Source of the DNA: Halobacteriovorax sp. JY17
GTDB taxonomy: Bacteria > Bdellovibrionota > Bacteriovoracia > Bacteriovoracales > Bacteriovoracaceae
NCBI RefSeq assembly: GCF_002753895.1
Contig: NZ_NJER01000001.1
Coordinates: forward strand, 744,001 to 808,000
Length of the DNA stretch: 64,000 nucleotides
Reading direction: 5' to 3'
The position numbers and the translations under genes were made by a program. How positions within the stretch are numbered: position 1 is the stretch's first letter; the number at the start of each line of letters is the position of its first letter. The notes under the pieces were generated by a model. The model saw only the letters and a program-made list of their open reading frames with translations, did no database searches and had not been told where the DNA came from. This document shows positions 1 to 64,000 of this stretch, piece by piece.

Positions 1-187
1 CTTTAGTTCTCCAAAGAACGAGCTTCTGTCCATTCAAGTAAGTACTTAAGACTTTTCCGGACTTTAATTCACTTGACTCACAGGCCACATACCAGCCCTT
101 GGTGACAATGTCCCAATTATTGAAAACCTTATGTTTTCTTACAGGTTGTGTTTGCTGATTAAATTCTGATGTTAATTTCTTTGGCAT
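1..187 (-). CDS. Rieske-type oxygenase, N-terminal part (cut by window edge)
   Basis: The minus strand reads an ATG at 187 and stays open to the window edge for 62 codons. The visible residues include FNNWDIVTKGWYVACESSEL, which aligns with FNNTEAIIEGWYWALQSSEL near the start of the complete Rieske protein encoded at 1956-3056. In Rieske oxygenases this N-terminal strand region precedes the [2Fe-2S] domain; the C-x-H and C-x2-H cluster ligands would lie beyond the edge and cannot be seen. The start is 50 bases after the stop of the ferritin-like gene on the same strand, so it is probably the fourth gene of that operon. Family assignment rests on the internal paralogue only; the role is unknown. 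Confidence 0.72.
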   Translation of the reverse strand, partial: MPKKLTSEFNQQTQPVRKHKVFNNWDIVTKGWYVACESSELKSGKVLSTYLNGQKLVLWRTK

Positions 188-237
188 AGTTAATTTTAAC
201 ATCTAATAAGAAACTAAAAAGGTAGGTAAAAAAAGAC

Positions 238-1149
238 TTAGGCAATTGAAAGCATCTGATCAATATCAAAGGATTTTAATTTTCCTCTACTGTCCATCTC
301 GCTCAATAAATCATGAGCTCCAGACTTTTTCATTAAGCTCACAAGCTGGTCTAGCTTGGTCTGGGTAGATTTCATAGCATTCATTTGAATGAGAATTTCT
401 CGCTTATTATTAGTGCTTAGCCCATTAACTGACTCTGTGACACGGTTAAATACAGAAAGTGGCCCACATTGAACCATAGAAAAGAATGATTCAAGAGAAA
501 GCTTTATATAATCTCTATCTTCAAGAGAGAGATTTTTTTCATTAAATAAGATCAGTCCGCTTCCGTGATGGGAAGCCTCATCTGCAAGTATAGAAGAGAG
601 ATCTTCTTTTAAAGAGCTATTAAGACAACTCTTCGCCATTGAATTATAGTGATCCATTCCCCACCCTTCAAGTAGAACTTGAATCATAAAGACAAGAGAC
701 TTCTTAGGTGCCGTTTCAATCATTGAACTTAGAAGTTGTAAAAAAGGATTGCCTTCAGCACTTATTTCTCTTCTTTGTATATACTTTGAAATGAGCTGAA
801 AATGTCTCGATTCGTCTCCTGTGAAAGTACCATAGAGAATTCTCTCATCAAGAGTTTCACTTAGAAGCGTCATCTTCGCACCATAGGCCATTCCCGACTT
901 TTCAATATGAAAAGCTTCTTCAATTCTATCCTGACAATTTTCAAAAATTATCTTCTCTCTTAAATCTGCACTGCAATTTCTAAAAATATCTACATGGTTT
1001 AGCTCAAAGGAAGTTTCATCCCAGAATTTTTCTTCGCTAGTGTTAGCGAGAATCTTCTTATATCTTGACGCTACAACTCTTCCAAGAGAGGAGTCTCTAT
1101 GAGTGTGCAATGAATTCATGTGAACATTTACATCTAGCGTCTTAGTCAT
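238..1149 (-). CDS. ferritin-like di-iron protein, putative oxygenase
   Basis: This 303-residue protein shows a ferritin-like metal-ligand pattern: a Glu around residue 78-83, E113-x2-H116 (in GDESRHF), E161 (in LLEGWGMDHY) and E191-x2-H194 (in DEASHH), spaced as in a four-helix bundle that binds two irons. Such folds serve as oxygenases, desaturases or hydroxylases. It lacks the extra His four residues before the second ExxH that AurF-type N-oxygenases use, so that subclass is not supported. The ATG at 1149 was chosen over an upstream in-frame codon because GGGAAG lies just before it and the preceding gene stops at 1151. It is sandwiched between an acyltransferase-like gene and two Rieske genes, which suggests a shared oxidative pathway. 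The substrate is unknown. Confidence 0.7.
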   Translation of the reverse strand: MTKTLDVNVHMNSLHTHRDSSLGRVVASRYKKILANTSEEKFWDETSFELNHVDIFRNCSADLREKIIFENCQDRIEEAFHIEKSGMAYGAKMTLLSETLDERILYGTFTGDESRHFQLISKYIQRREISAEGNPFLQLLSSMIETAPKKSLVFMIQVLLEGWGMDHYNSMAKSCLNSSLKEDLSSILADEASHHGSGLILFNEKNLSLEDRDYIKLSLESFFSMVQCGPLSVFNRVTESVNGLSTNNKREILIQMNAMKSTQTKLDQLVSLMKKSGAHDLLSEMDSRGKLKSFDIDQMLSIA

Positions 1150-1150
1150 T

Positions 1151-1963
1151 TTACTTCCCGTTTCTACCAACTGAAGAAATACCAAAGAGAGAGAAGATTC
1201 TCTGCTTTTGAATATCTACTAGTTTAGTATAAGACTTCTTCATTATTTTCATCTGATACTTAAATGGCATAGTCAAAGTCATACTTGCCAAGCAACATAA
1301 TTCATCGCCTCTTTGCCAATTTGGGTTTGTCGTATCAAAGAAGGCTACTCTCTTATTTTCGTCTTTTAGTTTACGAGTAATGGGCGCCACTCCAAATTTC
1401 AAAGAGTCCTTACTCTCCTCTTCTGGAAACTTAATCAGCCCTAGCTTTGAATCAAAGTTTTCAGGATACATAATCTTTGAAAATCCTTCTATTAATTCTC
1501 TTTTAAGTTCTGGTGTTTTCTCTTCATGCCTTGGCCAATGTTCATCAAAATTATTTGCCATAAGAAGATATGTTTTAAATCCTTTAGAAATGAGATACCA
1601 ATATAGTGGCGAAAATGGTCTCTTCAGTTTTTGAATGAAGAGATATTTAAGAAAGGCCACTCCTAGAGTTCCCTGTCCCCAGAATTCTTTTTCTATAATT
1701 GTATCTCCACTAAAAACACCACGGTGAGATTTTCCACCTTTAGAGATATAATCTAAATTTACAATCGTTGAAAATCCTCTAATTTTATTTTCTCTTCTAT
1801 CAAGTAGTAAGAAAGCTGTATCTTTTGAGATGAGATCCTTACAAAAAACATCATATGAAGAATTTGCATAATACTTCTCAAATACAGAGAACATCTCTCT
1901 TCTTTGAGATGGAGTAATATCTGAGACACTCACTGTAATTGAGTATAATTTATTCTTAGACAT
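1151..1963 (-). CDS. GNAT-like acyltransferase, putative
   Basis: A 270-residue soluble protein. Residues about 50-108 look like the acetyl-CoA-binding core of GNAT-fold acyltransferases: a strand with FLLLDRRENKIRGFSTI, then GVFSGDTIIEKEFWGQGTLG, where the W-G-Q-G stretch resembles the pyrophosphate-binding loop, followed by a helix. The C-terminal half has no motif I recognise. Its start overlaps the end of the Rieske gene by 8 bases and its stop lies 1 base before the next start, so the genes are very likely co-translated. The fold call is from pattern only; it could be an unrelated N-acyl amino acid synthase-like protein. The acyl acceptor is unknown. Confidence 0.5.
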   Translation of the reverse strand: MSKNKLYSITVSVSDITPSQRREMFSVFEKYYANSSYDVFCKDLISKDTAFLLLDRRENKIRGFSTIVNLDYISKGGKSHRGVFSGDTIIEKEFWGQGTLGVAFLKYLFIQKLKRPFSPLYWYLISKGFKTYLLMANNFDEHWPRHEEKTPELKRELIEGFSKIMYPENFDSKLGLIKFPEEESKDSLKFGVAPITRKLKDENKRVAFFDTTNPNWQRGDELCCLASMTLTMPFKYQMKIMKKSYTKLVDIQKQRIFSLFGISSVGRNGK

Positions 1964-3056
1964 TTCTCTTCTCCTCTTTAACTTTTATCTCACTTCTCTT
2001 TGGAATGATTGGTCCATTTTGAATTTCAATCATCTCTTCAATATTTTCATCAATAACTTTGCCATAGCCCCAGTCGCAAGTAGCTTGCTTTTCTGCATGC
2101 TGAATAAACTTTATAATGGCGTGGTCTTCGGCCAATGGGTGTTTAAAATTGAATTTAATAGTCTTAAAGACTTCAGTATCTCCTGCGGCGAAGTAATTAC
2201 CTACGATCTTTGTGGCAAATAGAAGGACTGAATTTACGATTTTTCCAAGTACACCTTTTCTCTTTTTAGTTATAAGAACTGTCTGCCCTTCGGCCTTTCC
2301 TTCCTTTGTACTTCTTATCGCGAACATAATATGAAAGTGTAGAAAGTCTGGACCAATAGTCACTGTTCCACTTGAGGCATTGAAGTAGCACATCGAATAC
2401 GTCAGAGCTCCTGCGTAGAACTTTCCAAGAAAACGAGTTAAGACATTCGTATCAGGCATTTTTGTTTCATTATTAAATTGAATTGTATTTGAATCAATAA
2501 TTCTAGGTTTTAAAAATAATTTTACGGGTAGATTATGGACGCTATAAAAGTGGTGAGCATCAATCGCGTTAATCATCATCACATTTGGGTGGCATTCTTT
2601 TACAAAGGGAGTTCCAAGAGTTGAATCAACTTCTTGATCTTCTAGTTCTGGTACAAAAGGAAGTTTTCTCTTGGCCTCACTTCCCGTCCAAATCCATATC
2701 AGTCCATACTTCTCTTCAACAGGAAAGTTTGGTTGCTTTACTTTTAATCCTACTTTATCTCTGCAAGGAATATCATTTAGATTTCCTTCGCTATCAAATT
2801 TCCAATGATGAAAGAAGCAGCGAACTTCATTGCCTTCCACTTTTCCTTCCGCAAGGTGAGCCCCCATATGCGGGCAGTGAGCAGATAGAGCTCTTACAAC
2901 TCCATCACTTCCTCTATAAACAGCTAAATCTTTTCCCATCAAATTAAGATGCTTGATTTTACCTTTCTTTAACTCGCTTGATTGTAAGGCCCAATACCAG
3001 CCTTCAATAATGGCCTCGGTATTATTAAATATTCTCGTCTTTGCTAGAACCGACAT
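1956..3056 (-). CDS. Rieske [2Fe-2S] non-heme iron oxygenase
   Basis: A 366-residue Rieske oxygenase alpha-subunit-like protein. The Rieske cluster ligands are C61-x-H63 (in CPHMGAH) and C80-x2-H83 (in CFFHHW). The mononuclear iron site is visible as D166-x2-H169-x4-H174. Members of this group (KshA, cholesterol 7-desaturase and relatives) use electrons from a reductase or ferredoxin to hydroxylate or desaturate lipophilic substrates. No reductase gene is adjacent. An AGAGGGA ribosome site precedes the ATG. It heads a minus-strand operon with a GNAT-like protein, a ferritin-like di-iron protein and a second Rieske protein. Enzyme class is firm; the substrate is not known. Confidence 0.85.
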   Translation of the reverse strand: MSVLAKTRIFNNTEAIIEGWYWALQSSELKKGKIKHLNLMGKDLAVYRGSDGVVRALSAHCPHMGAHLAEGKVEGNEVRCFFHHWKFDSEGNLNDIPCRDKVGLKVKQPNFPVEEKYGLIWIWTGSEAKRKLPFVPELEDQEVDSTLGTPFVKECHPNVMMINAIDAHHFYSVHNLPVKLFLKPRIIDSNTIQFNNETKMPDTNVLTRFLGKFYAGALTYSMCYFNASSGTVTIGPDFLHFHIMFAIRSTKEGKAEGQTVLITKKRKGVLGKIVNSVLLFATKIVGNYFAAGDTEVFKTIKFNFKHPLAEDHAIIKFIQHAEKQATCDWGYGKVIDENIEEMIEIQNGPIIPKRSEIKVKEEKRNV

Positions 3057-3065
3057 ATTCCCTCT

Positions 3066-3077
3066 TACTTTAAAGTA
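3066..3077. promoter_or_regulatory. palindrome in leader of the Rieske operon
   Basis: TACTTTAAAGTA is a perfect 12-base palindrome just upstream of the ribosome site of the first Rieske gene. A 9-of-12 match, TACTTTAGAGTC, lies at 3147-3158 between the proposed -35 and -10 of the operon promoter. The pair could be operator sites; short AT-rich palindromes also arise by chance. Confidence 0.25.
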
Positions 3078-3133
3078 GTCTTCAATTAATTTTTATTTAA
3101 GAGAATAAAGAGCAGGAATCGTGCCAATAGTTG

Positions 3134-3162
3134 AATCTATATTTAGTACTTTAGAGTCCCAA
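3134..3162 (-). promoter_or_regulatory. possible sigma70 promoter of the Rieske operon
   Basis: On the minus strand TTGGGA (3157-3162) and TAGATT (3134-3139) are separated by 17 bases. Each matches consensus at four of six positions, including the conserved first, second and last bases of the -10. The start would leave a leader of about 70 bases before the ATG at 3056. Confidence 0.35.
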
Positions 3163-3181
3163 GAGTTGTAGAATTATTGAT

Positions 3182-3242
3182 TCTGTTTAAATTATAAACA
3201 ATTTGCATAGAACAAGTAGATAATGGGTAAAGTTTAAACACT
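3182..3242 (+). repeat. copy A of a duplicated two-block upstream element
   Basis: Block 1 (3182-3209) matches 3888-3915 at 24 of 28 bases. Block 2 (3214-3242) matches 3938-3966 at about 23 of 29 bases. The blocks are 4 bases apart here and 22 bases apart in the other copy. Both copies lie upstream of plus-strand genes in the same order and orientation, which suggests a shared regulator site rather than a coding remnant. Confidence 0.6.
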
Positions 3243-3306
3243 AGAACAAGGCTTCTTAATCATTTTCTCTTACAGGTTTCAGAAGGTCTAGGTAATGAGT
3301 TACATC

Positions 3307-3335
3307 TTGAATTAATTCCTACATATTTATATAAT
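3307..3335 (+). promoter_or_regulatory. strong sigma70 promoter for the zinc-ribbon gene
   Basis: TTGAAT (3307-3312), a 17-base spacer and a perfect TATAAT (3330-3335). Transcription would start near 3343, leaving a leader of only about 14 bases that contains the ribosome site TAGGAG (3346-3351) before the ATG at 3357. Confidence 0.65.
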
Positions 3336-3356
3336 CATTAAAAATTAGGAGTATTT

Positions 3357-3770
3357 ATGAGTTTAAAAGATGCATTGCTAAAAGCTGGACTTAAGCCAAC
3401 TAAATCTCAGAATGAGAGAGAGTATAGGCCAAAGAAAGATATAAAGAAAAGTGAAGAACACCAAGCAACAAGAAACTTCTGCGAGGTCTGTGAGCTTATA
3501 CAACCCGATGTTGAGAGATTTGTTCATAAGAACCCTACTATTGATGCTGAATGGATTTGTAATAGATGTGCAGATAGAGCGGAAATACATGATCAATTCA
3601 GAATGACTAATCAGAGTGATGCCGCCAAGAAGAAATGCTACAGACGCGAATTTGGACCAACACAAGTTTTTTCAAATGATCCTAGAAAGTCAGGCATAAA
3701 GACAAAAGAAATCCAAAAGGAAGCCAAACATCAAATAAGTGATGACGGCGAGAAAAACTTTAACTGCTAA
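3357..3770 (+). CDS. small zinc-ribbon protein of unknown function
   Basis: A 137-residue, Lys- and Glu-rich protein with two Cys pairs, C42-x2-C45 (CEVC) and C68-x2-C71 (CNRC), that would bind one zinc. The N-terminus MSLKDALLKAGL followed by a basic stretch resembles the start of YaiL/DUF2058-type nucleic-acid-associated proteins, but the central zinc-ribbon is not part of that family as I know it. There is no signal peptide. It is monocistronic: a strong promoter lies directly upstream and a rho-independent terminator directly downstream. A regulatory or nucleic-acid-binding role is an inference from composition. Confidence 0.7.
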   Translation: MSLKDALLKAGLKPTKSQNEREYRPKKDIKKSEEHQATRNFCEVCELIQPDVERFVHKNPTIDAEWICNRCADRAEIHDQFRMTNQSDAAKKKCYRREFGPTQVFSNDPRKSGIKTKEIQKEAKHQISDDGEKNFNC

Positions 3771-3800
3771 GTATTAATTAACTACCTCTAAATGAAGACT

Positions 3801-3828
3801 GCTCCCTTTAAATGGGAGCTTTTTTATT
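3801..3828 (+). terminator. rho-independent terminator
   Basis: GCTCCC and GGGAGC form a 6-base stem around TTTAAAT, followed by TTTTTTATT. It lies 30 bases after the stop of the zinc-ribbon gene. Confidence 0.8.
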
Positions 3829-3887
3829 AGAAAGACAATAAGCTTTCCACCTCTCTTCTTCTCAATCTGACTCTAGCTCATTAACAA

Positions 3888-3966
3888 TCTGTATAAACTG
3901 TAAACAATTTACATATACATGCACGAGGGTGTCTAAAAAGTAGACAATAGGCAAAGACTAGACACT
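3888..3966 (+). repeat. copy B of the duplicated two-block upstream element
   Basis: Block 1 (3888-3915) contains the dyad TGTAAA-CAA-TTTACA. Between and across the blocks is TGTCTA-AAAAG-TAGACA (3930-3946), and TAGACAC recurs at 3959-3965 as an inverse of GTGTCTA at 3929-3935. The copy sits 168 bases before the beta-barrel gene at 4134. It looks like an operator array for a dimeric regulator. Confidence 0.6.
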
Positions 3967-4133
3967 CATCCCCTGAAAATCAGTACTATATCCAACTACT
4001 TAGAGCTCCTACCTAGAGGTAAAACTTGGAATCATTCTTGCTTATTAATAGCTATATAAAATAAATACAGCATCTTGCTCAACTTTACGCAATGTGTTAG
4101 AAAATCTTATCCAAAGCATTAGGGAAGGTTAAT

Positions 4134-5276
4134 ATGGCAAAGTATTCGAAGACATTATTAATGATGGCCCAGGGACTAGCACTAGTTTCCATGCCTATTA
4201 TTGCTAGTGAATCTACGAGTACTTCTAATCAGTCTAAGAAAAATAAAGATACTTCAGTGAAGATTAGTTTTGGACTCGGAGGAGTAAAGGCAGACAGTAC
4301 TCTTAATAAGGCCTCTGTTATGGGCGTTAATATTGGAGCTCTTTCTTCTCATAAACTAGCTAAAAATCTAAGTGTAAATATAGCAGGTGGAATGAATGTT
4401 CAAACAGGTTCAAGTACAACTGCAAGAGAAAATAATATTTATAAGCCAGGAAATAGTAACTACTTAAAAGAAGCAAAGATTACATATACACCATTTAATA
4501 TTTTAGATTTAGAAGCAGGTGTCATTAATCAAAGCGAACTAGATGCTCCCCTTCTTGTAGGTAATAAAGGTTTTATTGCTGCTAAAGAAGGTTTTAAATA
4601 CAAAGTTCTAGATACAAAGATAAGTGCGTTTGCGATGCAGGCGATTCCAAACAATAGAAATCTCTCACAGAGAATTGATGTTGAAGAAGATGGAGACCCT
4701 AGATTTTTCACTGAGACTCTAAGAATAGAACAAGAATTATTTGTTGGAGACATCACATTGAGTGCAAGTCACTTTGCTTTTAGTGACATCTCAAATGCCG
4801 TTGCTTATGAATCTATTCTTCTTGGAAATTCCGGTTCTCCAATCAATAAAGGTAACGGGGTTTTAAGTAATGATTATCAAGGGTGGCATTTAGCTGCAAA
4901 GTACTCTGCTAACATTAATAATAATATTAAAGTAAGTACAAAGTTTAATCACTTAACAAACTCTGGAGCAAGTAAAGATAATACTGGTTATATCGCAGCT
5001 CTTGGACTTGATTACACAAGAGATGCACACAGCTACTCTGTAGAGCTCGCAAATTTTAAGATAGAGTCAGACGCAGCTGTCGCCTACTATAACTCTTCAA
5101 AGTATGGACTTGCTAACAAGAAGGGATCGAAGATTCTTGTGGCCTATGATAACTCTCAGTCCAACTTAGGAGTTAGTGCCGAGGCCATTAAAAATAAAGT
5201 TATTAAAGAAAATATATATCAGTCAGACGAAACAATATTCATTCTAAGCTTAAGGAAACTCTATGATCTTTTCTAA
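4134..5276 (+). CDS. outer-membrane beta-barrel protein
   Basis: A 380-residue exported protein. The N-terminus has a basic start and a hydrophobic stretch, with likely signal peptidase cleavage after the Ala-Ser around IIASES. The rest is alternating polar and aromatic residues typical of amphipathic strands, and the chain ends in Phe (KLYDLF), the usual beta-barrel assembly signal. No named family was recognised. Its last 14 bases overlap the start of a 926-residue lipoprotein, and the ribosome site AAGGAA of that gene lies inside this frame, so the two are translationally coupled and probably work together at the outer membrane. The regulatory repeat copy B lies upstream. Confidence 0.7.
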   Translation: MAKYSKTLLMMAQGLALVSMPIIASESTSTSNQSKKNKDTSVKISFGLGGVKADSTLNKASVMGVNIGALSSHKLAKNLSVNIAGGMNVQTGSSTTARENNIYKPGNSNYLKEAKITYTPFNILDLEAGVINQSELDAPLLVGNKGFIAAKEGFKYKVLDTKISAFAMQAIPNNRNLSQRIDVEEDGDPRFFTETLRIEQELFVGDITLSASHFAFSDISNAVAYESILLGNSGSPINKGNGVLSNDYQGWHLAAKYSANINNNIKVSTKFNHLTNSGASKDNTGYIAALGLDYTRDAHSYSVELANFKIESDAAVAYYNSSKYGLANKKGSKILVAYDNSQSNLGVSAEAIKNKVIKENIYQSDETIFILSLRKLYDLF

Positions 5277-8043
5277 GAGAATCGCTTCTCTAATTCTTAT
5301 TGCGACTCTAGCGGCAAGTTGTTCGTTCGGGGTAAAAGATAAGAAAGAAAATTCAAACACCAATGCTCTCCAATTGAATTCATTTTCAAAAGTGAGTACT
5401 GAGAACCTTATTTCTGCAACGAGTGGTGCAAACCAAGCTGTAGAAGATGTACGTTTTACTCTTAGAGCGTGCCTTAAAGATCCTACAGGAGTTAGAAACC
5501 TTAACTCTAAGGCCGTTACTATCTCAGGAATTGCAGGAAACCTAGCCACTGACGCTAGCGGATGTGTTACATGGTCAGAAATTCAAAAAGTTAATTATTC
5601 TAAAGTTATTAACTGTTCAGAACAAACAAGAACACTTTCAATACCAACAGAGGGAACTAGCCTTATTTTAAAGTACTCTATGGACCCAACAAAGTCAGCT
5701 TTTACTGATTTAACTAAGCCTGGTTCAAAGGGATGTCAAAATGAAGGAAACTCGGCCCTTACAAAGAACGATATAGAATCAAAGCTTATTCTTGATGAAG
5801 TAAAACTCATGATCAAAGCAAATTCAACAATTCAAAGAAGAAGTGATACTAAATTCCAAGAATATCAAATGGAATTCTCTTCGTGTGTTTATGCAAGAAG
5901 TACAGAAGCTCCAATCAAAAATAGAAATATTGAAGTAACTTTCGAAATTCCTGAGATTGAAGAAACAACAACACTAACAGTAGAAACAAATCACAAAGGT
6001 TGTTTCAAATATAGAACTAATACAAAGTATGAGCAGCACAATTACTCGCACTGGATGAACGGAAAGTTTACGGCCAAAGTCCTAGAAGGACCACTGGCCG
6101 AAGAGTCTGTCGTTACGGGCCTCCTTATGAATCCATGGGATAATGACCTTGTTGACGAGAGATTTGGAAAGTCTGAAGAAAATCCAATCAAAGAGTCTAA
6201 TAGATTTCAAATTAATGGTGTGATGTATATCTTAATTGGTAACAATGTAGACAACTTTAGTGTTAATGAGCACTTAAACTTAACTGTATCTAAAACATAC
6301 CAAGTAGTTCTAAACCCAAGAATTGATAGAGGACATAGATTTAACACGCCAAGGTTCTCAGATGTTGAAGAAGGTAAGTTCAAGCTTAAATTTATGATTC
6401 TTGCTCCTAATAAAGCAGAAATGGAAATTGATAAGAACAACTTTGACAACTTCACTTACATTACAGGTGCAGAAAAAGAAGTTGAAGTGATAAATGGAAC
6501 AATAAACACACTTATTGATCTTCCAATTAAAGTATCAGATATGCCTAGAATGGCACTTAGAACTGTTTCAGTTTTTAAACTTGAGCCAATTGATAAAGAA
6601 ATTGGTTTAAGACAAAGAGTTGTAACAGGTTTCTTTAAGGCGAAGATCCCTTGGATTAAAACCAACGTAATGAGTAATGAAGCATTAAATGAAAATACAA
6701 TGGACTCTCCGGCGTCAAGATATACTCCAGAGGCCCACAAAACAACGACAGGAAAAGTGAATAATAGTATTCTTGACGGAGAAGTGAACTCTTCAGATTT
6801 CTTTGATGTAGAAAATTTAACTGATGTGGAAAAGTCTGAAACAGATATTAAAGCTCTTCAATTTAAGAATTATATTGATTACTTATTTGATAATTTAAAT
6901 CTCTTCACGGAGAAGAGGGCCTTTACAACTAAGTTTAAGCAAAGCTCAAAAGATATTTTTATTTCGCAAAAGCAAGCTTCAATAGAGAAATTTAACTACC
7001 TATCGGTAAAAGAAGCTGAGTCACTCTTAAAGACAAATAAGTTAGAGAATAGACTAATTTATATAGCGAAAGAGAAAAGTAAAACAGGAAAACTAAATCT
7101 TCTTAGCAGTGGTAAGACGCAAGAAGAGAGAGATTCGTTTAAGAAATCTCTTTGCCTACTCGCTCTTGGAGAGGGCAATTCCTACGAAACGAATTTTATC
7201 GGAAGAAAGAGACCTTCTGCAGAGCTTAATGGCTGTATAAAGAATCCACTTGCCTATATGGGTCTTGATGTAAAAAGGCACGTAGATAGCGTTGAAAAAG
7301 TAAATCCTAGATACTCAAATGGATTTAACTTCTCAGTTGGGTCAAGATTTTCAATCTATGAAGGACAAAGTGAGTCAGAATATACAAGTATAAGGTCAGG
7401 TATAGATGCTGCTATAAAAATTCCTTTTGGTGAATTCTTTGGCCTTGGGGTTAGACTCTTTGATATTTCAAAAGGTGTTAACTATAGTGATTACGAAAAC
7501 CAATCTTTTGGAGACGATGTTTCTGAAAGTAAATCAATTGGTGTAGAGAAATTTACAGTTGGAGTAACTGCTAATTACAATCACTGCTTACTTATTTCTC
7601 CAAGAGAATATAAAGTTACTGCTCACACAACTAATTCATATATGTATGGAGGTAGTTATGCAGGGAAGAAGGCCACGACTTTTGAAGGTAAGACATTCTA
7701 TGTATGTTCAAGACCTTTTGAAGATACAATTGATGAAAACTGGTATTACCTACAGTCATTTACTTCTGGAACAAGCTACTTTAGAGATTCATTTGGTCCA
7801 ACAGAGATTAAGTTAATCAAAGTTATCAGAGGCTACAAGAATTACTTAAAGTTTAGAGATGCTCTTAGAGACGAGACAAAGCAATATCTCTATGTTGATG
7901 CTGCAGGAATAGAGACTCCAGACAATAAAGTATTCAATAACTGGAAACACTTAATGGATGATTCTGAAAATCAGTCTAAAGGTGAACTCGTAGACATGGT
8001 TATTGATAACGTCGAAGGATCACTGCCAGGAACTATGGAATAA
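5263..8043 (+). CDS. large lipoprotein of unknown function
   Basis: A 926-residue protein with a lipoprotein signal peptide: a hydrophobic stretch then LAASC with Cys20 as the lipidated residue. The early mature region has Cys residues spaced as if for disulphides (RACLKDP, SGCVTW, INCSEQ, KGCQNE), which fits periplasmic or surface exposure. The middle is rich in predicted beta structure and the last 200 residues contain aromatic-rich segments such as NWYYLQSF. I recognise no catalytic motif. It is coupled to the upstream beta-barrel gene by a 14-base overlap. A similar barrel-then-giant-lipoprotein layout recurs at 51812-56610, where the lipoprotein is a metallopeptidase. Function unknown. 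Confidence 0.7.
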   Translation: MIFSKRIASLILIATLAASCSFGVKDKKENSNTNALQLNSFSKVSTENLISATSGANQAVEDVRFTLRACLKDPTGVRNLNSKAVTISGIAGNLATDASGCVTWSEIQKVNYSKVINCSEQTRTLSIPTEGTSLILKYSMDPTKSAFTDLTKPGSKGCQNEGNSALTKNDIESKLILDEVKLMIKANSTIQRRSDTKFQEYQMEFSSCVYARSTEAPIKNRNIEVTFEIPEIEETTTLTVETNHKGCFKYRTNTKYEQHNYSHWMNGKFTAKVLEGPLAEESVVTGLLMNPWDNDLVDERFGKSEENPIKESNRFQINGVMYILIGNNVDNFSVNEHLNLTVSKTYQVVLNPRIDRGHRFNTPRFSDVEEGKFKLKFMILAPNKAEMEIDKNNFDNFTYITGAEKEVEVINGTINTLIDLPIKVSDMPRMALRTVSVFKLEPIDKEIGLRQRVVTGFFKAKIPWIKTNVMSNEALNENTMDSPASRYTPEAHKTTTGKVNNSILDGEVNSSDFFDVENLTDVEKSETDIKALQFKNYIDYLFDNLNLFTEKRAFTTKFKQSSKDIFISQKQASIEKFNYLSVKEAESLLKTNKLENRLIYIAKEKSKTGKLNLLSSGKTQEERDSFKKSLCLLALGEGNSYETNFIGRKRPSAELNGCIKNPLAYMGLDVKRHVDSVEKVNPRYSNGFNFSVGSRFSIYEGQSESEYTSIRSGIDAAIKIPFGEFFGLGVRLFDISKGVNYSDYENQSFGDDVSESKSIGVEKFTVGVTANYNHCLLISPREYKVTAHTTNSYMYGGSYAGKKATTFEGKTFYVCSRPFEDTIDENWYYLQSFTSGTSYFRDSFGPTEIKLIKVIRGYKNYLKFRDALRDETKQYLYVDAAGIETPDNKVFNNWKHLMDDSENQSKGELVDMVIDNVEGSLPGTME

Positions 8044-8047
8044 AATA

Positions 8048-8075
8048 TTGTAATGACCTCTAAATTAAGTATAAT
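8048..8075 (+). promoter_or_regulatory. sigma70 promoter of the Kazal gene
   Basis: TTGTAA (8048-8053), a 16-base spacer and a perfect TATAAT (8070-8075). Transcription would begin around 8082, giving a leader of about 9 bases that still keeps most of the AGAGGT ribosome site before the ATG at 8091. Confidence 0.55.
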
Positions 8076-8087
8076 AGTTTAGAGGTC
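8055..8087 (+). promoter_or_regulatory. inverted repeat enclosing the -10 box and masking the ribosome site
   Basis: GACCTCTAAA (8055-8064) and TTTAGAGGTC (8078-8087) are perfect 10-base inverted arms. The 13-base loop contains the TATAAT of the Kazal promoter, and the right arm contains its AGAGG ribosome site. In a read-through transcript from the upstream lipoprotein gene the ribosome site would be paired; in a transcript from the local promoter the left arm is absent. It could equally be a repressor operator over the -10. There is no T-tract, so a terminator is less likely. Confidence 0.55.
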
Positions 8088-8090
8088 CCT

Positions 8091-8309
8091 ATGAAAATCA
8101 TCACACTCATCTCCACTTTAATTCTTATAACTTCCTGTGCTCAATCGCAGACTGAAGTCAGTGCAAGAAAAGTTAAAAAAGAAGAAATCAACACCTGTGT
8201 CTGCATGGAGATCTACAGCCCAGTATGCGGAAGAGATGGGAAAACCTATGGGAACGCCTGTGAAGCTAGGTGCCAAAAAGTAAGATTCACTCCCGGAGAA
8301 TGTAGATAG
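8091..8309 (+). CDS. Kazal-type protease inhibitor lipoprotein
   Basis: A 72-residue lipoprotein. The signal ends in ITSC with Cys16 lipidated. The mature part contains six Cys in the Kazal order C-x-C-x7-C-x10-C-x3-C-x9-C with the family core YSPVCGRDGKTYGNAC. Kazal domains bind serine proteases through the loop after the second Cys. Anchored to a membrane, the protein could shield the cell from its own secreted proteases or from those of prey; this role is an inference. It has its own promoter inside an inverted repeat, 47 bases after the large lipoprotein gene. Family assignment is firm. Confidence 0.9.
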   Translation: MKIITLISTLILITSCAQSQTEVSARKVKKEEINTCVCMEIYSPVCGRDGKTYGNACEARCQKVRFTPGECR

Positions 8310-8316
8310 AGATTTT

Positions 8317-9330
8317 CTAAACGTTAAAGTTTCTTACAAAGTTATTTGCCATATAAAAAGAAAACGTAAATCCATTCTTATAGACACCATGAAATGAATA
8401 AATAGAAGGCGCCACTTCTCCTAGGAATGGCAACCTCTTCTTTCCTTTATGCCTTAGCCCTGTACGAATCTCACCTTCATGAAAATCAGGTAAAACAGAT
8501 ATAAGCTCTTTAAAGTAATTATAGAGAGGTCTAAGTTCAACATAATCAATGGCGCACCACTCATCCTTTAAAGTCGTTCCTCCAATGAGAGTAGTCTTTG
8601 AGAATGCTCGGTAAACTAAATTATAATGTCCTTTAGTTATTACAAAAGACTCACTTCCTAGATCAACATCTTTAAAGAGAAGATAATCCCCTGGAACAAG
8701 TTTAGAGTGATCAAGATGCGTATGCTTAAAATTCTTTAGAAAGTGATTTGAATAAGCCCCTAGAGCACTCACTACCTTCTTTCCTCGAACTTTACTTCCA
8801 TCAAGCAGAGAAATAGTTCCATCTACACTAATGTCAATTATCGTTTTATTAAACTTTGTTATTTTAAGTTTTAAATTACTTTGCTCAAGTTTTTGAAGTA
8901 GAGCTTCATTATCAACAACAAAACACTCATCAACTGACCCCAAGAAAGATTTATCAAATAAACTCACTTCTTCTAAAGTTTTATACCTTTTAATAAATTG
9001 GTCTTTATCCTTCCCTTCTTCATAAATATAATACTGCTTTGAAAGGTGGAATTCGCTTTGCAATTCGCCCTTGGCTAATTGTAGAGTGTAATTAAATGAA
9101 TCTACAATCAAGTCACCCAATGGACTAATCCCCTTACTTGTCCCAGAAAGACTGACCACACTCGTTGAATTTACGCTGCAAGGAGAACAGAATTCATCAT
9201 TGAAAACATGAGCGATTTTTAAAGTGTCAAGATCAAATTCCTCACTTTTACCTATTTCAAATAAGATAGATTGAGCACATATTCCATTACCTAAAATTAT
9301 TATATCAAATTTTTGATTATCTTCTGTCAT
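8317..9330 (-). CDS. FAD-dependent oxidoreductase of the DAO type, putative
   Basis: A 337-residue protein beginning with a Rossmann-fold dinucleotide site, FDIIILGNGICAQSILFEIG, in which G-x-G-x-x-A replaces the usual G-x-G-x-x-G. Further along it has VVSALGAYSN, resembling the second FAD-contacting segment of D-amino-acid oxidase-type enzymes, and a C-terminal region with TGLRHKGKKRLPFLGE and GVYKNGFTFS that fits the final FAD-binding part. The amine substrate cannot be deduced. It lies convergent with the Kazal gene with only 7 bases between them and divergent from tex. Confidence 0.65.
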   Translation of the reverse strand: MTEDNQKFDIIILGNGICAQSILFEIGKSEEFDLDTLKIAHVFNDEFCSPCSVNSTSVVSLSGTSKGISPLGDLIVDSFNYTLQLAKGELQSEFHLSKQYYIYEEGKDKDQFIKRYKTLEEVSLFDKSFLGSVDECFVVDNEALLQKLEQSNLKLKITKFNKTIIDISVDGTISLLDGSKVRGKKVVSALGAYSNHFLKNFKHTHLDHSKLVPGDYLLFKDVDLGSESFVITKGHYNLVYRAFSKTTLIGGTTLKDEWCAIDYVELRPLYNYFKELISVLPDFHEGEIRTGLRHKGKKRLPFLGEVAPSIYSFHGVYKNGFTFSFYMANNFVRNFNV

Positions 9331-9450
9331 TTTACAGCTTTCCCATTGTCAAATGGAGGTGGTCTAATTATCGTATACTGCTAATAAAATACAGTAAATA
9401 ACACACGGTTTCAAGAAGAGACCAATAAAGACTCCAAGGGGATTCATACC

Positions 9451-11760
9451 ATGGCGATTGATTCGACAGCAGTTGTATACGCTTCTACAAATACTGAAAT
9501 TTCTGCAAAACAAGTCATTGCAGTTCTAACAATGTTAATTGATGAGGATTGTACAATTCCATTTATCACCAGATATAGAAAAGAGGCCACAGGTGGACTT
9601 GATGAAGTTCAAATTAGAGATATACAAACTTCTTATGAAGAATATCTAGAAAGAGAAAAGAGAAGACAATTCATTCTAGAGACAATCAAGAAACAAGAGC
9701 AGCTCACTCCAGAATTAGAAAAGAAAATTCTTGCGGCAGAAACAATTAACCAATTAGAAGATATCTATGCTCCATACAAAGTAAAAAAGAAAACGAAGGG
9801 TATGCTTGCCACAGAAGCTGGCCTGGCACCTTTCGCAGATCTCATTCTTTCGACTAAGGGCTCAATGCAAGAACTTGCTAAAGAAGCTGTTAAATTTATC
9901 AACGCTGAAAAGAAAGTTAATAGTTTTGATGATGCCGTAAAAGGTGCATGTGACATTATTATAGAAAAGTTTGCTCACGATACAGAAGTAAAAGAACAAC
10001 TTAGAGCAGACTACTGGAAAGAGGCGATCTTAAAGTCTTCAAAAAGAGACAAGGCCGAAACAGTTAAAGACTTTGAAAAGTATAAAGATTACTTTGAGTT
10101 TGAACAAAAAGTCTCAGAACTAAAAGATCCAAAAGCCTCACATAGATTCCTCGCCATGAGAAGAGGAATGACTCAGAAAGTTTTAAAAGTAGAAGTATCC
10201 TTTCCTGAGGAAGTTGCTACAGGTTTAATTAAGAAGAAATTCTTTGATGACGAGGCCCTAACTCTTGTAAGCGTCTTAGCTGATTGTTCTAAGAAGGCCT
10301 TTAATAACTATATCCACGGATCTCTTGATCTTGAGATGAAAACAGATTTAAAGAAATTATCAGATGAATCTGCAATTGATGTCTTCGGAGTGAATTTAAA
10401 GAACTTATTACTTCAGCCATACCTTGGAGCAAAGACAGTGCTAGGAATGGACCCAGGAGTTAGAACTGGTGTAAAACTTGCTGTTGTTGATAATACTGGA
10501 AAGTTTCTTGTAGACACAGTTGTCTACCCTCACCCACCAAAGAATCATGTGGTTGAATCGGCCAAAATCGTCGAGGCCATGATTGATCAATTTGGTATTG
10601 AGTATATTGCAATTGGAAATGGTACATATGGTAGAGAGACTCTTGCCATAGTTGAAAAGTATGTTCCTCAAGTAAAGTCTGGAAAAGTAAAAGCGACAAT
10701 GATCTCTGAAGCTGGAGCTTCTATCTACTCGGCCTCTGAAATTGCAAGAAAAGAATTTCCAGACAAAGATCCTACTGTAAGAGGAGCTATTTCAATTGCG
10801 AGAAGATTTCAAGATCCTCTAGCAGAACTTGTAAAAATTGATCCAAAGTCAATTGGAGTTGGTCAATACCAGCACGACGTAAATCAAACAAGACTAAAGA
10901 AGTCTCTTGATGGCGTTGTTGAAAGTTGTGTAAACTTTGTTGGAGTTGATATCAATACGGCTTCGGCTCCCCTGCTTTCATTTATATCAGGAATCGGGCC
11001 AAGTGTTGCAGGTAATGTTGTAAAGTATAGAGAAGAAAATCAAGGCTTCAAAAACCGTGAAGAGCTTCTTAAAGTTTCAAGATTCTCAAGTAAAGTATTT
11101 GAACAGGCTGCAGGATTTCTTCGCGTATACGAAGGAGAAAACCCTCTTGACTCAACTTTTATCCACCCTGAAAGCTACGATAAAATCAAAGAGTGGTGTA
11201 AGGGCAATGGTTTAGCAGTTAATGACCTTCTACAAAACAATGAAAATATTCTAAAGATGGAAAGAGATACAAGTTTCAAAACACTTGTAGGAGAATTTAC
11301 TCATAACGATATCATTAAATCTCTAAGAGCGCCGTCACAAGATCCAAGAACAGAATTTAAGACAACAGAATTTAGAAAAGATATCTCAAAGATTTCAGAT
11401 CTAAAAGTTGATGAATGGTACCCTGGGATAGTAACTAATATCACTCAATTTGGTGCCTTCGTTGATATTGGTATTAAAGAGAATGGCCTCTTACACGTTT
11501 CACAAATTGCAGACAAATTTGTTGAAAATGCTCTCGAAGAATTAAAGGTTGGTCAAGAAGTCAAAGTTAGAGTTAAGGACGTAGATCTTGAGAGAGGTAG
11601 AATTTCTCTCTCTTGTAAGCAAGATGATGGGAATGCTGAATTTAAATCAAATTATGAATCTACTCCAAGAAGAAGTAACTCTCCAAAGAGTACACCAAAA
11701 GTTGATGCTCCTTTAAAGAATAACGCTTTTGCAGGACTAAAAGGTTTTAAATTTAAGTAG
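9451..11760 (+). CDS. tex: Tex-family RNA-binding transcription accessory protein
   Basis: A 769-residue protein of the usual Tex length. It shows the N-terminal HTH-like region, the YqgF/RNase H-like core beginning at GMDPGVRTG (about residue 332), the helix-hairpin-helix segment (ISGIGPSVAGNVVKYREENQ, near 510-530) and the C-terminal S1 domain (TNITQFGAFVDIG ... GLLHVSQIAD, about 655-720). Tex proteins bind RNA and influence transcription and translation, and some are linked to virulence. A GGGG-containing ribosome site precedes the ATG. It appears to be transcribed alone and is followed by a long perfect hairpin. Confidence 0.95.
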   Translation: MAIDSTAVVYASTNTEISAKQVIAVLTMLIDEDCTIPFITRYRKEATGGLDEVQIRDIQTSYEEYLEREKRRQFILETIKKQEQLTPELEKKILAAETINQLEDIYAPYKVKKKTKGMLATEAGLAPFADLILSTKGSMQELAKEAVKFINAEKKVNSFDDAVKGACDIIIEKFAHDTEVKEQLRADYWKEAILKSSKRDKAETVKDFEKYKDYFEFEQKVSELKDPKASHRFLAMRRGMTQKVLKVEVSFPEEVATGLIKKKFFDDEALTLVSVLADCSKKAFNNYIHGSLDLEMKTDLKKLSDESAIDVFGVNLKNLLLQPYLGAKTVLGMDPGVRTGVKLAVVDNTGKFLVDTVVYPHPPKNHVVESAKIVEAMIDQFGIEYIAIGNGTYGRETLAIVEKYVPQVKSGKVKATMISEAGASIYSASEIARKEFPDKDPTVRGAISIARRFQDPLAELVKIDPKSIGVGQYQHDVNQTRLKKSLDGVVESCVNFVGVDINTASAPLLSFISGIGPSVAGNVVKYREENQGFKNREELLKVSRFSSKVFEQAAGFLRVYEGENPLDSTFIHPESYDKIKEWCKGNGLAVNDLLQNNENILKMERDTSFKTLVGEFTHNDIIKSLRAPSQDPRTEFKTTEFRKDISKISDLKVDEWYPGIVTNITQFGAFVDIGIKENGLLHVSQIADKFVENALEELKVGQEVKVRVKDVDLERGRISLSCKQDDGNAEFKSNYESTPRRSNSPKSTPKVDAPLKNNAFAGLKGFKFK

Positions 11761-11767
11761 CTTATAC

Positions 11768-11799
11768 AATACCTTGAGTTCATTCGAACTCAAGGTATT
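11768..11799 (+). terminator. long perfect hairpin after tex
   Basis: AATACCTTGAGTTC and GAACTCAAGGTATT form a perfect 14-base stem with a 4-base loop, 7 bases after the tex stop. The following sequence is AT-rich but without a clean T-tract, so termination strength is uncertain. Confidence 0.6.
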
Positions 11800-11888
11800 A
11801 ATTTAAATTATAATAGCGATACACACTTCTAATTTTATTTATCACATCATTCGCCGTAATTTAATCTCACCAATCCAAAGGAGAGATT

Positions 11889-12407
11889 ATGAAAAAACTA
11901 CTAGCAATTACAATCACTTTATTAATGACCTCAGTACACGCCAATGATTTTGAGCGCCCTATCCAGGGAATAACAAAGAAAATCATCAAAGATGAAGTAC
12001 ATGAGACAACAATCACTCTTGATAAATCTACAGTTCGTTGTTCAGCCTTAGGTTACGGCTCTTCAGAATTAAAGATTAGTGTTCCATCCCTTGAATGGTT
12101 TGCAATATTTGATCATTCCAATAGAGATGATAAAGGCCCATGTGTGACAGCAGGAATGAATTTTTGTACAGACACTGATGATTTTAGACTTAATACAAAG
12201 GTACCAGACCTTCTTTTAAATCCTGAGAAGCCTACAGAGAAGATAAATGTAAGAGTATTCTTAAAGGAAGTCTTTGAAGATGCTGGAGAAAATTGTCTTA
12301 GAAAGATAGAAGAACATGTTGAGACAGTGGTACGTGGAATTCCTTTTACTCATATGCGAGTGAAGAGTATTGGGACTCTCCCTTTATCAGAATGTCACTT
12401 AGAATAA
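11889..12407 (+). CDS. secreted protein of unknown function
   Basis: A 172-residue protein with a signal peptide cleaved after VHA (residue about 18). The mature part has Cys residues near VRCSAL, PCVTAG, NFCTDT, ENCLRK and SECHLE, a spacing that suggests disulphides in the periplasm or outside the cell. AAGGAGAG precedes the ATG. A TATAAT at 11809-11814 may be its -10, but no good -35 is seen. It converges with two minus-strand genes for small secreted Cys-containing proteins. Function unknown. Confidence 0.6.
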   Translation: MKKLLAITITLLMTSVHANDFERPIQGITKKIIKDEVHETTITLDKSTVRCSALGYGSSELKISVPSLEWFAIFDHSNRDDKGPCVTAGMNFCTDTDDFRLNTKVPDLLLNPEKPTEKINVRVFLKEVFEDAGENCLRKIEEHVETVVRGIPFTHMRVKSIGTLPLSECHLE

Positions 12408-12408
12408 A

Positions 12409-12657
12409 TTATCTATTATTATAAGCTCTACTGGCCCTAACTTCTAAATCCTCAATGCAATATTGAAGAGATTCTGAGTTAGGGTCAATATTTTCACAAG
12501 TATTTACATATAAGAAGCCACTCTTTACCTCGCTAAATTCAACCTCAACAGTGCATAAATCTTTTACTAGATTACAACTAAGAACTTCATACGAAACATT
12601 AAAGTTTGCGTATGAAGAAATTGAGAAAAGGAAAGTAATAAGTAGTTTCTTGGTCAC
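12409..12657 (-). CDS. small secreted protein of unknown function
   Basis: An 82-residue protein starting with GTG, 3 bases after the stop of the upstream gene, with a signal peptide ending near SSYA. The mature part is acidic and has four Cys (LSCNLVKDLC, NTCENI, QYCIED). It shares with its upstream neighbour a pattern of a Cys pair in the first strand and acidic beta-rich sequence, so the two may be related. Only one base separates its stop from the convergent gene at 11889-12407. Function unknown. Confidence 0.55.
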   Translation of the reverse strand: MTKKLLITFLFSISSYANFNVSYEVLSCNLVKDLCTVEVEFSEVKSGFLYVNTCENIDPNSESLQYCIEDLEVRASRAYNNR

Positions 12658-12660
12658 TGA

Positions 12661-13080
12661 TTAATAATCCATAGTAAAAGTATCATAAGCAATTTCTTCT
12701 TTATCACTAATACAATCCGTTACTTTCTCGTAGAAGCTATGACCTAAATGATTCCATCTAGAAGATGTGTCAATCATATACTCATATCCAGTAACACCTG
12801 TAAGTGTACAAGTTACAGAAGCTCTCTCTTCTACAATAACTTGGTCTGTTTCGTAGTCATAAACCTCATTGATAAACTCAAAAGAAAGATCACAAGAATT
12901 TGTTTCAGATGAACAAGTAATTTCATTAAAAGAAAAATTAAAATCACCTTCACACCATGTATCACCGCAAATATTGTCAATTGACTCTAGTACTGTGTCG
13001 GCTTGACTCTCCGTAAGAAAATTCTCGGCGTAAGAATTAGAAAATGTTAAGAGAGTTGCAAGTAAGATAAGTTGTTTCAT
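12661..13080 (-). CDS. secreted acidic protein of unknown function
   Basis: A 139-residue protein with a signal peptide cleaved near SYA-EN. The mature chain is strongly acidic and contains Cys at NICGDTWCEG, TCSSETNSCD, TCTLTG and TDCISD, consistent with several disulphides. An AAGGA ribosome site and a predicted promoter at 13112-13140 lie upstream, and the 82-residue secreted protein follows in the same operon. No family was recognised. Confidence 0.6.
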   Translation of the reverse strand: MKQLILLATLLTFSNSYAENFLTESQADTVLESIDNICGDTWCEGDFNFSFNEITCSSETNSCDLSFEFINEVYDYETDQVIVEERASVTCTLTGVTGYEYMIDTSSRWNHLGHSFYEKVTDCISDKEEIAYDTFTMDY

Positions 13081-13111
13081 CAGTAGTCCTTAAGTTAAAA
13101 TGAATTGCCCA

Positions 13112-13140
13112 CTTATAAACACTTTGAAACTATTCGTAAA
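13112..13140 (-). promoter_or_regulatory. sigma70 promoter for the small secreted-protein pair
   Basis: On the minus strand TTTACG (13135-13140) is followed after 17 bases by TATAAG (13112-13117). The start would be near 13105, 25 bases before the ATG at 13080, with AAGGA between. Confidence 0.45.
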
Positions 13141-13221
13141 TAGCATGAGAAACATACACATTATCTAATAATTATATATTGGAAGATATAGAACAGACCT
13201 ATCTAACTAATTTTACGAGAA

Positions 13222-14391
13222 TTAACCAATCGATCTAACGTAGTCTAGGTAGGTACTCTCATCTTTTTTAAATTGGAAGAAGGCCAATGCACTAAAGGCA
13301 ATTGAAATAAAATAAGGAATAAAGAAAGAAGTGAGAACTCCCTTAAGAGTAATGTAAACAGGAATTTGTCTATCGACAAAAACATCAGGCATTATATTTG
13401 GAGCATAAACTTTCATAAGGCCTAAGAAAATAAAAGCAAAGATAAGCCCACAAATAATACTTGAAAGTGTAGTAAGATTTAAAAATATTTTCATAGCAAC
13501 TTCTAGCTTATTCTTAGAACTTCCAAGAATCCAAAAAGAAACAAGATCACCTTTTACTTTACCAAGAAAAATCATAAGTCCTGACGTAATACAAAGGGAT
13601 ACTAAAAGAGTCATTCCTGAAAATAAGAAGAGCATCACTCTATTTTCAAGCTGTAGTGCCCAGACAAGATTCTTATTCTTATCTGCCCAAGTAACAACCC
13701 TCACCTTATCTGCATACTTTTCCTGCAACTCTTCTTTTAAAGAATCAAAGTCTCCATCTTTGTAGAGCCTAATTCTATTAACAGCACGTTTTCTAATTAG
13801 ATTTTGAACAACAGGTAGCCTCACCCATACATTGAACATATCGCTCTCAGGAACATCAGTCCTAACAAATTTAGAGGCCTCTACGTTAATCAACCTTGGA
13901 ATATCATCCATTAGTGTATCAACGTGAGAAGGTGAAATTAGTGAAAACTCATCTCCTTCAATAAGAGAAACTTTATAAGCAAGATCACTACCAACAACGG
14001 CTCCATTTTTAAGATCTTCCTCGCTGAGAAAAGACGGCATACGCTTCTTAGTATCAATACCTCTTAAGATCACAGGTGTAATATAATTCAACTGCCTAAG
14101 AAGAAGCTCTATCTCGTACTCTAAACTAGGGTCGTATTGCTTATTTACCAGATTACTATAGAGGCTCTCAATTTGAGATTTCTCAAGTCCATACACTTCA
14201 ATAACAGCACTGCCATCGACGCTCTTGGATCTAGTTGTTAATTTATTTTGTAGACCACCCATAGTGCTTTGAAGAACAAGAAGGGCAAAACTAGAAATAA
14301 AGAGTCCAACGATTGCTAGAAATAGCAACCGCTGGCGAGTTTTTGCTTTAAAGATATACGTTATAAAGTAGCGACAAAAATTTAATATCAT
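13222..14391 (-). CDS. LolC/LolE-like ABC transporter permease
   Basis: A 389-residue inner-membrane protein with the FtsX/LolC layout: one N-terminal membrane helix ([19 protein letters not shown]), a large periplasmic domain of about 190 residues, then three C-terminal helices. The cytoplasmic segment [19 protein letters not shown] corresponds to the ATPase-coupling loop (usually LRTMGAS). Lol permeases extract lipoproteins from the inner membrane with the ATPase LolD. No ATPase gene is adjacent, so the partner must be encoded elsewhere. The gene starts 3 bases after fadJ stops and is probably co-transcribed with the beta-oxidation genes. Confidence 0.7.
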
Positions 14392-14394
14392 CTA

Positions 14395-16515
14395 TTAAAC
14401 GTCGTAGAACTTTTTCTTATTCGCTACAAGCTCTTTTAAATAATCACACGGAGTGTATCTATTTGCATTAACAGACGCTGCTCTCTCTTCCATCGCTCCT
14501 ACTAGACGATCAAGTCCTTCAGTATCTGCGTAACGAAGTAATCCACCTCTAAATGGAGGAAAACCAATACCGAAAATTAATCCAAGATCAACTTCTGCTG
14601 CACTTGAAACAATACCATCCGCAAGAACAGTTGCCGCTTCATTAATCATTGGAAGAAAAATTCTCATTTGAATTTCTGTCTCATCCATTTTCTTCTTAGT
14701 CTTTGGAAGCATCGCTTGAACTTCTTCATTTGGCCCTTCTACTTTTCCGCGCTTATCGTAAATATAGAAACCTTTTCCATTCTTCTTTCCAAGAAAATTC
14801 TTCTCCACAAGCTTAGATGAAAATGGTGAAGACTCTACTCTATCTCCAAGACCTTCATGAATAATTTTTGCAACTTTCTCTCCAACATCAATTCCAACCT
14901 CGTCTAAGAGACGACATGGACCCATTGGCATCCCAAAATTTAAACAGGCATCATCAATGTCTTTCATCGGAACACCTTCCTCTAAAAGAAATCCTGCTTC
15001 ATTCATAAATGGCATAAGAATTCTATTTACTAAGAAACCTGGCCCGTCTTTAACAACGACAGGTGTTTTCTTCGCTTTCATACACCAGTAGTAGAGTGCT
15101 TCCAATGTTTCAGGAGCAACACTATCGTGAGTGATAATTTCCACAAGAGGCATCATATGAACAGGGTTAAAGAAGTGAAGTCCAGCAAATCTCTCTGGCT
15201 TAGAAAGAGCGGTACTCATTTCTTGAACTGACAGAGAAGATGTATTAGAAGTAATGATACAATCGTCTCTTACTTGTCCTTCAAGCTCTGTGAAGACACT
15301 CTTTTTGATATTCATATTTTCAACGATAGCTTCAATAACAAGATCAACTCTTTCAAAACCGTCGTATCCAAGTTGACCTTGGATTGATCTCTGCTTTCTT
15401 TCAAACTCATCGTAAGTCATTCTCTTTCTCTTAACGGCTCCCATAAAGTTTGAAGAAGATTGCTTGAAACCAAGTTCAAGAGCTTCAGTTGAAAGATCTT
15501 TCATAATAGGGGCCATACCGTTACTGGCCATAAGCCAAGCAATTCCACCACCCATAGTCCCAGCACCAAGAGCAGCGCCTTTTCTAAGCTTAGGAAGTTT
15601 CCCAGAACTCTTAGGTCCATCATACTTCTTCGCTGTTTCAGTCATGAAGAAAATATGCTGTAAGTTCTTCGATTGCTCACTTACACACAGCTCTCCAAAA
15701 GCTTGAGATTCAGCAGAAAGATAGCTAGATCTTCCTTTCATAATTCCAGCTTCCATTACATCTAAAATCTTAAGTGGTGCTTGATAGAATCCTTTCGTTT
15801 TCTTTAAAACACTTTCTCTAGCCTTTTGAAAAATAATTTTCTTAGCAAAGAAGTTATCACTTGCAATGTGCTCAAGTGATTCTTTGAAGCTTCCTTTCTT
15901 TTCGTCTTCTCCGAAATGAAAAGCGGCCATTTTCTTAATTCTCTCTTTTGGGTAAACTCCTGCAACGAGCCCTAATCTCTTGGCCTTCTTTGCCTTAAGC
16001 ATTTTCCCCGTAAGAATTACGTCTAAAGCCTTTGGAAGACCTATTCTTCTTGGAAGCCTATACGTCCCTCCAAAACCAGGAATGAGCCCTAACTTAACTT
16101 CTGGAAGTCCGAGCATTGTTCCCTTGTCATCAGAAGCTACAATCGCCTTACAAGCAAGAGATAATTCTAAACCACCACCAAGACAAACACCGTGGATAGC
16201 TGCCACTGTTGGAACTTTTAGATCTTCGATTTTATTAAAGATTATTTGCCCAGCTTCAGCACCATGGGCCCCGTCACTTTCTGTTTTCATAGAAGAGATT
16301 AATTTAATATCTGCTCCCGCAAGGAAACATCTCTCTTTATGAGACCAGAAGACGACACCTTTTACAGACTTGTCTTTATGAAGTTCATCTAAACGATCAG
16401 AAAGCTCTTGTAGAGTTTCCTCATCTAATGTCGTCATAGACTTATCACAGTTATATCCAAAACCGAGGTAAGCTACATTTTCTTCTATTTCAAAACTTAT
16501 TTTCTTTGATTCCAT
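14395..16515 (-). CDS. fadJ: 3-hydroxyacyl-CoA dehydrogenase / enoyl-CoA hydratase (FadJ-like)
   Basis: A 706-residue multifunctional beta-oxidation enzyme. Residues 1-190 are a crotonase domain with the oxyanion-hole segments FLAGADIKLI and GVCLGGGLELSLAC. From about residue 310 the NAD-binding 3-hydroxyacyl-CoA dehydrogenase follows, starting at AALGAGTMGGGIAWLMAS and continuing with ITSNTSSLSV and GLHFFNPVHMMPLVEI. It hydrates enoyl-CoA and oxidises the 3-hydroxyacyl-CoA in fatty-acid breakdown. The thiolase gene ends 9 bases upstream on the same strand, giving a complete final part of the spiral. The length fits FadJ/FadB alpha-subunits. Confidence 0.92.
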   Translation of the reverse strand: MESKKISFEIEENVAYLGFGYNCDKSMTTLDEETLQELSDRLDELHKDKSVKGVVFWSHKERCFLAGADIKLISSMKTESDGAHGAEAGQIIFNKIEDLKVPTVAAIHGVCLGGGLELSLACKAIVASDDKGTMLGLPEVKLGLIPGFGGTYRLPRRIGLPKALDVILTGKMLKAKKAKRLGLVAGVYPKERIKKMAAFHFGEDEKKGSFKESLEHIASDNFFAKKIIFQKARESVLKKTKGFYQAPLKILDVMEAGIMKGRSSYLSAESQAFGELCVSEQSKNLQHIFFMTETAKKYDGPKSSGKLPKLRKGAALGAGTMGGGIAWLMASNGMAPIMKDLSTEALELGFKQSSSNFMGAVKRKRMTYDEFERKQRSIQGQLGYDGFERVDLVIEAIVENMNIKKSVFTELEGQVRDDCIITSNTSSLSVQEMSTALSKPERFAGLHFFNPVHMMPLVEIITHDSVAPETLEALYYWCMKAKKTPVVVKDGPGFLVNRILMPFMNEAGFLLEEGVPMKDIDDACLNFGMPMGPCRLLDEVGIDVGEKVAKIIHEGLGDRVESSPFSSKLVEKNFLGKKNGKGFYIYDKRGKVEGPNEEVQAMLPKTKKKMDETEIQMRIFLPMINEAATVLADGIVSSAAEVDLGLIFGIGFPPFRGGLLRYADTEGLDRLVGAMEERAASVNANRYTPCDYLKELVANKKKFYDV

Positions 16516-16524
16516 TACTCAACC

Positions 16525-17820
16525 TTACTTGATTAAATTTTCAATGATACAAGCACCACCTTGCCCACCACCAATACATAGTGAGGCAACTCCGTACTTA
16601 GCCTTTCTTCTCTTAAGCTCGTGCATTAACGTCACAAGAAGTCTTGAACCTGTTGAACCTACAGGATGCCCAAGAGCAATTGCTCCACCATTTACATTTA
16701 GCTTATCTTCAGAAATTTCACCTAGAGCTTCTTCTAATCCAAATCTCTTTGCGATTTCTGCGTCTTTAGACGCTTCCGTTACGGCCATAAGTTGAGCAGC
16801 AAAGGCTTCGTTAATTTCAAAGAGGTCCATATCTTTTACACCAAGACCAGTTCTCTTAAAAACTCCATCCATAGCAAGTAGTGGACCCATTCCCATTCTC
16901 TCTGGTTCTAGACCATGAAAGTGAAAATCAATCATCTTAGCAATTGGTTTTAAATTATACTTTGCGACAGCTTCTTCACTTGCAAACATAAGAGCTGAAC
17001 CACCATCAGTAATTGGACAAGAATTTCCAACCGTCACCGTACCAGATCTCTTTTCAAAGTATGGCTTCATTTTAGCAAGACCTTCAATAGTAGAATTCCC
17101 TCTAGGGCCTACATCTCTACTTAGAAGTTTTGCTAATTTTTCACCGTAGAGAATTGGAAGAATTTCATCATCAAATTTCCCCGCTTCCGTTGCAGCAATA
17201 GCTTTGTGATGAGATTTATTTGCGTACTCATCTTGTTGCTCTCTAGTGAGATCAAACTCCCTAGCTAAAACTTCAGCTGTTTGTCCCATATTTAATCCAC
17301 AAAAAGGATCAGTAAGTCCTTGCTCAATGGCTATAATTGGAGAGAGAAATGGAGGTCTAAAACTACTAACAGCTTTTAGCTTGTCAGAGACTGTTCTTGA
17401 CTTCATCACATTTACAAAGAGCTCCGTCATTTCTTTATTATAAATAAGAGGCATTTGAGACATTGATTCAACACCACCAGCAATGATTACATCACTTCTT
17501 CCACTGGCAATTTTCATATAGGCCTGTGAAACGGCTTCCATTCCTGAGGCGCAATTTCTGTGAACAGAATAGGCCGAAGTCTTCTTATCGAGTCCCGCCT
17601 CAAGAGCAATCACTCTAGAAATATTTGGATACTTAGCAGGTGTTCCTGTGTTTCCAAAAATAACTTCATCTACTTCATTGTAAGGGATAGATGTCTTATC
17701 CATCATGTGTCTAACTAAGTACGCTCCCAAAAAAGGCGCATCCACATCTTTTAAATCTGTGCCTGCCTTCGCATGAGGTGAGCGTTTGCCATCAATAATG
17801 TAAACTGGTTTCATGGCCAT
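16525..17820 (-). CDS. fadI: acetyl-CoA acyltransferase (thiolase, FadI-like)
   Basis: A 431-residue thiolase. The nucleophile C90 is in HRNCASGMEAVSQ, the catalytic His is H385 in GGAIALGHPVGSTGSR and the second Cys is C415 in CIGGGQGGA. The length fits the FadI branch (about 430) better than FadA (about 390), matching the FadJ-like partner directly downstream. It cleaves 3-ketoacyl-CoA to acetyl-CoA and a shortened acyl-CoA. An AGAGG-like ribosome site lies before the ATG. For a predator that digests prey membranes, lipid-derived carbon is a plausible substrate, which is an inference. Confidence 0.92.
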   Translation of the reverse strand: MAMKPVYIIDGKRSPHAKAGTDLKDVDAPFLGAYLVRHMMDKTSIPYNEVDEVIFGNTGTPAKYPNISRVIALEAGLDKKTSAYSVHRNCASGMEAVSQAYMKIASGRSDVIIAGGVESMSQMPLIYNKEMTELFVNVMKSRTVSDKLKAVSSFRPPFLSPIIAIEQGLTDPFCGLNMGQTAEVLAREFDLTREQQDEYANKSHHKAIAATEAGKFDDEILPILYGEKLAKLLSRDVGPRGNSTIEGLAKMKPYFEKRSGTVTVGNSCPITDGGSALMFASEEAVAKYNLKPIAKMIDFHFHGLEPERMGMGPLLAMDGVFKRTGLGVKDMDLFEINEAFAAQLMAVTEASKDAEIAKRFGLEEALGEISEDKLNVNGGAIALGHPVGSTGSRLLVTLMHELKRRKAKYGVASLCIGGGQGGACIIENLIK

Positions 17821-17917
17821 TTTTACTCCTCTAATTATTTTAAATATTAAGAATTACAGGGAAAATTGTAGAGTATAAAAGGATAAAGGGGAAGAAGTAA
17901 TCGAGGATGTTTAGCAT

Positions 17918-17951
17918 AAAAAAAAAGGAGAGAGGCGCCACACCACTCTCC
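17918..17951 (-). terminator. rho-independent terminator for the 18007 outer-membrane gene
   Basis: On the minus strand GGAGAG and CTCTCC pair around a GC-rich loop and are followed by a run of nine T. It lies about 55 bases downstream of the stop at 18007. Confidence 0.75.
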
Positions 17952-18006
17952 CTTTGAGAAGAAAACTTTAAATCATTCCCAACCTTTTCAGGCCGGTATT
18001 ATTCTA

Positions 18007-19068
18007 TTAAAACTTAATTAATACACCTGCATTAAGACTCATGTTGTTAGCTTTTTCGATAGCTGTTCCAACATTTTCAAGTCTAACTTGATCAGGGTTT
18101 CTATTAGACGATGCACTCGCAGTATTGAATGAATCTCCTAATCCTTTTTGGTACTTAAACTCTAAAACTGCACCGATTGAATCAGTGAAGTGAATTTCTG
18201 AACCTGCAAGAACAGACCCTGCAACATACGAAGAAGAAAAGTCTTCGTTACCAAGTTGTACATTATTATAATTATACTGTTGGTTCTGCTCGTAACCTAG
18301 ACTATGTCTATTATATCCAAGTCCAAGTCCTAGGTATGGTCTAATTGTACTCTCTACGCTCATAAAGAACTTTGAATTTACTTCAAGACCAAGTCTTGAA
18401 TAATTCATTTCTCTACCTTGACCGTAAGTATTGTAATAACCAGTATTATAATAAGGGTTATAAACATTTGAATTATTATAATAAGAAGTTCCTGAGTACT
18501 GGTTAGCAACATCAGTTATTCCCATCTTTGTGTATCCAACAGAAATACCTACACTCAGCCTTTGAGTAATTTGATTTTCAATTGTTAGATTAATATTAGC
18601 ACTTGATTCTAGCTCAAGACCATTTTCTCCACTGATAGTCATAAGACCTGCAGTTGGAATAACTTTATTCTTCTTTTCTTCCTTCTTTACTACAGGAACC
18701 GGAGCAACTACTGCCTTAACTGGAGCTGCCTGCTGAGTTCCAACACTATCGATGGCCATAGCTTGTCCATTGAAAGCATTTTGAAGTTTCTTAGCAAGTT
18801 TTTGCTCTTCTTGAAGACGCATATCTTCAATTTTCTTTGAAACCATTTGCTCATTTCTCTCTTCGAGCTTCTTTCTAAGCTTCGCCATTCTATCTGCAGC
18901 AGTTTCCTGCTTTGGAGCATTGAAGCTTCCATCGATATCAATTTGCTCAGAACTAAGAGCAGATTCAGCATCGCTTAAAAGCGGATCACCTTGGGCCATA
19001 ATAGCTTGTGATGATAGTCCGAATAACATCAGCATCAATAATGCTTTGTTTGTGTGGCGTGTTTTCAT
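18007..19068 (-). CDS. outer-membrane beta-barrel protein with coiled-coil N-terminal domain
   Basis: A 353-residue exported protein. The ATG at 19068 is chosen because AAGGAGAAAATT directly precedes it; an upstream in-frame ATG has no such site. A signal peptide ends near AIMAQG. Residues about 45-95 are charged and helical (RMAKLRKKLEERNEQM and KKIEDMRLQEEQK), then a Pro/Val-rich linker leads to a barrel of roughly 200 residues ending in Phe (GVLIKF). The barrel has repeated Tyr/Asn-rich loops (YNNSNVYNPYYNTGYYNTYG). The layout resembles small OmpA/OmpW-type barrels with a periplasmic extension, but no named family was recognised. Confidence 0.7.
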   Translation of the reverse strand: MKTRHTNKALLMLMLFGLSSQAIMAQGDPLLSDAESALSSEQIDIDGSFNAPKQETAADRMAKLRKKLEERNEQMVSKKIEDMRLQEEQKLAKKLQNAFNGQAMAIDSVGTQQAAPVKAVVAPVPVVKKEEKKNKVIPTAGLMTISGENGLELESSANINLTIENQITQRLSVGISVGYTKMGITDVANQYSGTSYYNNSNVYNPYYNTGYYNTYGQGREMNYSRLGLEVNSKFFMSVESTIRPYLGLGLGYNRHSLGYEQNQQYNYNNVQLGNEDFSSSYVAGSVLAGSEIHFTDSIGAVLEFKYQKGLGDSFNTASASSNRNPDQVRLENVGTAIEKANNMSLNAGVLIKF

Positions 19069-19185
19069 AATTTTCTCCTTAAGTTCCAGTACGTATCTGT
19101 ACCAAACATTTTTATCTTTCTTAACGCTATAAGTCATAATTACCTTGTTTATACCAAATGGAGAGAAAATAGGAAGTTAATAACG

Positions 19186-19211
19186 CGCCGCATGTATATT
19201 TTACACGGGCG
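19186..19211 (-). other. hairpin between pilin-like gene and outer-membrane gene
   Basis: The minus-strand RNA would pair CGCC-CGUGUA with UACAUG-C-GGCG, a 10-base stem with one bulged C and one G-U pair around AAAUA. It is GC-rich against an AT-rich background and lies 50 bases after the pilin-like gene. There is no T-tract; it may be a processing or leader structure. Confidence 0.3.
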
Positions 19212-19261
19212 ACCTATCTAGAGCAATGTAAGTAACTGATTTTGAGTCAAAAGAAAGTGAA

Positions 19262-19477
19262 TTAGCGCTTAATTGTAAAGTAGCGAAGGTCCTCTACATT
19301 AAAACTACGCTCGAAAGAGCAAACAATGGCCTTAGAGTCCGGAGCACAATTCCTTGCATCTCCTAAAATGGCCGATCTTACGGTACCTAGAACAGAGCCC
19401 ATAATAGTGACCATGACAGCGATTAGCATGATGTACTCAACAGAAGTCTGTCCCTTATTTGATTTTAAAGAAATCAT
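19262..19477 (-). CDS. Flp-pilin-like small protein with type III prepilin signal
   Basis: A 71-residue protein. From the ATG at 19477 the leader is nine residues ending in Gly (MISLKSNKG), followed by QTSVEYIMLIAVMVTIMGSVLG. A short leader ending in Gly, a Glu at position 5 of the mature form and a hydrophobic helix are the marks of Flp/TadE-type prepilins processed by TadV-like peptidases. The C-terminal 35 residues contain two Cys (RNCAPDS, AIVCSFE) that could form a disulphide. No Tad or pilus assembly gene is nearby, so this is an orphan. An upstream in-frame TTG would add six residues and is less likely. Confidence 0.6.
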   Translation of the reverse strand: MISLKSNKGQTSVEYIMLIAVMVTIMGSVLGTVRSAILGDARNCAPDSKAIVCSFERSFNVEDLRYFTIKR

Positions 19478-19525
19478 TCTATCATTATATAGCAATTGCG
19501 AGAGATCTCATCGGGTAAATTTAAC

Positions 19526-20911
19526 CTAAAGAAATTGCTGGGCCTCTTTAATATCAACAAGAGTAGTAAATAGTCCTAAATGAGCATCCTTATATGGGCC
19601 AAAATAATGAACATTATTGAGCTTCTTCTTTAAAAGCGGGCTAGAAGTATCGTAAATTCGAACTTTTTTAAGTTGCTGAAGACCTATTCGGCTTCGTCTT
19701 ACGCCCCCTTCTGCTACAAAGACCTCATCACCAAACTTAAAATCAGAAGAAATAGAAAAAGACTTCACTGCTGGAATAAGCTCCTCAAAGTCTTGATGAA
19801 GCCAATCAAGTAACTCTTTTGTAAAGAAAGAGATTTTTTGTCCCTTCTTCTTTAGGACGTATTGTTCGACATGACAATAATGACCGTATTTTTCAAAAAT
19901 CATTAGGGCACAATTAGTTCCAATACGATTATTCTTTGCGAGAATATAGATACCATCTTCAAGTATAGATTTTTCATCTATAGCTATTTGACTAGAAACA
20001 TTCTTGTAACACTTATTATCAGGAAAGACTTTCAGAGGAAGTTTTTCAGGAATTCCTCCAAGAAGAGAAACTCTCGTCGGATGAATAATTCCTTCAAAAC
20101 TAGCGAGTTCTATACTCCAGGGACTTTCTTTATAAAACTTCCACTCACGAACGTGAGTTCGCTTTAGCTGGCCTCCACGCTCTTCAAAAATATTCTTCAG
20201 CTCTTCATTTAATTTATCTTCTTTCAATTTATAGAAAGGAGAAATAATAGAATGAAAGAGATGAAAGAGCTCGATCTCGCTTGACCTAAGAGACATTCGG
20301 CTTTGAAAGAAACTCTTCGCTGAGTAAATAAAAGTCTTATATTCCCAGTGTTCACTCTCCGAAGAAAATATTTTCTCAATATTTATCTTAAATAAGTGAA
20401 AGAGTTCTTTAATCATAACAGGGCAATGATTTAGGAAAGTCTCCACTGAGATACTTTGAAGACTACTGAATCGGCACGTATTCTGCCCGACCCTCTGACA
20501 AAAACTAGTGAACTCATTATTAATTTGATCTTTAAATTCAGCAGATGAGTTAAATACAATCTTCCCGTCTTCTTTCAAAAAGAATAGAGGAAACTTTCGA
20601 CAAAGTTCCATTAAATTTTCAAAAGGTGAGCCACCTAGGTGAACGACTGAATTATCCACATGAAAGTATAAAGGAGACGCTATTAAGTAGCGGTCAAGAT
20701 TAATAAAAGGCTCAACCTTACTGTCTTCTCCCCATGTTTTTAAAAAAGCTCTTTCAAGCTCGCAGACTTGTCTTCCAAAAAGTGGGCCATACTTCATTCT
20801 CTCATCATCGAGCATGAGCACTTTCTTATTCTTTGCCAATAAATCAAAGCTTAGTAAGTAAGAAAGATAATTGTGCCCAATCAGGGCCATATCTACATTT
20901 TTCTCTAACAT
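19526..20911 (-). CDS. flavoprotein-like protein of unknown function
   Basis: A 461-residue protein. Its start, VDMALIGHNYLSYLLSFDLLAKNKKVLMLDDE, has the strand-turn-helix-strand shape and the closing acidic residue of an FAD- or NAD-binding Rossmann unit, but the glycine motif is degraded (GHNYLS instead of GGGxxG). The remainder shows no motif I recognise apart from amine-oxidase-like lengths. It overlaps the upstream waaA-like gene by one base (TAATG), so the two are likely translated together and may both act on an envelope glycolipid. Cofactor binding is doubtful because of the altered motif. Confidence 0.45.
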   Translation of the reverse strand: MLEKNVDMALIGHNYLSYLLSFDLLAKNKKVLMLDDERMKYGPLFGRQVCELERAFLKTWGEDSKVEPFINLDRYLIASPLYFHVDNSVVHLGGSPFENLMELCRKFPLFFLKEDGKIVFNSSAEFKDQINNEFTSFCQRVGQNTCRFSSLQSISVETFLNHCPVMIKELFHLFKINIEKIFSSESEHWEYKTFIYSAKSFFQSRMSLRSSEIELFHLFHSIISPFYKLKEDKLNEELKNIFEERGGQLKRTHVREWKFYKESPWSIELASFEGIIHPTRVSLLGGIPEKLPLKVFPDNKCYKNVSSQIAIDEKSILEDGIYILAKNNRIGTNCALMIFEKYGHYCHVEQYVLKKKGQKISFFTKELLDWLHQDFEELIPAVKSFSISSDFKFGDEVFVAEGGVRRSRIGLQQLKKVRIYDTSSPLLKKKLNNVHYFGPYKDAHLGLFTTLVDIKEAQQFL

Positions 20912-22191
20912 TAAATTCTTTCCATCATTTCTGCAAAGCGACTTCTATAGGAGAGGATTAAGTCTCTGCGCTTTGCGATTTCTAGTTCTCGTTCGTAGTT
21001 CACTAAGGAACTTCCAATACGTTCGAGATCGTCAATAATTACAATATCATTAGGTGATTCTTTTTTAATAAAGTCAAATTCAGTTGATCTAAAAACCCTT
21101 GGACCGCAATAAACTCTCGCTCCAGCTAAATAAGGCTCAAGAACCGAATGAATACTGCGCCCGTGTCCACCACCAACAAGCACATGACCAAAGAGGGAGT
21201 AAGTTTCTAAGAGGACACCCGGAGTTGTATTTAAGTAAACTTCTCCTGCTTTATACTCAACCACTTCGCTTGCGATCGCAACTCTTAACTCTGGAGATAT
21301 TTCTTTAATTAAATTTTCAATTTGAGAAACAGACTTTTCTCCTAGAGAATGAGGAGCAATAGTCAGTAGCAACTCGCCACTTATAATACGAGAAACTATA
21401 GATTGATCTTTTAAAATATCAAGTTCAACAGGCCACGCCGACCCAATAATGAGATTGCTCAAAGGATCTCTATCACTAACAATTTTTAAAAATTTTGCGA
21501 GTTCTTTATTCTCCTCAAATTTCTTCCTTGCCTTTTCAAGTCGCGAAGAAATTTGTAAGACTCTAAATTCAAATGAAATCACATTTAAATTCTTATCTAG
21601 TCTTAAAAAGCTCTCTCTCTCCCTTTCAGATGCTGCAACTATTAAATTAAAACTGCGGTAAAGCCCTCTTAGGAAGATTTTTTTTAGACCGCTTACTTTC
21701 TTTCCTTTTAAAGAAGCAGAGAGAAGAGTGAAGTCAACATCGGCCCTTGCACCGTAGAGAATAAGTTCACTAAAGAAGTCATAGCGGCACATGAAGAACT
21801 TCTTAGCACTAACCCATCTTCTAAAGCTCCTTCTAGGGAAACTTAAAAGAGGCATTCTAAGAACGTTTAATTTAGGGTAGTCTGCTGCTAGCTGATCACA
21901 TCTTCGGGCCACGGAATCAGAAGTATAGACTAACTCTATATAATGATCTTTCTCTAGAAGGTTCAGCAATATACTCATACACTGCTCAAGCTCCCCTTCA
22001 CTTGAAACGTGAAAACAATGAGTTGCAACAATTCCTCTATTTTTAAACGAGGTTGAGCTATTTTGACTTTCAAACTCAAGTCTCTTCCTCGCCGCAGGTA
22101 TAATGAGGGCCAATAGTGTAAGAATTGGCCAAAGTATATAGTGAATCAAGAGCAAAGCTCTTTGATAAGTTAGATAAGTGTTTAACTTCAT
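20911..22191 (-). CDS. Kdo transferase-like glycosyltransferase (GT30, WaaA-like)
   Basis: A 426-residue protein with an N-terminal membrane helix (LLLIHYILWPILTLLALII) and two Rossmann-like halves, as in WaaA. The segment HVSSEGELEQ corresponds to the catalytic region usually written ASVGE, with Glu conserved. Near the C-terminus LLETYSLFGHVLVGGG and HSVLEPYLAGARVYCGP match the GT30 pattern for binding CMP-Kdo. WaaA adds Kdo to lipid A at the inner membrane. The loop normally reading LVPRGGHN is changed to HGRSIHS, so it may be a paralogue with altered specificity. No ribosome site is visible before the ATG. Confidence 0.7.
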   Translation of the reverse strand: MKLNTYLTYQRALLLIHYILWPILTLLALIIPAARKRLEFESQNSSTSFKNRGIVATHCFHVSSEGELEQCMSILLNLLEKDHYIELVYTSDSVARRCDQLAADYPKLNVLRMPLLSFPRRSFRRWVSAKKFFMCRYDFFSELILYGARADVDFTLLSASLKGKKVSGLKKIFLRGLYRSFNLIVAASERERESFLRLDKNLNVISFEFRVLQISSRLEKARKKFEENKELAKFLKIVSDRDPLSNLIIGSAWPVELDILKDQSIVSRIISGELLLTIAPHSLGEKSVSQIENLIKEISPELRVAIASEVVEYKAGEVYLNTTPGVLLETYSLFGHVLVGGGHGRSIHSVLEPYLAGARVYCGPRVFRSTEFDFIKKESPNDIVIIDDLERIGSSLVNYERELEIAKRRDLILSYRSRFAEMMERI

Positions 22192-22262
22192 AAAAAAATA
22201 TTCTCAAAATGGTGTCAAACTGTCATTATTTAAGTTTCCGCCTATCTAATGCTTGTCTAAAC

Positions 22263-22290
22263 TTGTCAGAAAATAACTTTTTCTTACATT
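22263..22290 (+). promoter_or_regulatory. predicted promoter of the 22400 outer-membrane gene
   Basis: TTGTCA (22263-22268), a 16-base spacer and TACATT (22285-22290). The -35 matches consensus at five of six positions and the -10 at four of six. The leader would be about 100 bases. The -10 lies inside the inverted repeat at 22280-22303. Confidence 0.35.
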
Positions 22291-22303
22291 TGTGAGTAAG
22301 AAA
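22280..22303. promoter_or_regulatory. perfect inverted repeat overlapping the -10
   Basis: TTTCTTAC and GTAAGAAA are perfect 8-base arms separated by ATTTGTGA. The repeat covers the predicted -10 box of the outer-membrane gene that starts at 22400, as expected for a repressor operator. Confidence 0.4.
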
Positions 22304-22399
22304 CACCCTGCTGACAAAAATCTATTGAAAATCCAACAAAAAATTGGGACAAATGACCATTGAAAAAATGTATTGAATATTTAGGAAGGAGAGAATTCA

Positions 22400-23257
22400 A
22401 TGAAACTTACGAAAATGCTTGCTCTAACAGCAATCTTTTCTGTTATGACTGCAAATGCTGCAGAGACAACAGCGGCAACGACTCCAGCAGCCACAACGAC
22501 TACATCTTCAACGAGCACGTTAAAGAAGTATTACGATAAAATTAAAGCTTCACCATTTTCTATGGCGTATCTAAATGATTCATTCTCTTCATTCAATATT
22601 GATGGTGTAAAGTCTTACCACTATATCTACGCTCATTATAAACTTACTGATAAAGACAGACTTTCTATCGTTCCTACTTTTACTACAGACCTTATAAATA
22701 AGAACCCTGTATCAAAAGATAGAGCAAACAACACAAGAATTCACTCTACTCAACTTAGATATACTAGAAGTTCTATCCTAAACGAGAAAGACCATGGTGT
22801 TAACATGTCTGCTCAAGTTAGATACTATCAGTATGCTAAAAGCAACCAAAAAGGTGGAGATGACGGGTATGGTAGAGCAATCATCAGCCTTGGTAAGCCA
22901 CTTGGAAAACTAAGCCTTTCACTAACTTCTGACAACGTTGTTTACAATAAGAACTCAAGTGGAAAAGGATACAGTCACTTCAATATGATCGGTTTTGGAA
23001 CAAGATATTCTTTCACTGACAGCTTCTCTACAAGTACTTCACTTAACTGGTACAAGTATAACTACGATAATACTGACAACTTTAGAGAATTTTCTCTTCT
23101 AGGTATATATACTGATTACTCTTTCAAAAATGGCCTATCTGTAGGTCCATACTTTGAAGCAATAATGACTAACGCTAAAGACGGTAGAGATGGATTCACT
23201 GAAGAATGGGTGAAGAACGCTTCTGTTGGTGCAACACTTTACTATAGCTGGTTCTAA
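22400..23257 (+). CDS. outer-membrane beta-barrel protein
   Basis: A 285-residue protein with a signal peptide cleaved after ANA (about residue 20), a Thr/Ala-rich low-complexity linker, then a barrel of alternating polar and hydrophobic residues rich in Tyr, Ser and Asn, ending in Phe (ATLYYSWF). A strong ribosome site AAGGAGAG precedes the ATG. It is monocistronic, with a clear terminator directly after the stop. No named porin family was recognised; pore or adhesin roles are both possible. Confidence 0.7.
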   Translation: MKLTKMLALTAIFSVMTANAAETTAATTPAATTTTSSTSTLKKYYDKIKASPFSMAYLNDSFSSFNIDGVKSYHYIYAHYKLTDKDRLSIVPTFTTDLINKNPVSKDRANNTRIHSTQLRYTRSSILNEKDHGVNMSAQVRYYQYAKSNQKGGDDGYGRAIISLGKPLGKLSLSLTSDNVVYNKNSSGKGYSHFNMIGFGTRYSFTDSFSTSTSLNWYKYNYDNTDNFREFSLLGIYTDYSFKNGLSVGPYFEAIMTNAKDGRDGFTEEWVKNASVGATLYYSWF

Positions 23258-23282
23258 CCATAAATAAATTCTAAGAATATAT

Positions 23283-23310
23283 AAGGCGACTTTTTTAGTC
23301 GCCTTTTTTT
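23283..23310 (+). terminator. rho-independent terminator
   Basis: AAGGCGACT and AGTCGCCTT form a 9-base stem with a T-rich loop, followed by a run of T. It lies 26 bases after the stop of the outer-membrane gene. Confidence 0.85.
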
Positions 23311-23405
23311 GGCAAATTTTTCCAAATCTTCAAAGCCCTCTAATCAAATTAAAAAAATCCTTACAAATTCCGAAAAAGAGATGTGTACTTTTAAGAGGAT
23401 TTTTC

Positions 23406-24614
23406 ATGTCAAACACGCAATTTAAAGAAATGAGAAAAGGTATTGAAGACTTAATTCTAAGCGAAGAGCAGATTACATCTGGTCAATTCCCTGAGAATGA
23501 AGTTTACGATATAAAGTTTGGCAGCGAAGTAGTTGGCCCAATTTGGCAGCAAGATATTCGAGAGTACTTGCAGAGTTCAGGTCACTTTGAAGATGGCACA
23601 GAAATAAAGGCCTACGATCAAGAAAATTGGATTCATATCTTTGAACATCCACTCTTTCAAAGAAGAAAACCACAATTAGTTTCGACACAAGTTCTAGACA
23701 ATGAAGAAATAAGTTATCACCTATTAATAGATGGTCAAAAGCATGGCCCTTACACTTCTTTTGAAGTGAACTCTATGATTGAAGCAAAAGAAATCTTAGT
23801 TACCGATGAAGTTTCAATTGATGACGGAACAAGTTGGGGACAACTCTATGAGATAGAAGATTTTGATAGACGTGTTCTAAAGTCTAACGAAGAATTACCT
23901 AATCTTCCTAAGAGTGATATTTTTAACAAATCTACTGATGAAGTGAAAAATAAGCTAAAAAACTTTTCAGATGAAAAGACAAATCTTATTGCTGGTCTCG
24001 CCTATATTGGAAATTTAAGAGCGGGAAAGGCCAAGGAAGCGCAACGTAAAACAAACCAAGAAGAAATTGAAAGTAGTGAAATAGAAATTGACGCGTCATC
24101 TAGTAGAGATATGCAAGACTATCTCTGGAAGGGATTATTTCTACTCTCCGCGCTAGGGCTTGTTGCAATTTTTATAACTTGGAGTAGTCAAAAACCGACC
24201 GTGGATAGGGCCCCTGCCAGTACAACAAAAGCTAAGAAGCTTGAGCCAATTAAATTAAAACCTGAGAGAGAATTTACTTCAGAGAGCAATACTAGAGATA
24301 CTACGTCAGTTGATACTGAGGCGAAAGTTAACTCTAGGCCTACTTCATTTAGAAGAAGCAAGGCCTTTAGACAAGCAGCGAAACCAAATAAGAAGCTAAC
24401 AGATGACGCGAGATATCCGGCCGAGAGTGATGACTTCTACTATGACGATAATACTGATCCAGTTGAACTCGACCCTATTAGAAACACATTGAGTAAAGAA
24501 ACAATTGATCCTGAGTTTAATGAAGAGGAATATGTTGATGAGCAAGAGGGAGATATTTCGGCAAAAGAAGCTGGAGATCAAGAGGAAATCTTCAACGAAG
24601 AAGTTGAATACTAA
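23406..24614 (+). CDS. membrane protein with two GYF_2-like (DUF4339) domains
   Basis: A 402-residue protein. Residues about 36-95 and 104-155 are two copies of a domain with the pattern Y-x-I-x-G-x4-GP followed by an acidic strand and W-x-x-L/I (KFGSEVVGPIWQQDI and LIDGQKHGPYTSFEV), typical of GYF_2/DUF4339. A single membrane helix follows at about 240-258 (LFLLSALGLVAIFITW). The tail is basic and then strongly acidic, ending in a Glu/Asp-rich segment. The domains would face the cytoplasm and the acidic tail the periplasm, assuming one pass. Ribosome site AGAGGA. It precedes tmk by 57 bases. Function unknown; such domains often mediate protein interactions. Confidence 0.65.
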   Translation: MSNTQFKEMRKGIEDLILSEEQITSGQFPENEVYDIKFGSEVVGPIWQQDIREYLQSSGHFEDGTEIKAYDQENWIHIFEHPLFQRRKPQLVSTQVLDNEEISYHLLIDGQKHGPYTSFEVNSMIEAKEILVTDEVSIDDGTSWGQLYEIEDFDRRVLKSNEELPNLPKSDIFNKSTDEVKNKLKNFSDEKTNLIAGLAYIGNLRAGKAKEAQRKTNQEEIESSEIEIDASSSRDMQDYLWKGLFLLSALGLVAIFITWSSQKPTVDRAPASTTKAKKLEPIKLKPEREFTSESNTRDTTSVDTEAKVNSRPTSFRRSKAFRQAAKPNKKLTDDARYPAESDDFYYDDNTDPVELDPIRNTLSKETIDPEFNEEEYVDEQEGDISAKEAGDQEEIFNEEVEY

Positions 24615-24645
24615 GTTAGAAATTCAATAATTCCTGTGACTTCGT

Positions 24646-24670
24646 GAGTATTTCTATGATAAAAATACTC
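24646..24670 (+). other. hairpin directly before the tmk start
   Basis: GAGTATTT and AAATACTC are perfect 8-base arms around a 9-base loop, ending one base before the tmk ATG. CTATGATA occurs twice, at 24654-24661 and 24670-24677, so the first ATG opens an 8-codon frame that is out of phase with tmk. There is no ribosome site before tmk. Confidence 0.4.
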
Positions 24671-24671
24671 T

Positions 24672-25361
24672 ATGATACTTAAAAATACAGAAATACTAAA
24701 TAACTTTAGGCCACCAGCATTTCCAGGTTCTTTCTTCTTAAGCTTTGAAGGAATAGAAGGTGCTGGAAAATCAACTCAAATTGTTTCAACTAAGGAATAC
24801 CTAGAATCGCAAGGTTTTAGAGTTCTTATTTTAAGAGAGCCGGGTGGAACTCCTTTTGGGGAAAAGTTAAGACAGGCCATTTTAAATTCTAAGTCTGAGC
24901 TTGAGCCAATTTCAGAAGCTTATCTCTTCGCCTCATCTAGAGCTCAACTTCTAACTGAAGTGACTTTAAAAGAATTAAATACACCTGGAACTATTATTAT
25001 TTATGATCGCTACTTAGACTCATCAATTGCCTACCAAGGAATTGCTAGAGGTCTGGGAGTTGAGACTATTTTAAATATTCACAATGTCTTTCCATTAAAT
25101 TTAATTCCTCATAAGACATTCTACTTAAAGATTTCACCAGAGACATCTTACGGGCGCCAACGTATCAGAAATGCCCCCAAAGACTACTTTGAAAGCCGTG
25201 GTAAGGATTTCTACGAGAACTTAGTTGCGGGCTACGATATGAGCTGTGAGCTATTTCCAGAGAGAATTAGTGTTATTGATGGTAGTAAGAATCTAGAGCA
25301 AGTTTTTGAATCTATTAAAGAAGAATTAAATACGCTGATATTTAAAAAAGATGAGCAATAA
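24672..25361 (+). CDS. tmk: thymidylate kinase
   Basis: A 229-residue dTMP kinase. The P-loop is at residues 27-35 (GIEGAGKST), the nucleotide-binding DR motif is in IYDRYLDSSIAYQG and REPGGTPFGEKLR is the substrate-binding segment. It phosphorylates dTMP to dTDP. The P-loop lies about 20 residues later than usual, so the protein has an N-terminal extension or the true start is a non-ATG codon further in. It overlaps holB by 11 bases. The order tmk-holB-PSP1 protein is the same as in Bacillus-type genomes. Confidence 0.93.
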   Translation: MILKNTEILNNFRPPAFPGSFFLSFEGIEGAGKSTQIVSTKEYLESQGFRVLILREPGGTPFGEKLRQAILNSKSELEPISEAYLFASSRAQLLTEVTLKELNTPGTIIIYDRYLDSSIAYQGIARGLGVETILNIHNVFPLNLIPHKTFYLKISPETSYGRQRIRNAPKDYFESRGKDFYENLVAGYDMSCELFPERISVIDGSKNLEQVFESIKEELNTLIFKKDEQ

Positions 25362-26166
25362 TTCTATTTTAGAAAAATTAATTTCACTTTGGGCCAATGA
25401 TAAGCTGGCCCATTTCTATATTGTTCAGCCTTCTCCCGTTGAACTAAATCCAAGGGAGTTTACAAGAGAGTGGATCACTAACTTTCTCACTCAAGTTATC
25501 ATGACAGAGAAGAATGTCTCAAGAGAAGCGGCCCTACAAAAACTAGAACTTGGTGCGAGTGATATTCTCTATATAAGTAAAGATGATGAGAACGAAAACT
25601 ATACTGTAGACAATGAGCAGTTTAGTGAGTTTTTTAAATTTCAAAACTACAGACCACTTGAGCTTAAGCAGCGCTTTATAATCATCGATGATGCTCACTC
25701 CATAACGAAGATATTAAGTAATAAGCTTTTAAAGACTCTAGAGGAGCCGGCCCAAAGTACAACAATATTTCTTCTTGACCCTTATAGAAAGAAAGTTCTC
25801 CCTACTATCTCTTCGAGGGCGATTTATATTAGAATTCCAAGTGTTGATCAAAAAGACTCTAGAGGGATGTCGCCTCTTCTCTCTGACTTCTTACAGAATC
25901 AGGGCTTCAAAGAGGAGCTCGTCAAAGTAGTTAAAGACGTAGAGAATAATAGATCTAATATAATGCCCCTCTATGACTACCTAAAAGGTAAGAAATCACT
26001 AGAACTAGAGTTTGTTGAGAACATAACTCGATATGTTAATCAAAGAAATTTAAGCTATAAAGAGCTGGAAAAATACACCTCTGCCCTCAAGTGGTACGAG
26101 AAGGCCTCGGTATTTAATAACTACTCTCCTGAAAAACTCGCAGGCCTATTGCTATCCATCAATTAA
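25351..26166 (+). CDS. holB: DNA polymerase III delta-prime-like subunit
   Basis: A 271-residue AAA+-type clamp-loader subunit. It has RFIIIDDAHSITKILSNKLLKTLEEP, the conserved Walker-B/sensor region of HolB, followed by STTIFLL and TISSRAIYIRI. It lacks both a P-loop and the four-Cys zinc module found in many delta-prime subunits, so it is a short structural form. Within the clamp loader it helps place the sliding clamp on DNA. The gene starts inside the end of tmk, which supports the call. A small chance remains that it is another DnaX-like paralogue. Confidence 0.85.
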   Translation: MSNNSILEKLISLWANDKLAHFYIVQPSPVELNPREFTREWITNFLTQVIMTEKNVSREAALQKLELGASDILYISKDDENENYTVDNEQFSEFFKFQNYRPLELKQRFIIIDDAHSITKILSNKLLKTLEEPAQSTTIFLLDPYRKKVLPTISSRAIYIRIPSVDQKDSRGMSPLLSDFLQNQGFKEELVKVVKDVENNRSNIMPLYDYLKGKKSLELEFVENITRYVNQRNLSYKELEKYTSALKWYEKASVFNNYSPEKLAGLLLSIN

Positions 26167-26243
26167 GCTGCTTTGTACCTAGACAAATCACTGAAAATTC
26201 ATGAATATAGTTGTTTAAAATAAGAAAAAATGGATTTTACATA

Positions 26244-27596
26244 ATGCAAGAAGATGCAAACTCAAATATTGAAGAAGATAACTCTCAAACAAAAGTCGTA
26301 AACACTGAAGAAAATCAGAATGTCGATAAGAACTCGAATTCTGATAATCATACAGAGGACACTAAATTTAATGACGGTGAAGTCATCAAATTGGTTCGCG
26401 TAAGATTTCCAGGGAACGCAAAATCATTTCCTTTTCTAATCGGTAAGAGAAAGTTCATGTACGGACAGAAAGTTATGGCCATGAGTGATCGTGGAATGAC
26501 ACTTGGTTATATTAATTCTCTTCCTTATGAAGTTCCTTTTGAAAAGAACATGCTCCCTCTAAAAAGTATTAGTAAAGTTGCGACAGACGAAGATGTTCTG
26601 GAGCAGAGAAGCTATTACTTAAAAGAAAAAGAAGCAGAAAACTTCTGCAAGAACCTTATTGAAAAACATAAATTAGATATGAATCTTACTCACGTTGAAT
26701 TTATTCAATTTGGTAAGAAAGCCGTTTTCTATTTCAATGCGCCAGCAAGAGTCGATTTCAGAAATCTAGTTAAAGAACTCGTGGCCGATTTAAAAATGAG
26801 AATAGAGCTTAGACAAATCTCTGTAAGAGATAGGGCCGCGGCCATTGGCGCGATTGGAGTCTGCGGACTTCAGACCTGCTGCTCAAGCTTTCTAAAGAAT
26901 TACGGAAATGTAAGTATTAAAATGGCGAAGAATCAAAACCTCGCCTTAATTCCAAGTAAGATCAACGGTATTTGTGGTCAAATAAAGTGTTGTATTAAAT
27001 ACGAAGACGATGTCTATTCTCAAAAGAGAACTCTACTTCCAAAAGAAGGGATTTTTCTTAAAGCGAGAAATGGCGATATAGGACGAGTACAAAAACTACA
27101 CCTTCTTGTAGAACAATTCGACATGATCACAGAAAAGGGTCAAATCAGACGCTACGCTGTTAACCAATTTGTTAAAGATGATTGCAAACCACCAAAAGAC
27201 TGGAAGTTTCCAAATGATCTCAGACATATTGTTAATGAGACGAGTACCGTAATTGGACTTACTGATGAAGAACAGAGAAAGTCAGAAGAGTTTCTAAAAA
27301 AATATAGCGAAGAGCACAGCGATCAAGTCCGAGAAGTATATCTTGAAGAATCTGATGAAAGTGATGATGACGATTTAAACGAGCTAAATTCTTTAGAGGG
27401 CGAGATTCAAGTTAAGAGTGATCAGCAAAGTAAGAAGCCTCATCATAATAAGAAGCCTCACAATAGAAATAACTCAAGACCTCGACCAGAGAAATCAGCA
27501 CAGGCCAGTGCTGGAGAAGGCGAAGAAAATAAGAAGCCTGCAAATAAGAAGAAGTATAGGCCAAAGAGAAAGAAACCATTTAAGAAACCTGAATAA
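26244..27596 (+). CDS. PSP1 domain protein, RicT/YaaT-like
   Basis: A 450-residue protein. Residues about 110-260 carry the PSP1 core with the hallmark cysteines in GVCGLQTCCSSFL and GICGQIKCC, which in Bacillus RicT help bind iron-sulphur clusters in the RicAFT complex that affects RNase Y. The C-terminus is first acidic, then about 60 residues rich in Lys, Arg, His, Asn and Pro (KKPHHNKKPHNRNN), suggesting RNA contact. The ATG at 26244 is preferred to an upstream in-frame TTG. It follows tmk and holB as in Firmicutes. No RicA or RicF partner is visible here. Confidence 0.85.
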   Translation: MQEDANSNIEEDNSQTKVVNTEENQNVDKNSNSDNHTEDTKFNDGEVIKLVRVRFPGNAKSFPFLIGKRKFMYGQKVMAMSDRGMTLGYINSLPYEVPFEKNMLPLKSISKVATDEDVLEQRSYYLKEKEAENFCKNLIEKHKLDMNLTHVEFIQFGKKAVFYFNAPARVDFRNLVKELVADLKMRIELRQISVRDRAAAIGAIGVCGLQTCCSSFLKNYGNVSIKMAKNQNLALIPSKINGICGQIKCCIKYEDDVYSQKRTLLPKEGIFLKARNGDIGRVQKLHLLVEQFDMITEKGQIRRYAVNQFVKDDCKPPKDWKFPNDLRHIVNETSTVIGLTDEEQRKSEEFLKKYSEEHSDQVREVYLEESDESDDDDLNELNSLEGEIQVKSDQQSKKPHHNKKPHNRNNSRPRPEKSAQASAGEGEENKKPANKKKYRPKRKKPFKKPE

Positions 27597-27610
27597 ATAA
27601 GTAAGTAGTT

Positions 27611-28813
27611 ATGAAGATACTCCACACAAGCGACTGGCACCTTGGTAAGAAGCTCTACCGAATCAGTCGTCTTAGAGAGCAAGAATTCTTTCTAAATTGG
27701 CTATCCGATTACATCATACAAGAAGAAATAGATATTCTTCTTATAAGTGGCGACATCTTCGACGTTCCAACTCCCCCAAATGAGGCCTTAAAACTCTACT
27801 TTAATTTCTTAAAGAAATTATCTAGTTCAAGAGAAATTCCTATATTTATCATAGGAGGGAATCATGATAGTTCCCACTTCCTAGAGGCTCCAGCTCCGTT
27901 TCTAGAGCTAAATAATATTCACGTTGTTGGAAATCTAAGTGAGCTAGCAAGAGATAATTACAACTCCTATGTCCACAACCTAAAGGTTGGTGATGAAGAA
28001 GTCTCTATAAGTTTATTTCCATACTTTAGAACACATGAATTATTTAATCTTGCAAAGAACTGGAATATCGACATTGAAGATGGCCTTCTCCCTGTAATAG
28101 AAGAAGTGCTCAAGAGACTTACTGATCGCTCTATAGGAAAGAAAATTCTCATGTCCCATCATCTCTTTGGAAGCTACGAAGAGTCTGGTTCGGAGCAGGG
28201 ATTAAACCTATCAGGAATAGACTCCATCCCTACGGCAATCTTAAAGGACTTTGACTATGTGGCCCTTGGGCACATTCACAAAGCACAAACAGTCAGAAGA
28301 GAGAACCCAATTGTTCACTATAGTGGATCACCCATGGCCTTTAGATTTAGCGAGACAACAACAAAAGAAGTTTCAGTTATCTCTATCAAAGACTCATCTT
28401 TAAGCTATGAAAGAGTTGCAATAAAAGAATTCGATAAATTACTACGAGTAAATTGCACCAGCGAAGAAATTGAAGAATATAGAGATCAAGTAATTTCAAC
28501 TTGGGGAAATAGAGATGATCTAGAGATATATCTCGAAATGAAAGTAAAAACATCCTCTCCCCTAACATCAATTGCAGACAAGCTTCGCGGGGAATTTAAA
28601 GACCATGGAATTCATCTCCTCTCCTTCCAAGCAATAGTCGTTGGAGTAAATGAACAACAAGAAGAACATATCCTAGAAAAGAGTCTTCGAACGGAGGAAC
28701 TCTTCGATCTCTTCTACAAGAAGAAGTTTCCAGAAAGTGAAGCGATCCCAAGAGAATTAAAGGAAGACTTTAATAACCTTCTAGAAAGTGTGAGAGAAGC
28801 AGATGAGACTTAA
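27611..28813 (+). CDS. sbcD: exonuclease SbcD (Mre11-like)
   Basis: A 400-residue metallophosphoesterase with the full motif series: SDWHLGKKL, SGDIFDVP, GGNHDSSHF, MSHHLF and LGHIHKAQ. With SbcC it cuts hairpins and protein-blocked DNA ends using manganese. Its last 11 bases overlap the start of sbcC, so both are translated as a unit. It lies 14 bases after the PSP1 gene without an obvious ribosome site, suggesting coupling to that gene. Confidence 0.95.
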   Translation: MKILHTSDWHLGKKLYRISRLREQEFFLNWLSDYIIQEEIDILLISGDIFDVPTPPNEALKLYFNFLKKLSSSREIPIFIIGGNHDSSHFLEAPAPFLELNNIHVVGNLSELARDNYNSYVHNLKVGDEEVSISLFPYFRTHELFNLAKNWNIDIEDGLLPVIEEVLKRLTDRSIGKKILMSHHLFGSYEESGSEQGLNLSGIDSIPTAILKDFDYVALGHIHKAQTVRRENPIVHYSGSPMAFRFSETTTKEVSVISIKDSSLSYERVAIKEFDKLLRVNCTSEEIEEYRDQVISTWGNRDDLEIYLEMKVKTSSPLTSIADKLRGEFKDHGIHLLSFQAIVVGVNEQQEEHILEKSLRTEELFDLFYKKKFPESEAIPRELKEDFNNLLESVREADET

Positions 28814-31800
28814 TTCTATAGAAATAGAAAATATTACAAGTCTTATGGGGAAACACTTCATCGATTTTGAAGAAATTCTAAAAGAAGGTGAATTATTTGC
28901 GATAACTGGACCTACTGGTTCAGGAAAGAGTTCCATTCTCACGGCCATTAGCCTTGCTCTCTACGGAAAGAATCATAAGAAGAACTTAGACAGTAAGGAC
29001 TTTGTCTCCCTAGGAGCAGCGACGGCAAGTATAAAATTAAACTTTGAAACAAAGGGAAATAAGTACTGTGCTGCCTGGTCTCTAAAAGTTCTAAAGAAAA
29101 ATGGCGAACCCATTAAGAAGCCCTCTCTTCAAAGAATTGTCACAAAAGATGGTATCGCCATTGAGTCAACTCCTGAAGAAATTATTGGGCTTACCTTTGA
29201 TCAATTTATCCGAAGTGTCATTTTAAATCAGGGGCAATTTTCAAAATTTCTTGTTTCAAATTTTTCAGAGAGAAGAAAAATTCTTGAGCGTCTCTATTCT
29301 GAAAATGAACTCTCTGAGATTAATAAGAAGTTAAGAGAAAAGCTCAGTATACAGAAACAAGAAATAGAAATTCTAACTATAAAGTTAGATTCCTCTCTCC
29401 CCTATACAGAAACTGAAATAATTGAGGCCGAGCAAAATCTTCCAACCCTTAAGGAAGAGAAAATCCTAAAACAGAAGAGTTATCAAGATCTCTTAGAGAT
29501 ACAATCACAATTAAAAGATATTCTTGAATTTAGCTCAAAGAGATTACAATTTCAGGAAAAAACCAGAGAGCTAGATAAGCAATTAATTAAATCTAACGAA
29601 GAAGTTAATAAATACAATGATCTTTTGAGAGAGAAGACTACAGCTTTTGATAAGTTTAAGCTTCGCTATTCTAGAGAGAGTGAAAAACTTAAATCGGCCA
29701 TTACAGTAAGAAATAAACTAGAAAATTTAAAAGAGAAAATAGAAAGTAACAAAGAAAAAACAAGAAGAACTAGCGAGAGACTCAAAGACTTAAACTTTGA
29801 AATTGAAGAGAAAGACAATCAACTACTCGACTTGAGAAAATCAGAAGAATTATTAAAGGAAAATAGTACTCTTTCCCATTTAAAACCTAATAGCATAGAG
29901 CTCCTCGAAGAGATGATCTCAAAGCTCCAGTCTCTTCAAGGAGATCAAAGGATCTACCTTGAAAGTAAAGAAGCAAAAGAGCGAGACCTACAAGAGATCG
30001 AAAATATTGGCAAAGAGCTAAATATAGAACTAGAAAAACAAAAGAAAGAATCATTCTCTATATTTGAAACAAATGACGTAGAGATATTCGTTCAAAGCAG
30101 CTCTGAAAAACTAGAAGAGAGAATTCATAAGTTAAATAAAGAAATCCTTCTAAGCGAGCAGGCCAGTGAGAGAATAACTCTCCTCGAAAAAGAATTAGCT
30201 AAAATAAACTTAAAAGATCAAAAAACTCAATTAGAAGCTTCTTCAAAGAAAGTTCAAAAATTTGAAAATGAATTAAAAAGAGCACAAGAGAAAGAAAAAC
30301 TATTTAAGAAAAATCAAATACTATCAGGTCTACTAGACGACTCAATCGAAAAGTCTACATGTAGTGTCTGTACACAGACAGTAGATATAGAACTATTAAA
30401 AGAAATTAAAATCGACATAGAGAATTCCCTTGAAACTAATAGCGGGGCCATTGACACGACTTCAATTCAAGAGCTCATTAATGAAGAGAGTGAAAAACTC
30501 GCAGTCTTAAAACATGAAGAACAAAGTCTTCTAAATACTATTAAAAATCTTCAAAGTGAAACTGAGCAACTCAAAGAGAAAACCAAGAATTCAAAGGAGT
30601 ACTTAAGCGAGCTTGAGGTTGCACAAAAAGAGAAACAAACTTTAACCAAGAACTATAAACGTGCTCAAGAGATAAACCAAAGTATTGGAATAACGACTCA
30701 AAAAATTCAGTCTCTAAGAGAAGACTTTAAAAAGAGTAAAGCTCAAATATCAGAACTCTCTGATTCAATAAATCATAATAAGAAATCTGCTGATGTCATT
30801 TCAAATGAAATCGCAAAGACCATAGGAAGAGATTTTAAAATTTCAGAATTAGAGCCTCTAAAGAGAGATATAAAGCAAACATTTGAACTTTTAAAAATCA
30901 TAGATCAAATAGAACATGCAAAGTCTCTTAAGATCTCTCTCGAAAAACAAATAAAACTACTTCTTAGTGAAAAAGATGAACTCGACTTAAGCACGACAAA
31001 GTCTAGTTTTGAGTTAAAAGAAAGTGCAAAAGAGCTAGAAGACTTAACTGGTGGAATAAATATTGATGTAGCGCTCGCAGAGCTAGAAAAAGAGAGAGAA
31101 CTCTTAGAAGCCGATATAAAGGAGACCACTAAGAGTAAGACTCACCTTGAAACTGAATACGCGAGACTTCTTACCTCTCTAGACTCCCTAAAAGACCAAA
31201 TTACAGTTTTAGAGAATTCTATTATTTCAGCTCTTGGAAATATTGCAAATATTGGTTTCAAATCCTCATCTCTCGCCTCTAGCAACAAGGAAACTGAAAT
31301 CTTTATTGAGAAACTCAAGTCCCTCAAGACCTATCCTGAAACAGAAGAAACAATACAAGGTCTAAGAGAAGGATACGATAAACTTCTCTTACAAGAGATC
31401 AGTATATTCAAAGAAAAACTCGAAGAGCTTCTCTCAACTATTTCTAAATCAGAAGAGAAGATCTCGCTCTTTAGAAGTAAGCAGGCCGAACAAACAAGAG
31501 ATAAAGAATTACTAATCAAGCTTACGGAATCATTTTCTCGATTAAATAATTTAGCCGATGTCCTAGGAAAGAATAAAGATGAGTTTAGAAACTTTGTCTT
31601 AGGTTTCATAGAACAGCAACTCATACAAAATACAAACCTAGAGCTCTCAAAGATTTGCGATGGTCGCTTTGGCCTTAGCCAAAAAGAGAGCACACATGGA
31701 CACGATTTCTTTATTATAGATAGATGGAATGGTGCTATGGAGAGAAAGGTTACTACTCTCTCTGGTGGGGAAACTTTTCTTGTCTCTCTTGCCATGGCCT

Positions 31801-32045
31801 TAACTCTAGCGGAAATGACTAGAGGACAAGTTGATATTGACTGCTTCTTTATTGATGAAGGATTTGGAAGTTTAGATAGCGACAGTATTGAAGATGCATT
31901 CAGCGCACTTATGTCAGTAAGGTCAAGAGGTAAGCAAATTGGAATCATCTCTCATATCAGAGAACTTACCTCTAGGATTCCAGCGAATATTAATTTGAAT
32001 AAATCGCCCGAAGGGCAGTCCAATATTGAATACTTATATAACTAG
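28803..32045 (+). CDS. sbcC: exonuclease subunit SbcC (Rad50-like ATPase)
   Basis: A 1080-residue SMC-like ATPase. Walker A is at about 36-43 (GPTGSGKSS), long coiled coils follow, the zinc hook is C520-x2-C523 (CSVC), the ABC signature is TLSGGETFLVSLAMAL near the end and Walker B is CFFIDEGFGSLD. It forms the ATP-driven clamp that activates SbcD at DNA ends. The coiled-coil arms are of normal length. A hairpin with 8-base arms right after the stop separates it from the convergent asnS. Confidence 0.95.
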   Translation: MRLNSIEIENITSLMGKHFIDFEEILKEGELFAITGPTGSGKSSILTAISLALYGKNHKKNLDSKDFVSLGAATASIKLNFETKGNKYCAAWSLKVLKKNGEPIKKPSLQRIVTKDGIAIESTPEEIIGLTFDQFIRSVILNQGQFSKFLVSNFSERRKILERLYSENELSEINKKLREKLSIQKQEIEILTIKLDSSLPYTETEIIEAEQNLPTLKEEKILKQKSYQDLLEIQSQLKDILEFSSKRLQFQEKTRELDKQLIKSNEEVNKYNDLLREKTTAFDKFKLRYSRESEKLKSAITVRNKLENLKEKIESNKEKTRRTSERLKDLNFEIEEKDNQLLDLRKSEELLKENSTLSHLKPNSIELLEEMISKLQSLQGDQRIYLESKEAKERDLQEIENIGKELNIELEKQKKESFSIFETNDVEIFVQSSSEKLEERIHKLNKEILLSEQASERITLLEKELAKINLKDQKTQLEASSKKVQKFENELKRAQEKEKLFKKNQILSGLLDDSIEKSTCSVCTQTVDIELLKEIKIDIENSLETNSGAIDTTSIQELINEESEKLAVLKHEEQSLLNTIKNLQSETEQLKEKTKNSKEYLSELEVAQKEKQTLTKNYKRAQEINQSIGITTQKIQSLREDFKKSKAQISELSDSINHNKKSADVISNEIAKTIGRDFKISELEPLKRDIKQTFELLKIIDQIEHAKSLKISLEKQIKLLLSEKDELDLSTTKSSFELKESAKELEDLTGGINIDVALAELEKERELLEADIKETTKSKTHLETEYARLLTSLDSLKDQITVLENSIISALGNIANIGFKSSSLASSNKETEIFIEKLKSLKTYPETEETIQGLREGYDKLLLQEISIFKEKLEELLSTISKSEEKISLFRSKQAEQTRDKELLIKLTESFSRLNNLADVLGKNKDEFRNFVLGFIEQQLIQNTNLELSKICDGRFGLSQKESTHGHDFFIIDRWNGAMERKVTTLSGGETFLVSLAMALTLAEMTRGQVDIDCFFIDEGFGSLDSDSIEDAFSALMSVRSRGKQIGIISHIRELTSRIPANINLNKSPEGQSNIEYLYN

Positions 32046-32070
32046 ACCCACACTCTTTGATATGGGTCTA
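32043..32070. terminator. shared hairpin between sbcC and asnS
   Basis: TAGACCCA and TGGGTCTA form an 8-base stem with a 12-base loop. The left arm contains the sbcC stop codon. It sits between two convergent genes and could end both transcripts, although T-tracts are weak. Confidence 0.55.
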
Positions 32071-32091
32071 ATTATTTAGAAATAATGAAAA

Positions 32092-33489
32092 TTAAAAGTC
32101 GCAATTACCTGGGTTTCTTGGAAATGGTATAACGTCTCTGATATTGGACATACCAGTGATGTACATAATGGCACGCTCAAAACCAAGACCAAAACCTGCA
32201 TGAGGAACTGTCCCGTACTTTCTAAGATCAAGATACCACCAGTAACCACTCTTATCCATTTCGTCCTTATCCATCTTTGCGATAATTTTATCAAGGTCTT
32301 CTTCTCTTTGAGATCCACCAATAATTTCACCAACACCTGGAACCAGAACGTCCATTGCTCTAACTGTTTTACCGTCAGGGTTTTGCTTCATATAGAAGGC
32401 CTTACAGTCAGCAGGATAATCTGTCACAATGACAGGTCCTTTAAAGTGCTTCTCTGCTAGAAATCTCTCGTGCTCAGTTTGTAACTCTTTCCCCCAATCT
32501 GTTGGGTACTCGAATTTCTCACCCGATGCATTTAAAATATCAATCGCTTCTGTATAAGTGATTTTTGTAAAAGGTGTATCTCTAACATTCTTAAGCATCT
32601 CAAGGTGAGTTTCATCAAGATTTCCACCATGTCTATTGATTAAGAAATCTAATTCATCAGGACAGTTCTTCATCACTTCAGCAATCATATATTGAATATA
32701 ATCTCCGGCCAGTTTTGCGACATCATCAAGATCAGCAAAAGCAAGCTCAGGCTCAATCATCCAAAACTCTGAAAGATGTCTTGGCGTATTTGAATTTTCC
32801 GCTCTAAAAGTAGGTCCAAAAGTATAGATGGCCCCAAGCCCAGAAGCGTAACACTCACCTTCTAATTGCCCCGTTACACACAGAGAGGTCTCCTTTCCAA
32901 AGTAGTCCTTAGAAAAGTCAACTTCACCCTTGTCAGTTAAAGGAGGGTTCTTAGCATCAAGTCCAGAAACTCTAAACATCTCTCCCGCACCTTCACCGTC
33001 TACCGAAGTAATTATCGGAGAATTCAAATAGAAGAATCCGTTATCGGAGAAGAATCGATGAGTGGCCTGCGCAAGTTCATGACGAATTCTAAACACAGCA
33101 CCGAAAGTATTAGTTCTCACTCTAAGGTGAGCTTGCTCCCTAAGGAACTCTAAAGAAGTTGCCTTCTTTTGAAGAGGATATGTCTCATCGCACTTACCAA
33201 TAATCTCTACTGTCTTCGCTTGCATTTCAACTTTCTGCCCTCTCCCACCAGAAGGCACAAGAGCTCCCGAGACAGCAACAGAAGATCCGATTAAAAGAGA
33301 AGATACCTCTTCGTAATTTGAAACCACAGCATCTACAATAATTTGAAGATCACCTTGGCAACTTCCATCATTTATCATCATAAAAGAGAATTTCTTTCCC
33401 TTTCTAATACTTCTGATCCAACCTTTTACTACGGCGTCACAGTCAACAATTTCATCTTTAAATATTTTCTTAAGTAAGATTCTTTCCAC
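32092..33489 (-). CDS. asnS: asparaginyl-tRNA synthetase
   Basis: A 465-residue class IIb synthetase of normal length. The N-terminal OB-fold binds the anticodon (VKGWIRSIRKGKKFSFMMINDGS). The catalytic part has FRAENSNTPRHLSEFWMIEPE (motif 2) and GFGLGFERAIMYITG (motif 3), and the ending DVIPFPRNPGNCDF is characteristic of AsnS. It charges tRNA-Asn. The downstream kinase-like gene lies 17 bases away on its upstream side and the pair is likely co-transcribed. Confidence 0.95.
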   Translation of the reverse strand: MERILLKKIFKDEIVDCDAVVKGWIRSIRKGKKFSFMMINDGSCQGDLQIIVDAVVSNYEEVSSLLIGSSVAVSGALVPSGGRGQKVEMQAKTVEIIGKCDETYPLQKKATSLEFLREQAHLRVRTNTFGAVFRIRHELAQATHRFFSDNGFFYLNSPIITSVDGEGAGEMFRVSGLDAKNPPLTDKGEVDFSKDYFGKETSLCVTGQLEGECYASGLGAIYTFGPTFRAENSNTPRHLSEFWMIEPELAFADLDDVAKLAGDYIQYMIAEVMKNCPDELDFLINRHGGNLDETHLEMLKNVRDTPFTKITYTEAIDILNASGEKFEYPTDWGKELQTEHERFLAEKHFKGPVIVTDYPADCKAFYMKQNPDGKTVRAMDVLVPGVGEIIGGSQREEDLDKIIAKMDKDEMDKSGYWWYLDLRKYGTVPHAGFGLGFERAIMYITGMSNIRDVIPFPRNPGNCDF

Positions 33490-33506
33490 TTTATTTCTCC
33501 AACAAA

Positions 33507-34499
33507 TTAAAGAAGACTTTCTTTAATTGTTAATACTTGATCTTTTTCTAGTCTTGCACCAAATTGAGTAACCAGCTCACTTGAGCTATGACAAGCAAGC
33601 TTCGCTGCCTGTGAATACTCCATTCCGCTAGTGATTCCATAAAGAAACGCACCAGCAAACAAGTCTCCTGCACCGTTAGTATCTTTTGCGACGACCTGCT
33701 TTGTTTCAATTGCAATCTCTCTCTCTCCGTCATAAACGATTGCACCTTTCTCACCAAGAGTTACTGCAAAAGTTTTCGCTACAGATTTTAGAAGATTAAC
33801 TGCTGTATCAATATTGTCAGAGTCTGTGAAACTCATGGCCTCTGATTCATTACAAAAGAGTAGGTCAACTTTCTTATCACCAATTATTTCTTTAAATCCT
33901 TCTTTAAAGAATCCAACAATTCCTGGATCAGAAAAAGTAAGAGCAACCTTTACATCGTTCTCATGAGCAAGCTCTCTGGCCTTTATAGCTGCAGCTTTCC
34001 CAGTAGGAGAAGTGACAAGATACCCTTCTATATAGAGATATTCTGAGTCAAGAAGTTCCGATTCAACCAATTCATTAGTTGAAAAAGTTTCTGTTATTCC
34101 AAGAAATGAGTTCATTGTTCTATCAGCATCTGGAGTAATGAAGACCATGCACTTTCCAGTAAGACCTTCCTCTCTATTTTCACCCATATTTGTAGTAACA
34201 CCGTTACCAACAAGATCTTTATAGTAGAATTCACCTGTTTCATCACTGGCCACTTTACAAGAATAAAAAGCTTTTCCACCAAACTGACTTACTGCAATAA
34301 TTGTGTTAGCAGCAGAACCCCCACAACTTCTCGCGTGAGAGGTACCCTCAAGATTACTTAAGAGTTCAGCTTGTCTATCTTGGTCTACCAGCGTCATTAG
34401 TCCTTTTTCTACTTTCATTTTCTCAAGGAAGGCCGGTCCAACTTCAAACTCCATATCAACAAGAGCATTTCCAATTCCATAGACGTGATATTTCTTCAT
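33507..34499 (-). CDS. PfkB-family kinase, adenosine kinase-like
   Basis: A 330-residue ribokinase-family enzyme. The N-terminal family signature is in CGGSAANTIIAVSQFGG, and the C-terminal signature, KDTNGAGDLFAGAFLYG, includes the catalytic Asp. N-terminal GIGNALVDMEF and the length match the bacterial adenosine kinase/cryptic sugar kinase group. It phosphorylates a nucleoside or sugar with ATP; the substrate is not certain. For a predator, salvage of prey nucleosides is a reasonable guess. AAAGGA precedes the ATG and a promoter is predicted at 34530-34558. Confidence 0.85.
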   Translation of the reverse strand: MKKYHVYGIGNALVDMEFEVGPAFLEKMKVEKGLMTLVDQDRQAELLSNLEGTSHARSCGGSAANTIIAVSQFGGKAFYSCKVASDETGEFYYKDLVGNGVTTNMGENREEGLTGKCMVFITPDADRTMNSFLGITETFSTNELVESELLDSEYLYIEGYLVTSPTGKAAAIKARELAHENDVKVALTFSDPGIVGFFKEGFKEIIGDKKVDLLFCNESEAMSFTDSDNIDTAVNLLKSVAKTFAVTLGEKGAIVYDGEREIAIETKQVVAKDTNGAGDLFAGAFLYGITSGMEYSQAAKLACHSSSELVTQFGARLEKDQVLTIKESLL

Positions 34500-34529
34500 T
34501 TCTAATTATCCTTTTTTAAAATTTGAAAA

Positions 34530-34558
34530 ATATTACCTATTAACAGATAATTTGTCAT
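34530..34558 (-). promoter_or_regulatory. predicted promoter of the kinase-asnS pair
   Basis: On the minus strand ATGACA (34553-34558), a 17-base spacer and TAATAT (34530-34535). The -35 matches consensus at five of six positions. The leader would be about 25 bases before the ATG at 34499. Confidence 0.5.
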
Positions 34559-34615
34559 GATTTTTTGTTTTAGAATCAATAACTTAATAAATATGGCCAA
34601 CACATTTACAAATAG

Positions 34616-34644
34616 TTACAATTTAGATCTCTTCTAGCTATTAA
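34616..34644 (+). promoter_or_regulatory. predicted promoter of the histone-like gene
   Basis: TTACAA (34616-34621), a 17-base spacer and TATTAA (34639-34644). The -10 lies in the loop of the inverted repeat at 34632-34653. The leader would be about 43 bases. Confidence 0.4.
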
Positions 34645-34653
34645 TCGCTAGAA
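34632..34653. promoter_or_regulatory. perfect inverted repeat around the -10 of the histone-like gene
   Basis: TTCTAGC and GCTAGAA are perfect 7-base arms around TATTAATC, which contains the predicted -10. This is the geometry of a repressor operator; a leader hairpin is unlikely because transcription would begin at its right end. Confidence 0.4.
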
Positions 34654-34693
34654 TATAACTAAAGATTTTTAATTAATATCAAAGGAAATGGAT

Positions 34694-35332
34694 ATGACTA
34701 TTCAAGATTTTCTAAAAAAGAAACAAGAGAAATTGGCAGAGAAAACAAAGTCAAAGAAGAAAGATTTTAGGGCCAAATGCGAAGAAATCTTAGAACAAAT
34801 TAAAAGCTACAATGAAGAAAAACATAGCGAGTTATTAAACACTTTTAAAGTGCGCTACGATAAAGTGAATATTCAAAAGAAGAAGATTCTTGGTTTCTAC
34901 GGACAGCTAGTAAACGAGTTAAAGTCTCTAAGAGAACAAGCTGGTGAAAGTATTCTAACAACTCCAGTAGTTAAGAAGGCTAAGTCGACAATTAAAGATG
35001 TGAAAAAACAAAAAGCTAGCTTGGAAAAGAAAGTTGATAAAGTTGTAAAATCAACAAAGAGAAAAGTAACTGAAGCAGTAAAGAAAGTTGAAAAAGCAGT
35101 AGAAGATGTTGCAGATAAAGAAAAGACGGCGAAGAAGAAAGTCACAAAGAAAGCTACTGCGGCAAAGAAGAAGGTCGCGAAAAAGGCCACTGTTGCCAAG
35201 AAGAAAGTTGCAAAAAAGGCCACTGTTGCCAAGAAGAAAGTCGCAAAGAAAGCTACTGTGGCAAAGAAGAAGGTCGCGAAAAAGGCCACTGTTGCCAAGA
35301 AGAAAGTTACGAAGAAAACGTCTAAGAAATAA
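34694..35332 (+). CDS. histone H1-like DNA-binding protein with Lys/Ala repeats
   Basis: A 212-residue highly basic protein. The N-terminal 100 residues are charged and helical, likely coiled-coil (KKKQEKLAEKTKSKKK). From about residue 146 the chain consists of five repeats of the 11-residue unit [11 protein letters not shown] and a partial sixth, ending TKKTSKK. Such Lys-Ala-Val tails are found in AlgP, Hc1 and other bacterial H1-like proteins that compact DNA. The ATG at 34694 is chosen because AAAGGA is at the right distance; the in-frame ATG at 34688 is too close to it. A very condensed nucleoid is known in the attack phase of Bdellovibrio-type predators, which suits this protein. Confidence 0.8.
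   Translation: MTIQDFLKKKQEKLAEKTKSKKKDFRAKCEEILEQIKSYNEEKHSELLNTFKVRYDKVNIQKKKILGFYGQLVNELKSLREQAGESILTTPVVKKAKSTIKDVKKQKASLEKKVDKVVKSTKRKVTEAVKKVEKAVEDVADKEKTAKKKVTKKATAAKKKVAKKATVAKKKVAKKATVAKKKVAKKATVAKKKVAKKATVAKKKVTKKTSKK
35129..35325 (+). repeat. 33-base tandem repeats with a 99-base higher-order unit
   Basis: Six 33-base units lie in frame in the histone-like gene, the last diverging. Units 2 (35162-35194) and 5 (35261-35293) are identical, and units 1 and 4 are nearly identical, so units 1-3 look like a 99-base block duplicated as units 4-6. The repeat number may vary between strains. Confidence 0.8.
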
Positions 35333-35380
35333 GACTTTAATCATATGGCCCAGTGGTGAATATTGGGCTATATTCTTCCC

Positions 35381-36358
35381 ATGAAAAATATAATCTTTAT
35401 TCTTATCACTCTCATTTTAACTTTTCCTTCAAGTGCCGAGAACTGGCGTGTCAATTGGCAACATTCCAAAGTGACCTTTCAAATTCCTTATATGGGAGTA
35501 ACGAACGTTGATGGGGCTTTCACAAAGTTTGATGGAGCTTTTAGCTTCGATGAAAGCACTAAGAAATTAAGCGAAGTAGAGTTTATCATCAGCACAGAGA
35601 GTGTTGATACTAATAATCTCAAAAGAGACAATCATATAAAGAACAAAGATTTCTTCAATGTTTCGAAGTACTCTAAAATAATTTTCAATTCTAAAGAAAC
35701 GATTTACGAAGAAGGCTCACCGGTCGCAATCATCGGGGACCTAACTCTCTTAGAAACGACAAAAGAAGTGCGCTTTAAATTAAAGTATAAAGGAAGCGTT
35801 AAAGATCCATGGGATGATAATAAGATCGCTCAATTCTTTGAAGCCTCTACAAAAATTAATAGAAAGGACTTTGGACTTTCATGGAATAAGAAATTGGATA
35901 AAGGTGGACTTCTCCTGGGTGAGGAAGTTTCCATCGATATTACCATTGAAGCTTTTGAACAAGGGGTTAGACCTGCGTTTTCAAGATTCTTTCTCCCAAC
36001 AGCGAATATAAAGAAGTCTGTAGTAAATGAGATCAAAAGTAATGTAACGACTGTCGATGCTAAAAAGAAGCAAAGCGATCCTCTCTCCCCCAAAGCACCA
36101 AAGGTTGTTTCAAGGCCAGATCTGCCGAGCGGTAAAGATATTGCGCTCAATATGGTTTTTGGCTTCTTGGCCTTTATTATTCTAATTGGGGGCGGAATAA
36201 AGCTTCAGATAATCCTTACAAAATTCTTTGAGAAGAAAGGGTTGGATCCTAAGTGGACTTTCATTATTCCAAATATAATTGTGATGGGACTTATTATGTT
36301 CATAGCAAGTTACCTAGCTCCATTCATGGGCTACGGGCCTCACCCGTGGGGAAATTAA
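35381..36358 (+). CDS. YceI-family lipid-binding protein with C-terminal membrane anchor
   Basis: A 325-residue protein. After a signal peptide ending near SSAEN, residues about 20-195 form a YceI domain (WQHSKVTFQIPYMGVTNVDG, SIDTNNLKRDNHIKNKDFF-like core, ATTKINRKDFGLSW-like segment), a beta-barrel that binds isoprenoid-type lipids. A Lys/Pro linker then leads to two hydrophobic helices (MVFGFLAFIILIGGGI and IPNIIVMGLIMFIASYL). Usual YceI proteins are about 190 residues and soluble, so this is a membrane-tethered form. The ATG at 35381 starts a proper signal peptide. It converges with yaaA with no base between the stops. Confidence 0.78.
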   Translation: MKNIIFILITLILTFPSSAENWRVNWQHSKVTFQIPYMGVTNVDGAFTKFDGAFSFDESTKKLSEVEFIISTESVDTNNLKRDNHIKNKDFFNVSKYSKIIFNSKETIYEEGSPVAIIGDLTLLETTKEVRFKLKYKGSVKDPWDDNKIAQFFEASTKINRKDFGLSWNKKLDKGGLLLGEEVSIDITIEAFEQGVRPAFSRFFLPTANIKKSVVNEIKSNVTTVDAKKKQSDPLSPKAPKVVSRPDLPSGKDIALNMVFGFLAFIILIGGGIKLQIILTKFFEKKGLDPKWTFIIPNIIVMGLIMFIASYLAPFMGYGPHPWGN

Positions 36359-36370
36359 TTATCCACGGGT
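36342..36370. other. hairpin built from the 3' ends of two convergent genes
   Basis: ACCCGTGG (36342-36349) and CCACGGGT (36363-36370) form a perfect 8-base GC-rich stem around 13 bases holding both stop codons. The left arm codes for Pro-Trp near the end of the YceI-like protein and the right arm for Thr-Arg-Gly of YaaA. No T-tract follows on either strand. Confidence 0.5.
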
Positions 36371-37120
36371 AAAGACAAACTCATTCTCACTCGACATGCT
36401 CTCACTAAAAGCATAACCGTCACTACCGAAGTTCTTTAAGTCTTCAACCTCTGTGACCTTATTCTCCACAATATATCTGGCCATCATCCCCCTCGCTTTC
36501 TTAGCGAAGAAGCTAATAATTTTATACTGATCGTTCTTCTTATCTTTAAATACTGGAGTTACCACTCGCCCATCAATAGCACTAAAGTTAACTGCTCCTG
36601 AATACTCCGTCGAAGCACAATTCACTAAAACTTTCTCTTTCTTAAGAATCGAATTAAGCTCACTTGTTAGATCACTCTTCCAAAATTCGTAGAGATTCTT
36701 ACTTCCGTTGCAAGAAAACTTCGTTCCCATCTCTAAGCGATATGGTTGAATAAGTTCAAGGGGAGATAGAACACCGTAGAGCCCAGAGAGAATTCGCATA
36801 TGTTTTTGAGCATATTTAATTTGTGGCGCACTCAATGTCTCTGCATCAAAGCCAACATAAGTATCTCCCTTAAAGGAAAAGATGGCCTGCTTGGCATTCT
36901 TAGGAGTGAAAGGAGTCTTAAAAGATTTATATCTCTGCACATTTAAATCAGTTAAGGCCTCTGATAATTTCATCATTTTTGAAACTTCAGCGGGACTACA
37001 CTTTCTTAAATCTCTGATTAATTCCTTGGATTTTTCGATAAACTTTGGTTCAACAAAATCGGAAATTGGCGAACTTGTTTCAAAGTCCAACTTCTTCGCA
37101 GGGGATACAATCACTAACAT
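36359..37120 (-). CDS. yaaA: peroxide stress protein YaaA
   Basis: A 253-residue protein that starts MLVIVSPAKKLDFET, the signature of the YaaA/DUF328 family, and continues with LMKLSEALTDLNVQRY-like, AIFSFKGDTYVGFDAE and RILSGLYGVLSPLELIQPYRLEMGTK, all typical. YaaA lowers free intracellular iron and protects DNA and proteins during peroxide stress. The length matches the family. It is convergent with the YceI-like gene and divergent from the PilZ gene. Confidence 0.93.
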   Translation of the reverse strand: MLVIVSPAKKLDFETSSPISDFVEPKFIEKSKELIRDLRKCSPAEVSKMMKLSEALTDLNVQRYKSFKTPFTPKNAKQAIFSFKGDTYVGFDAETLSAPQIKYAQKHMRILSGLYGVLSPLELIQPYRLEMGTKFSCNGSKNLYEFWKSDLTSELNSILKKEKVLVNCASTEYSGAVNFSAIDGRVVTPVFKDKKNDQYKIISFFAKKARGMMARYIVENKVTEVEDLKNFGSDGYAFSESMSSENEFVFTRG

Positions 37121-37298
37121 TACTACTCCATTTTAATATCTTAACTTATAGCCTACTTAAATCAATGCCAATTGGCCATGGCACTCGAGAAGTAAATAGC
37201 TGATTTCTAACCTTCAATTTTGGCACAGTCTTTGAATTTTTCTTTTTTTCTAGTTTCTATATAATCTACTAAAGGGACATTTTTAAAAGGGTAGAACA

Positions 37299-38054
37299 AT
37301 GAAACATAGGCCACTTCCATTTGTGATTCTCGCAATTCTCCATTTAATTGAACCACTTCTTAAAATTGCTTATTTTAAGGCCACCACTCACTTCCCTGTC
37401 ATTGATATCGTTGAAAATATCTCTCACTTAAATAGTTCCAGAGCCGTCTTTGAATTTTGGCTTCTCTTTCCTATTGGAGGACTCGCACTTCTTGGAGTTA
37501 AAAAGTGGAGTTACCCAGTTTTTGTCAGTGTGCAGATGTACTCTATCTATAGTCATTTAAATTATGAACCTTTCACATGGCCCTATGCAAGTTCAACTCC
37601 TCAGTGGCCAAGCCTCTTTATCCTAGGTTGTAATATCGCAATGATTATTTACTTTCTTCTTCCTGAAATTAGAAAACCGTTTTTCAATAAAGAAGATAGA
37701 TGGTGGGAACACCGAGAAAGATACACAATTAGAATTCCTTGCTCCTATAGCCTCTCTTCGAGTAATGCCTTAAAAGACGCTGAAGTTCTCAACATTTCCC
37801 ACTCAGGAGCTTTTATCACTCTGCCAGAGAGCGAAGCTATCTGCGGAGAAAAAATGATCGTCAACATTACTTTCATCAACGACAATATATGTTTAAACGC
37901 TAAGATTATTTCGGCCCATGAATTTGATGATGAAGTTGGTTTTGGTATTGCTTTTGAGTACGACAATATTTGGGAGAAGCTCTATATGACAAAGATCATG
38001 AAGCTTATTTCAAGGGCCGCCAAAAAGCATCACGCTCAACAACTCGCGGCCTAA
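37299..38054 (+). CDS. membrane PilZ-domain protein
   Basis: A 251-residue protein. The first 130 residues contain about three or four hydrophobic helices (FVILAILHLIEPLLKIAYF, FEFWLLFPIGGLALLGV, LFILGCNIAMIIYFLLP). Residues about 140-230 are a PilZ domain with the c-di-GMP-binding arginines in RERYTIRIP and the second motif NISHSGAFI. It could sense cyclic di-GMP at the membrane and adjust motility or surface behaviour. The 3' end overlaps the convergent rsmJ gene by 4 bases. Confidence 0.82.
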   Translation: MKHRPLPFVILAILHLIEPLLKIAYFKATTHFPVIDIVENISHLNSSRAVFEFWLLFPIGGLALLGVKKWSYPVFVSVQMYSIYSHLNYEPFTWPYASSTPQWPSLFILGCNIAMIIYFLLPEIRKPFFNKEDRWWEHRERYTIRIPCSYSLSSSNALKDAEVLNISHSGAFITLPESEAICGEKMIVNITFINDNICLNAKIISAHEFDDEVGFGIAFEYDNIWEKLYMTKIMKLISRAAKKHHAQQLAA

Positions 38055-38773
38055 GTAAATATATAGAGGTCGTAGCGAGCGCTCTTTCCCGTGTACTGAG
38101 CGCTAGGTTTTGCTTTTAAAGTAGGAGACTTCACACCTCTTTTCACAACAAACCTCTTCACCCCACAACTCTTTGCCCATGAGTAAACTTCTTCTTCATC
38201 CATGTCTTTTCCAACAAGCTCTCTAAAGACCTGCATTTCCTTACGGGGAAGGGCCGACTTCTTCTTACCTTCCTCTGGATACATTGGATCGTAGTAAATA
38301 GCACTTGGAAGCTCCTGCGAAAGAAGCTCGGAGTGTGAGGACGCTTCACCAAAGCGAATCTGAAGAGAGTCACTATTAAACTCTTCCTTGGCCAAGAGCA
38401 GAAGTGCGGCCACAGAGGGATTTCTCTCAAACGCAGTGACCTTGGCCCCAAACTTTAAAAGAAGAATAGAGTCTTTGCCACTTCCACAAGTGATATCCCA
38501 AATATGAGAATCCCCATGGGCCTTTATTCCTAGCGCCCGCGCCAATGGCTCCTTGGCAATAGTGTATTTCTTATTGACTTGCTGCTGCCATAGATCATTG
38601 AAATTAAATTGAATCTCTCCCCTATCTTCAGACTTATAGAAAAGTTCTCCCTTCTTAAAATGGAGCCCTGCCCTCTCAGACTCTTTCTCGTGCTCCACGT
38701 CAAAGTACTTCGACAAGAAGTCTATTTTTTGGTGATTTAAATCAGTTTCTGAGAAGATTTTAAGAGAGTGCAT
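38051..38773 (-). CDS. rsmJ: 16S rRNA (guanine1516-N2)-methyltransferase RsmJ-like
   Basis: A 240-residue class I SAM-dependent methyltransferase. The order of motifs matches RsmJ: LARALGIKAHGDSHIWDITCGSGKDS as SAM site, VTAFERNPSVAALLLLAK as the acidic-loop helix, IYYDPMYPEEGKKKSAL as the catalytic N/DPxY-like loop and FVVKRGVKSPTL near the end. It modifies G1516 of 16S rRNA in E. coli. The N-terminal 90 residues fit the family's extra domain. Confidence 0.85.
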   Translation of the reverse strand: MHSLKIFSETDLNHQKIDFLSKYFDVEHEKESERAGLHFKKGELFYKSEDRGEIQFNFNDLWQQQVNKKYTIAKEPLARALGIKAHGDSHIWDITCGSGKDSILLLKFGAKVTAFERNPSVAALLLLAKEEFNSDSLQIRFGEASSHSELLSQELPSAIYYDPMYPEEGKKKSALPRKEMQVFRELVGKDMDEEEVYSWAKSCGVKRFVVKRGVKSPTLKAKPSAQYTGKSARYDLYIFT

Positions 38774-38876
38774 TCTTTAATTATAACAGCTAATTTAGGT
38801 AGATAAAGTCATTTATTACATGATATTAAGTAACCCTAAAAAACTTTAATATTAGACCCAAAGAGGAAGAGAATCC

Positions 38877-41800
38877 ATGAGTCGAATTGAAAACCTACCA
38901 TATAATCCAAATGAATTAGAAAGAGAATTGAAACCATTCTACATCAGTGCCTCAGAAGATGAAATCAGTGAGATGATGCAGACAATAGGTGTGAAAGATT
39001 TTAAAGAACTCTACTCTCATATTCCAGCAAATATACTTATGGAAAAAGGACCTACTGAACTTGGTCCTCATTTAGAGTATGAACAACTCGTCGCCCACGT
39101 TGAAGACTTAGCTGCGAAAAATAATATTAAGACTTCATTCATTGGAGATGGGCTTCAACAATATCAAGTTCCATCTGTTGTTCCATTTGTTTGTGACATA
39201 AGAGGACTTACGACGGCCTACACTCCATACCAGCCAGAGAGATCACAGGGAACTCTTTGGACTCTTTGGATGTATTCAAGCACTCTTTCAATGCTGACAG
39301 GATTTGAGGCCATCAACGCTTCTTTCTATGATAGATCAACTTGTCTATTTGAGGCCTGCAATACAGCAACGAGAATTAAGAGAAACACAACGAAAGTTAT
39401 TATTTCAGAGGGTATCTACCCTGGAGATATGGAAGTTCTAAGAACTCAGGCCATTGAAACAAACTTAGAACTTATCACTCTTCCAATTGATAAAGAAACA
39501 GGTCTAACAGATATTGACGAGGCCAAAGCTCTTATTGAAAAGGAAAGCTCCTCTCTAGCAGGTTTTGCTTTTTGCCAAGTAAATAACCTAGGTCTAGTTG
39601 AAGATGTCAATGCACTCACTGATCTTTGTACCGATGCAGGAATTCAATCTATTGCGATTATTGATCCGATGCTTTTAGCAACAGAAGGTCTTCTTCCTCC
39701 TGTTAAGTACGGAAGTCAGGACCAAGGTGCTGATATGATCGTAGGAGAAGGACAACATCTTGCCATCGGCCCTAACTGGGGTGGTCCAGGTCTTGGAATT
39801 TTTGGAATAAGATATAATGAAAGAAATAAAACGGCCATTAGATCAACTGCCGGAAGATATATTGGAAAAGGAAAAGACGGCGAGGGAAAAACTTGTCTCT
39901 CAATCGTTCTCTCAACTCGTGAACAACATATTAGAAGAGAGAAGGCCACAAGTAATATTTGTTCTAACCAATCTTTTCTAGCATCTGCAGCGGGAGCTGG
40001 GATTCTTGGTCGTGGCGAAAATGGAATGACTGAAGCGATGATGGCCGGGCGCGAACTTGCCACACAAGTATTTGTTGAACTTTCAAAGTACAAAGAATTC
40101 ACGCCATCATTTCCACACTCTCCTTTTTTCAACGAAATTATTTTCACTTATAGTGGAAATCTAAATGAGCTAATGGATAGTGCAAGCTCAGCGGGAATTC
40201 ACCTAGGTGTTGATATCAGCTCAAGGCTAGGAAGAGATGGGCAATTAAAAATGAGCTTCTCTGATTTACAAAACGATGCCGATCTTGAAAAGCTCACTGC
40301 CTTCCTTGATAAGAATTTAATGATAGTAGAAGCTGAAGACGAAGAAGATATGCCGGAGATCCCAGGAGATCTTCTAAGAACAAGCGAAGTAGGACTTCCT
40401 AATTTCACAGAAGATGAAATTAAGAAATTCTACACTGAGCTTGGAAGTATGAACGTCTCTCCTGATGATAATATTTATCCTCTAGGATCTTGTACGATGA
40501 AGTACAATCCGTACATCAATGACTACGCAGCAGGGCTTAAAGGCTTTACTGACACTCACCCACAAGCTCCAGAATCTGACACTCAAGCGAATCTTGAGAT
40601 TCTCTTTGAAACTCAGGAAATGTTTAAATCAATAACTGGACTTCCAGGTGTTGTAACTCAACCTGTGGCAGGTGCACAGGGTGAATTAGTTGGACTTAAA
40701 TTATTCCAGGCCTACCATAGAGATAATGGTAATGCGGACAAGAAAGACATCGTTCTTATTCCAAGAAGTGCTCACGGAACAAACCCAGCAACTGCCACAA
40801 TGGCAGGATTTGAAACGAAGAAAGTTGGTGGTGTTCAATATGGAATTATTACAATTGAAGCAAACCAAAATGCAGAAATGGATTTTGATCAACTTAAATC
40901 TGTTGTTGCTGAATACGGAGAGAGAATCGCAGGGATCATGGTAACCAATCCAAATACAGCGGGAATTTTTGAAACACAATTTAAAGAAATGGCCGATCTC
41001 ATTCATTCAGTTGATGGACTTGTCTACATGGACGGCGCCAATATGAATGCTATTGCAGGTTGGGTAGACCTAGATAAGATGGGAGTGGACGCCGTTCACA
41101 ATAACCTTCATAAGACTTGGACCATTCCACATGGTGGAGGAGGTCCAGGAGATGCGATAGTTGGAGTTAGTGCAAAACTTTTAGACTATATTCCAGGAAT
41201 TCAGGTGAAGAAAGTTGATGGGAAGTTCATCTCCTTTAGGGCGCCTAAGACCATTGGTAGCTTTCACAGACACCATGGAAATTTCGCCCATAAAGTAAGA
41301 TGCTACACTTATATCAAGGCCCTTGGAACAGAAGGGGTAAAGAAGATGTCTGCCATGGCGGTTCTTTCAGCGAAGTACCTCTACCATGAATTAAAAGATA
41401 CATTCCCTACTCTTCCATCTAGGTCTGAGAGTTCTCCAAGAATGCACGAATTTATTCTAACTCTTACAGATGATGAGTTCGCTAAAATTGCAAATGCAGG
41501 AACAGTTAAGTCTGCAGCAATTGCAAAGATTGGGAAGCTCTTCCTAGACTTTGGTCTACATGCACCAACAGTAGCATTTCCTGAGATTTATGGACTTATG
41601 GTTGAACCAACTGAATCATTCACTAAGAAAGAACTTGATGACTTCATAGCTGTTGTTAAAGAGATTAAATTAATCATTAACGAGCATCCACAAGTGCTTA
41701 TAACAACTCCACACTTTACTCCAATAAAGAAAGTAGATGAAGTCAGCGCAAATAAGAATCTTGACCTCTTTGATAATATTACGAGTTTTCCAAATCTCGC

Positions 41801-41888
41801 CAAGAATATTATTGAGCCAGGAATTCTAACCGCAATGAAACCTAACGAAGTGACGAAGAAAATTCTTTCGGCACACGAATCTGTATAG
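38877..41888 (+). CDS. gcvP: glycine dehydrogenase (decarboxylating), fused A and B halves
   Basis: A 1003-residue P-protein of the glycine cleavage system. The first 470 residues resemble the GcvPA subunit of two-subunit enzymes (TAYTPYQPERSQGTLWTLW is diagnostic), and after a linker around 480-500 rich in Glu and Asp, the rest resembles GcvPB with the PLP-lysine K746 in NNLHKTWTIPHGGGGPG. It decarboxylates glycine and passes the aminomethyl group to the H protein. Single-chain enzymes are usually near 950 residues; here the A half is of the split-enzyme type. gcvT and gcvH are not nearby. Confidence 0.93.
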   Translation: MSRIENLPYNPNELERELKPFYISASEDEISEMMQTIGVKDFKELYSHIPANILMEKGPTELGPHLEYEQLVAHVEDLAAKNNIKTSFIGDGLQQYQVPSVVPFVCDIRGLTTAYTPYQPERSQGTLWTLWMYSSTLSMLTGFEAINASFYDRSTCLFEACNTATRIKRNTTKVIISEGIYPGDMEVLRTQAIETNLELITLPIDKETGLTDIDEAKALIEKESSSLAGFAFCQVNNLGLVEDVNALTDLCTDAGIQSIAIIDPMLLATEGLLPPVKYGSQDQGADMIVGEGQHLAIGPNWGGPGLGIFGIRYNERNKTAIRSTAGRYIGKGKDGEGKTCLSIVLSTREQHIRREKATSNICSNQSFLASAAGAGILGRGENGMTEAMMAGRELATQVFVELSKYKEFTPSFPHSPFFNEIIFTYSGNLNELMDSASSAGIHLGVDISSRLGRDGQLKMSFSDLQNDADLEKLTAFLDKNLMIVEAEDEEDMPEIPGDLLRTSEVGLPNFTEDEIKKFYTELGSMNVSPDDNIYPLGSCTMKYNPYINDYAAGLKGFTDTHPQAPESDTQANLEILFETQEMFKSITGLPGVVTQPVAGAQGELVGLKLFQAYHRDNGNADKKDIVLIPRSAHGTNPATATMAGFETKKVGGVQYGIITIEANQNAEMDFDQLKSVVAEYGERIAGIMVTNPNTAGIFETQFKEMADLIHSVDGLVYMDGANMNAIAGWVDLDKMGVDAVHNNLHKTWTIPHGGGGPGDAIVGVSAKLLDYIPGIQVKKVDGKFISFRAPKTIGSFHRHHGNFAHKVRCYTYIKALGTEGVKKMSAMAVLSAKYLYHELKDTFPTLPSRSESSPRMHEFILTLTDDEFAKIANAGTVKSAAIAKIGKLFLDFGLHAPTVAFPEIYGLMVEPTESFTKKELDDFIAVVKEIKLIINEHPQVLITTPHFTPIKKVDEVSANKNLDLFDNITSFPNLAKNIIEPGILTAMKPNEVTKKILSAHESV

Positions 41889-41899
41889 TAATTTTTAAT

Positions 41900-41926
41900 A
41901 GCGTAGATAGTGATACTATCTACGCT
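41900..41926 (+). other. long perfect hairpin between gcvP and the TrmK-like gene
   Basis: AGCGTAGATAG and CTATCTACGCT form a perfect 11-base stem around TGATA. It ends 11 bases before the ATG at 41938, which has no ribosome site. It may end gcvP transcription or affect translation of the methyltransferase gene. Confidence 0.5.
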
Positions 41927-41937
41927 TAATACGTAAA

Positions 41938-42579
41938 ATGAAATATCAAGAAAATAGACTAGATATAATTTCCACCATCCCAGATAGAGAATACACTGAT
42001 ATCTGGGATACGTGCTGCGATCATGGAAAACTTGGCTCAAAGTTGTTTAGACAATTTCCAAATGCTAAAATTCACTTCAACGATATAGTTCCAGGAATTA
42101 TTACAAAGCTAGAACATAGGCTTAGAAAAGCTCCAAAAGAGCTCTACACATTGAACGCCATGGACGCAAGATTAATCAAAGTAGAAAACTCTACGACGTT
42201 GATTTGTATTTGTGGTATTGGCGGAAAAATGGCAGTAGAGATTATAGAAGAATTAGTAAAGTCTAACTCTCATCATTTTGAATTATTAATTTGTACTCAC
42301 TATCATCAAATTGAACTAAGAAAGTCACTCATTAAACTTCATTTCAAGCTTATTAGAAGCCAGCTTATCGTTCATCAAAAACAACACTATGAAGTAATGT
42401 ACATAAGTAGAGAGAGGGGAAAGACTATCTCTCCTCTTAGTGAAGAACTTTATGATAAGAATTGCCCTAAGAGCACCGACTACTTTAAAAAGAGTATGAA
42501 ACATTTTGAGAAAAACTCTAAATATTCTGATTTTTCTAAAAAAATATTTGAATCCTACGCTGAATTAATCAGCGAGTGA
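41938..42579 (+). CDS. TrmK-like tRNA (adenine22-N1) methyltransferase
   Basis: A 213-residue SAM-dependent methyltransferase. ENRLDIISTIPDREYTDIWDTCCDHGKLG parallels the TrmK start RL..IA..VP.....DIGTDHAYLP with Asp and His conserved. CICGIGGKMAVEIIEEL corresponds to the GMGGxLI motif, and the late segment with QLIVHQKQHYEVMYI matches the E..V.E..KFYEI ending. TrmK makes m1A22 in tRNA. Its 3' end overlaps the thioredoxin-like gene by 15 bases on the opposite strand. The family is likely; the exact target base is inferred. Confidence 0.75.
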   Translation: MKYQENRLDIISTIPDREYTDIWDTCCDHGKLGSKLFRQFPNAKIHFNDIVPGIITKLEHRLRKAPKELYTLNAMDARLIKVENSTTLICICGIGGKMAVEIIEELVKSNSHHFELLICTHYHQIELRKSLIKLHFKLIRSQLIVHQKQHYEVMYISRERGKTISPLSEELYDKNCPKSTDYFKKSMKHFEKNSKYSDFSKKIFESYAELISE

Positions 42580-42948
42580 GTTCAGCAATTCTAAAAGCCT
42601 TCCCTTTGAATCTTCTAAAACTCTAGTTATTTCAACTTCATTCTTTTTAAAAATAATCGTAGGTAAGCATTCAGTAGAGAGAAGTCCCGATAACTTCTTA
42701 GATCTATACTCTTCCCTATTTTCGTAGGAGTAAATCTTAAGTATAGGTTTCTCTGCAGACAAGAGGATTAGCGCCATTAATCCCGTAATCTCTCTTTCGC
42801 AGTCCGGACACCAAGTCGCATTATGAACTTCAATAGAAATATCTTCTAGACTCAGAGAGTTTTCATTTCTTAAAAACTCTCTTCTCTTTAATTCAACAAT
42901 ATCTTCCCAGTGAGGTGCATGGATGTAGATTTCAGAGAACTCTTTCAA
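42565..42948 (-). CDS. thioredoxin-like protein
   Basis: A 127-residue protein with the redox motif C47-P-D-C50 in HNATWCPDCEREI, followed by a helix and a cis-Pro-like segment TECLPTIIFKKNEVE typical of the thioredoxin fold. No signal peptide is seen, so it is probably cytoplasmic. Its start overlaps the end of the nucleotidase gene by 17 bases, so it is the second gene of that operon. Partner proteins cannot be named. Confidence 0.75.
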   Translation of the reverse strand: MKEFSEIYIHAPHWEDIVELKRREFLRNENSLSLEDISIEVHNATWCPDCEREITGLMALILLSAEKPILKIYSYENREEYRSKKLSGLLSTECLPTIIFKKNEVEITRVLEDSKGRLLELLNSLAD

Positions 42949-44644
42949 ACGATTCTCTTCTAAAAGGAATTTCGACCTTTTCTTTCTTCATCGGTCTTTT
43001 TAGGACCGAAGTTCTAAAGAAATTATCTCCCATCCCATAGTGATAATTAATAACACCGACTTCCTTCACTTTATTAGAAACCGCTTCCCATACCGTAGTA
43101 TCCGTCTTTGATATTGCTCTAAGTAAGTAACGTACGGAACCACTCACTCCAAGCCCTCCTACAACAATTCCCTCAGGCATCGCCACACGATATTGTTGGT
43201 AAGGTCTAATGGGCCTTCCGTGAACTCTAATATTGACTACATCAAAGTCTTTATCAATTCCAAGAAACTGACCAATAAGTCCTAGAGGATTATTCTCATC
43301 GTCAGAAATATCTCTAGGTATAATTGAAGTATTCACATCTATAATTTCGTTCTTATCATCAATTAAATCAAAAGTGACTCCTGAGAATGTAACAGGAAAT
43401 TGTCCTTTTAAAATTAGTCGAATTAATGATTTTAAAATCACACCATGAACATCAACTTTATAGATATGCCACCCATACTTATCATCGAGATCAAAAACTC
43501 TTGGGTAAGAATTAAAAACCATCTCTCTCGTAACTTTTCCTACTGGTAGACTCGCGCCACCAAAACCAGGAGAATGAAAAGAGATATCGGCATCTACAGA
43601 ATCTTTAATCGCGTCAGTAATTAATTTAGTCCAAGGAGTGAGAATACTTTCACTATTTCTAAGTTTAATTTCTGCGTAACCTAGAACTTCCTGTAAGAAA
43701 TCTTCACCGTAGTCTTGATTTAAAATAGCTCTTGAGTCCTGTGCGTATTGATCGACAACTTCATCTCTTCTCTCTCCCGAATAGATTGGGACAAGCTCAT
43801 AGTCTAAAATTTTTAGCGCCTTACCTTTAATTAACTCCACTTTCATTTTACCAAGAAAGCGAGCATGAGCACCAGTTTGAACAATAGGTCTATAAAGACC
43901 ATTCTCATTTCTAACCATAAGAGGCTTCATTATCGCTGTATGTGAGTGTCCTCCAATAATAAGATCAATATCTTTAGATTTTTTGAGAATTTTCTTATCT
44001 CCGCTAATACCTACATGAGAAAGTGCGATCACAAAGTCATGTCCCTCTTTCTCTTTCATTTTAGTTGAAAGTTTTGCACCAACCTTGGATGGATTTTCAA
44101 TATCTCCACCTGTGAAACGCCATTTATAGAATAACTCATTAGTGGTAAGGCCCATGACACCAATCGAAACGTCATCAACTCTAAAAGTGGTGTAAGGACG
44201 CACATGTTTCTTTATAGAAGTATAAAGAGGATTAACCGCTTTGAAGTTTGCACCAAGATATTCAAATGTAGGAGGCTGCTCTTTAAGCATTTCATTAAGC
44301 TCTTTTCCTCCCATGAGCCAATCGTGATTTCCTACAGCGATGGCGTCGTAACCCATTCGCTCCATCATTCTAAAGCCACGTTTTCCTCTATCGGCCATAT
44401 AGTAAATATTTCCATCTAAGAAATCACCCGCATCAAACCTAAATGTAGCGATTCCCTCTTCGGTTGCAAGATCTTCTAATTCATCCATCTTCGCTTTTAA
44501 AGCAGCGTAGCTACCTCTCGTTGGATCAATAATCGTATGATCATAGTAAGAGTGAAGATCATTAGTATGAAGAATTTGAACAATCGTTGCGCTCGAATTA
44601 GCGCAACTAAATAGAAGAAGAAGTAGAAAAATTTGTTTCAACAT
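42932..44644 (-). CDS. 5'-nucleotidase / 2',3'-cyclic phosphodiesterase, exported
   Basis: A 570-residue UshA-type protein. The N-terminus has a signal with LFSC, so Cys14 may be lipidated. The metallophosphoesterase domain shows LHTNDLHSYYD, FDAGDFLDG, VGNHDWLMGG and GGHSHTA. The C-terminal half is a 5_nucleotid_C domain (LTPWTKLITDAIKDSVDADI). It would release phosphate and nucleosides from nucleotides in the periplasm or on the surface, helpful when consuming prey RNA and DNA. SoxB-like proteins share the fold, but no Sox genes are present. Confidence 0.85.
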   Translation of the reverse strand: MLKQIFLLLLLFSCANSSATIVQILHTNDLHSYYDHTIIDPTRGSYAALKAKMDELEDLATEEGIATFRFDAGDFLDGNIYYMADRGKRGFRMMERMGYDAIAVGNHDWLMGGKELNEMLKEQPPTFEYLGANFKAVNPLYTSIKKHVRPYTTFRVDDVSIGVMGLTTNELFYKWRFTGGDIENPSKVGAKLSTKMKEKEGHDFVIALSHVGISGDKKILKKSKDIDLIIGGHSHTAIMKPLMVRNENGLYRPIVQTGAHARFLGKMKVELIKGKALKILDYELVPIYSGERRDEVVDQYAQDSRAILNQDYGEDFLQEVLGYAEIKLRNSESILTPWTKLITDAIKDSVDADISFHSPGFGGASLPVGKVTREMVFNSYPRVFDLDDKYGWHIYKVDVHGVILKSLIRLILKGQFPVTFSGVTFDLIDDKNEIIDVNTSIIPRDISDDENNPLGLIGQFLGIDKDFDVVNIRVHGRPIRPYQQYRVAMPEGIVVGGLGVSGSVRYLLRAISKTDTTVWEAVSNKVKEVGVINYHYGMGDNFFRTSVLKRPMKKEKVEIPFRRESFERVL

Positions 44645-44729
44645 AAGCTCCAGTGATTAAAGGCCCATACAATCATTTTCATAGGGAAATGACAATTTAG
44701 AGGGTATTAATTTCACTAGATTTATTGAG

Positions 44730-45041
44730 CTAATACTCCTCTAATGAATAGACCTCATAGGCCGGAGTTTCATAGGGATGAGCTATTTTTAAAGCATCAA
44801 TAACGCTACCAATCAAATTGTTTTCACAAACCATTTCAACCCTCATTTCCTCAACTTTCTCCACCTCTCCAACTAGACCTAAAAAGGCCGAAGAGCCCTC
44901 TAAAGGCCTAAACTGGCCAGTACCAAGAGTCTCAAAACAGCATTGATCATAGTGGCCAATCTTCCCCGCACCGGCCTTAAAAACAGCTTCTTTCACTGCT
45001 TCCGAGTGGTCAATAGGTACAAAAAACACAATTTTTTTCAC
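44730..45041 (-). CDS. NIF3-associated YqfO-like small protein
   Basis: A 103-residue protein matching the PII/CutA-like insert domain of NIF3/YqfO proteins: MKKIVFFVPIDHSEAVKEAVF at the start, GHYDQCCFETLGTGQFRP in the middle and IAHPYETPAYEVY at the end. In many genomes this domain occurs as a stand-alone protein of about 100 residues. The biochemical role is not established. It lies 86 bases upstream of the nucleotidase gene on the same strand and may share its transcript. Confidence 0.85.
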   Translation of the reverse strand: MKKIVFFVPIDHSEAVKEAVFKAGAGKIGHYDQCCFETLGTGQFRPLEGSSAFLGLVGEVEKVEEMRVEMVCENNLIGSVIDALKIAHPYETPAYEVYSLEEY

Positions 45042-45198
45042 ATATTCTCCATACTTACAAATTTAGAACTAACAGTTTCTTACATTTAAGATAAATGCTT
45101 TAAAAAAATTTTACAAAGCATAACCGAAACTTAACAATAATATGACAAACTAAAAAGAAGTTATGAATTTATAAACATGTTTCACGGAGGAACATAAA

Positions 45199-46077
45199 AT
45201 GAGAAAAGGAATTCTAGCAACAATAGTTGCAATGTTAGTTTTCGGTGGACAGGCCCTAGCTTGTGACCAACATGGACAAGGTGGAATCGTTGAAGAAAAC
45301 TCTCTTCTTATTCCAGTTGGAGCAAAGTCTATCAACACTATGGACGAAGCTCTTTTTAACGCAACAATCGATAAGGTTGAAGCTATCTACGCACCAATTT
45401 TTTCAGCAAGAGGAAAGAATCTTCTAATTGAAAGAAAGTGGACTGACGGAACTGTTAATGCTTACGCTCAACAAACAGGTAATACTTGGAAAGTATCTAT
45501 GTTCGGTGGTCTAGCAAGACACGCAGCAATCACTGCTGACGGGTTTGCAACAGTTGTTTGTCATGAAATTGGTCACCACATTGGTGGACAACCTAAGAAG
45601 AAATCATGGTTTGGTTCTTCATGGGCATCAAACGAAGGTCAAGCGGATTACTTCGCAACTTCAAAATGTCTTAGAAAGTTCATGGAAAATGACGATAATG
45701 CAACAATCAATGCAGATATGGAAATTCCAGCTTTCGTAGTAGAGAAATGTGAAGAAAAATTTACTACTGAAAAAGATCTTGAAATGTGTAAAAGAGGTGC
45801 GATGGCAGGTCTTTCACTTGCAGATCTTTTCAAGGACCTAAGAAACCTAACTACTCCTCTTAAGTTTGATACTCCAGACACAAGAGTTGTTAGTACAACT
45901 GACCACAACCACCCACAACCACAGTGTCGTTTAGATACTTACTGGAATGGTTCTCTTTGTGATGTTGACGCTTATACAGATGTAAGTGATAGAGACTACA
46001 AAGTAGGAACTTGTGCTAGAGCAGACGGTTACGAATCAGGTGTTAGACCACTATGCTGGTTTAAGCCAGGAAATTAA
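45199..46077 (+). CDS. secreted zinc metallopeptidase (gluzincin type)
   Basis: A 292-residue exported protein. The signal peptide is cleaved after ALA (about residue 22). H122-E-x-x-H126 lies in VVCHEIGHHIGG and E146-x3-D150 in SNEGQADYFA, the zinc-ligand layout of M48-like gluzincins. Several Cys (SKCLRK, EKCEEK, EMCKRG, CRLDTY, SLCDVD, GTCARA, PLCWFK) indicate a disulphide-bonded extracellular enzyme. A strong ribosome site GGAGG precedes the ATG, and a clean terminator follows. It is a candidate secreted protease for prey degradation; the substrate is unknown. Confidence 0.78.
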   Translation: MRKGILATIVAMLVFGGQALACDQHGQGGIVEENSLLIPVGAKSINTMDEALFNATIDKVEAIYAPIFSARGKNLLIERKWTDGTVNAYAQQTGNTWKVSMFGGLARHAAITADGFATVVCHEIGHHIGGQPKKKSWFGSSWASNEGQADYFATSKCLRKFMENDDNATINADMEIPAFVVEKCEEKFTTEKDLEMCKRGAMAGLSLADLFKDLRNLTTPLKFDTPDTRVVSTTDHNHPQPQCRLDTYWNGSLCDVDAYTDVSDRDYKVGTCARADGYESGVRPLCWFKPGN

Positions 46078-46108
46078 TTCCAAAATAAAAACGCGTGAAT
46101 ATATAAGA

Positions 46109-46137
46109 GGGCCTTCAACAGAAGGCCCTTTTTTATT
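46109..46137 (+). terminator. rho-independent terminator
   Basis: AGGGCCTTC and GAAGGCCCT form a perfect 9-base stem around AACA, followed by TTTTTT. It lies 31 bases after the peptidase stop. Confidence 0.88.
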
Positions 46138-46166
46138 TTATTAAAAGGCAGCATTGAGGGTTCTAT

Positions 46167-46901
46167 TCAAAATCTCTCAATTTGTATAATACTAGAATCA
46201 AAACTATCCATAAAAGCTTCTATTTTTCCTTCAAATTCACTTTGAACTCCAATGATGAAATCTCCTTGGTTAAATTGTAAGCTATAGCTCTTTCTCATAA
46301 GTGCATCTCTAAACTTAGTGTCGATATCGATGACAAGACAGTGGCGAACTTCGGGTAGAGAAAGCTCAGTGAAATAACCTTTTCTCCCATTAAAGAAAAG
46401 TCTCCTATTTGTCACATAGAGAATTCCAAAGTCATGATGAGCAAAGTCCTGCCCGACTCTCCCTATAAGCGCCCCTTTAATATATTCATCCGAAAAAAGC
46501 ATAGGAGGCTTATCCATAATCCAAGTGATACACTCCCTATCAAACATGAGGAGCGCCCTATTACTATTAATTCGAACCTTATCTCTTAAAAATTGATTAA
46601 TCTTTCTTTGATCAATAATTCTCTCTTTTGTATGTAGATAAAAGAGCTCACTATCATCATCACTATCCATTAAAATAAAGGCAAGATGTCCTCCCTCAAT
46701 ACAAAGATCTAAATAAGGCCTATCTCCTATTTCTCGAAATTTCACATCAGTCAATTGAGTATAAGGAGTTCTATGAATAAGCCTGTCCCCACTATAGAAT
46801 GAAATTCTATTAGCTTCGGCAATCAAATCCCCAGAAGTTCCTTCAAAGGTGGCCCTTATATGAAAGTTTTCATGCACGGGCGCAAGAGTAGCAAGCGACA
46901 T
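46167..46901 (-). CDS. protein of unknown function with PH/GRAM-like repeats
   Basis: A 244-residue soluble protein without a signal peptide. Two segments look like PH/GRAM-type beta sandwiches: residues about 28-75 (EANRISFYSGDRLIHRTPYTQLTDV) and about 150-200 (GILYVTNRRLFFNGRKG followed by ELSLPEVRH). The TNRRLFF element is typical of GRAM and bacterial PH domains. It is transcribed alone and faces the peptidase gene. Function unknown; membrane-lipid or protein binding is a guess from the fold. Confidence 0.5.
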   Translation of the reverse strand: MSLATLAPVHENFHIRATFEGTSGDLIAEANRISFYSGDRLIHRTPYTQLTDVKFREIGDRPYLDLCIEGGHLAFILMDSDDDSELFYLHTKERIIDQRKINQFLRDKVRINSNRALLMFDRECITWIMDKPPMLFSDEYIKGALIGRVGQDFAHHDFGILYVTNRRLFFNGRKGYFTELSLPEVRHCLVIDIDTKFRDALMRKSYSLQFNQGDFIIGVQSEFEGKIEAFMDSFDSSIIQIERF

Positions 46902-46980
46902 ATATCCTCCATAGATTGATTCTAATGGAAAAGGCCATAGTAATTCTTGGAAAGTATGAAGGAATATTTATATTTGAAAC

Positions 46981-47006
46981 AAAAAAGCCTCGATTAATCG
47001 AGGCTT
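46981..47006 (-). terminator. rho-independent terminator of the L,D-transpeptidase gene
   Basis: 46985-47006 is a perfect 22-base palindrome with arms AAGCCTCGATT and AATCGAGGCTT. On the minus strand it is followed by TTTTTT. It lies 31 bases after the stop at 47037. Confidence 0.82.
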
Positions 47007-47036
47007 ATTTTTTCTATGTTTTTTTAACTTAAATGC

Positions 47037-48428
47037 TTAACCGTGGATCCACCATCTATAAAGTCTATCACCAATTGATGAGTCTCTCTTATGATCGTCA
47101 ATACAGTCTTCATAGGCCTTATCTTTCTTCTTATTCATTTTCTCTATGGCCTTATTATATTTCTTCTTAGCTTTCTTTAGTTTTCTCTCTCTCTGTCTCT
47201 CAGAATCATTTGAGTCATAATCAGGAGCATACTCATCCCAATTTACTGTGTAAGCAGGGTTTTCGTATGTTCTCGCCTTACACTTCGCTCTAATCCCTTC
47301 CCACTTATCTTCAACTAACTCAGTTGTACTATAGTTATACACTTGGTGATAGTTATCATTATCAAGATCAACAAGGTTCTCAATAGGAGCAGAAGAATCC
47401 CAGTTATTCTGAACAAGAACTAGGTTGTCTCTATCAAGTGAGAAACTTGGATTTGCTCTAGAACCAGTATTGGCAACTCTCTTGTAAGGCTTATCTCTCT
47501 TTGGAAATGGGTGCTCCTCAGAACTTAAAGCTGTATAGTTAACAGTTATTGGTAATTGCTTCGTAGGTCCTGCAGCAACCATAAAGTATAGTGACCAAAG
47601 ATCTGGTGTTTGCATTCTCATACAACCATGACTATCAAATGCTCTAATGAATTTATTCTTATCTGGAAAAGGTTGAGCGTGAAAACCAATTCCAGTGTAA
47701 TCTTCAGTTGGATTTGAACCTTTTAAAATTCTAACAAAAGGAAGATTTGCAAAGTATCTTGGCATTTTTCTATTTCTAATGGCCTTAGACTTATCTAAGT
47801 ATCCATTTTTAAATCTTGGAGTTAAGAGTGAGATTTCGTCGTTTAAAACACCCTCATCAAAAGAACCTACACCAAGAGGAAAAACCATTTTGATATTACT
47901 ATTCTTATCTTTAACTATAACTTTTCTGGACTTTAATCCGACATCAAAAACGAGCTTTGTCTGCGAAAGACTTGTAAACTTAACAGGTGATACCGCAAAG
48001 TTTTTTACATCTGAAGAGTTGTACTCAACCTTAATTTCTTTAAAAGCGATTGTATCTTCATTATATTTAACAAGGGCAGTTAAATTTAAACGTACATTCT
48101 TTCCACTCCACTCAGGTAGCTCACTAAAGAATAGGTTTAATACTTCATCAACCTTCCCTTTATCACCAAAGAATTGGTCTTTTTCTTTAAGTAAAACTTC
48201 GTTAACGTAAGATAAACCTGGAACAAAAGATGGTAGGTAGCTTACAACATCAGCAACTCTAACGCCTTCTACTCTATTCTTAGCCTCTATTGGTAGTTGA
48301 ATTTTCTTCCAACTTGAAGAACCAAAGAATGATGCATTTGCACTTGGAATTAATTGTGATTGAAGCGGTGTTCCCATTACAGTTGCTAGCACAAGTGCTG
48401 CTCCTGCAAGTCTTGCAGTAAGTTTCAT
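47037..48428 (-). CDS. L,D-transpeptidase (YkuD domain), exported
   Basis: A 463-residue protein. The ATG at 48428 is chosen because GGGGGAAAA directly precedes it and it opens a good signal peptide ending near ANASF. The catalytic motif is SHGCMRM with Cys269 as nucleophile, preceded by the conserved His in GIGFHAQPF. L,D-transpeptidases form 3-3 crosslinks or attach proteins to peptidoglycan. The N-terminal 230 residues are an extra domain and the C-terminus is basic with Lys-rich helices (KLKKAKKKYNKAIEKMNKKK). In Bdellovibrio, such enzymes reshape the prey wall; whether this one acts on self or prey cannot be told. Confidence 0.87.
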   Translation of the reverse strand: MKLTARLAGAALVLATVMGTPLQSQLIPSANASFFGSSSWKKIQLPIEAKNRVEGVRVADVVSYLPSFVPGLSYVNEVLLKEKDQFFGDKGKVDEVLNLFFSELPEWSGKNVRLNLTALVKYNEDTIAFKEIKVEYNSSDVKNFAVSPVKFTSLSQTKLVFDVGLKSRKVIVKDKNSNIKMVFPLGVGSFDEGVLNDEISLLTPRFKNGYLDKSKAIRNRKMPRYFANLPFVRILKGSNPTEDYTGIGFHAQPFPDKNKFIRAFDSHGCMRMQTPDLWSLYFMVAAGPTKQLPITVNYTALSSEEHPFPKRDKPYKRVANTGSRANPSFSLDRDNLVLVQNNWDSSAPIENLVDLDNDNYHQVYNYSTTELVEDKWEGIRAKCKARTYENPAYTVNWDEYAPDYDSNDSERQRERKLKKAKKKYNKAIEKMNKKKDKAYEDCIDDHKRDSSIGDRLYRWWIHG

Positions 48429-48529
48429 TTTTCCCCCTATTTGTGTTCTGGGGGCAATAAACACTAGCCAACGCACACCGTCAACAAATACAATGCAGAG
48501 TGTAAAAATTACTATATTATCTGCTCAAG

Positions 48530-48560
48530 AAAATAAAAGAGGGCCCCAATGGGCCCTCTT
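48530..48560 (-). terminator. rho-independent terminator of the FKBP gene
   Basis: AAGAGGGCCC and GGGCCCTCTT pair perfectly around CAAT, and the minus strand continues into a T-rich run. It lies 25 bases after the stop at 48585. Confidence 0.82.
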
Positions 48561-48584
48561 CAAATATGAAAATGTAAAAAGAAA

Positions 48585-49331
48585 TTACTTCTTAGCTTTC
48601 TTAGCCGCTTTAGCAGGCTTACCATGGTTATGACCATCATCAGCACTATGAGCATCGCCACTTTGAATTTCAAAAAGCTCTACTTCAAATATAAGAGTTG
48701 CTCCACCAGGAATCTTTGGAGGTGCACCGTGATCACCATAAGCAAGGGCCGAAGGAATAACTAATTTAATTTTTCCACCTTTTCCGATTAACTGAAGACC
48801 TTCAGTCCATCCCTTGATAACTCTATTAAGAGGAAAGCTTACTTCTTTTCCTCTATCAACAGAAGAGTCAAATACAGTTCCATCAATTAAAGTACCGTGA
48901 TAGTGAACTTTAACAGTATCTGTAGCTTTTGGCTTAGCACCTTCACCGGCCTTAATGATTTTATAAGCAAGACCTGAAGCAGTCTTAGTAGCTCCCTCTT
49001 TAATAAAGTCTGCTAAGAATTTTTCACCTTCAACTTTAACTGTTTGAGAGTGAGATTGAATTCTCTTTTGAAATTCTTCACGAATCTTTGGTTGAAAAAC
49101 TTGAAGATCTGCTTGAGACTCTTTTCCATTAGCGGCATCTCTAAGACCTTGAGTCATAGCTGCTAATTCAGCGTCGTTAAGTCTTAAGTCTTTCATTCTT
49201 TGACCAAACATAAACCCTACCGAGTAGAAGATTTTGTCTTGGTCAGAGCTGACTTTGATATCTTTTTGTTTGTTACAACCTGTCATCAATGCTGCGGCAG
49301 CAAAGACACCTACGATTAGGCTTTTCTTCAT
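48585..49331 (-). CDS. FKBP-type peptidyl-prolyl isomerase lipoprotein (FkpA/Mip-like)
   Basis: A 248-residue lipoprotein (LMTGC, Cys19 lipidated). An N-terminal helical dimerisation domain of the FKBP_N type ([19 protein letters not shown]) is followed by the FKBP domain ([54 protein letters not shown]). It helps outer-membrane and periplasmic proteins fold. The C-terminus is His- and Lys-rich ([21 protein letters not shown]-type tail), which could bind metal. It is monocistronic with its own terminator. Confidence 0.92.
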
Positions 49332-49416
49332 AACTACTTCCTTTGTAATATTGATAATTAATCCATTAAAATATTAATTTAATTAAGTTTACTAGTGTGT
49401 TCTAAGTTTATCAAGT

Positions 49417-50196
49417 CTAGTTATACGGGTAAAGATGCCCTTTTCTAAGCTTGGCCTTCCCTTCTGGGCTTCCAGAAAATTCATAATTATACATTGCCCC
49501 TTCCCAGTCTCCATACATTGGATTTGGAAGAATAATAAACTTCTTTCCAAAGTCATCTCTCATCTTATCAACTAGGATATTTCTATCATTTGTTCCTTTC
49601 TCATTAAAAACTTCAGAGAAATCCGCCAGTGTATCACCAGCAAGAAGGACAATATCAAAATTTCTCATCACATTCTGTCTTCTCTCTTCTTTATTATTTG
49701 TCGTTGTTTTTAGAAAGATATTTTGTCTCTTTACTGGAAATCCTAAATTAAGAAGATTCTTATAAGTTGCTCCAAGCCCCTTTATTCTTCGATTAGAAAT
49801 ATAGATGACTTCCACACCTTTCTTATGGGCATAATTTAAGAAATCAATTGCACCAGGGATGGCCTTTGCCTGTGATTTTTGAATCCACTCATCCCAGTAC
49901 TTTCTATCAAAACTTCTATTCTTTAAAATATTCATCGCTTGATAAGGGCTATTATCTAAAACCGTCTCGTCAATATCAACAACAACAGCTGGCTTCTTAC
50001 GGTTTCTCTTAGTGAGTAAAGCGCGATCAAGATAGAGTCTTGCTGAATTAAAAGCTTGATAGCTCAAGGCCCTAAATTCTGCAGCATTTTGTACCCAAAG
50101 AGTTGCCCCCTCTGTGTACTCCGCTTTATTCTTACTTCCCATGTGTCCACACGAAGCCGTGGCCATTAAAACTATTAAAAGAATTATCTTCTTCAT
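49417..50196 (-). CDS. HAD-family acid phosphatase lipoprotein (class C, P4-like)
   Basis: A 259-residue lipoprotein (TASC, Cys16). The catalytic D74-x-D76 motif is in VVVDIDETVLDNSPY, Thr/Ser motif II is in VIYISNR and motif III near LLAGDTLADF, the class C arrangement of outer-membrane lipoprotein e(P4). P4 enzymes remove phosphate from nucleotides such as NMN, allowing nucleoside uptake. With the exported 5'-nucleotidase at 42932-44644 it fits nucleotide scavenging. It lies 10 bases after rnhA and may be co-transcribed. Confidence 0.88.
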   Translation of the reverse strand: MKKIILLIVLMATASCGHMGSKNKAEYTEGATLWVQNAAEFRALSYQAFNSARLYLDRALLTKRNRKKPAVVVDIDETVLDNSPYQAMNILKNRSFDRKYWDEWIQKSQAKAIPGAIDFLNYAHKKGVEVIYISNRRIKGLGATYKNLLNLGFPVKRQNIFLKTTTNNKEERRQNVMRNFDIVLLAGDTLADFSEVFNEKGTNDRNILVDKMRDDFGKKFIILPNPMYGDWEGAMYNYEFSGSPEGKAKLRKGHLYPYN

Positions 50197-50206
50197 TTCC
50201 TACTCC

Positions 50207-50845
50207 TTAAAATCCACTATCATCTAGGGCCTCATTGGCCAGCTGATCACACAATTCATTCTGTGGATGTCCGGCGTGCCCTTTAACCCAAAGATATTGA
50301 ATATTACTAAATGAACTAGATATTCTATCTAACTCTTGCCATAAATCAACATTTTCAGGTGTCTTCTTATCGGCCTTCTTCCAGCCTCTATTCTTCCATC
50401 CCTGCATCCACGACTTAAGACCGTCTACAACATATTTAGAATCACTATAGAGGTAAACTTCTGCAGAATCTGTATTCACGCCTTCCGAGAGAAGATACTT
50501 CATCGCCTCAATTGCACCCATCATTTCCATTCTATTATTAGTTGTCGTTGTCTCAACCCCTGAGCCTTTAAAAAGAACTTCGCCCTTTGCATTTTGCCCA
50601 ACCATTCCCCAGGCCCCAGGGCCTGGATTTCCCCTACACGCACCATCACTAAAAAGTGCATAAGCGTTTTTTGACTTTATCTCTTTAGGAAGAGGAAGTT
50701 CACCATTTGTTGAATTTTGTTCTTCAACTTCTTCCTCCCAGTCTTCAATTTGTGACTTGAGATAATCTATAGATGATAAGGCCTTCTTATCATCTGGAAA
50801 TTTACTTTTTAATTTGTCAAAGAATGCGAGCGTTTTTTTCTTCAA
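50207..50845 (-). CDS. rnhA: ribonuclease HI with N-terminal extension
   Basis: A 212-residue RNase H. The four catalytic acids are D67 (FSDGACRGNPGPG), E107 (NNRMEM), D135 (YSDSKYVVDG) and D200 (NELCDQLAN). It removes the RNA strand of RNA-DNA hybrids. Residues 1-58 form a charged helical extension not found in the 155-residue E. coli enzyme and do not look like the eukaryotic hybrid-binding domain. It heads the minus-strand pair with the acid phosphatase. Confidence 0.93.
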   Translation of the reverse strand: MKKKTLAFFDKLKSKFPDDKKALSSIDYLKSQIEDWEEEVEEQNSTNGELPLPKEIKSKNAYALFSDGACRGNPGPGAWGMVGQNAKGEVLFKGSGVETTTTNNRMEMMGAIEAMKYLLSEGVNTDSAEVYLYSDSKYVVDGLKSWMQGWKNRGWKKADKKTPENVDLWQELDRISSSFSNIQYLWVKGHAGHPQNELCDQLANEALDDSGF

Positions 50846-51033
50846 AGGTCTTCCTATAAATAGATTATATTACTTTAGAGCCTAATATTTTACATGGAAT
50901 CCTGCTCCAAGGAAATGAATATGAGGAGAGAAGCATGGCACAGAGCAAAAGAGATCAATCTTTATTTTTAAAAGTTCTCCAGACATGTTAGAAATATCTC
51001 TACACATAATTGACAACATTTGAGGAACAACGA

Positions 51034-51705
51034 ATGAATTTCATTGATTTAAAATTTGGTACTTCTGTAGAAGGCGAAAATATTGAAGCTTATAAAACTG
51101 AAGGTAAATCGAAGAAGTATGTTTATCTCATGGCCGGAACCCACGGTGACGAAGTAGAAGGCGTCTATGTTGTAAAGCAATTATTTGAATGGCTAAAGAC
51201 AGAAGTTGATGTTGACCTCCCAATGGTAGTGATCCCCGTCCTTAATCCTGATGGATATAGAAATGCTACACGAGTCAATGCCAATGGAGTTGACTTAAAT
51301 AGAAATTACGATAGTGGAACTTGGTCAAGTGAAGCCCGCGAAGAAAAATACTATCCAGGCACTGAACCTCTCAGTGAGCCTGAAAATAAATTTCTAATTA
51401 ATCTATTTGAAAAATTCCCTCCAAAAATTATTCTAAGTTTCCACTCATGGAAGCCAATGATTAATTACAATGGAGACTGTAAAGAAGTTGCAGAATTTCT
51501 AAGCCAGTATAATGGCTATATTACATGTGATGATATTGAAGGACATCCAACTCCAGGATCTCTCGGAGATCTTGGCCCTAAGAAGTACGAGAGCCCAGTT
51601 CTCACCTTTGAATGTCCTGTTCTCAGTGATGAACTTAATCTCAAGAAAATTTGGGATGAAAATGAAGCTGGTCTTAAAGCACTCTTTCAAAGCGACCTGC
51701 TCTAA
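51034..51705 (+). CDS. M14-family zinc carboxypeptidase, MpaA-like
   Basis: A 223-residue M14 peptidase. Zinc ligands are H37-x2-E40 (GTHGDEVEG) and the later His in LSFHSWKP; NPDGYRNATRVNANGVDLNRNYD is the substrate-binding segment, and the catalytic Glu is in TFECPVL. This compact form resembles murein peptide amidase MpaA, which splits gamma-D-Glu-DAP bonds during peptidoglycan recycling. The ATG at 51034 is preceded by TTGAGGA; an upstream TTG is less likely. No signal peptide is visible, so it probably works in the cytoplasm on imported muropeptides. Confidence 0.82.
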   Translation: MNFIDLKFGTSVEGENIEAYKTEGKSKKYVYLMAGTHGDEVEGVYVVKQLFEWLKTEVDVDLPMVVIPVLNPDGYRNATRVNANGVDLNRNYDSGTWSSEAREEKYYPGTEPLSEPENKFLINLFEKFPPKIILSFHSWKPMINYNGDCKEVAEFLSQYNGYITCDDIEGHPTPGSLGDLGPKKYESPVLTFECPVLSDELNLKKIWDENEAGLKALFQSDLL

Positions 51706-51811
51706 ATAAATTCTAACCACGCCCATTTCGGCGTGGTCAATCTGACTCCAAAATTCATGGCACTTTAATTGCAGTTAAATACTCAAGTATTACTTAGCAA
51801 AGGAAGTGTTA

Positions 51812-52663
51812 ATGAAGAGATCAACCTCTACATTATTGATATTACTTATGATGTCTCCAACGGTACTGGCAAATTCAGTGTCAGCAACTGCGACATCTGT
51901 AAAAAGATTAGACAATAGTGCCGGATTGTCCCTAGAAAACGTTGGGGTAACACTGTCTAATACTTTTTCAACTGACGTAAAGGCACCAGACGCAGCTGAA
52001 AAGAATATGAGCAATACTACGGCGCTTGTACTAAGTTACAAGCTACCTGATAATATGAAGCTAAGTCTTACAACAATCTTTGATAAAGACCTAGAAAACG
52101 ATAGAGAAGGACTCGTAAGAGATCCAAAAATTGGTTTTTCTAAAAGCTTTGGAAAATTAAATAGATTTATATCTACTTCTGTTGCTACTTCTGCAAAAAT
52201 TCCAGTAAGTAAGGCATCAAGAGTCACTACAAGTCTACAAACAGGAATCAGTCTTTCTGGAAATATTGTATACGACGCTTCAGAACACCTTACGAATGGT
52301 CTATCTTTTGTATACTCTCCAGCAGTAATTACAAATTTTCACAAGTATAGAGTTACAACATCTGGAAGCTCTAATACACAATATACATTATCAAACTCAC
52401 TTACAGCAGGTTATGACATCACTGACTTCATGAGTGCTTCTGTAAGAGGTTCTTACTATAGAAATTTTGACTACACTGGACACACAAAAGACTTCTTTGG
52501 AGTTGAGCAAACTCTCTCTTTTGTACTTCCGCAGAATTTCTCATTAAGTATCGGACACTCTACAGGTGGTTCAGCACTAGCTGTTAACGGTAGAGAGTCA
52601 AACGTAAAATTATTTGACAAAGATTTATCATCATATTTTTTAAATATAAGTTTTAGCTACTAA
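51812..52663 (+). CDS. outer-membrane beta-barrel protein paired with metzincin
   Basis: A 283-residue protein with a signal peptide cleaved near VLANS. The rest is made of alternating strands, ending in Tyr (LNISFSY). AAGGAAG is well placed before the ATG at 51812; a GTG two codons earlier is less likely. The following gene, a 1309-residue lipoprotein peptidase, starts 17 bases after the stop, repeating the barrel-plus-lipoprotein order seen at 4134-8043. It may carry or expose the lipoprotein at the surface, which is an inference. No named family. Confidence 0.7.
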   Translation: MKRSTSTLLILLMMSPTVLANSVSATATSVKRLDNSAGLSLENVGVTLSNTFSTDVKAPDAAEKNMSNTTALVLSYKLPDNMKLSLTTIFDKDLENDREGLVRDPKIGFSKSFGKLNRFISTSVATSAKIPVSKASRVTTSLQTGISLSGNIVYDASEHLTNGLSFVYSPAVITNFHKYRVTTSGSSNTQYTLSNSLTAGYDITDFMSASVRGSYYRNFDYTGHTKDFFGVEQTLSFVLPQNFSLSIGHSTGGSALAVNGRESNVKLFDKDLSSYFLNISFSY

Positions 52664-52680
52664 GCAATCTAGGAGAAAGA

Positions 52681-55600
52681 ATGAAAAACAAGAACTATCT
52701 ATTAACTTCTCTCATCGTTGCAGGACTTGTTACAAGTTGTGCGAAAGAAAGAGAACTTGATACAGTTTACAAAGCGCCAGAGATCACGAGCAAATCGGCC
52801 ATCAATACTGAGGCAGAGTTTCTCTATGTTCCAACATCCCAAGGTGTTCCTAGATTCACTAAGGCGATGAAGCCATTTGTTCAAGGTAACGAGAAAATCG
52901 TCAAATTTAAATTTGAAGAAGAAGGTATCGTTGCTTACGAAATGGAAAAGAATGAAACATTTCAAGATAGTACGCTTAACAATAAGCCAATCCTTACTAT
53001 CCCTGTAACGTATAAGTCTTTTAGATGTGCTGAAAATGCTGATAAAGAATGTACCAATAAAGAAGAAGAAAATACAGAACTAGAATGGTTTCAAAAGGAC
53101 AACTTTGTTCCTGACTTTGAAAGTGTAAAAGTTCTTGAAGCCGACAGCGTTGGGCTTCCAGAGAACGAAGATCCTTGCTACTCTCTCCAAGCAACGAAAC
53201 TCGTAAATTACGAAGTAACTAAAACTGATCTTCATTTTGAAATTGAGAAAACTTATAAATTTTCAAACACTCCTGCTTGTACCAATGAATTATGGTATAG
53301 CTCAGGAAGTGAGTACGATAAATTTCTTGAAAATTTAGATGACAATGGTGCATTTAACACAAGAGTATTCTTCTCATTTGCAAAACTTGATACTATAGCT
53401 TCTCCTAACTATAAAGATATTGCTTATCCTGTAGAAGAGCATGGAACTTTTGGATTCTTCAAAACTAAAGAAAGAACAAAGAACGCCTTTGGTCAAACAG
53501 AGAGAAGTTATAAGCTAAATAGATGGAACCCAGCGAAGAGAGTTGTTGACTACTACCTAAGTGATGAGTTCTCGAAGAAAGAAAATAAGTATCTAAAAGA
53601 TGCCACTATTTTTGCCTTCGATAGAATGAATACAATGCTAGAAAATAACAAAGTAAATCTTAGACTTAAACTACATATGCCAGAAGGTAAGAGACCAGGA
53701 AATCTAAGAAATACAATGGTTGTTCTTATTGAAGACATTGCTTCAAGCTTACTTGGATACGGGCCAACTGTTGCAAACCCAAGAACAGGGGAAATTGTAA
53801 AAGGTCACGTAAATATGTACAAAGGGTCACTAGAGTCAATTGCTCCAAGTGCATACGATTCAATTGTATTCTTAGAAAAACAATTAAAGAAAGAAGCAAG
53901 TAACACTGCTGCGATTCAAGCCTCTCTTGAAGTTTCAAAGAAAAAGAGTGCAAAGGTCAATTCAAAAGATCTTGCTGCTGCGGTAAAGAAATCACTTGAA
54001 TCTAAGACGATTTCAACTGCACACCTTGATCACGGGCACAGCCACGGACACGCCGATCTTCACACAGGTGAATTAAGTGCAGCTGCTGCAAACTTTAAAG
54101 ACTTTAAAAAGAAAGTTGATAAGAGACTACGTACTGATTATCAATCGCTAGTTCTTGGAAAAGTTGATGGTCAATTAAACGAGTTCACAAGAGAAATGAA
54201 AGATAGCTTAGAAATTAAAGAGCTTCTTCATAAGAATAGTGTTTATACAACAGATATGTTCAACTTCCAGGCCCTAGGTAAAATCTCAGTTGACGAGATC
54301 AATACTGTTGGTGGGATCAGAAATGAACTTGGAGAACTTAAAGACTGGATTCAGTTAAACGAATCTCAACAAAGAACTTTAATCAAGATTCTTGCTCGTC
54401 ACGCTTATATTCCAACTCTTGTGCACGAAATTGGACACAACCTTGGACTTAGACATAACTTTAGAGGATCACTTGATGCTGCAAACTACTATAACAAAGA
54501 AGAGAGAGCAAAGCTTGGACTTACAAGTGGATCAGTATTCTCTTCGATTATGGATTACTCTTACTCAAGCTTAAACGAGCTATCGACTTTTGGTAAGTAC
54601 GATATTGCTGCTCTTAAATTTGGTTATAATAGAGCTGTAGAAGTAAAAGAAAAAGTTGGTGGTAAAGTTAGAACTGTTTCACTTGAGCAGCCTTCACTTG
54701 ATGGTTCTTCAATAATTGAAAAAAGTGTTAACGAAATTGAAAATAGAGTTGAATACAAGTTCTGTACAGATGAAGACGTAAATATGTACGCTGACTGTAA
54801 TAGATTTGACGAAGGTTCAAATGATTTAGAAATGACTAAGCATTACGCAGCTAAGTACAAAGAGTACTACCAGTGGCGTAACATGAAGAATAGATCTAAG
54901 AACTTTAACGATAGAATGGGAACATGGAGATACTACCTAGGGACTTACTACACACTGCTAGACCTTAGACAGGCCCATGAAACTTGGCAATTCTATAAGA
55001 CTTACTTGGCAAAGTTTAACCTTGAGCGCATGATAAACAATAAGTGTAATGCCCAAGATAGAATTAATGACCCAAAATTCTGCGAAACTATTGATAAGGT
55101 AGTAGACGCCAATGATGTTGCAACGAGAACTCTTTTAGATATCGTTAAGACTCCTGATCTTACTTGTGATGTTCAGTACTCATTTATTGATAACACAACT
55201 GGAAAGCCAGCTCACACAGCAAGAGTTGCGGCCAACTTTGCAGCCGGAACACTTTATAAGTCTTACCCTCTTGAAAATGGTAAAGGTGAATACAGAGCAA
55301 CAAGTTGCTTCGATCAAAATGCAAGGCTTGATATCCTTAGAGAAAGAGAAGCGCTCACAACTGCATTTCAATCATGTGAAGCAGCTCTTGGACAGGAAAA
55401 ATGTTCTTCAGATGATATTGGACTTTCTGCTCAAGTAGTTGGACAAGTAGGTAAATTACACAACGATATCGATGCCGCTGATAGAGACGGAGAAAGACTA
55501 GAGACTGATGACATTGAAGTAAGAGGAACATGGCTAGATAAAGTACTAGCAATGGAAATCTTAACAAATAGAGATAGATTAACTTCGGCAGGTGAAAGTA

Positions 55601-56610
55601 TTCACGCATCATTTACTGATATGCCAAAGTATAAAGCAGAGATCACTAACCTACTAGAGCATTTAGCGCTTAATAAGACTTTAGCGTCTCCAATAGCAGC
55701 TGAAACTAGAAGTGGTGTTAAATACCAAATGCCGTTTGCAACTGACCTTCACGCGAAGACTAAAGTGCCAACGATTAAGAGATTTTTAAAGCAATTCATT
55801 CCTTTCCCAGATTCGAAAGAGTTTGATATTGCACCAGTACTACTTAAGACAGCAGCTATCAACTCTCACGAGAGTGAGAATGATTCTGAAAGCCTAAGCC
55901 AATATGTTGCAAGATCTGAATTCTTTGACTCATTAGTTGTAAGAAGAAAGAGCAGTGCTTCTACTAATATTGGATTTGGTGCTTCAGTAAAACTAATTGC
56001 AAACGTACATGACTTCACTTACGGAGCAACAGAGAGAAACACGCTTGCAGCAGAAAGTATTGCGAGAATTAATGGGCTTACAACTTTAAGAAGTGAGCAA
56101 ATTGAAAGCGTAATGAAAGAGATGTCTAAAGTTGAGACTCCTGCCGAAGAAGTTGCTACAGCAGAAGAAGTAGCAACGGAAGGATCTACAGAGGAAGAAG
56201 TTGCAGTAGTAGAATCGGAAGCAAAAGCAGAGATCATCGAAATAACTGCTGAAGTACAAGCAAAGGTAATGCAATTGATTTCAATCAAGCAAACGATTGC
56301 AATTTATCAATCAACTTTTGATAAACTACTACAAGCAGTTGTGACAAACTCTGATGGAACTCCAGAAGGGCAAGAAAGATTAATGAAAGCTCTTGCAGAA
56401 TTAAGAGTAAGTGAAGGAGCTAGAAACTTCGACGCTGCTGAAGAGTTATTCGTCAACATGAATTCACTAATTCAAGATGATATGAGGCTTCTACCACTTG
56501 CTAATGCAGACCTTTATGATCTTAAGTTTACGATGTCTAATGAGGAAGCTAGAAAAGAAATTCTAGACAAAGAAGTTGACTCAATCTGGGCATTACCAAT
56601 TATCGATTAA
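52681..56610 (+). CDS. giant zinc-dependent metzincin lipoprotein
   Basis: A 1309-residue lipoprotein (LVTSC, Cys20). The extended zinc motif H582-E-x-x-H586-x5-H592 (HEIGHNLGLRH) and the Met-turn at M624 (SSIMDYS) make it a metzincin peptidase; the segment is followed by NFRGS, as in large DUF4953/5117-type proteins. A His-rich insert at 448-461 (HLDHGHSHGHADLH) lies before the catalytic part. Near residue 1150 is an acidic Glu/Ala/Val repeat (EEVATAEEVATEGSTEEEV). The gene has a strong ribosome site AGGAGAAAG and a terminator after it. As a surface-anchored protease it could act on prey proteins; the substrate is unknown. Confidence 0.82.
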   Translation: MKNKNYLLTSLIVAGLVTSCAKERELDTVYKAPEITSKSAINTEAEFLYVPTSQGVPRFTKAMKPFVQGNEKIVKFKFEEEGIVAYEMEKNETFQDSTLNNKPILTIPVTYKSFRCAENADKECTNKEEENTELEWFQKDNFVPDFESVKVLEADSVGLPENEDPCYSLQATKLVNYEVTKTDLHFEIEKTYKFSNTPACTNELWYSSGSEYDKFLENLDDNGAFNTRVFFSFAKLDTIASPNYKDIAYPVEEHGTFGFFKTKERTKNAFGQTERSYKLNRWNPAKRVVDYYLSDEFSKKENKYLKDATIFAFDRMNTMLENNKVNLRLKLHMPEGKRPGNLRNTMVVLIEDIASSLLGYGPTVANPRTGEIVKGHVNMYKGSLESIAPSAYDSIVFLEKQLKKEASNTAAIQASLEVSKKKSAKVNSKDLAAAVKKSLESKTISTAHLDHGHSHGHADLHTGELSAAAANFKDFKKKVDKRLRTDYQSLVLGKVDGQLNEFTREMKDSLEIKELLHKNSVYTTDMFNFQALGKISVDEINTVGGIRNELGELKDWIQLNESQQRTLIKILARHAYIPTLVHEIGHNLGLRHNFRGSLDAANYYNKEERAKLGLTSGSVFSSIMDYSYSSLNELSTFGKYDIAALKFGYNRAVEVKEKVGGKVRTVSLEQPSLDGSSIIEKSVNEIENRVEYKFCTDEDVNMYADCNRFDEGSNDLEMTKHYAAKYKEYYQWRNMKNRSKNFNDRMGTWRYYLGTYYTLLDLRQAHETWQFYKTYLAKFNLERMINNKCNAQDRINDPKFCETIDKVVDANDVATRTLLDIVKTPDLTCDVQYSFIDNTTGKPAHTARVAANFAAGTLYKSYPLENGKGEYRATSCFDQNARLDILREREALTTAFQSCEAALGQEKCSSDDIGLSAQVVGQVGKLHNDIDAADRDGERLETDDIEVRGTWLDKVLAMEILTNRDRLTSAGESIHASFTDMPKYKAEITNLLEHLALNKTLASPIAAETRSGVKYQMPFATDLHAKTKVPTIKRFLKQFIPFPDSKEFDIAPVLLKTAAINSHESENDSESLSQYVARSEFFDSLVVRRKSSASTNIGFGASVKLIANVHDFTYGATERNTLAAESIARINGLTTLRSEQIESVMKEMSKVETPAEEVATAEEVATEGSTEEEVAVVESEAKAEIIEITAEVQAKVMQLISIKQTIAIYQSTFDKLLQAVVTNSDGTPEGQERLMKALAELRVSEGARNFDAAEELFVNMNSLIQDDMRLLPLANADLYDLKFTMSNEEARKEILDKEVDSIWALPIID

Positions 56611-56623
56611 ACAAAGAATAACC

Positions 56624-56656
56624 GAGGCACTTAGTTTTAACTAAGTGCCTCTTTTT
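56624..56656 (+). terminator. rho-independent terminator of the metzincin gene
   Basis: GAGGCACTTAG and CTAAGTGCCTC pair around a TTTTAA loop, followed by TTTTT. It starts 14 bases after the stop. Confidence 0.88.
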
Positions 56657-56849
56657 ACAACTTCTGCCAAATATCATGTGCAATTTTCACCCCGCAAAAC
56701 ATTCCCCATAAATCCCCCTTACCTCTCTTAAGTAACTGAATTCTTTAAAAGGCCTTAAATATTCACAATTCATTTAACTAGTAGTGTTAATATGTCTCAT
56801 CTTTGACCGTAGAGGTCTAATGTTAGTACCCAAGTTAAGTGGAGTAGAC

Positions 56850-57224
56850 ATGAAGAATGAATACTATGATGAGACATTTCTAGCCAACCAGAAGAATACC
56901 CTTCTACAAATGAAGAGCAATATTCTAAACCATATGAAAACGCACTCTATTGATGAAATAGCCCCCGATAGAGATCAAATCGTCGAAGATGTGGACCAAA
57001 GTCAGGTTCTCATGGCACAAAGCCTTAGCATGGGCCTTAGAGACCGTGAGCTGGTAAGACTGCATCAGATCGAAGACGCTCTCGCAAAATTTGATGATGG
57101 TAGCTATGGACTCTGTGAAGATACTGGTGAGCCTATTGGTAAGAAGAGGCTTGAGAAAATTCCTTGGGTAAAGTTATCAATAGACGCACAAGAAGAAGTT
57201 GAGAGAAACTCTAGGGCAGCCTAG
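56850..57224 (+). CDS. DksA/TraR-family protein with incomplete zinc site
   Basis: A 124-residue protein of the DksA type: helical N-terminal coiled coil, then RELVRLHQIEDALAKFDDGSYGLCEDTGEPIGKKRLEKIPW. In E. coli DksA the zinc is held by C-x2-C and C-x2-C; here these read C-E-D-T and S-I-D-A, so only one Cys remains. DksA proteins modulate RNA polymerase with ppGpp. Zinc-free relatives occur, such as DksA2 of Pseudomonas. The ATG at 56850 has GGAG five bases before it; another ATG at 56820 with GAGG four bases before it would add ten residues. It is monocistronic. Confidence 0.83.
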   Translation: MKNEYYDETFLANQKNTLLQMKSNILNHMKTHSIDEIAPDRDQIVEDVDQSQVLMAQSLSMGLRDRELVRLHQIEDALAKFDDGSYGLCEDTGEPIGKKRLEKIPWVKLSIDAQEEVERNSRAA

Positions 57225-57255
57225 CTGCTTTTAACACTTATAATTTTAGCATACA

Positions 57256-57281
57256 CAAAGGCCCCAAAATTGGGGCCTTTG
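57256..57281. terminator. bidirectional terminator hairpin
   Basis: CAAAGGCCCCA and TGGGGCCTTTG form a perfect 11-base stem around AAAT between the DksA-like gene and the convergent ferredoxin-like gene. T-tracts on both sides are short. Confidence 0.75.
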
Positions 57282-57306
57282 TTTATTGAGTATATATTTT
57301 AATTCT

Positions 57307-58143
57307 TTATGCTTTTGTGAACTTGATAACTTCTACCGGACAAGCTTCTGCCGCTTCTTCCACAAGAATTCCATTATCTAGTGGAGCTCCTGGACGAATG
57401 ATACAGCTATCATCTGTCACTTCGAAAACTTCTGGAAAAATAGCTTCACAGGCATCACAAACAATACAACCTGGCTCAATCCAAACCTTACTTACAGCAA
57501 AGTTTTCAACTGCTGCCGCATCTCCACCTGATCCTGCGAAGGCCCCTGCGAACTCAGGGTTTGAAGAAATTTTTAAAGCTTTATTTGAAGCCGGTAATGG
57601 CTCTGCAATAAAGCTTCTCTTTGGCGTGTGATAGAGAGGCTTGGCATAGTTTAACGTATGATCTTCATTAAATTTATCAGCATCACCAGTAGCACTCTCA
57701 ACCATTGCCTTAAACTTTTCGGCCTTAAACATGAAGTGGTGAACAAGAGCGTCTTTACTAGCTCCCATTTCAACTTCAACTGAAGCGCTTTCATGGTTAC
57801 AAGCTGCAAGAAGTTGCTCAAGGTTTTTTCCGAAGTCTAGGTCTCTTGCAAAAGATGAGCTAGCAGCATCAAAGGTTCTCGTCACATCTACTTGAGTTGG
57901 CGTACTAAAAGGATTGTAAAGTCTTAGTCTAATTGAATCAAACTTTGCAGGCTCACGTGAGCTATTCCACTTTAGTGAGAAAGCAAATCCGTTTGAATCT
58001 GTTTTAGACTTTAGAATTGTAAATCTTGGCTTCGCAAATAAGAAGTGGAATGCTCCAGATAGTAGACTGAAGACTCCAACTGTAACGACTAGGCCAATCC
58101 CTGCTAAAAGGGCAACTCCCATGGCAATGAAGGTTGTATTCAC
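57307..58143 (-). CDS. membrane-anchored ferredoxin-like protein
   Basis: A 278-residue protein. A single helix at residues 5-36 (ALLAGIGLVVTVGVFSLLSG) anchors it. Residues about 40-200 are a domain I do not recognise. The C-terminal 60 residues are a ferredoxin with C226-x2-C229-x2-C232 and a distant C268-P, enough for one [4Fe-4S] or [3Fe-4S] cluster. It may deliver electrons to a membrane oxidoreductase. It follows truB after 126 bases on the same strand but seems separately expressed. Confidence 0.75.
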   Translation of the reverse strand: MNTTFIAMGVALLAGIGLVVTVGVFSLLSGAFHFLFAKPRFTILKSKTDSNGFAFSLKWNSSREPAKFDSIRLRLYNPFSTPTQVDVTRTFDAASSSFARDLDFGKNLEQLLAACNHESASVEVEMGASKDALVHHFMFKAEKFKAMVESATGDADKFNEDHTLNYAKPLYHTPKRSFIAEPLPASNKALKISSNPEFAGAFAGSGGDAAAVENFAVSKVWIEPGCIVCDACEAIFPEVFEVTDDSCIIRPGAPLDNGILVEEAAEACPVEVIKFTKA

Positions 58144-58269
58144 TTAACACTCCCTGTATTAAGAATTTGGAATAGAAAATACTCCAAAATTTCACTTTAA
58201 ATTCAAATTATTATACTTCTAATATAAACATTTTGAAGGATTTAGCCAACCTGTTTTAAGTGGCTTATA

Positions 58270-59214
58270 TTAGTTTTTTTCTAAAGGGTTGTGACCAAAG
58301 CCTACCCTCACTCTCAATAAATTATCTTCAAACTCTCCAAGCCCAAGTAATTTCCCATTATGGAGGGCCCAGAAAAAGCCATTTTCAAAGTCTTTATGCA
58401 TTGCGAGACCATTAAAGAATTTTACGGCCTCATTCTCAGACAATTCTAACTTTGGAAAATCTAAAAAATTATCAATCCTAGTACCAAATTCTTCGACAAG
58501 ATAATCGGCATCCCTCTTGGGCCATGCTTCTTCTAAAAGTGATTTTTCAATATGAGCAGGACCAATAGATTCTCGAACTAAATTCTTTAGGGCCCCATGA
58601 GTGCCAAGCTTCTTTGCTATATCTTCAAAGAGAACTCTAATATAAGTCCCGGAACTTGCTGTAACTCTAAAGGTCACAACTCTTCCATTTAATTCTACTA
58701 ATTCAATTTCAGAAATATGTCTTTGAACTTCTGGCTTTTCAATAATCACACCCTGTCTCGCCCACTCATAGAGAGGTTTTCCCTGATGCTTTGTTGCTGA
58801 AAATGCAGGAGGAGACTGCGAATATTCTCCTTTAAAACTTTCTATAATAGAGACTAGTTTGTCTTCACTAAACTCTGAGCATTCAACGAAATCAAGCTCT
58901 TCTTCAGCGACGGTAAAATCTCCCGTAGGACTTTCCACTCCAAGAACTCCCGTTGCCAAGTATGTTTTAGGGAATTTCTCATGAATATAATCATTGAAGC
59001 GCGGTGCTTGTCCTATGGCAATTAAGAGAACCCCTTCCGCAAAAGGGTCTAGAGTCCCAAAATGACCAATTTTCCCAAAGCCTTTTGGAAGGTGATATTT
59101 AAAATGTCTTACAACATCAGAAGAAGTCATCCCTTCAGGCTTATAGACATTAAAAACTAAAGGGCCAAATCCTGGCCCCGCATTCTTTGATTTTCTATTT
59201 GAGCGTGAACTCAT
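58270..59214 (-). CDS. truB: tRNA pseudouridine(55) synthase
   Basis: A 314-residue TruB. The catalytic Asp is D56 in HFGTLDPFAEGVL, and the start has VYKPEGMTSSDVVRHFKY. GTYIRVLFEDIAKKLG is the conserved tRNA-binding segment. It makes pseudouridine at tRNA position 55. The start overlaps the rbfA stop by 4 bases (ATGA). The C-terminal region is PUA-like (LSENEAVKFFNGL). Confidence 0.95.
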   Translation of the reverse strand: MSSRSNRKSKNAGPGFGPLVFNVYKPEGMTSSDVVRHFKYHLPKGFGKIGHFGTLDPFAEGVLLIAIGQAPRFNDYIHEKFPKTYLATGVLGVESPTGDFTVAEEELDFVECSEFSEDKLVSIIESFKGEYSQSPPAFSATKHQGKPLYEWARQGVIIEKPEVQRHISEIELVELNGRVVTFRVTASSGTYIRVLFEDIAKKLGTHGALKNLVRESIGPAHIEKSLLEEAWPKRDADYLVEEFGTRIDNFLDFPKLELSENEAVKFFNGLAMHKDFENGFFWALHNGKLLGLGEFEDNLLRVRVGFGHNPLEKN

Positions 59215-59573
59215 GAGACGCCTTTACCCTTCTTTGCTTCTTCACCTAATAAGTCCTCAATCTTCTTTTCTTCGTCATATTGAGAGTCATAGATAAAGGT
59301 AATAGTAGGAACGTGTCTCATTTTTAATAATTTAGAAAGGTAAGTTCTAAGCTTTCCGGTAATTCCTTCAATCGCCTTCTTAGAGTCACCTCTCTTAGTA
59401 GCATCAAAAGTATCCCAGTAAAGCTTAGAATTTGATAGGTCATCTGAAAGCTCGACTCTAGTTATACTTACAAAAGTTAAACTAGAGTCAGAAACAGATG
59501 TTCTTATAAATGCATTAGAAGCATTTAATATTTTCTCAGAGAGAATATTTTTCTTTCCAGAACTTGCGCCCAA
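59211..59573 (-). CDS. rbfA: 30S ribosome-binding factor A
   Basis: A 120-residue KH-like protein located between infB and truB. It has SLTFVSITRVELSDDLSNSKLYW at residues 29-50, LRTYLSKLLKMRHVPTITFIYD near the end, and a charged C-terminal tail. RbfA helps 16S rRNA maturation, especially in the cold. It starts 2 bases after the infB stop. Position and pattern agree. Confidence 0.93.
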   Translation of the reverse strand: MGASSGKKNILSEKILNASNAFIRTSVSDSSLTFVSITRVELSDDLSNSKLYWDTFDATKRGDSKKAIEGITGKLRTYLSKLLKMRHVPTITFIYDSQYDEEKKIEDLLGEEAKKGKGVS

Positions 59574-59575
59574 GA

Positions 59576-62368
59576 TTAATCCCTTGCTTCCATTGCTGCA
59601 GCTTCTTCGGCCTCTAATGCCGCAAGCTCTGCAGCTTCAGCTGCGATTTTTTCTTCCTTAGCTACGTCATCAAGAGTTCTCTTCTTTTCAACAAGCATAT
59701 AGGCTTCAAATTGGTCATTAACTTTAATGTCAGTATAGCCTTCAAGACCGATACCACACTCAAAACCATTCTTAACTTCTTTAACATCATCTTTAAATCT
59801 CTTAAGAGATGACATTTTTCCGTCAAACATGATCTTCCCATTTCTAAGAAGACGAATATTACAACCAACTTTAATCTTACCATCAATAACAGAAGAACCA
59901 GCAATCGTTCCAATTTTTGGAACAGTGAAAGTATCTTTAACTTCTGCTCTACCGATAAATTCTTCGATAGTATCAGGATCAAGCATCCCTTCAATGGCCA
60001 GAGTTACATCACCAATTAGCTCATAGATAATTGAGTATGTTTTAATATCAAGTGACTTCTCTTCAGCTAATCTTCTAGCAGTTGTATTAGGCCTCATGTT
60101 GAATCCTAAAATAAACGCCCCCGAAGAATCAGCTAAATTAACATCATTATCGTTAATTGCACCAACACCACCTGCAATAACTTTCACCTCAACTTCAGAA
60201 TTTGAAAGTGCAAGTACAGCTTGCTTAATTGCTTCAAACGAACCTTGAACATCAGATCTAATAATAAGATTAAGTTCTTTCGTTTCCTTTCCATCATTAG
60301 CGGCCATAGCAAAGAAGTCTTCTAGAGAAACTTTCGCTTTTGGTGCTTCCTCAAGTTGCTTTCTCTCTGCAACTCTATTGGCAACAATTTTCTTTGCTTC
60401 TCTTTCGTTCTTTACAACGTCCACAGAAGACCCAGGACTTGGCGCTTCGTCTAGTCCAAGAATCTGAACAGGAGTAGAAGGTCCAGCAGACTCGAGCTGT
60501 TTTCCCAAGTGATCAGTAAGGCTTCTCGCTCTACCAAAAGTCTCACCTACAACAAGTGAATCACCTTTCTTAAGAGTACCTGATTGAATTAAAATTGTTG
60601 CAACTGGACCACGTCCATGCTCGATCTTAGATTCAATAACAACACCTTCTACATTTCCTTCTTCACTTGCTCTTAACTCTAGCATTTCAGTTTGAAGTGC
60701 AATTGATTCGAGGAGATTGTCTACCCCATCACCTTTAAGTGCTGAGATTGGAACAAATTGAGTTTCCCCACCCCATTCCTCAGGAGTAATCCCAAGATCA
60801 GCAAGCTCTGACTTAATTCTGTCAGTGTTAATCCCTTCTTTATCCATTTTGTTTACAGCTACAATTATTGGAACGTCAGCATTCTTACAGTATTTAACCG
60901 ATTCTCTTGTTTGAGGCATTACACCATCATCAGCCGCCACAACAAGAACAACAAGGTCAGTTACATCAGCTCCACGCTGTCTCATTGATGCAAATGCCGC
61001 ATGGCCAGGAGTATCTAGGAAAGTAAGAGTACTCTTACCTGCCTTAACTGAGTAAGCTCCAATGTGCTGAGTGATTCCACCAGCTTCATCGTTTGCAACC
61101 TTAGCATTACGAATATGATCTAATAGAGTAGTCTTACCATGATCAACGTGCCCCATAATTGCAATAATCGGATTACGAAGAGGTAACTTAGAGCGGTCGT
61201 CTTCACTTAACTGCTCTTTACCCATAACCTTATCTTCATCAAAGGCAACATTTTCAACTCTATAGTCATAAAGAGCTGCAATTTCTTCGGCCAGTTGCAT
61301 TCCAATATAATCTCCAGTTTTAACTAGGAGGTTCATATCTAAACACTGATCGATCATATCTTTTAGTTTAACTTTAAGTTTTTTAGCAAGCTGATCTGAA
61401 GGAGCCCCGTCGTGTAACTTCACAACTCTCTTTGATTCTTTAACTTCTGTAATCTCAGTATCCTTAGTTGGTCCAGAGTAAGTTTTCTTTCTCTTAACTG
61501 TTGAATACAGAGGACGACCAACACCACCACCTAGAGCATAACTCTTAAGTTCAGTATCAGCTCTTTCCTGAGTAAGAGTTTGAGCTTTATTTACATTTTT
61601 CTTTCCAGACATCATTGAAGCAAGAGCTCCCATTCGTCCTTTAGAAACCTTCTTCTCGTCTTCAGTAGCTCCCGCCTCACCCTCTTTCTTTTCAGGTGGT
61701 ATGTAGACAGGAGTAAATCTATGAGGCGCGTCTCCAGCTTCTTTCTTTGCCTTTGCTTCCGCTTCGGCCTTAGCTTTCTTCTCCGCTTCTTCTTTCTCTA
61801 TTTCTTCTTTTGTTTTTACATGCTCTGTAGAAACAACTCTAAGACCAAAAGAGGAATCAGACTTGTCTTTTCCCTTAGCTTCAACTGTCTCTGAGACTTC
61901 CGTGGTAGCCACAACTTCAACAGGAGCAGTTTCCAGGGTCTCGCCCTTATCTTCTTGAGAGTCTTCCACAGTTTCTACTGGTGCAACAACTACTGGAGTC
62001 GGCTCAGCCTCAACAGGGTCACTGCCTTTTTTACGAATAACGCTCTTCTTTCGAACAACAGTCTTTTTCTTTGTCTCAGAATCTTCTGTAGAATCTTCGC
62101 TAGAGTCAGCCGCTTTTGCTGTTACCGTTTTCTTGGCAACTTTCTTTTTAGCAGCTTTCTTCTTAACGACTTTCTTCTTAGTCTTAGAACCAGAGGCTTT
62201 CTTTTCTTCTTTAGCAGAATCATATCCGGCCATAATCTGCTTTACTTCATCATCAGTAAGCGCAGTCATATGGTTTCGAACAGAAAAGCCTTTATTCTTT
62301 AGTTCTTCAACTAAGTCTAAAGGTCCTTTATTCAATTCTTTCGCCAATTCAAATATTTTCATAGGCAT
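59576..62368 (-). CDS. infB: translation initiation factor IF-2
   Basis: A 930-residue IF-2. The IF2_N domain begins [19 protein letters not shown], then a long Lys/Ala/Glu-rich linker ([17 protein letters not shown]) leads to the G domain starting at about residue 405 ([10 protein letters not shown], then DTPGHAAF and NKMD). Domains II to IV follow, with the fMet-tRNA-binding end. The extra C-terminal tail is Ala- and Glu-rich. GGGAG eight bases before the ATG favours this start over the ATG two codons later. It delivers initiator tRNA to the 30S subunit. Confidence 0.96.
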
Positions 62369-62394
62369 TATATGGACTCCCTATCCAGTTTCTT

Positions 62395-63798
62395 TTACTT
62401 AAGTTTGAATGCTGCTAACTCTTCACGGAGTCTTCTTTCAGCATCAGAGAACTTATCTTGTGATTCTTCATCAGATTGTTCTTTATTTATAATTCCATGG
62501 TAAGCAGGAACAGCAGAAGCAGAAACTAGCTCCTCTTCTTCATCAGCTTGGAATTGAATTTCACCAGCGTCAATCGCTGCAATAGTATCACTGATAATAC
62601 CTGCAGCTTGCTCTTCATCAACCTCTAGAAGTTCAGCAAGCTCAGCCGCTTCAGCAGCTGCGATATCACCAATCGCTTGAATACCATTTTGAACCATAAC
62701 CTGGGCCAAACTATCTGTAATAGAAGATATTTGAAGAAGGTTTGCCACAGATTTTTGAATTCTTTCCTGAAGCTTAGTTTTAGAAATGATATTAATTTTA
62801 TATCCACTCAACATTGCAGCAAGACGAACATTCTGTCCTCTTCTACCAATAGCAAGTGATAATTGATCTTCTTCTACAACTACGTCCATAGTGTGATCAG
62901 AATGATCAATTTGAATATTTGTAATTTCAGATGGAGCTAGAGCTGCTCTTGCAAATGTCTCAACGTCGTCAGACCATTTTACAATATCAATCTTCTCACC
63001 TTGAAGTTCATTCACAACGTTTTGAACTCTTGAACCTTTCATACCAACACAAGCACCAACTGGATCAATATCTTTATCTACAGAGATAACGGCAATTTTA
63101 GCTCTTTGCCCTGGCTCTCTTGCAGCAGATTTAATTTCAATAGTACCGTCTTGAATTTCAGGAACTTCAAGTTCAAATAATTTAACAAGGAACATTGGAG
63201 ATGTTCTTGATAAACGAATCTCTGGTCCTCTGTTAGTCATAACAACTTCTGTTAAGAAAGCTTGAATTCTATCTCCAGGCTTGAAGTTTTCACCAGGAAT
63301 AACTTCTCTTCTAGAAAGAACTGCATCGGCCTTACCAAGGTCAACAACAATATTTCCTCTCTCATATCTTCTAGCAATACCTGTAACAAGCTCATTTTCT
63401 TTGTGCTTGAATTCAGCAAAGAGGATCTCTCTTTCAGCATCTCTTACTTTTTGGAAGATAATCTGACGTGCTGTTTGTACGTCAACTCTTGAAAAGTTAG
63501 GGTTTTCAATCTTTATACCGATTTGATCACCAATCTCTACATCTTCATCTAATTCTTTAGCATCAATTAAAGTAATCTCTACAATTGAGTCTCTTACTTC
63601 TTCGACAACATTCTTATATTGATAGATTTCGATATCATCGTCACCATCGTTATATCTTGTTTCGTATTCACCTTGAATCCCGTACTTTTTTCTAGCAGTA
63701 ACTAAGAAAGCTTGCTCCACCGCTTTAATAACGATGTCTTTTTCAATCCCTCTTTCTTTACCGAGAGTTTCAATTACCCTACCTAGTTCAGAAAACAT
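62395..63798 (-). CDS. nusA: transcription termination/antitermination factor NusA
   Basis: A 467-residue NusA. The N-terminal RNA polymerase-binding domain (MFSELGRVIETLGKERGIEK), an S1 domain (GIARRYERGNIVVDLGKADA), two KH domains (DPVGACVGMKGSRVQNVVNEL and SLAIGRRGQNVRLAAML) and a C-terminal helix-hairpin domain with an acidic end are all visible. The start at 63798 follows GGAAGG. It binds RNA polymerase and regulates pausing and termination. Gene order rimP-nusA-infB is the usual one. Confidence 0.96.
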   Translation of the reverse strand: MFSELGRVIETLGKERGIEKDIVIKAVEQAFLVTARKKYGIQGEYETRYNDGDDDIEIYQYKNVVEEVRDSIVEITLIDAKELDEDVEIGDQIGIKIENPNFSRVDVQTARQIIFQKVRDAEREILFAEFKHKENELVTGIARRYERGNIVVDLGKADAVLSRREVIPGENFKPGDRIQAFLTEVVMTNRGPEIRLSRTSPMFLVKLFELEVPEIQDGTIEIKSAAREPGQRAKIAVISVDKDIDPVGACVGMKGSRVQNVVNELQGEKIDIVKWSDDVETFARAALAPSEITNIQIDHSDHTMDVVVEEDQLSLAIGRRGQNVRLAAMLSGYKINIISKTKLQERIQKSVANLLQISSITDSLAQVMVQNGIQAIGDIAAAEAAELAELLEVDEEQAAGIISDTIAAIDAGEIQFQADEEEELVSASAVPAYHGIINKEQSDEESQDKFSDAERRLREELAAFKLK

Positions 63799-63825
63799 TT
63801 TTACCTTCCTTTTGCTCAACTTACT

Positions 63826-64000
63826 CTATTCAAGATCAAGAGCAGGTTCTAAATTTGCTTTTTTTATATCATCGTATTTTAAATTTAATTCAAAACTATC
63901 GGCCAAGACGCAAATCCCATCTTCACTTACAGTCTTTAGCTTTCCAATCAACTTCCTCTCACCCTGTAGAGATTTTGGAATACCTGGAAAACTATCATTA
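63826..64000 (-). CDS. rimP: ribosome maturation factor RimP, C-terminal part (cut by window edge)
   Basis: On the minus strand the frame enters at the window edge and ends with a TAG at 63826-63828. The last 57 residues contain LIGKLKTVSEDGICVL and LNLKYDDIKKANLEP, which match the end of RimP (a strand pair followed by I-x-x-A-x-L-x-P). It stops 27 bases before nusA. RimP helps 30S subunit maturation. Both the position and the ending support the call. Confidence 0.88.
   Translation of the reverse strand, partial: NDSFPGIPKSLQGERKLIGKLKTVSEDGICVLADSFELNLKYDDIKKANLEPALDLE

Follow-up and report, generated by a model that had tools for sequence, protein, structure and literature searches.

NtrC sites have the form TGCACC-(A/T)4T-GGTGCA (PMC4987338), while FleQ boxes read GTCAAT-NN-ATTGAC, with GxC ends, and Fis has a loose binding consensus of 15 nucleotides (PMC10723142). 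In the predatory relative Bdellovibrio bacteriovorus, most attack-phase genes are controlled from promoters with a sigma-28 consensus (PMC3627812). Sigma-54 has been proposed as a controller of the bacterial exterior, comprising surface and exported molecules (Francke et al. 2011, PMC3162934), and a text search of that paper found no mention of Bdellovibrio. A search of the literature on sigma-54 in Halobacteriovorax, Bacteriovorax and Bdellovibrio, with most subscription journals outside its reach, did not find the motif and regulon examined here described.

The window, which is the whole stretch of 64,000 nucleotides analysed from the genome of Halobacteriovorax sp. JY17 (G000, 3.47 Mb), contains two copies of a repeated element, copies A and B. 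We consider it probable (roughly 0.8, judged from sequence) that both are enhancer arrays for a bacterial enhancer-binding protein (bEBP), an NtrC-type activator with a Fis-type helix-turn-helix (HTH) acting at sigma-54 promoters. A first-pass annotation had recognised a regulatory repeat here, a view that we share, and had found no family of sites to match it; in geometry, it corresponds to NtrC/Fis-type enhancer sites beside sigma-54 promoters. As it had reported, the first blocks of the two copies agree at 24 of 28 bases (3182–3209 and 3888–3915) and the second blocks at 23 of 29 (3214–3242 and 3938–3966), and copy B contains both TGTAAA-N3-TTTACA and TGTCTA-N5-TAGACA. The best 28-mer match in 500 dinucleotide-preserving shuffles of both intergenic regions was 22 or fewer, compared with the 24 of the real sequences. 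The elements are also conserved in the near relatives G001 and G004.

Further dyads were found in both copies, namely TGTTTA-N5-TAAACA in copy A (3184–3200) and TGTATA-N5-TAAACA (3890–3906) and TGTCTA-N5-TAGACA (3930–3946) in copy B. The array unit in each copy is a 17-bp dyad, TGTNTA-N5-TANACA, for which the consensus is TGTCTA-N5-TAGACA and the core TGTCTAAA-N-TTTAGACA. Because the dyads recur across both copies, the unit is one 17-bp 6-N5-6 site and not two unrelated blocks. The sites of copy A are off-consensus. The first, S1 (TGTTTAAATTATAAACA, 3184–3200), fits TGTNTA-N5-TANACA exactly, with T instead of C at position 4, and the second, TGGGTAAAGTTTAAACA (3224–3240), is degenerate and closely resembles the second site of G001 in the alignment. 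Copy B has three sites: S1 (TGTATAAACTGTAAACA, 3890–3906), S2 (TGTCTAAAAAGTAGACA, 3930–3946), which is an exact consensus, and S3 (TAGGCAAAGACTAGACA, 3948–3964), in which the left half is degenerate.

The first-pass annotation had treated the blocks as separate, independently spaced sites, and this did not hold up: a single dyad is repeated, and its spacings are conserved. The second site begins 40 bp after the first in both copies (3184 to 3224 and 3890 to 3930), and this exact step indicates that site spacing is preserved rather than free. The difference between the spacers of 4 and 22 bp is 18 bp, as large as the step from S2 to S3 in copy B, and the pairing of the second blocks is an 18-bp shift by one repeat period. 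At an offset of 724 these blocks match at 23 of 29 bases, far above the 14 of 29 at an offset of 706, and in the 724 register a lone half-site in copy A, TAGATA (3217–3222, + strand), pairs with the right half of S2 in copy B. Elsewhere in the window, perfect 33-bp direct repeats lie in Lys/Ala-rich coding-like sequence (35161–35310).

When the sites were aligned, a sigma-54 -24/-12 element, TTGGCAC-N5-TTGCT, was seen downstream of many of them. Promoters were scored against TGGCAY-N5-TTGCW, with the invariant GG and GC 10 bp apart and a score of at least 11/14, and the orientation was not chosen. A direction facing a gene within 300 bp was counted as gene-ward and one facing no gene as away-facing. 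A sigma-54 promoter was found in 45 of 100 gene-ward directions compared with 0 of 44 away-facing ones, and about half of the gene-ward directions have no recognisable sigma-54 promoter, many of these pointing at whichever gene of a divergent pair is not the target. When each site was given a single direction, 38 of 72 oriented sites had a promoter; the opposite strand gave 4, and the number to be expected by shuffling was 1.8. In the JY17 genome, 11 sites have a sigma-54 promoter 30–81 bp downstream, and copies A and B are among them. RpoN is encoded there (Sigma54_DBD, G000:C1:1593842-1594318, E=1.5e-65), and sigma-54 is present in 56 of the 59 genomes.

The distances from site to promoter are not evenly spread; they cluster at 39–42, 49–52, 56–60, 68–71 and 80–81 bp. 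Their period is 9.8 bp (R=0.60), a value reached by none of 20,000 random sets, and a period of 10.0 bp (p=0.002) persists after removal of the 39–42 cluster. The phasing is also seen outside the genus (n=29), where p=0.017 when the 39–42 group is left out. Phasing of this kind is expected if a bound protein has to touch the polymerase on one face of the helix, and the natural gaps, with their period of 9.8–10 bp, have the face-of-helix arrangement of bEBP upstream activating sites. The linkage of a dyad to a sigma-54 promoter likewise has the geometry that such sites would show.

Chance matches across the genome, against which the first-pass annotation had cautioned, are few. The strict dyad TGTCTA-N5-TAGACA occurs 5 times in the JY17 genome and its reversed pattern not at all, and the relaxed pattern occurs 13 times compared with 4 for its reverse. 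Over 37 genomes of the family there are 119 exact sites against 8 for the reversed pattern, and outside the family the dyad is sparse, except in a small number of genomes, for example G046 (8 sites). A search allowing two mismatches from the consensus showed no enrichment (182 compared with 230 for the reversed pattern), so that sites are informative only when they match exactly or almost exactly. Of the 74 exact sites inspected, a simple ORF call places 69 in intergenic sequence, and many lie 50–130 bp before genes that start with signal peptides or lipoboxes. In a simple and crude hydropathy test that used neighbours in the same stretches as comparison genes, 91% of the downstream genes with a sigma-54 promoter had a hydrophobic N-terminus compared with 58% of other genes; when all targets are taken together, the two groups differ modestly (74% compared with 58%, p=0.024). 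A unit of site and promoter that recurs across the Bacteriovoracaceae, in most cases ahead of genes encoding exported proteins and lipoproteins, points to a family-wide sigma-54 regulon.

Not all sites have this partner. At six loci in relatives (L076, L078, L091, L102, L118 and L119) the sites precede sigma-28-like CCGATAA promoters and not sigma-54 promoters. Promoters of the TAAA-N15-CCGATAA type account for about six of the 100 gene-ward directions in relatives, and most sites do not have one as a partner. The possibility that the consensus is itself a sigma-28 -35 box (TAAAGTTT) was considered and rejected as a general explanation, only about six sites having a sigma-28 -10 element. Sigma-28-like promoters are not expected to be opened by a bEBP, short perfect dyads are also typical of repressors and no bEBP has been tied to this dyad, observations that would suit a regulator of another kind, either a repressor or a co-activator, used at both the sigma-54 and the sigma-28 promoters of exported-protein genes. 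We think this unlikely, given the strong association of the dyad with sigma-54 promoters and the helical phasing of the gap. Some bEBPs, including FleQ, act at more than one promoter class, and the sigma-28 cases thus do not exclude a bEBP, but suggest that the binder may act at other promoter classes too.

Copy B appears to serve the barrel/lipoprotein operon, as the first-pass annotation had supposed. A predicted sigma-54 promoter (TGGAATCATTCTTGCT, 4027–4042, + strand, score 12.5/14), which is identical in G004 and reads TGGAATGGATATTGCT in G001, lies before the gene for a 380-aa exported protein (4134–5276, + strand), a predicted barrel with a signal-peptide-like N-terminus and the likely target of copy B. 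The second gene of the operon is an overlapping ORF for a 926-aa lipoprotein (5263–8043, + strand) with the lipobox-like sequence LAASCS. The 380-aa protein had no Pfam or NCBIfam match, and a scan of the genome collection using it gave no matches. The gap from S1 to this promoter measures 120 bp in both G000 and G004 and 119 bp in G001, and the gaps from S2 (80 bp) and S3 (62 bp) are the same in all three. In G002 and G003, sigma-54-like elements are present at the barrel orthologues, but an array is not clearly recognisable. The operon is followed by the gene for a small Kazal-type protease-inhibitor lipoprotein (window 8091–8309, + strand), which is kept in G001.

The sides bearing A and B resemble paralogous copies, or counterparts of the one shared array that is seen in G001, and the similarity could in principle reflect no more than a decayed duplication of a promoter region that has no function. 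This is extremely improbable, as the dyad recurs at unrelated promoters both genome-wide and family-wide and the site-to-promoter gaps are conserved in three species.

For copy A, the first-pass annotation had named as the target a zinc-ribbon-like protein with CxxC pairs (3357–3770, + strand), encoded between the two arrays. It had no Pfam, NCBIfam or PDB match. Copy A does lie about 117 bp upstream of the start codon, but we found no site upstream of any zinc-ribbon orthologue examined and no strong plus-strand sigma-54 promoter between copy A and the gene. The gene has its own sigma-70-like promoter, TTGAAT-N17-TATAAT (3307–3335, + strand), which aligns with the upstream region of the array-free orthologue in G004. 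Regulation of this gene by copy A is therefore very improbable, and, of the two targets proposed as co-regulated, the barrel-lipoprotein operon stands while the zinc-ribbon gene probably does not. Besides its full zinc-ribbon gene, G004 has a partial second one (matching residues 45–137, G004:C4:124883-125161, L104) approximately 1.5 kb away.

Most likely, on the arrangement of the sequence, copy A serves the divergent Rieske operon instead. The operon is preceded by a putative sigma-54 promoter, TGGCAC-N5-CTGCT (TGGCACGATTCCTGCT, 3126–3111, − strand, score 13/14), which reads TGGCACGATTTCTGCT in G001, and S1 of copy A is 57 bp upstream of it here and 58 bp in G001. The first gene encodes a Rieske-domain protein (1956–3056, − strand; PF00355, E=9.4e-24). 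A 270-aa ORF without a Pfam match (1151–1963, − strand) overlaps its end and is likely to be in the same operon, as is the gene for a ferritin-like protein (238–1149, − strand), for which the PF13668 match is weak (E=0.00028, 21.5 bits, below the curated cut-off of 24.7). A second Rieske-type paralogue is found at the left edge of the window (2–202, − strand) and runs left to G000:C1:743141. The minus-strand cluster (Rieske, ferritin-like, 270-aa, Rieske) is collinear in G001 (L105).

In this sister genome the zinc-ribbon gene is absent and a single array lies between the Rieske and barrel promoters, the remaining neighbourhood being collinear, and the Rieske promoter and the array have thus been kept together where there is no zinc-ribbon gene. 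Two histories would fit: the zinc-ribbon gene may have arrived, with duplication of the array, or recombination between two arrays may have removed it from G001. Under both, the best assignment of array A is to the Rieske side. In G030, a Rieske orthologue that is not linked (66% identity) has a site with two mismatches and, separated from it by 41 bp, a sigma-54 promoter. At the Rieske orthologue in G004, no good site and no sigma-54 promoter could be recognised.

The JY17 genome was examined for candidate activators. Nine strong matches to AAA+ proteins of the sigma-54 activator type were found, six of them with a GAFTGA-type loop on inspection of the sequence. The AAA+ proteins at C1:1540428, C3:105150 and C1:1089646 had no GAFTGA loop by eye, and the activator at C3:339715 varied too much within the family to make a good candidate. 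An activator beside flgB/flgC/fliE (L157), within L231 (G000:C3:96000-115500), is without a GAFTGA loop and is unlikely to act with sigma-54. The NtrC-like regulator of this genome shares 97% identity with a regulator from a Bacteriovoracaceae genome and 92% with one from Halobacteriovorax marinus. The leading candidates are a FleQ-like regulator (G000:C3:108597-110108) and a kinase-linked NtrC regulator (C3:504722-506215); a third, C3:416246, is near-universal. When orthologues were scanned for signs of autoregulation, no convincing site was found upstream of the two candidate activators covered.

We give the FleQ-like regulator a little less than an even chance of being the activator in preference to the kinase-linked one. 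Its HTH is the closest to that of FleQ (RTTLIEKM compared with RTTLVEKM), and the GxC ends of the FleQ box are in its favour. Motif sites number 1.12 per Mb in family genomes with the FleQ-like gene and 0.43 per Mb in those without (p=0.005, uncorrected for phylogeny). However, the gene adjoins flagellar genes and may encode a flagellar regulator, in which case its loss may merely track the loss of motility. Family genomes without it still hold some motif sites, and G012 has the gene but no exact sites. The C3:504722-506215 and C3:416246 regulators are present in nearly all genomes. The former has an HTH that is nearly invariant across the phylum and adjoins a gene for a membrane histidine kinase, of which the kinase half was matched and the N-terminus reads as CHASE2-type.

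Under the enhancer reading, a dimeric bEBP with a Fis-type HTH would bind the TGTCTAAA-N-TTTAGACA sites, one dimer per dyad, and assemble on the arrays. The inner 15 bp of the dyad would suit the Fis-type HTH of NtrC-type activators. From the correct face of the helix, typically 40–80 bp away, the bEBP would contact RNA polymerase-sigma-54 at the -24/-12 promoter and use ATP to open the promoter complex, with copy B acting on the barrel/lipoprotein operon and copy A on the divergent Rieske operon. The motif, its enrichment and intergenic placement, the linked promoters, their phasing and the conservation in G001 and G004 are read from the genomes themselves; from these we infer binding by a bEBP, its probable identity and activation by it, activation being favoured over repression because the sigma-54 class of promoter needs an activator.

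For the study of gene control in this largely predatory family, the results supply a motif usable in searches, a class of promoter and a list of targets; they also replace the zinc-ribbon gene by the Rieske operon as the probable target of copy A. The evolved gap distances also amount to a natural helical-phasing experiment for short-range sigma-54 activation. It is possible, though doubtful, that one dedicated sigma-54 activator at phase-locked TGTCTA sites governs a large part of the proteins that the Bacteriovoracaceae export and so serves as a switch for predation or the envelope, which would parallel the sigma-28 attack-phase regulon of Bdellovibrio. In that predatory relative, too, a global promoter class, the FliA (sigma-28) regulon, controls proteases and surface proteins, but it uses the sigma-28 consensus, whereas the dominant pair here is the dyad with a sigma-54 promoter. 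The exported-protein targets also fit the predicted link between sigma-54 and the exterior, a claim that was general and comparative (PMC3162934).

Among the individual sites, the Pseudomonas FleQ boxes share the GTC...GAC ends and an A/T centre, and the JY17 genome encodes a bEBP whose HTH closely resembles that of FleQ. Their GTCAAT-NN-ATTGAC core is of 14 bp, whereas the GTCTA-N5-TAGAC core here is of 15 bp, and c-di-GMP and the partner FleN belong to the FleQ side, with no evidence of either here. The enteric NtrC enhancers are similar in being 17-bp dyads, with five mostly A/T bases separating the two 6-bp halves, and in lying upstream of sigma-54 promoters. They differ in their TGCAC half-sites, the half-site here being TGTCTA, and the sites described here are promoter-proximal (mostly 40–80 bp), phase-locked and directed mostly at exported-protein targets.
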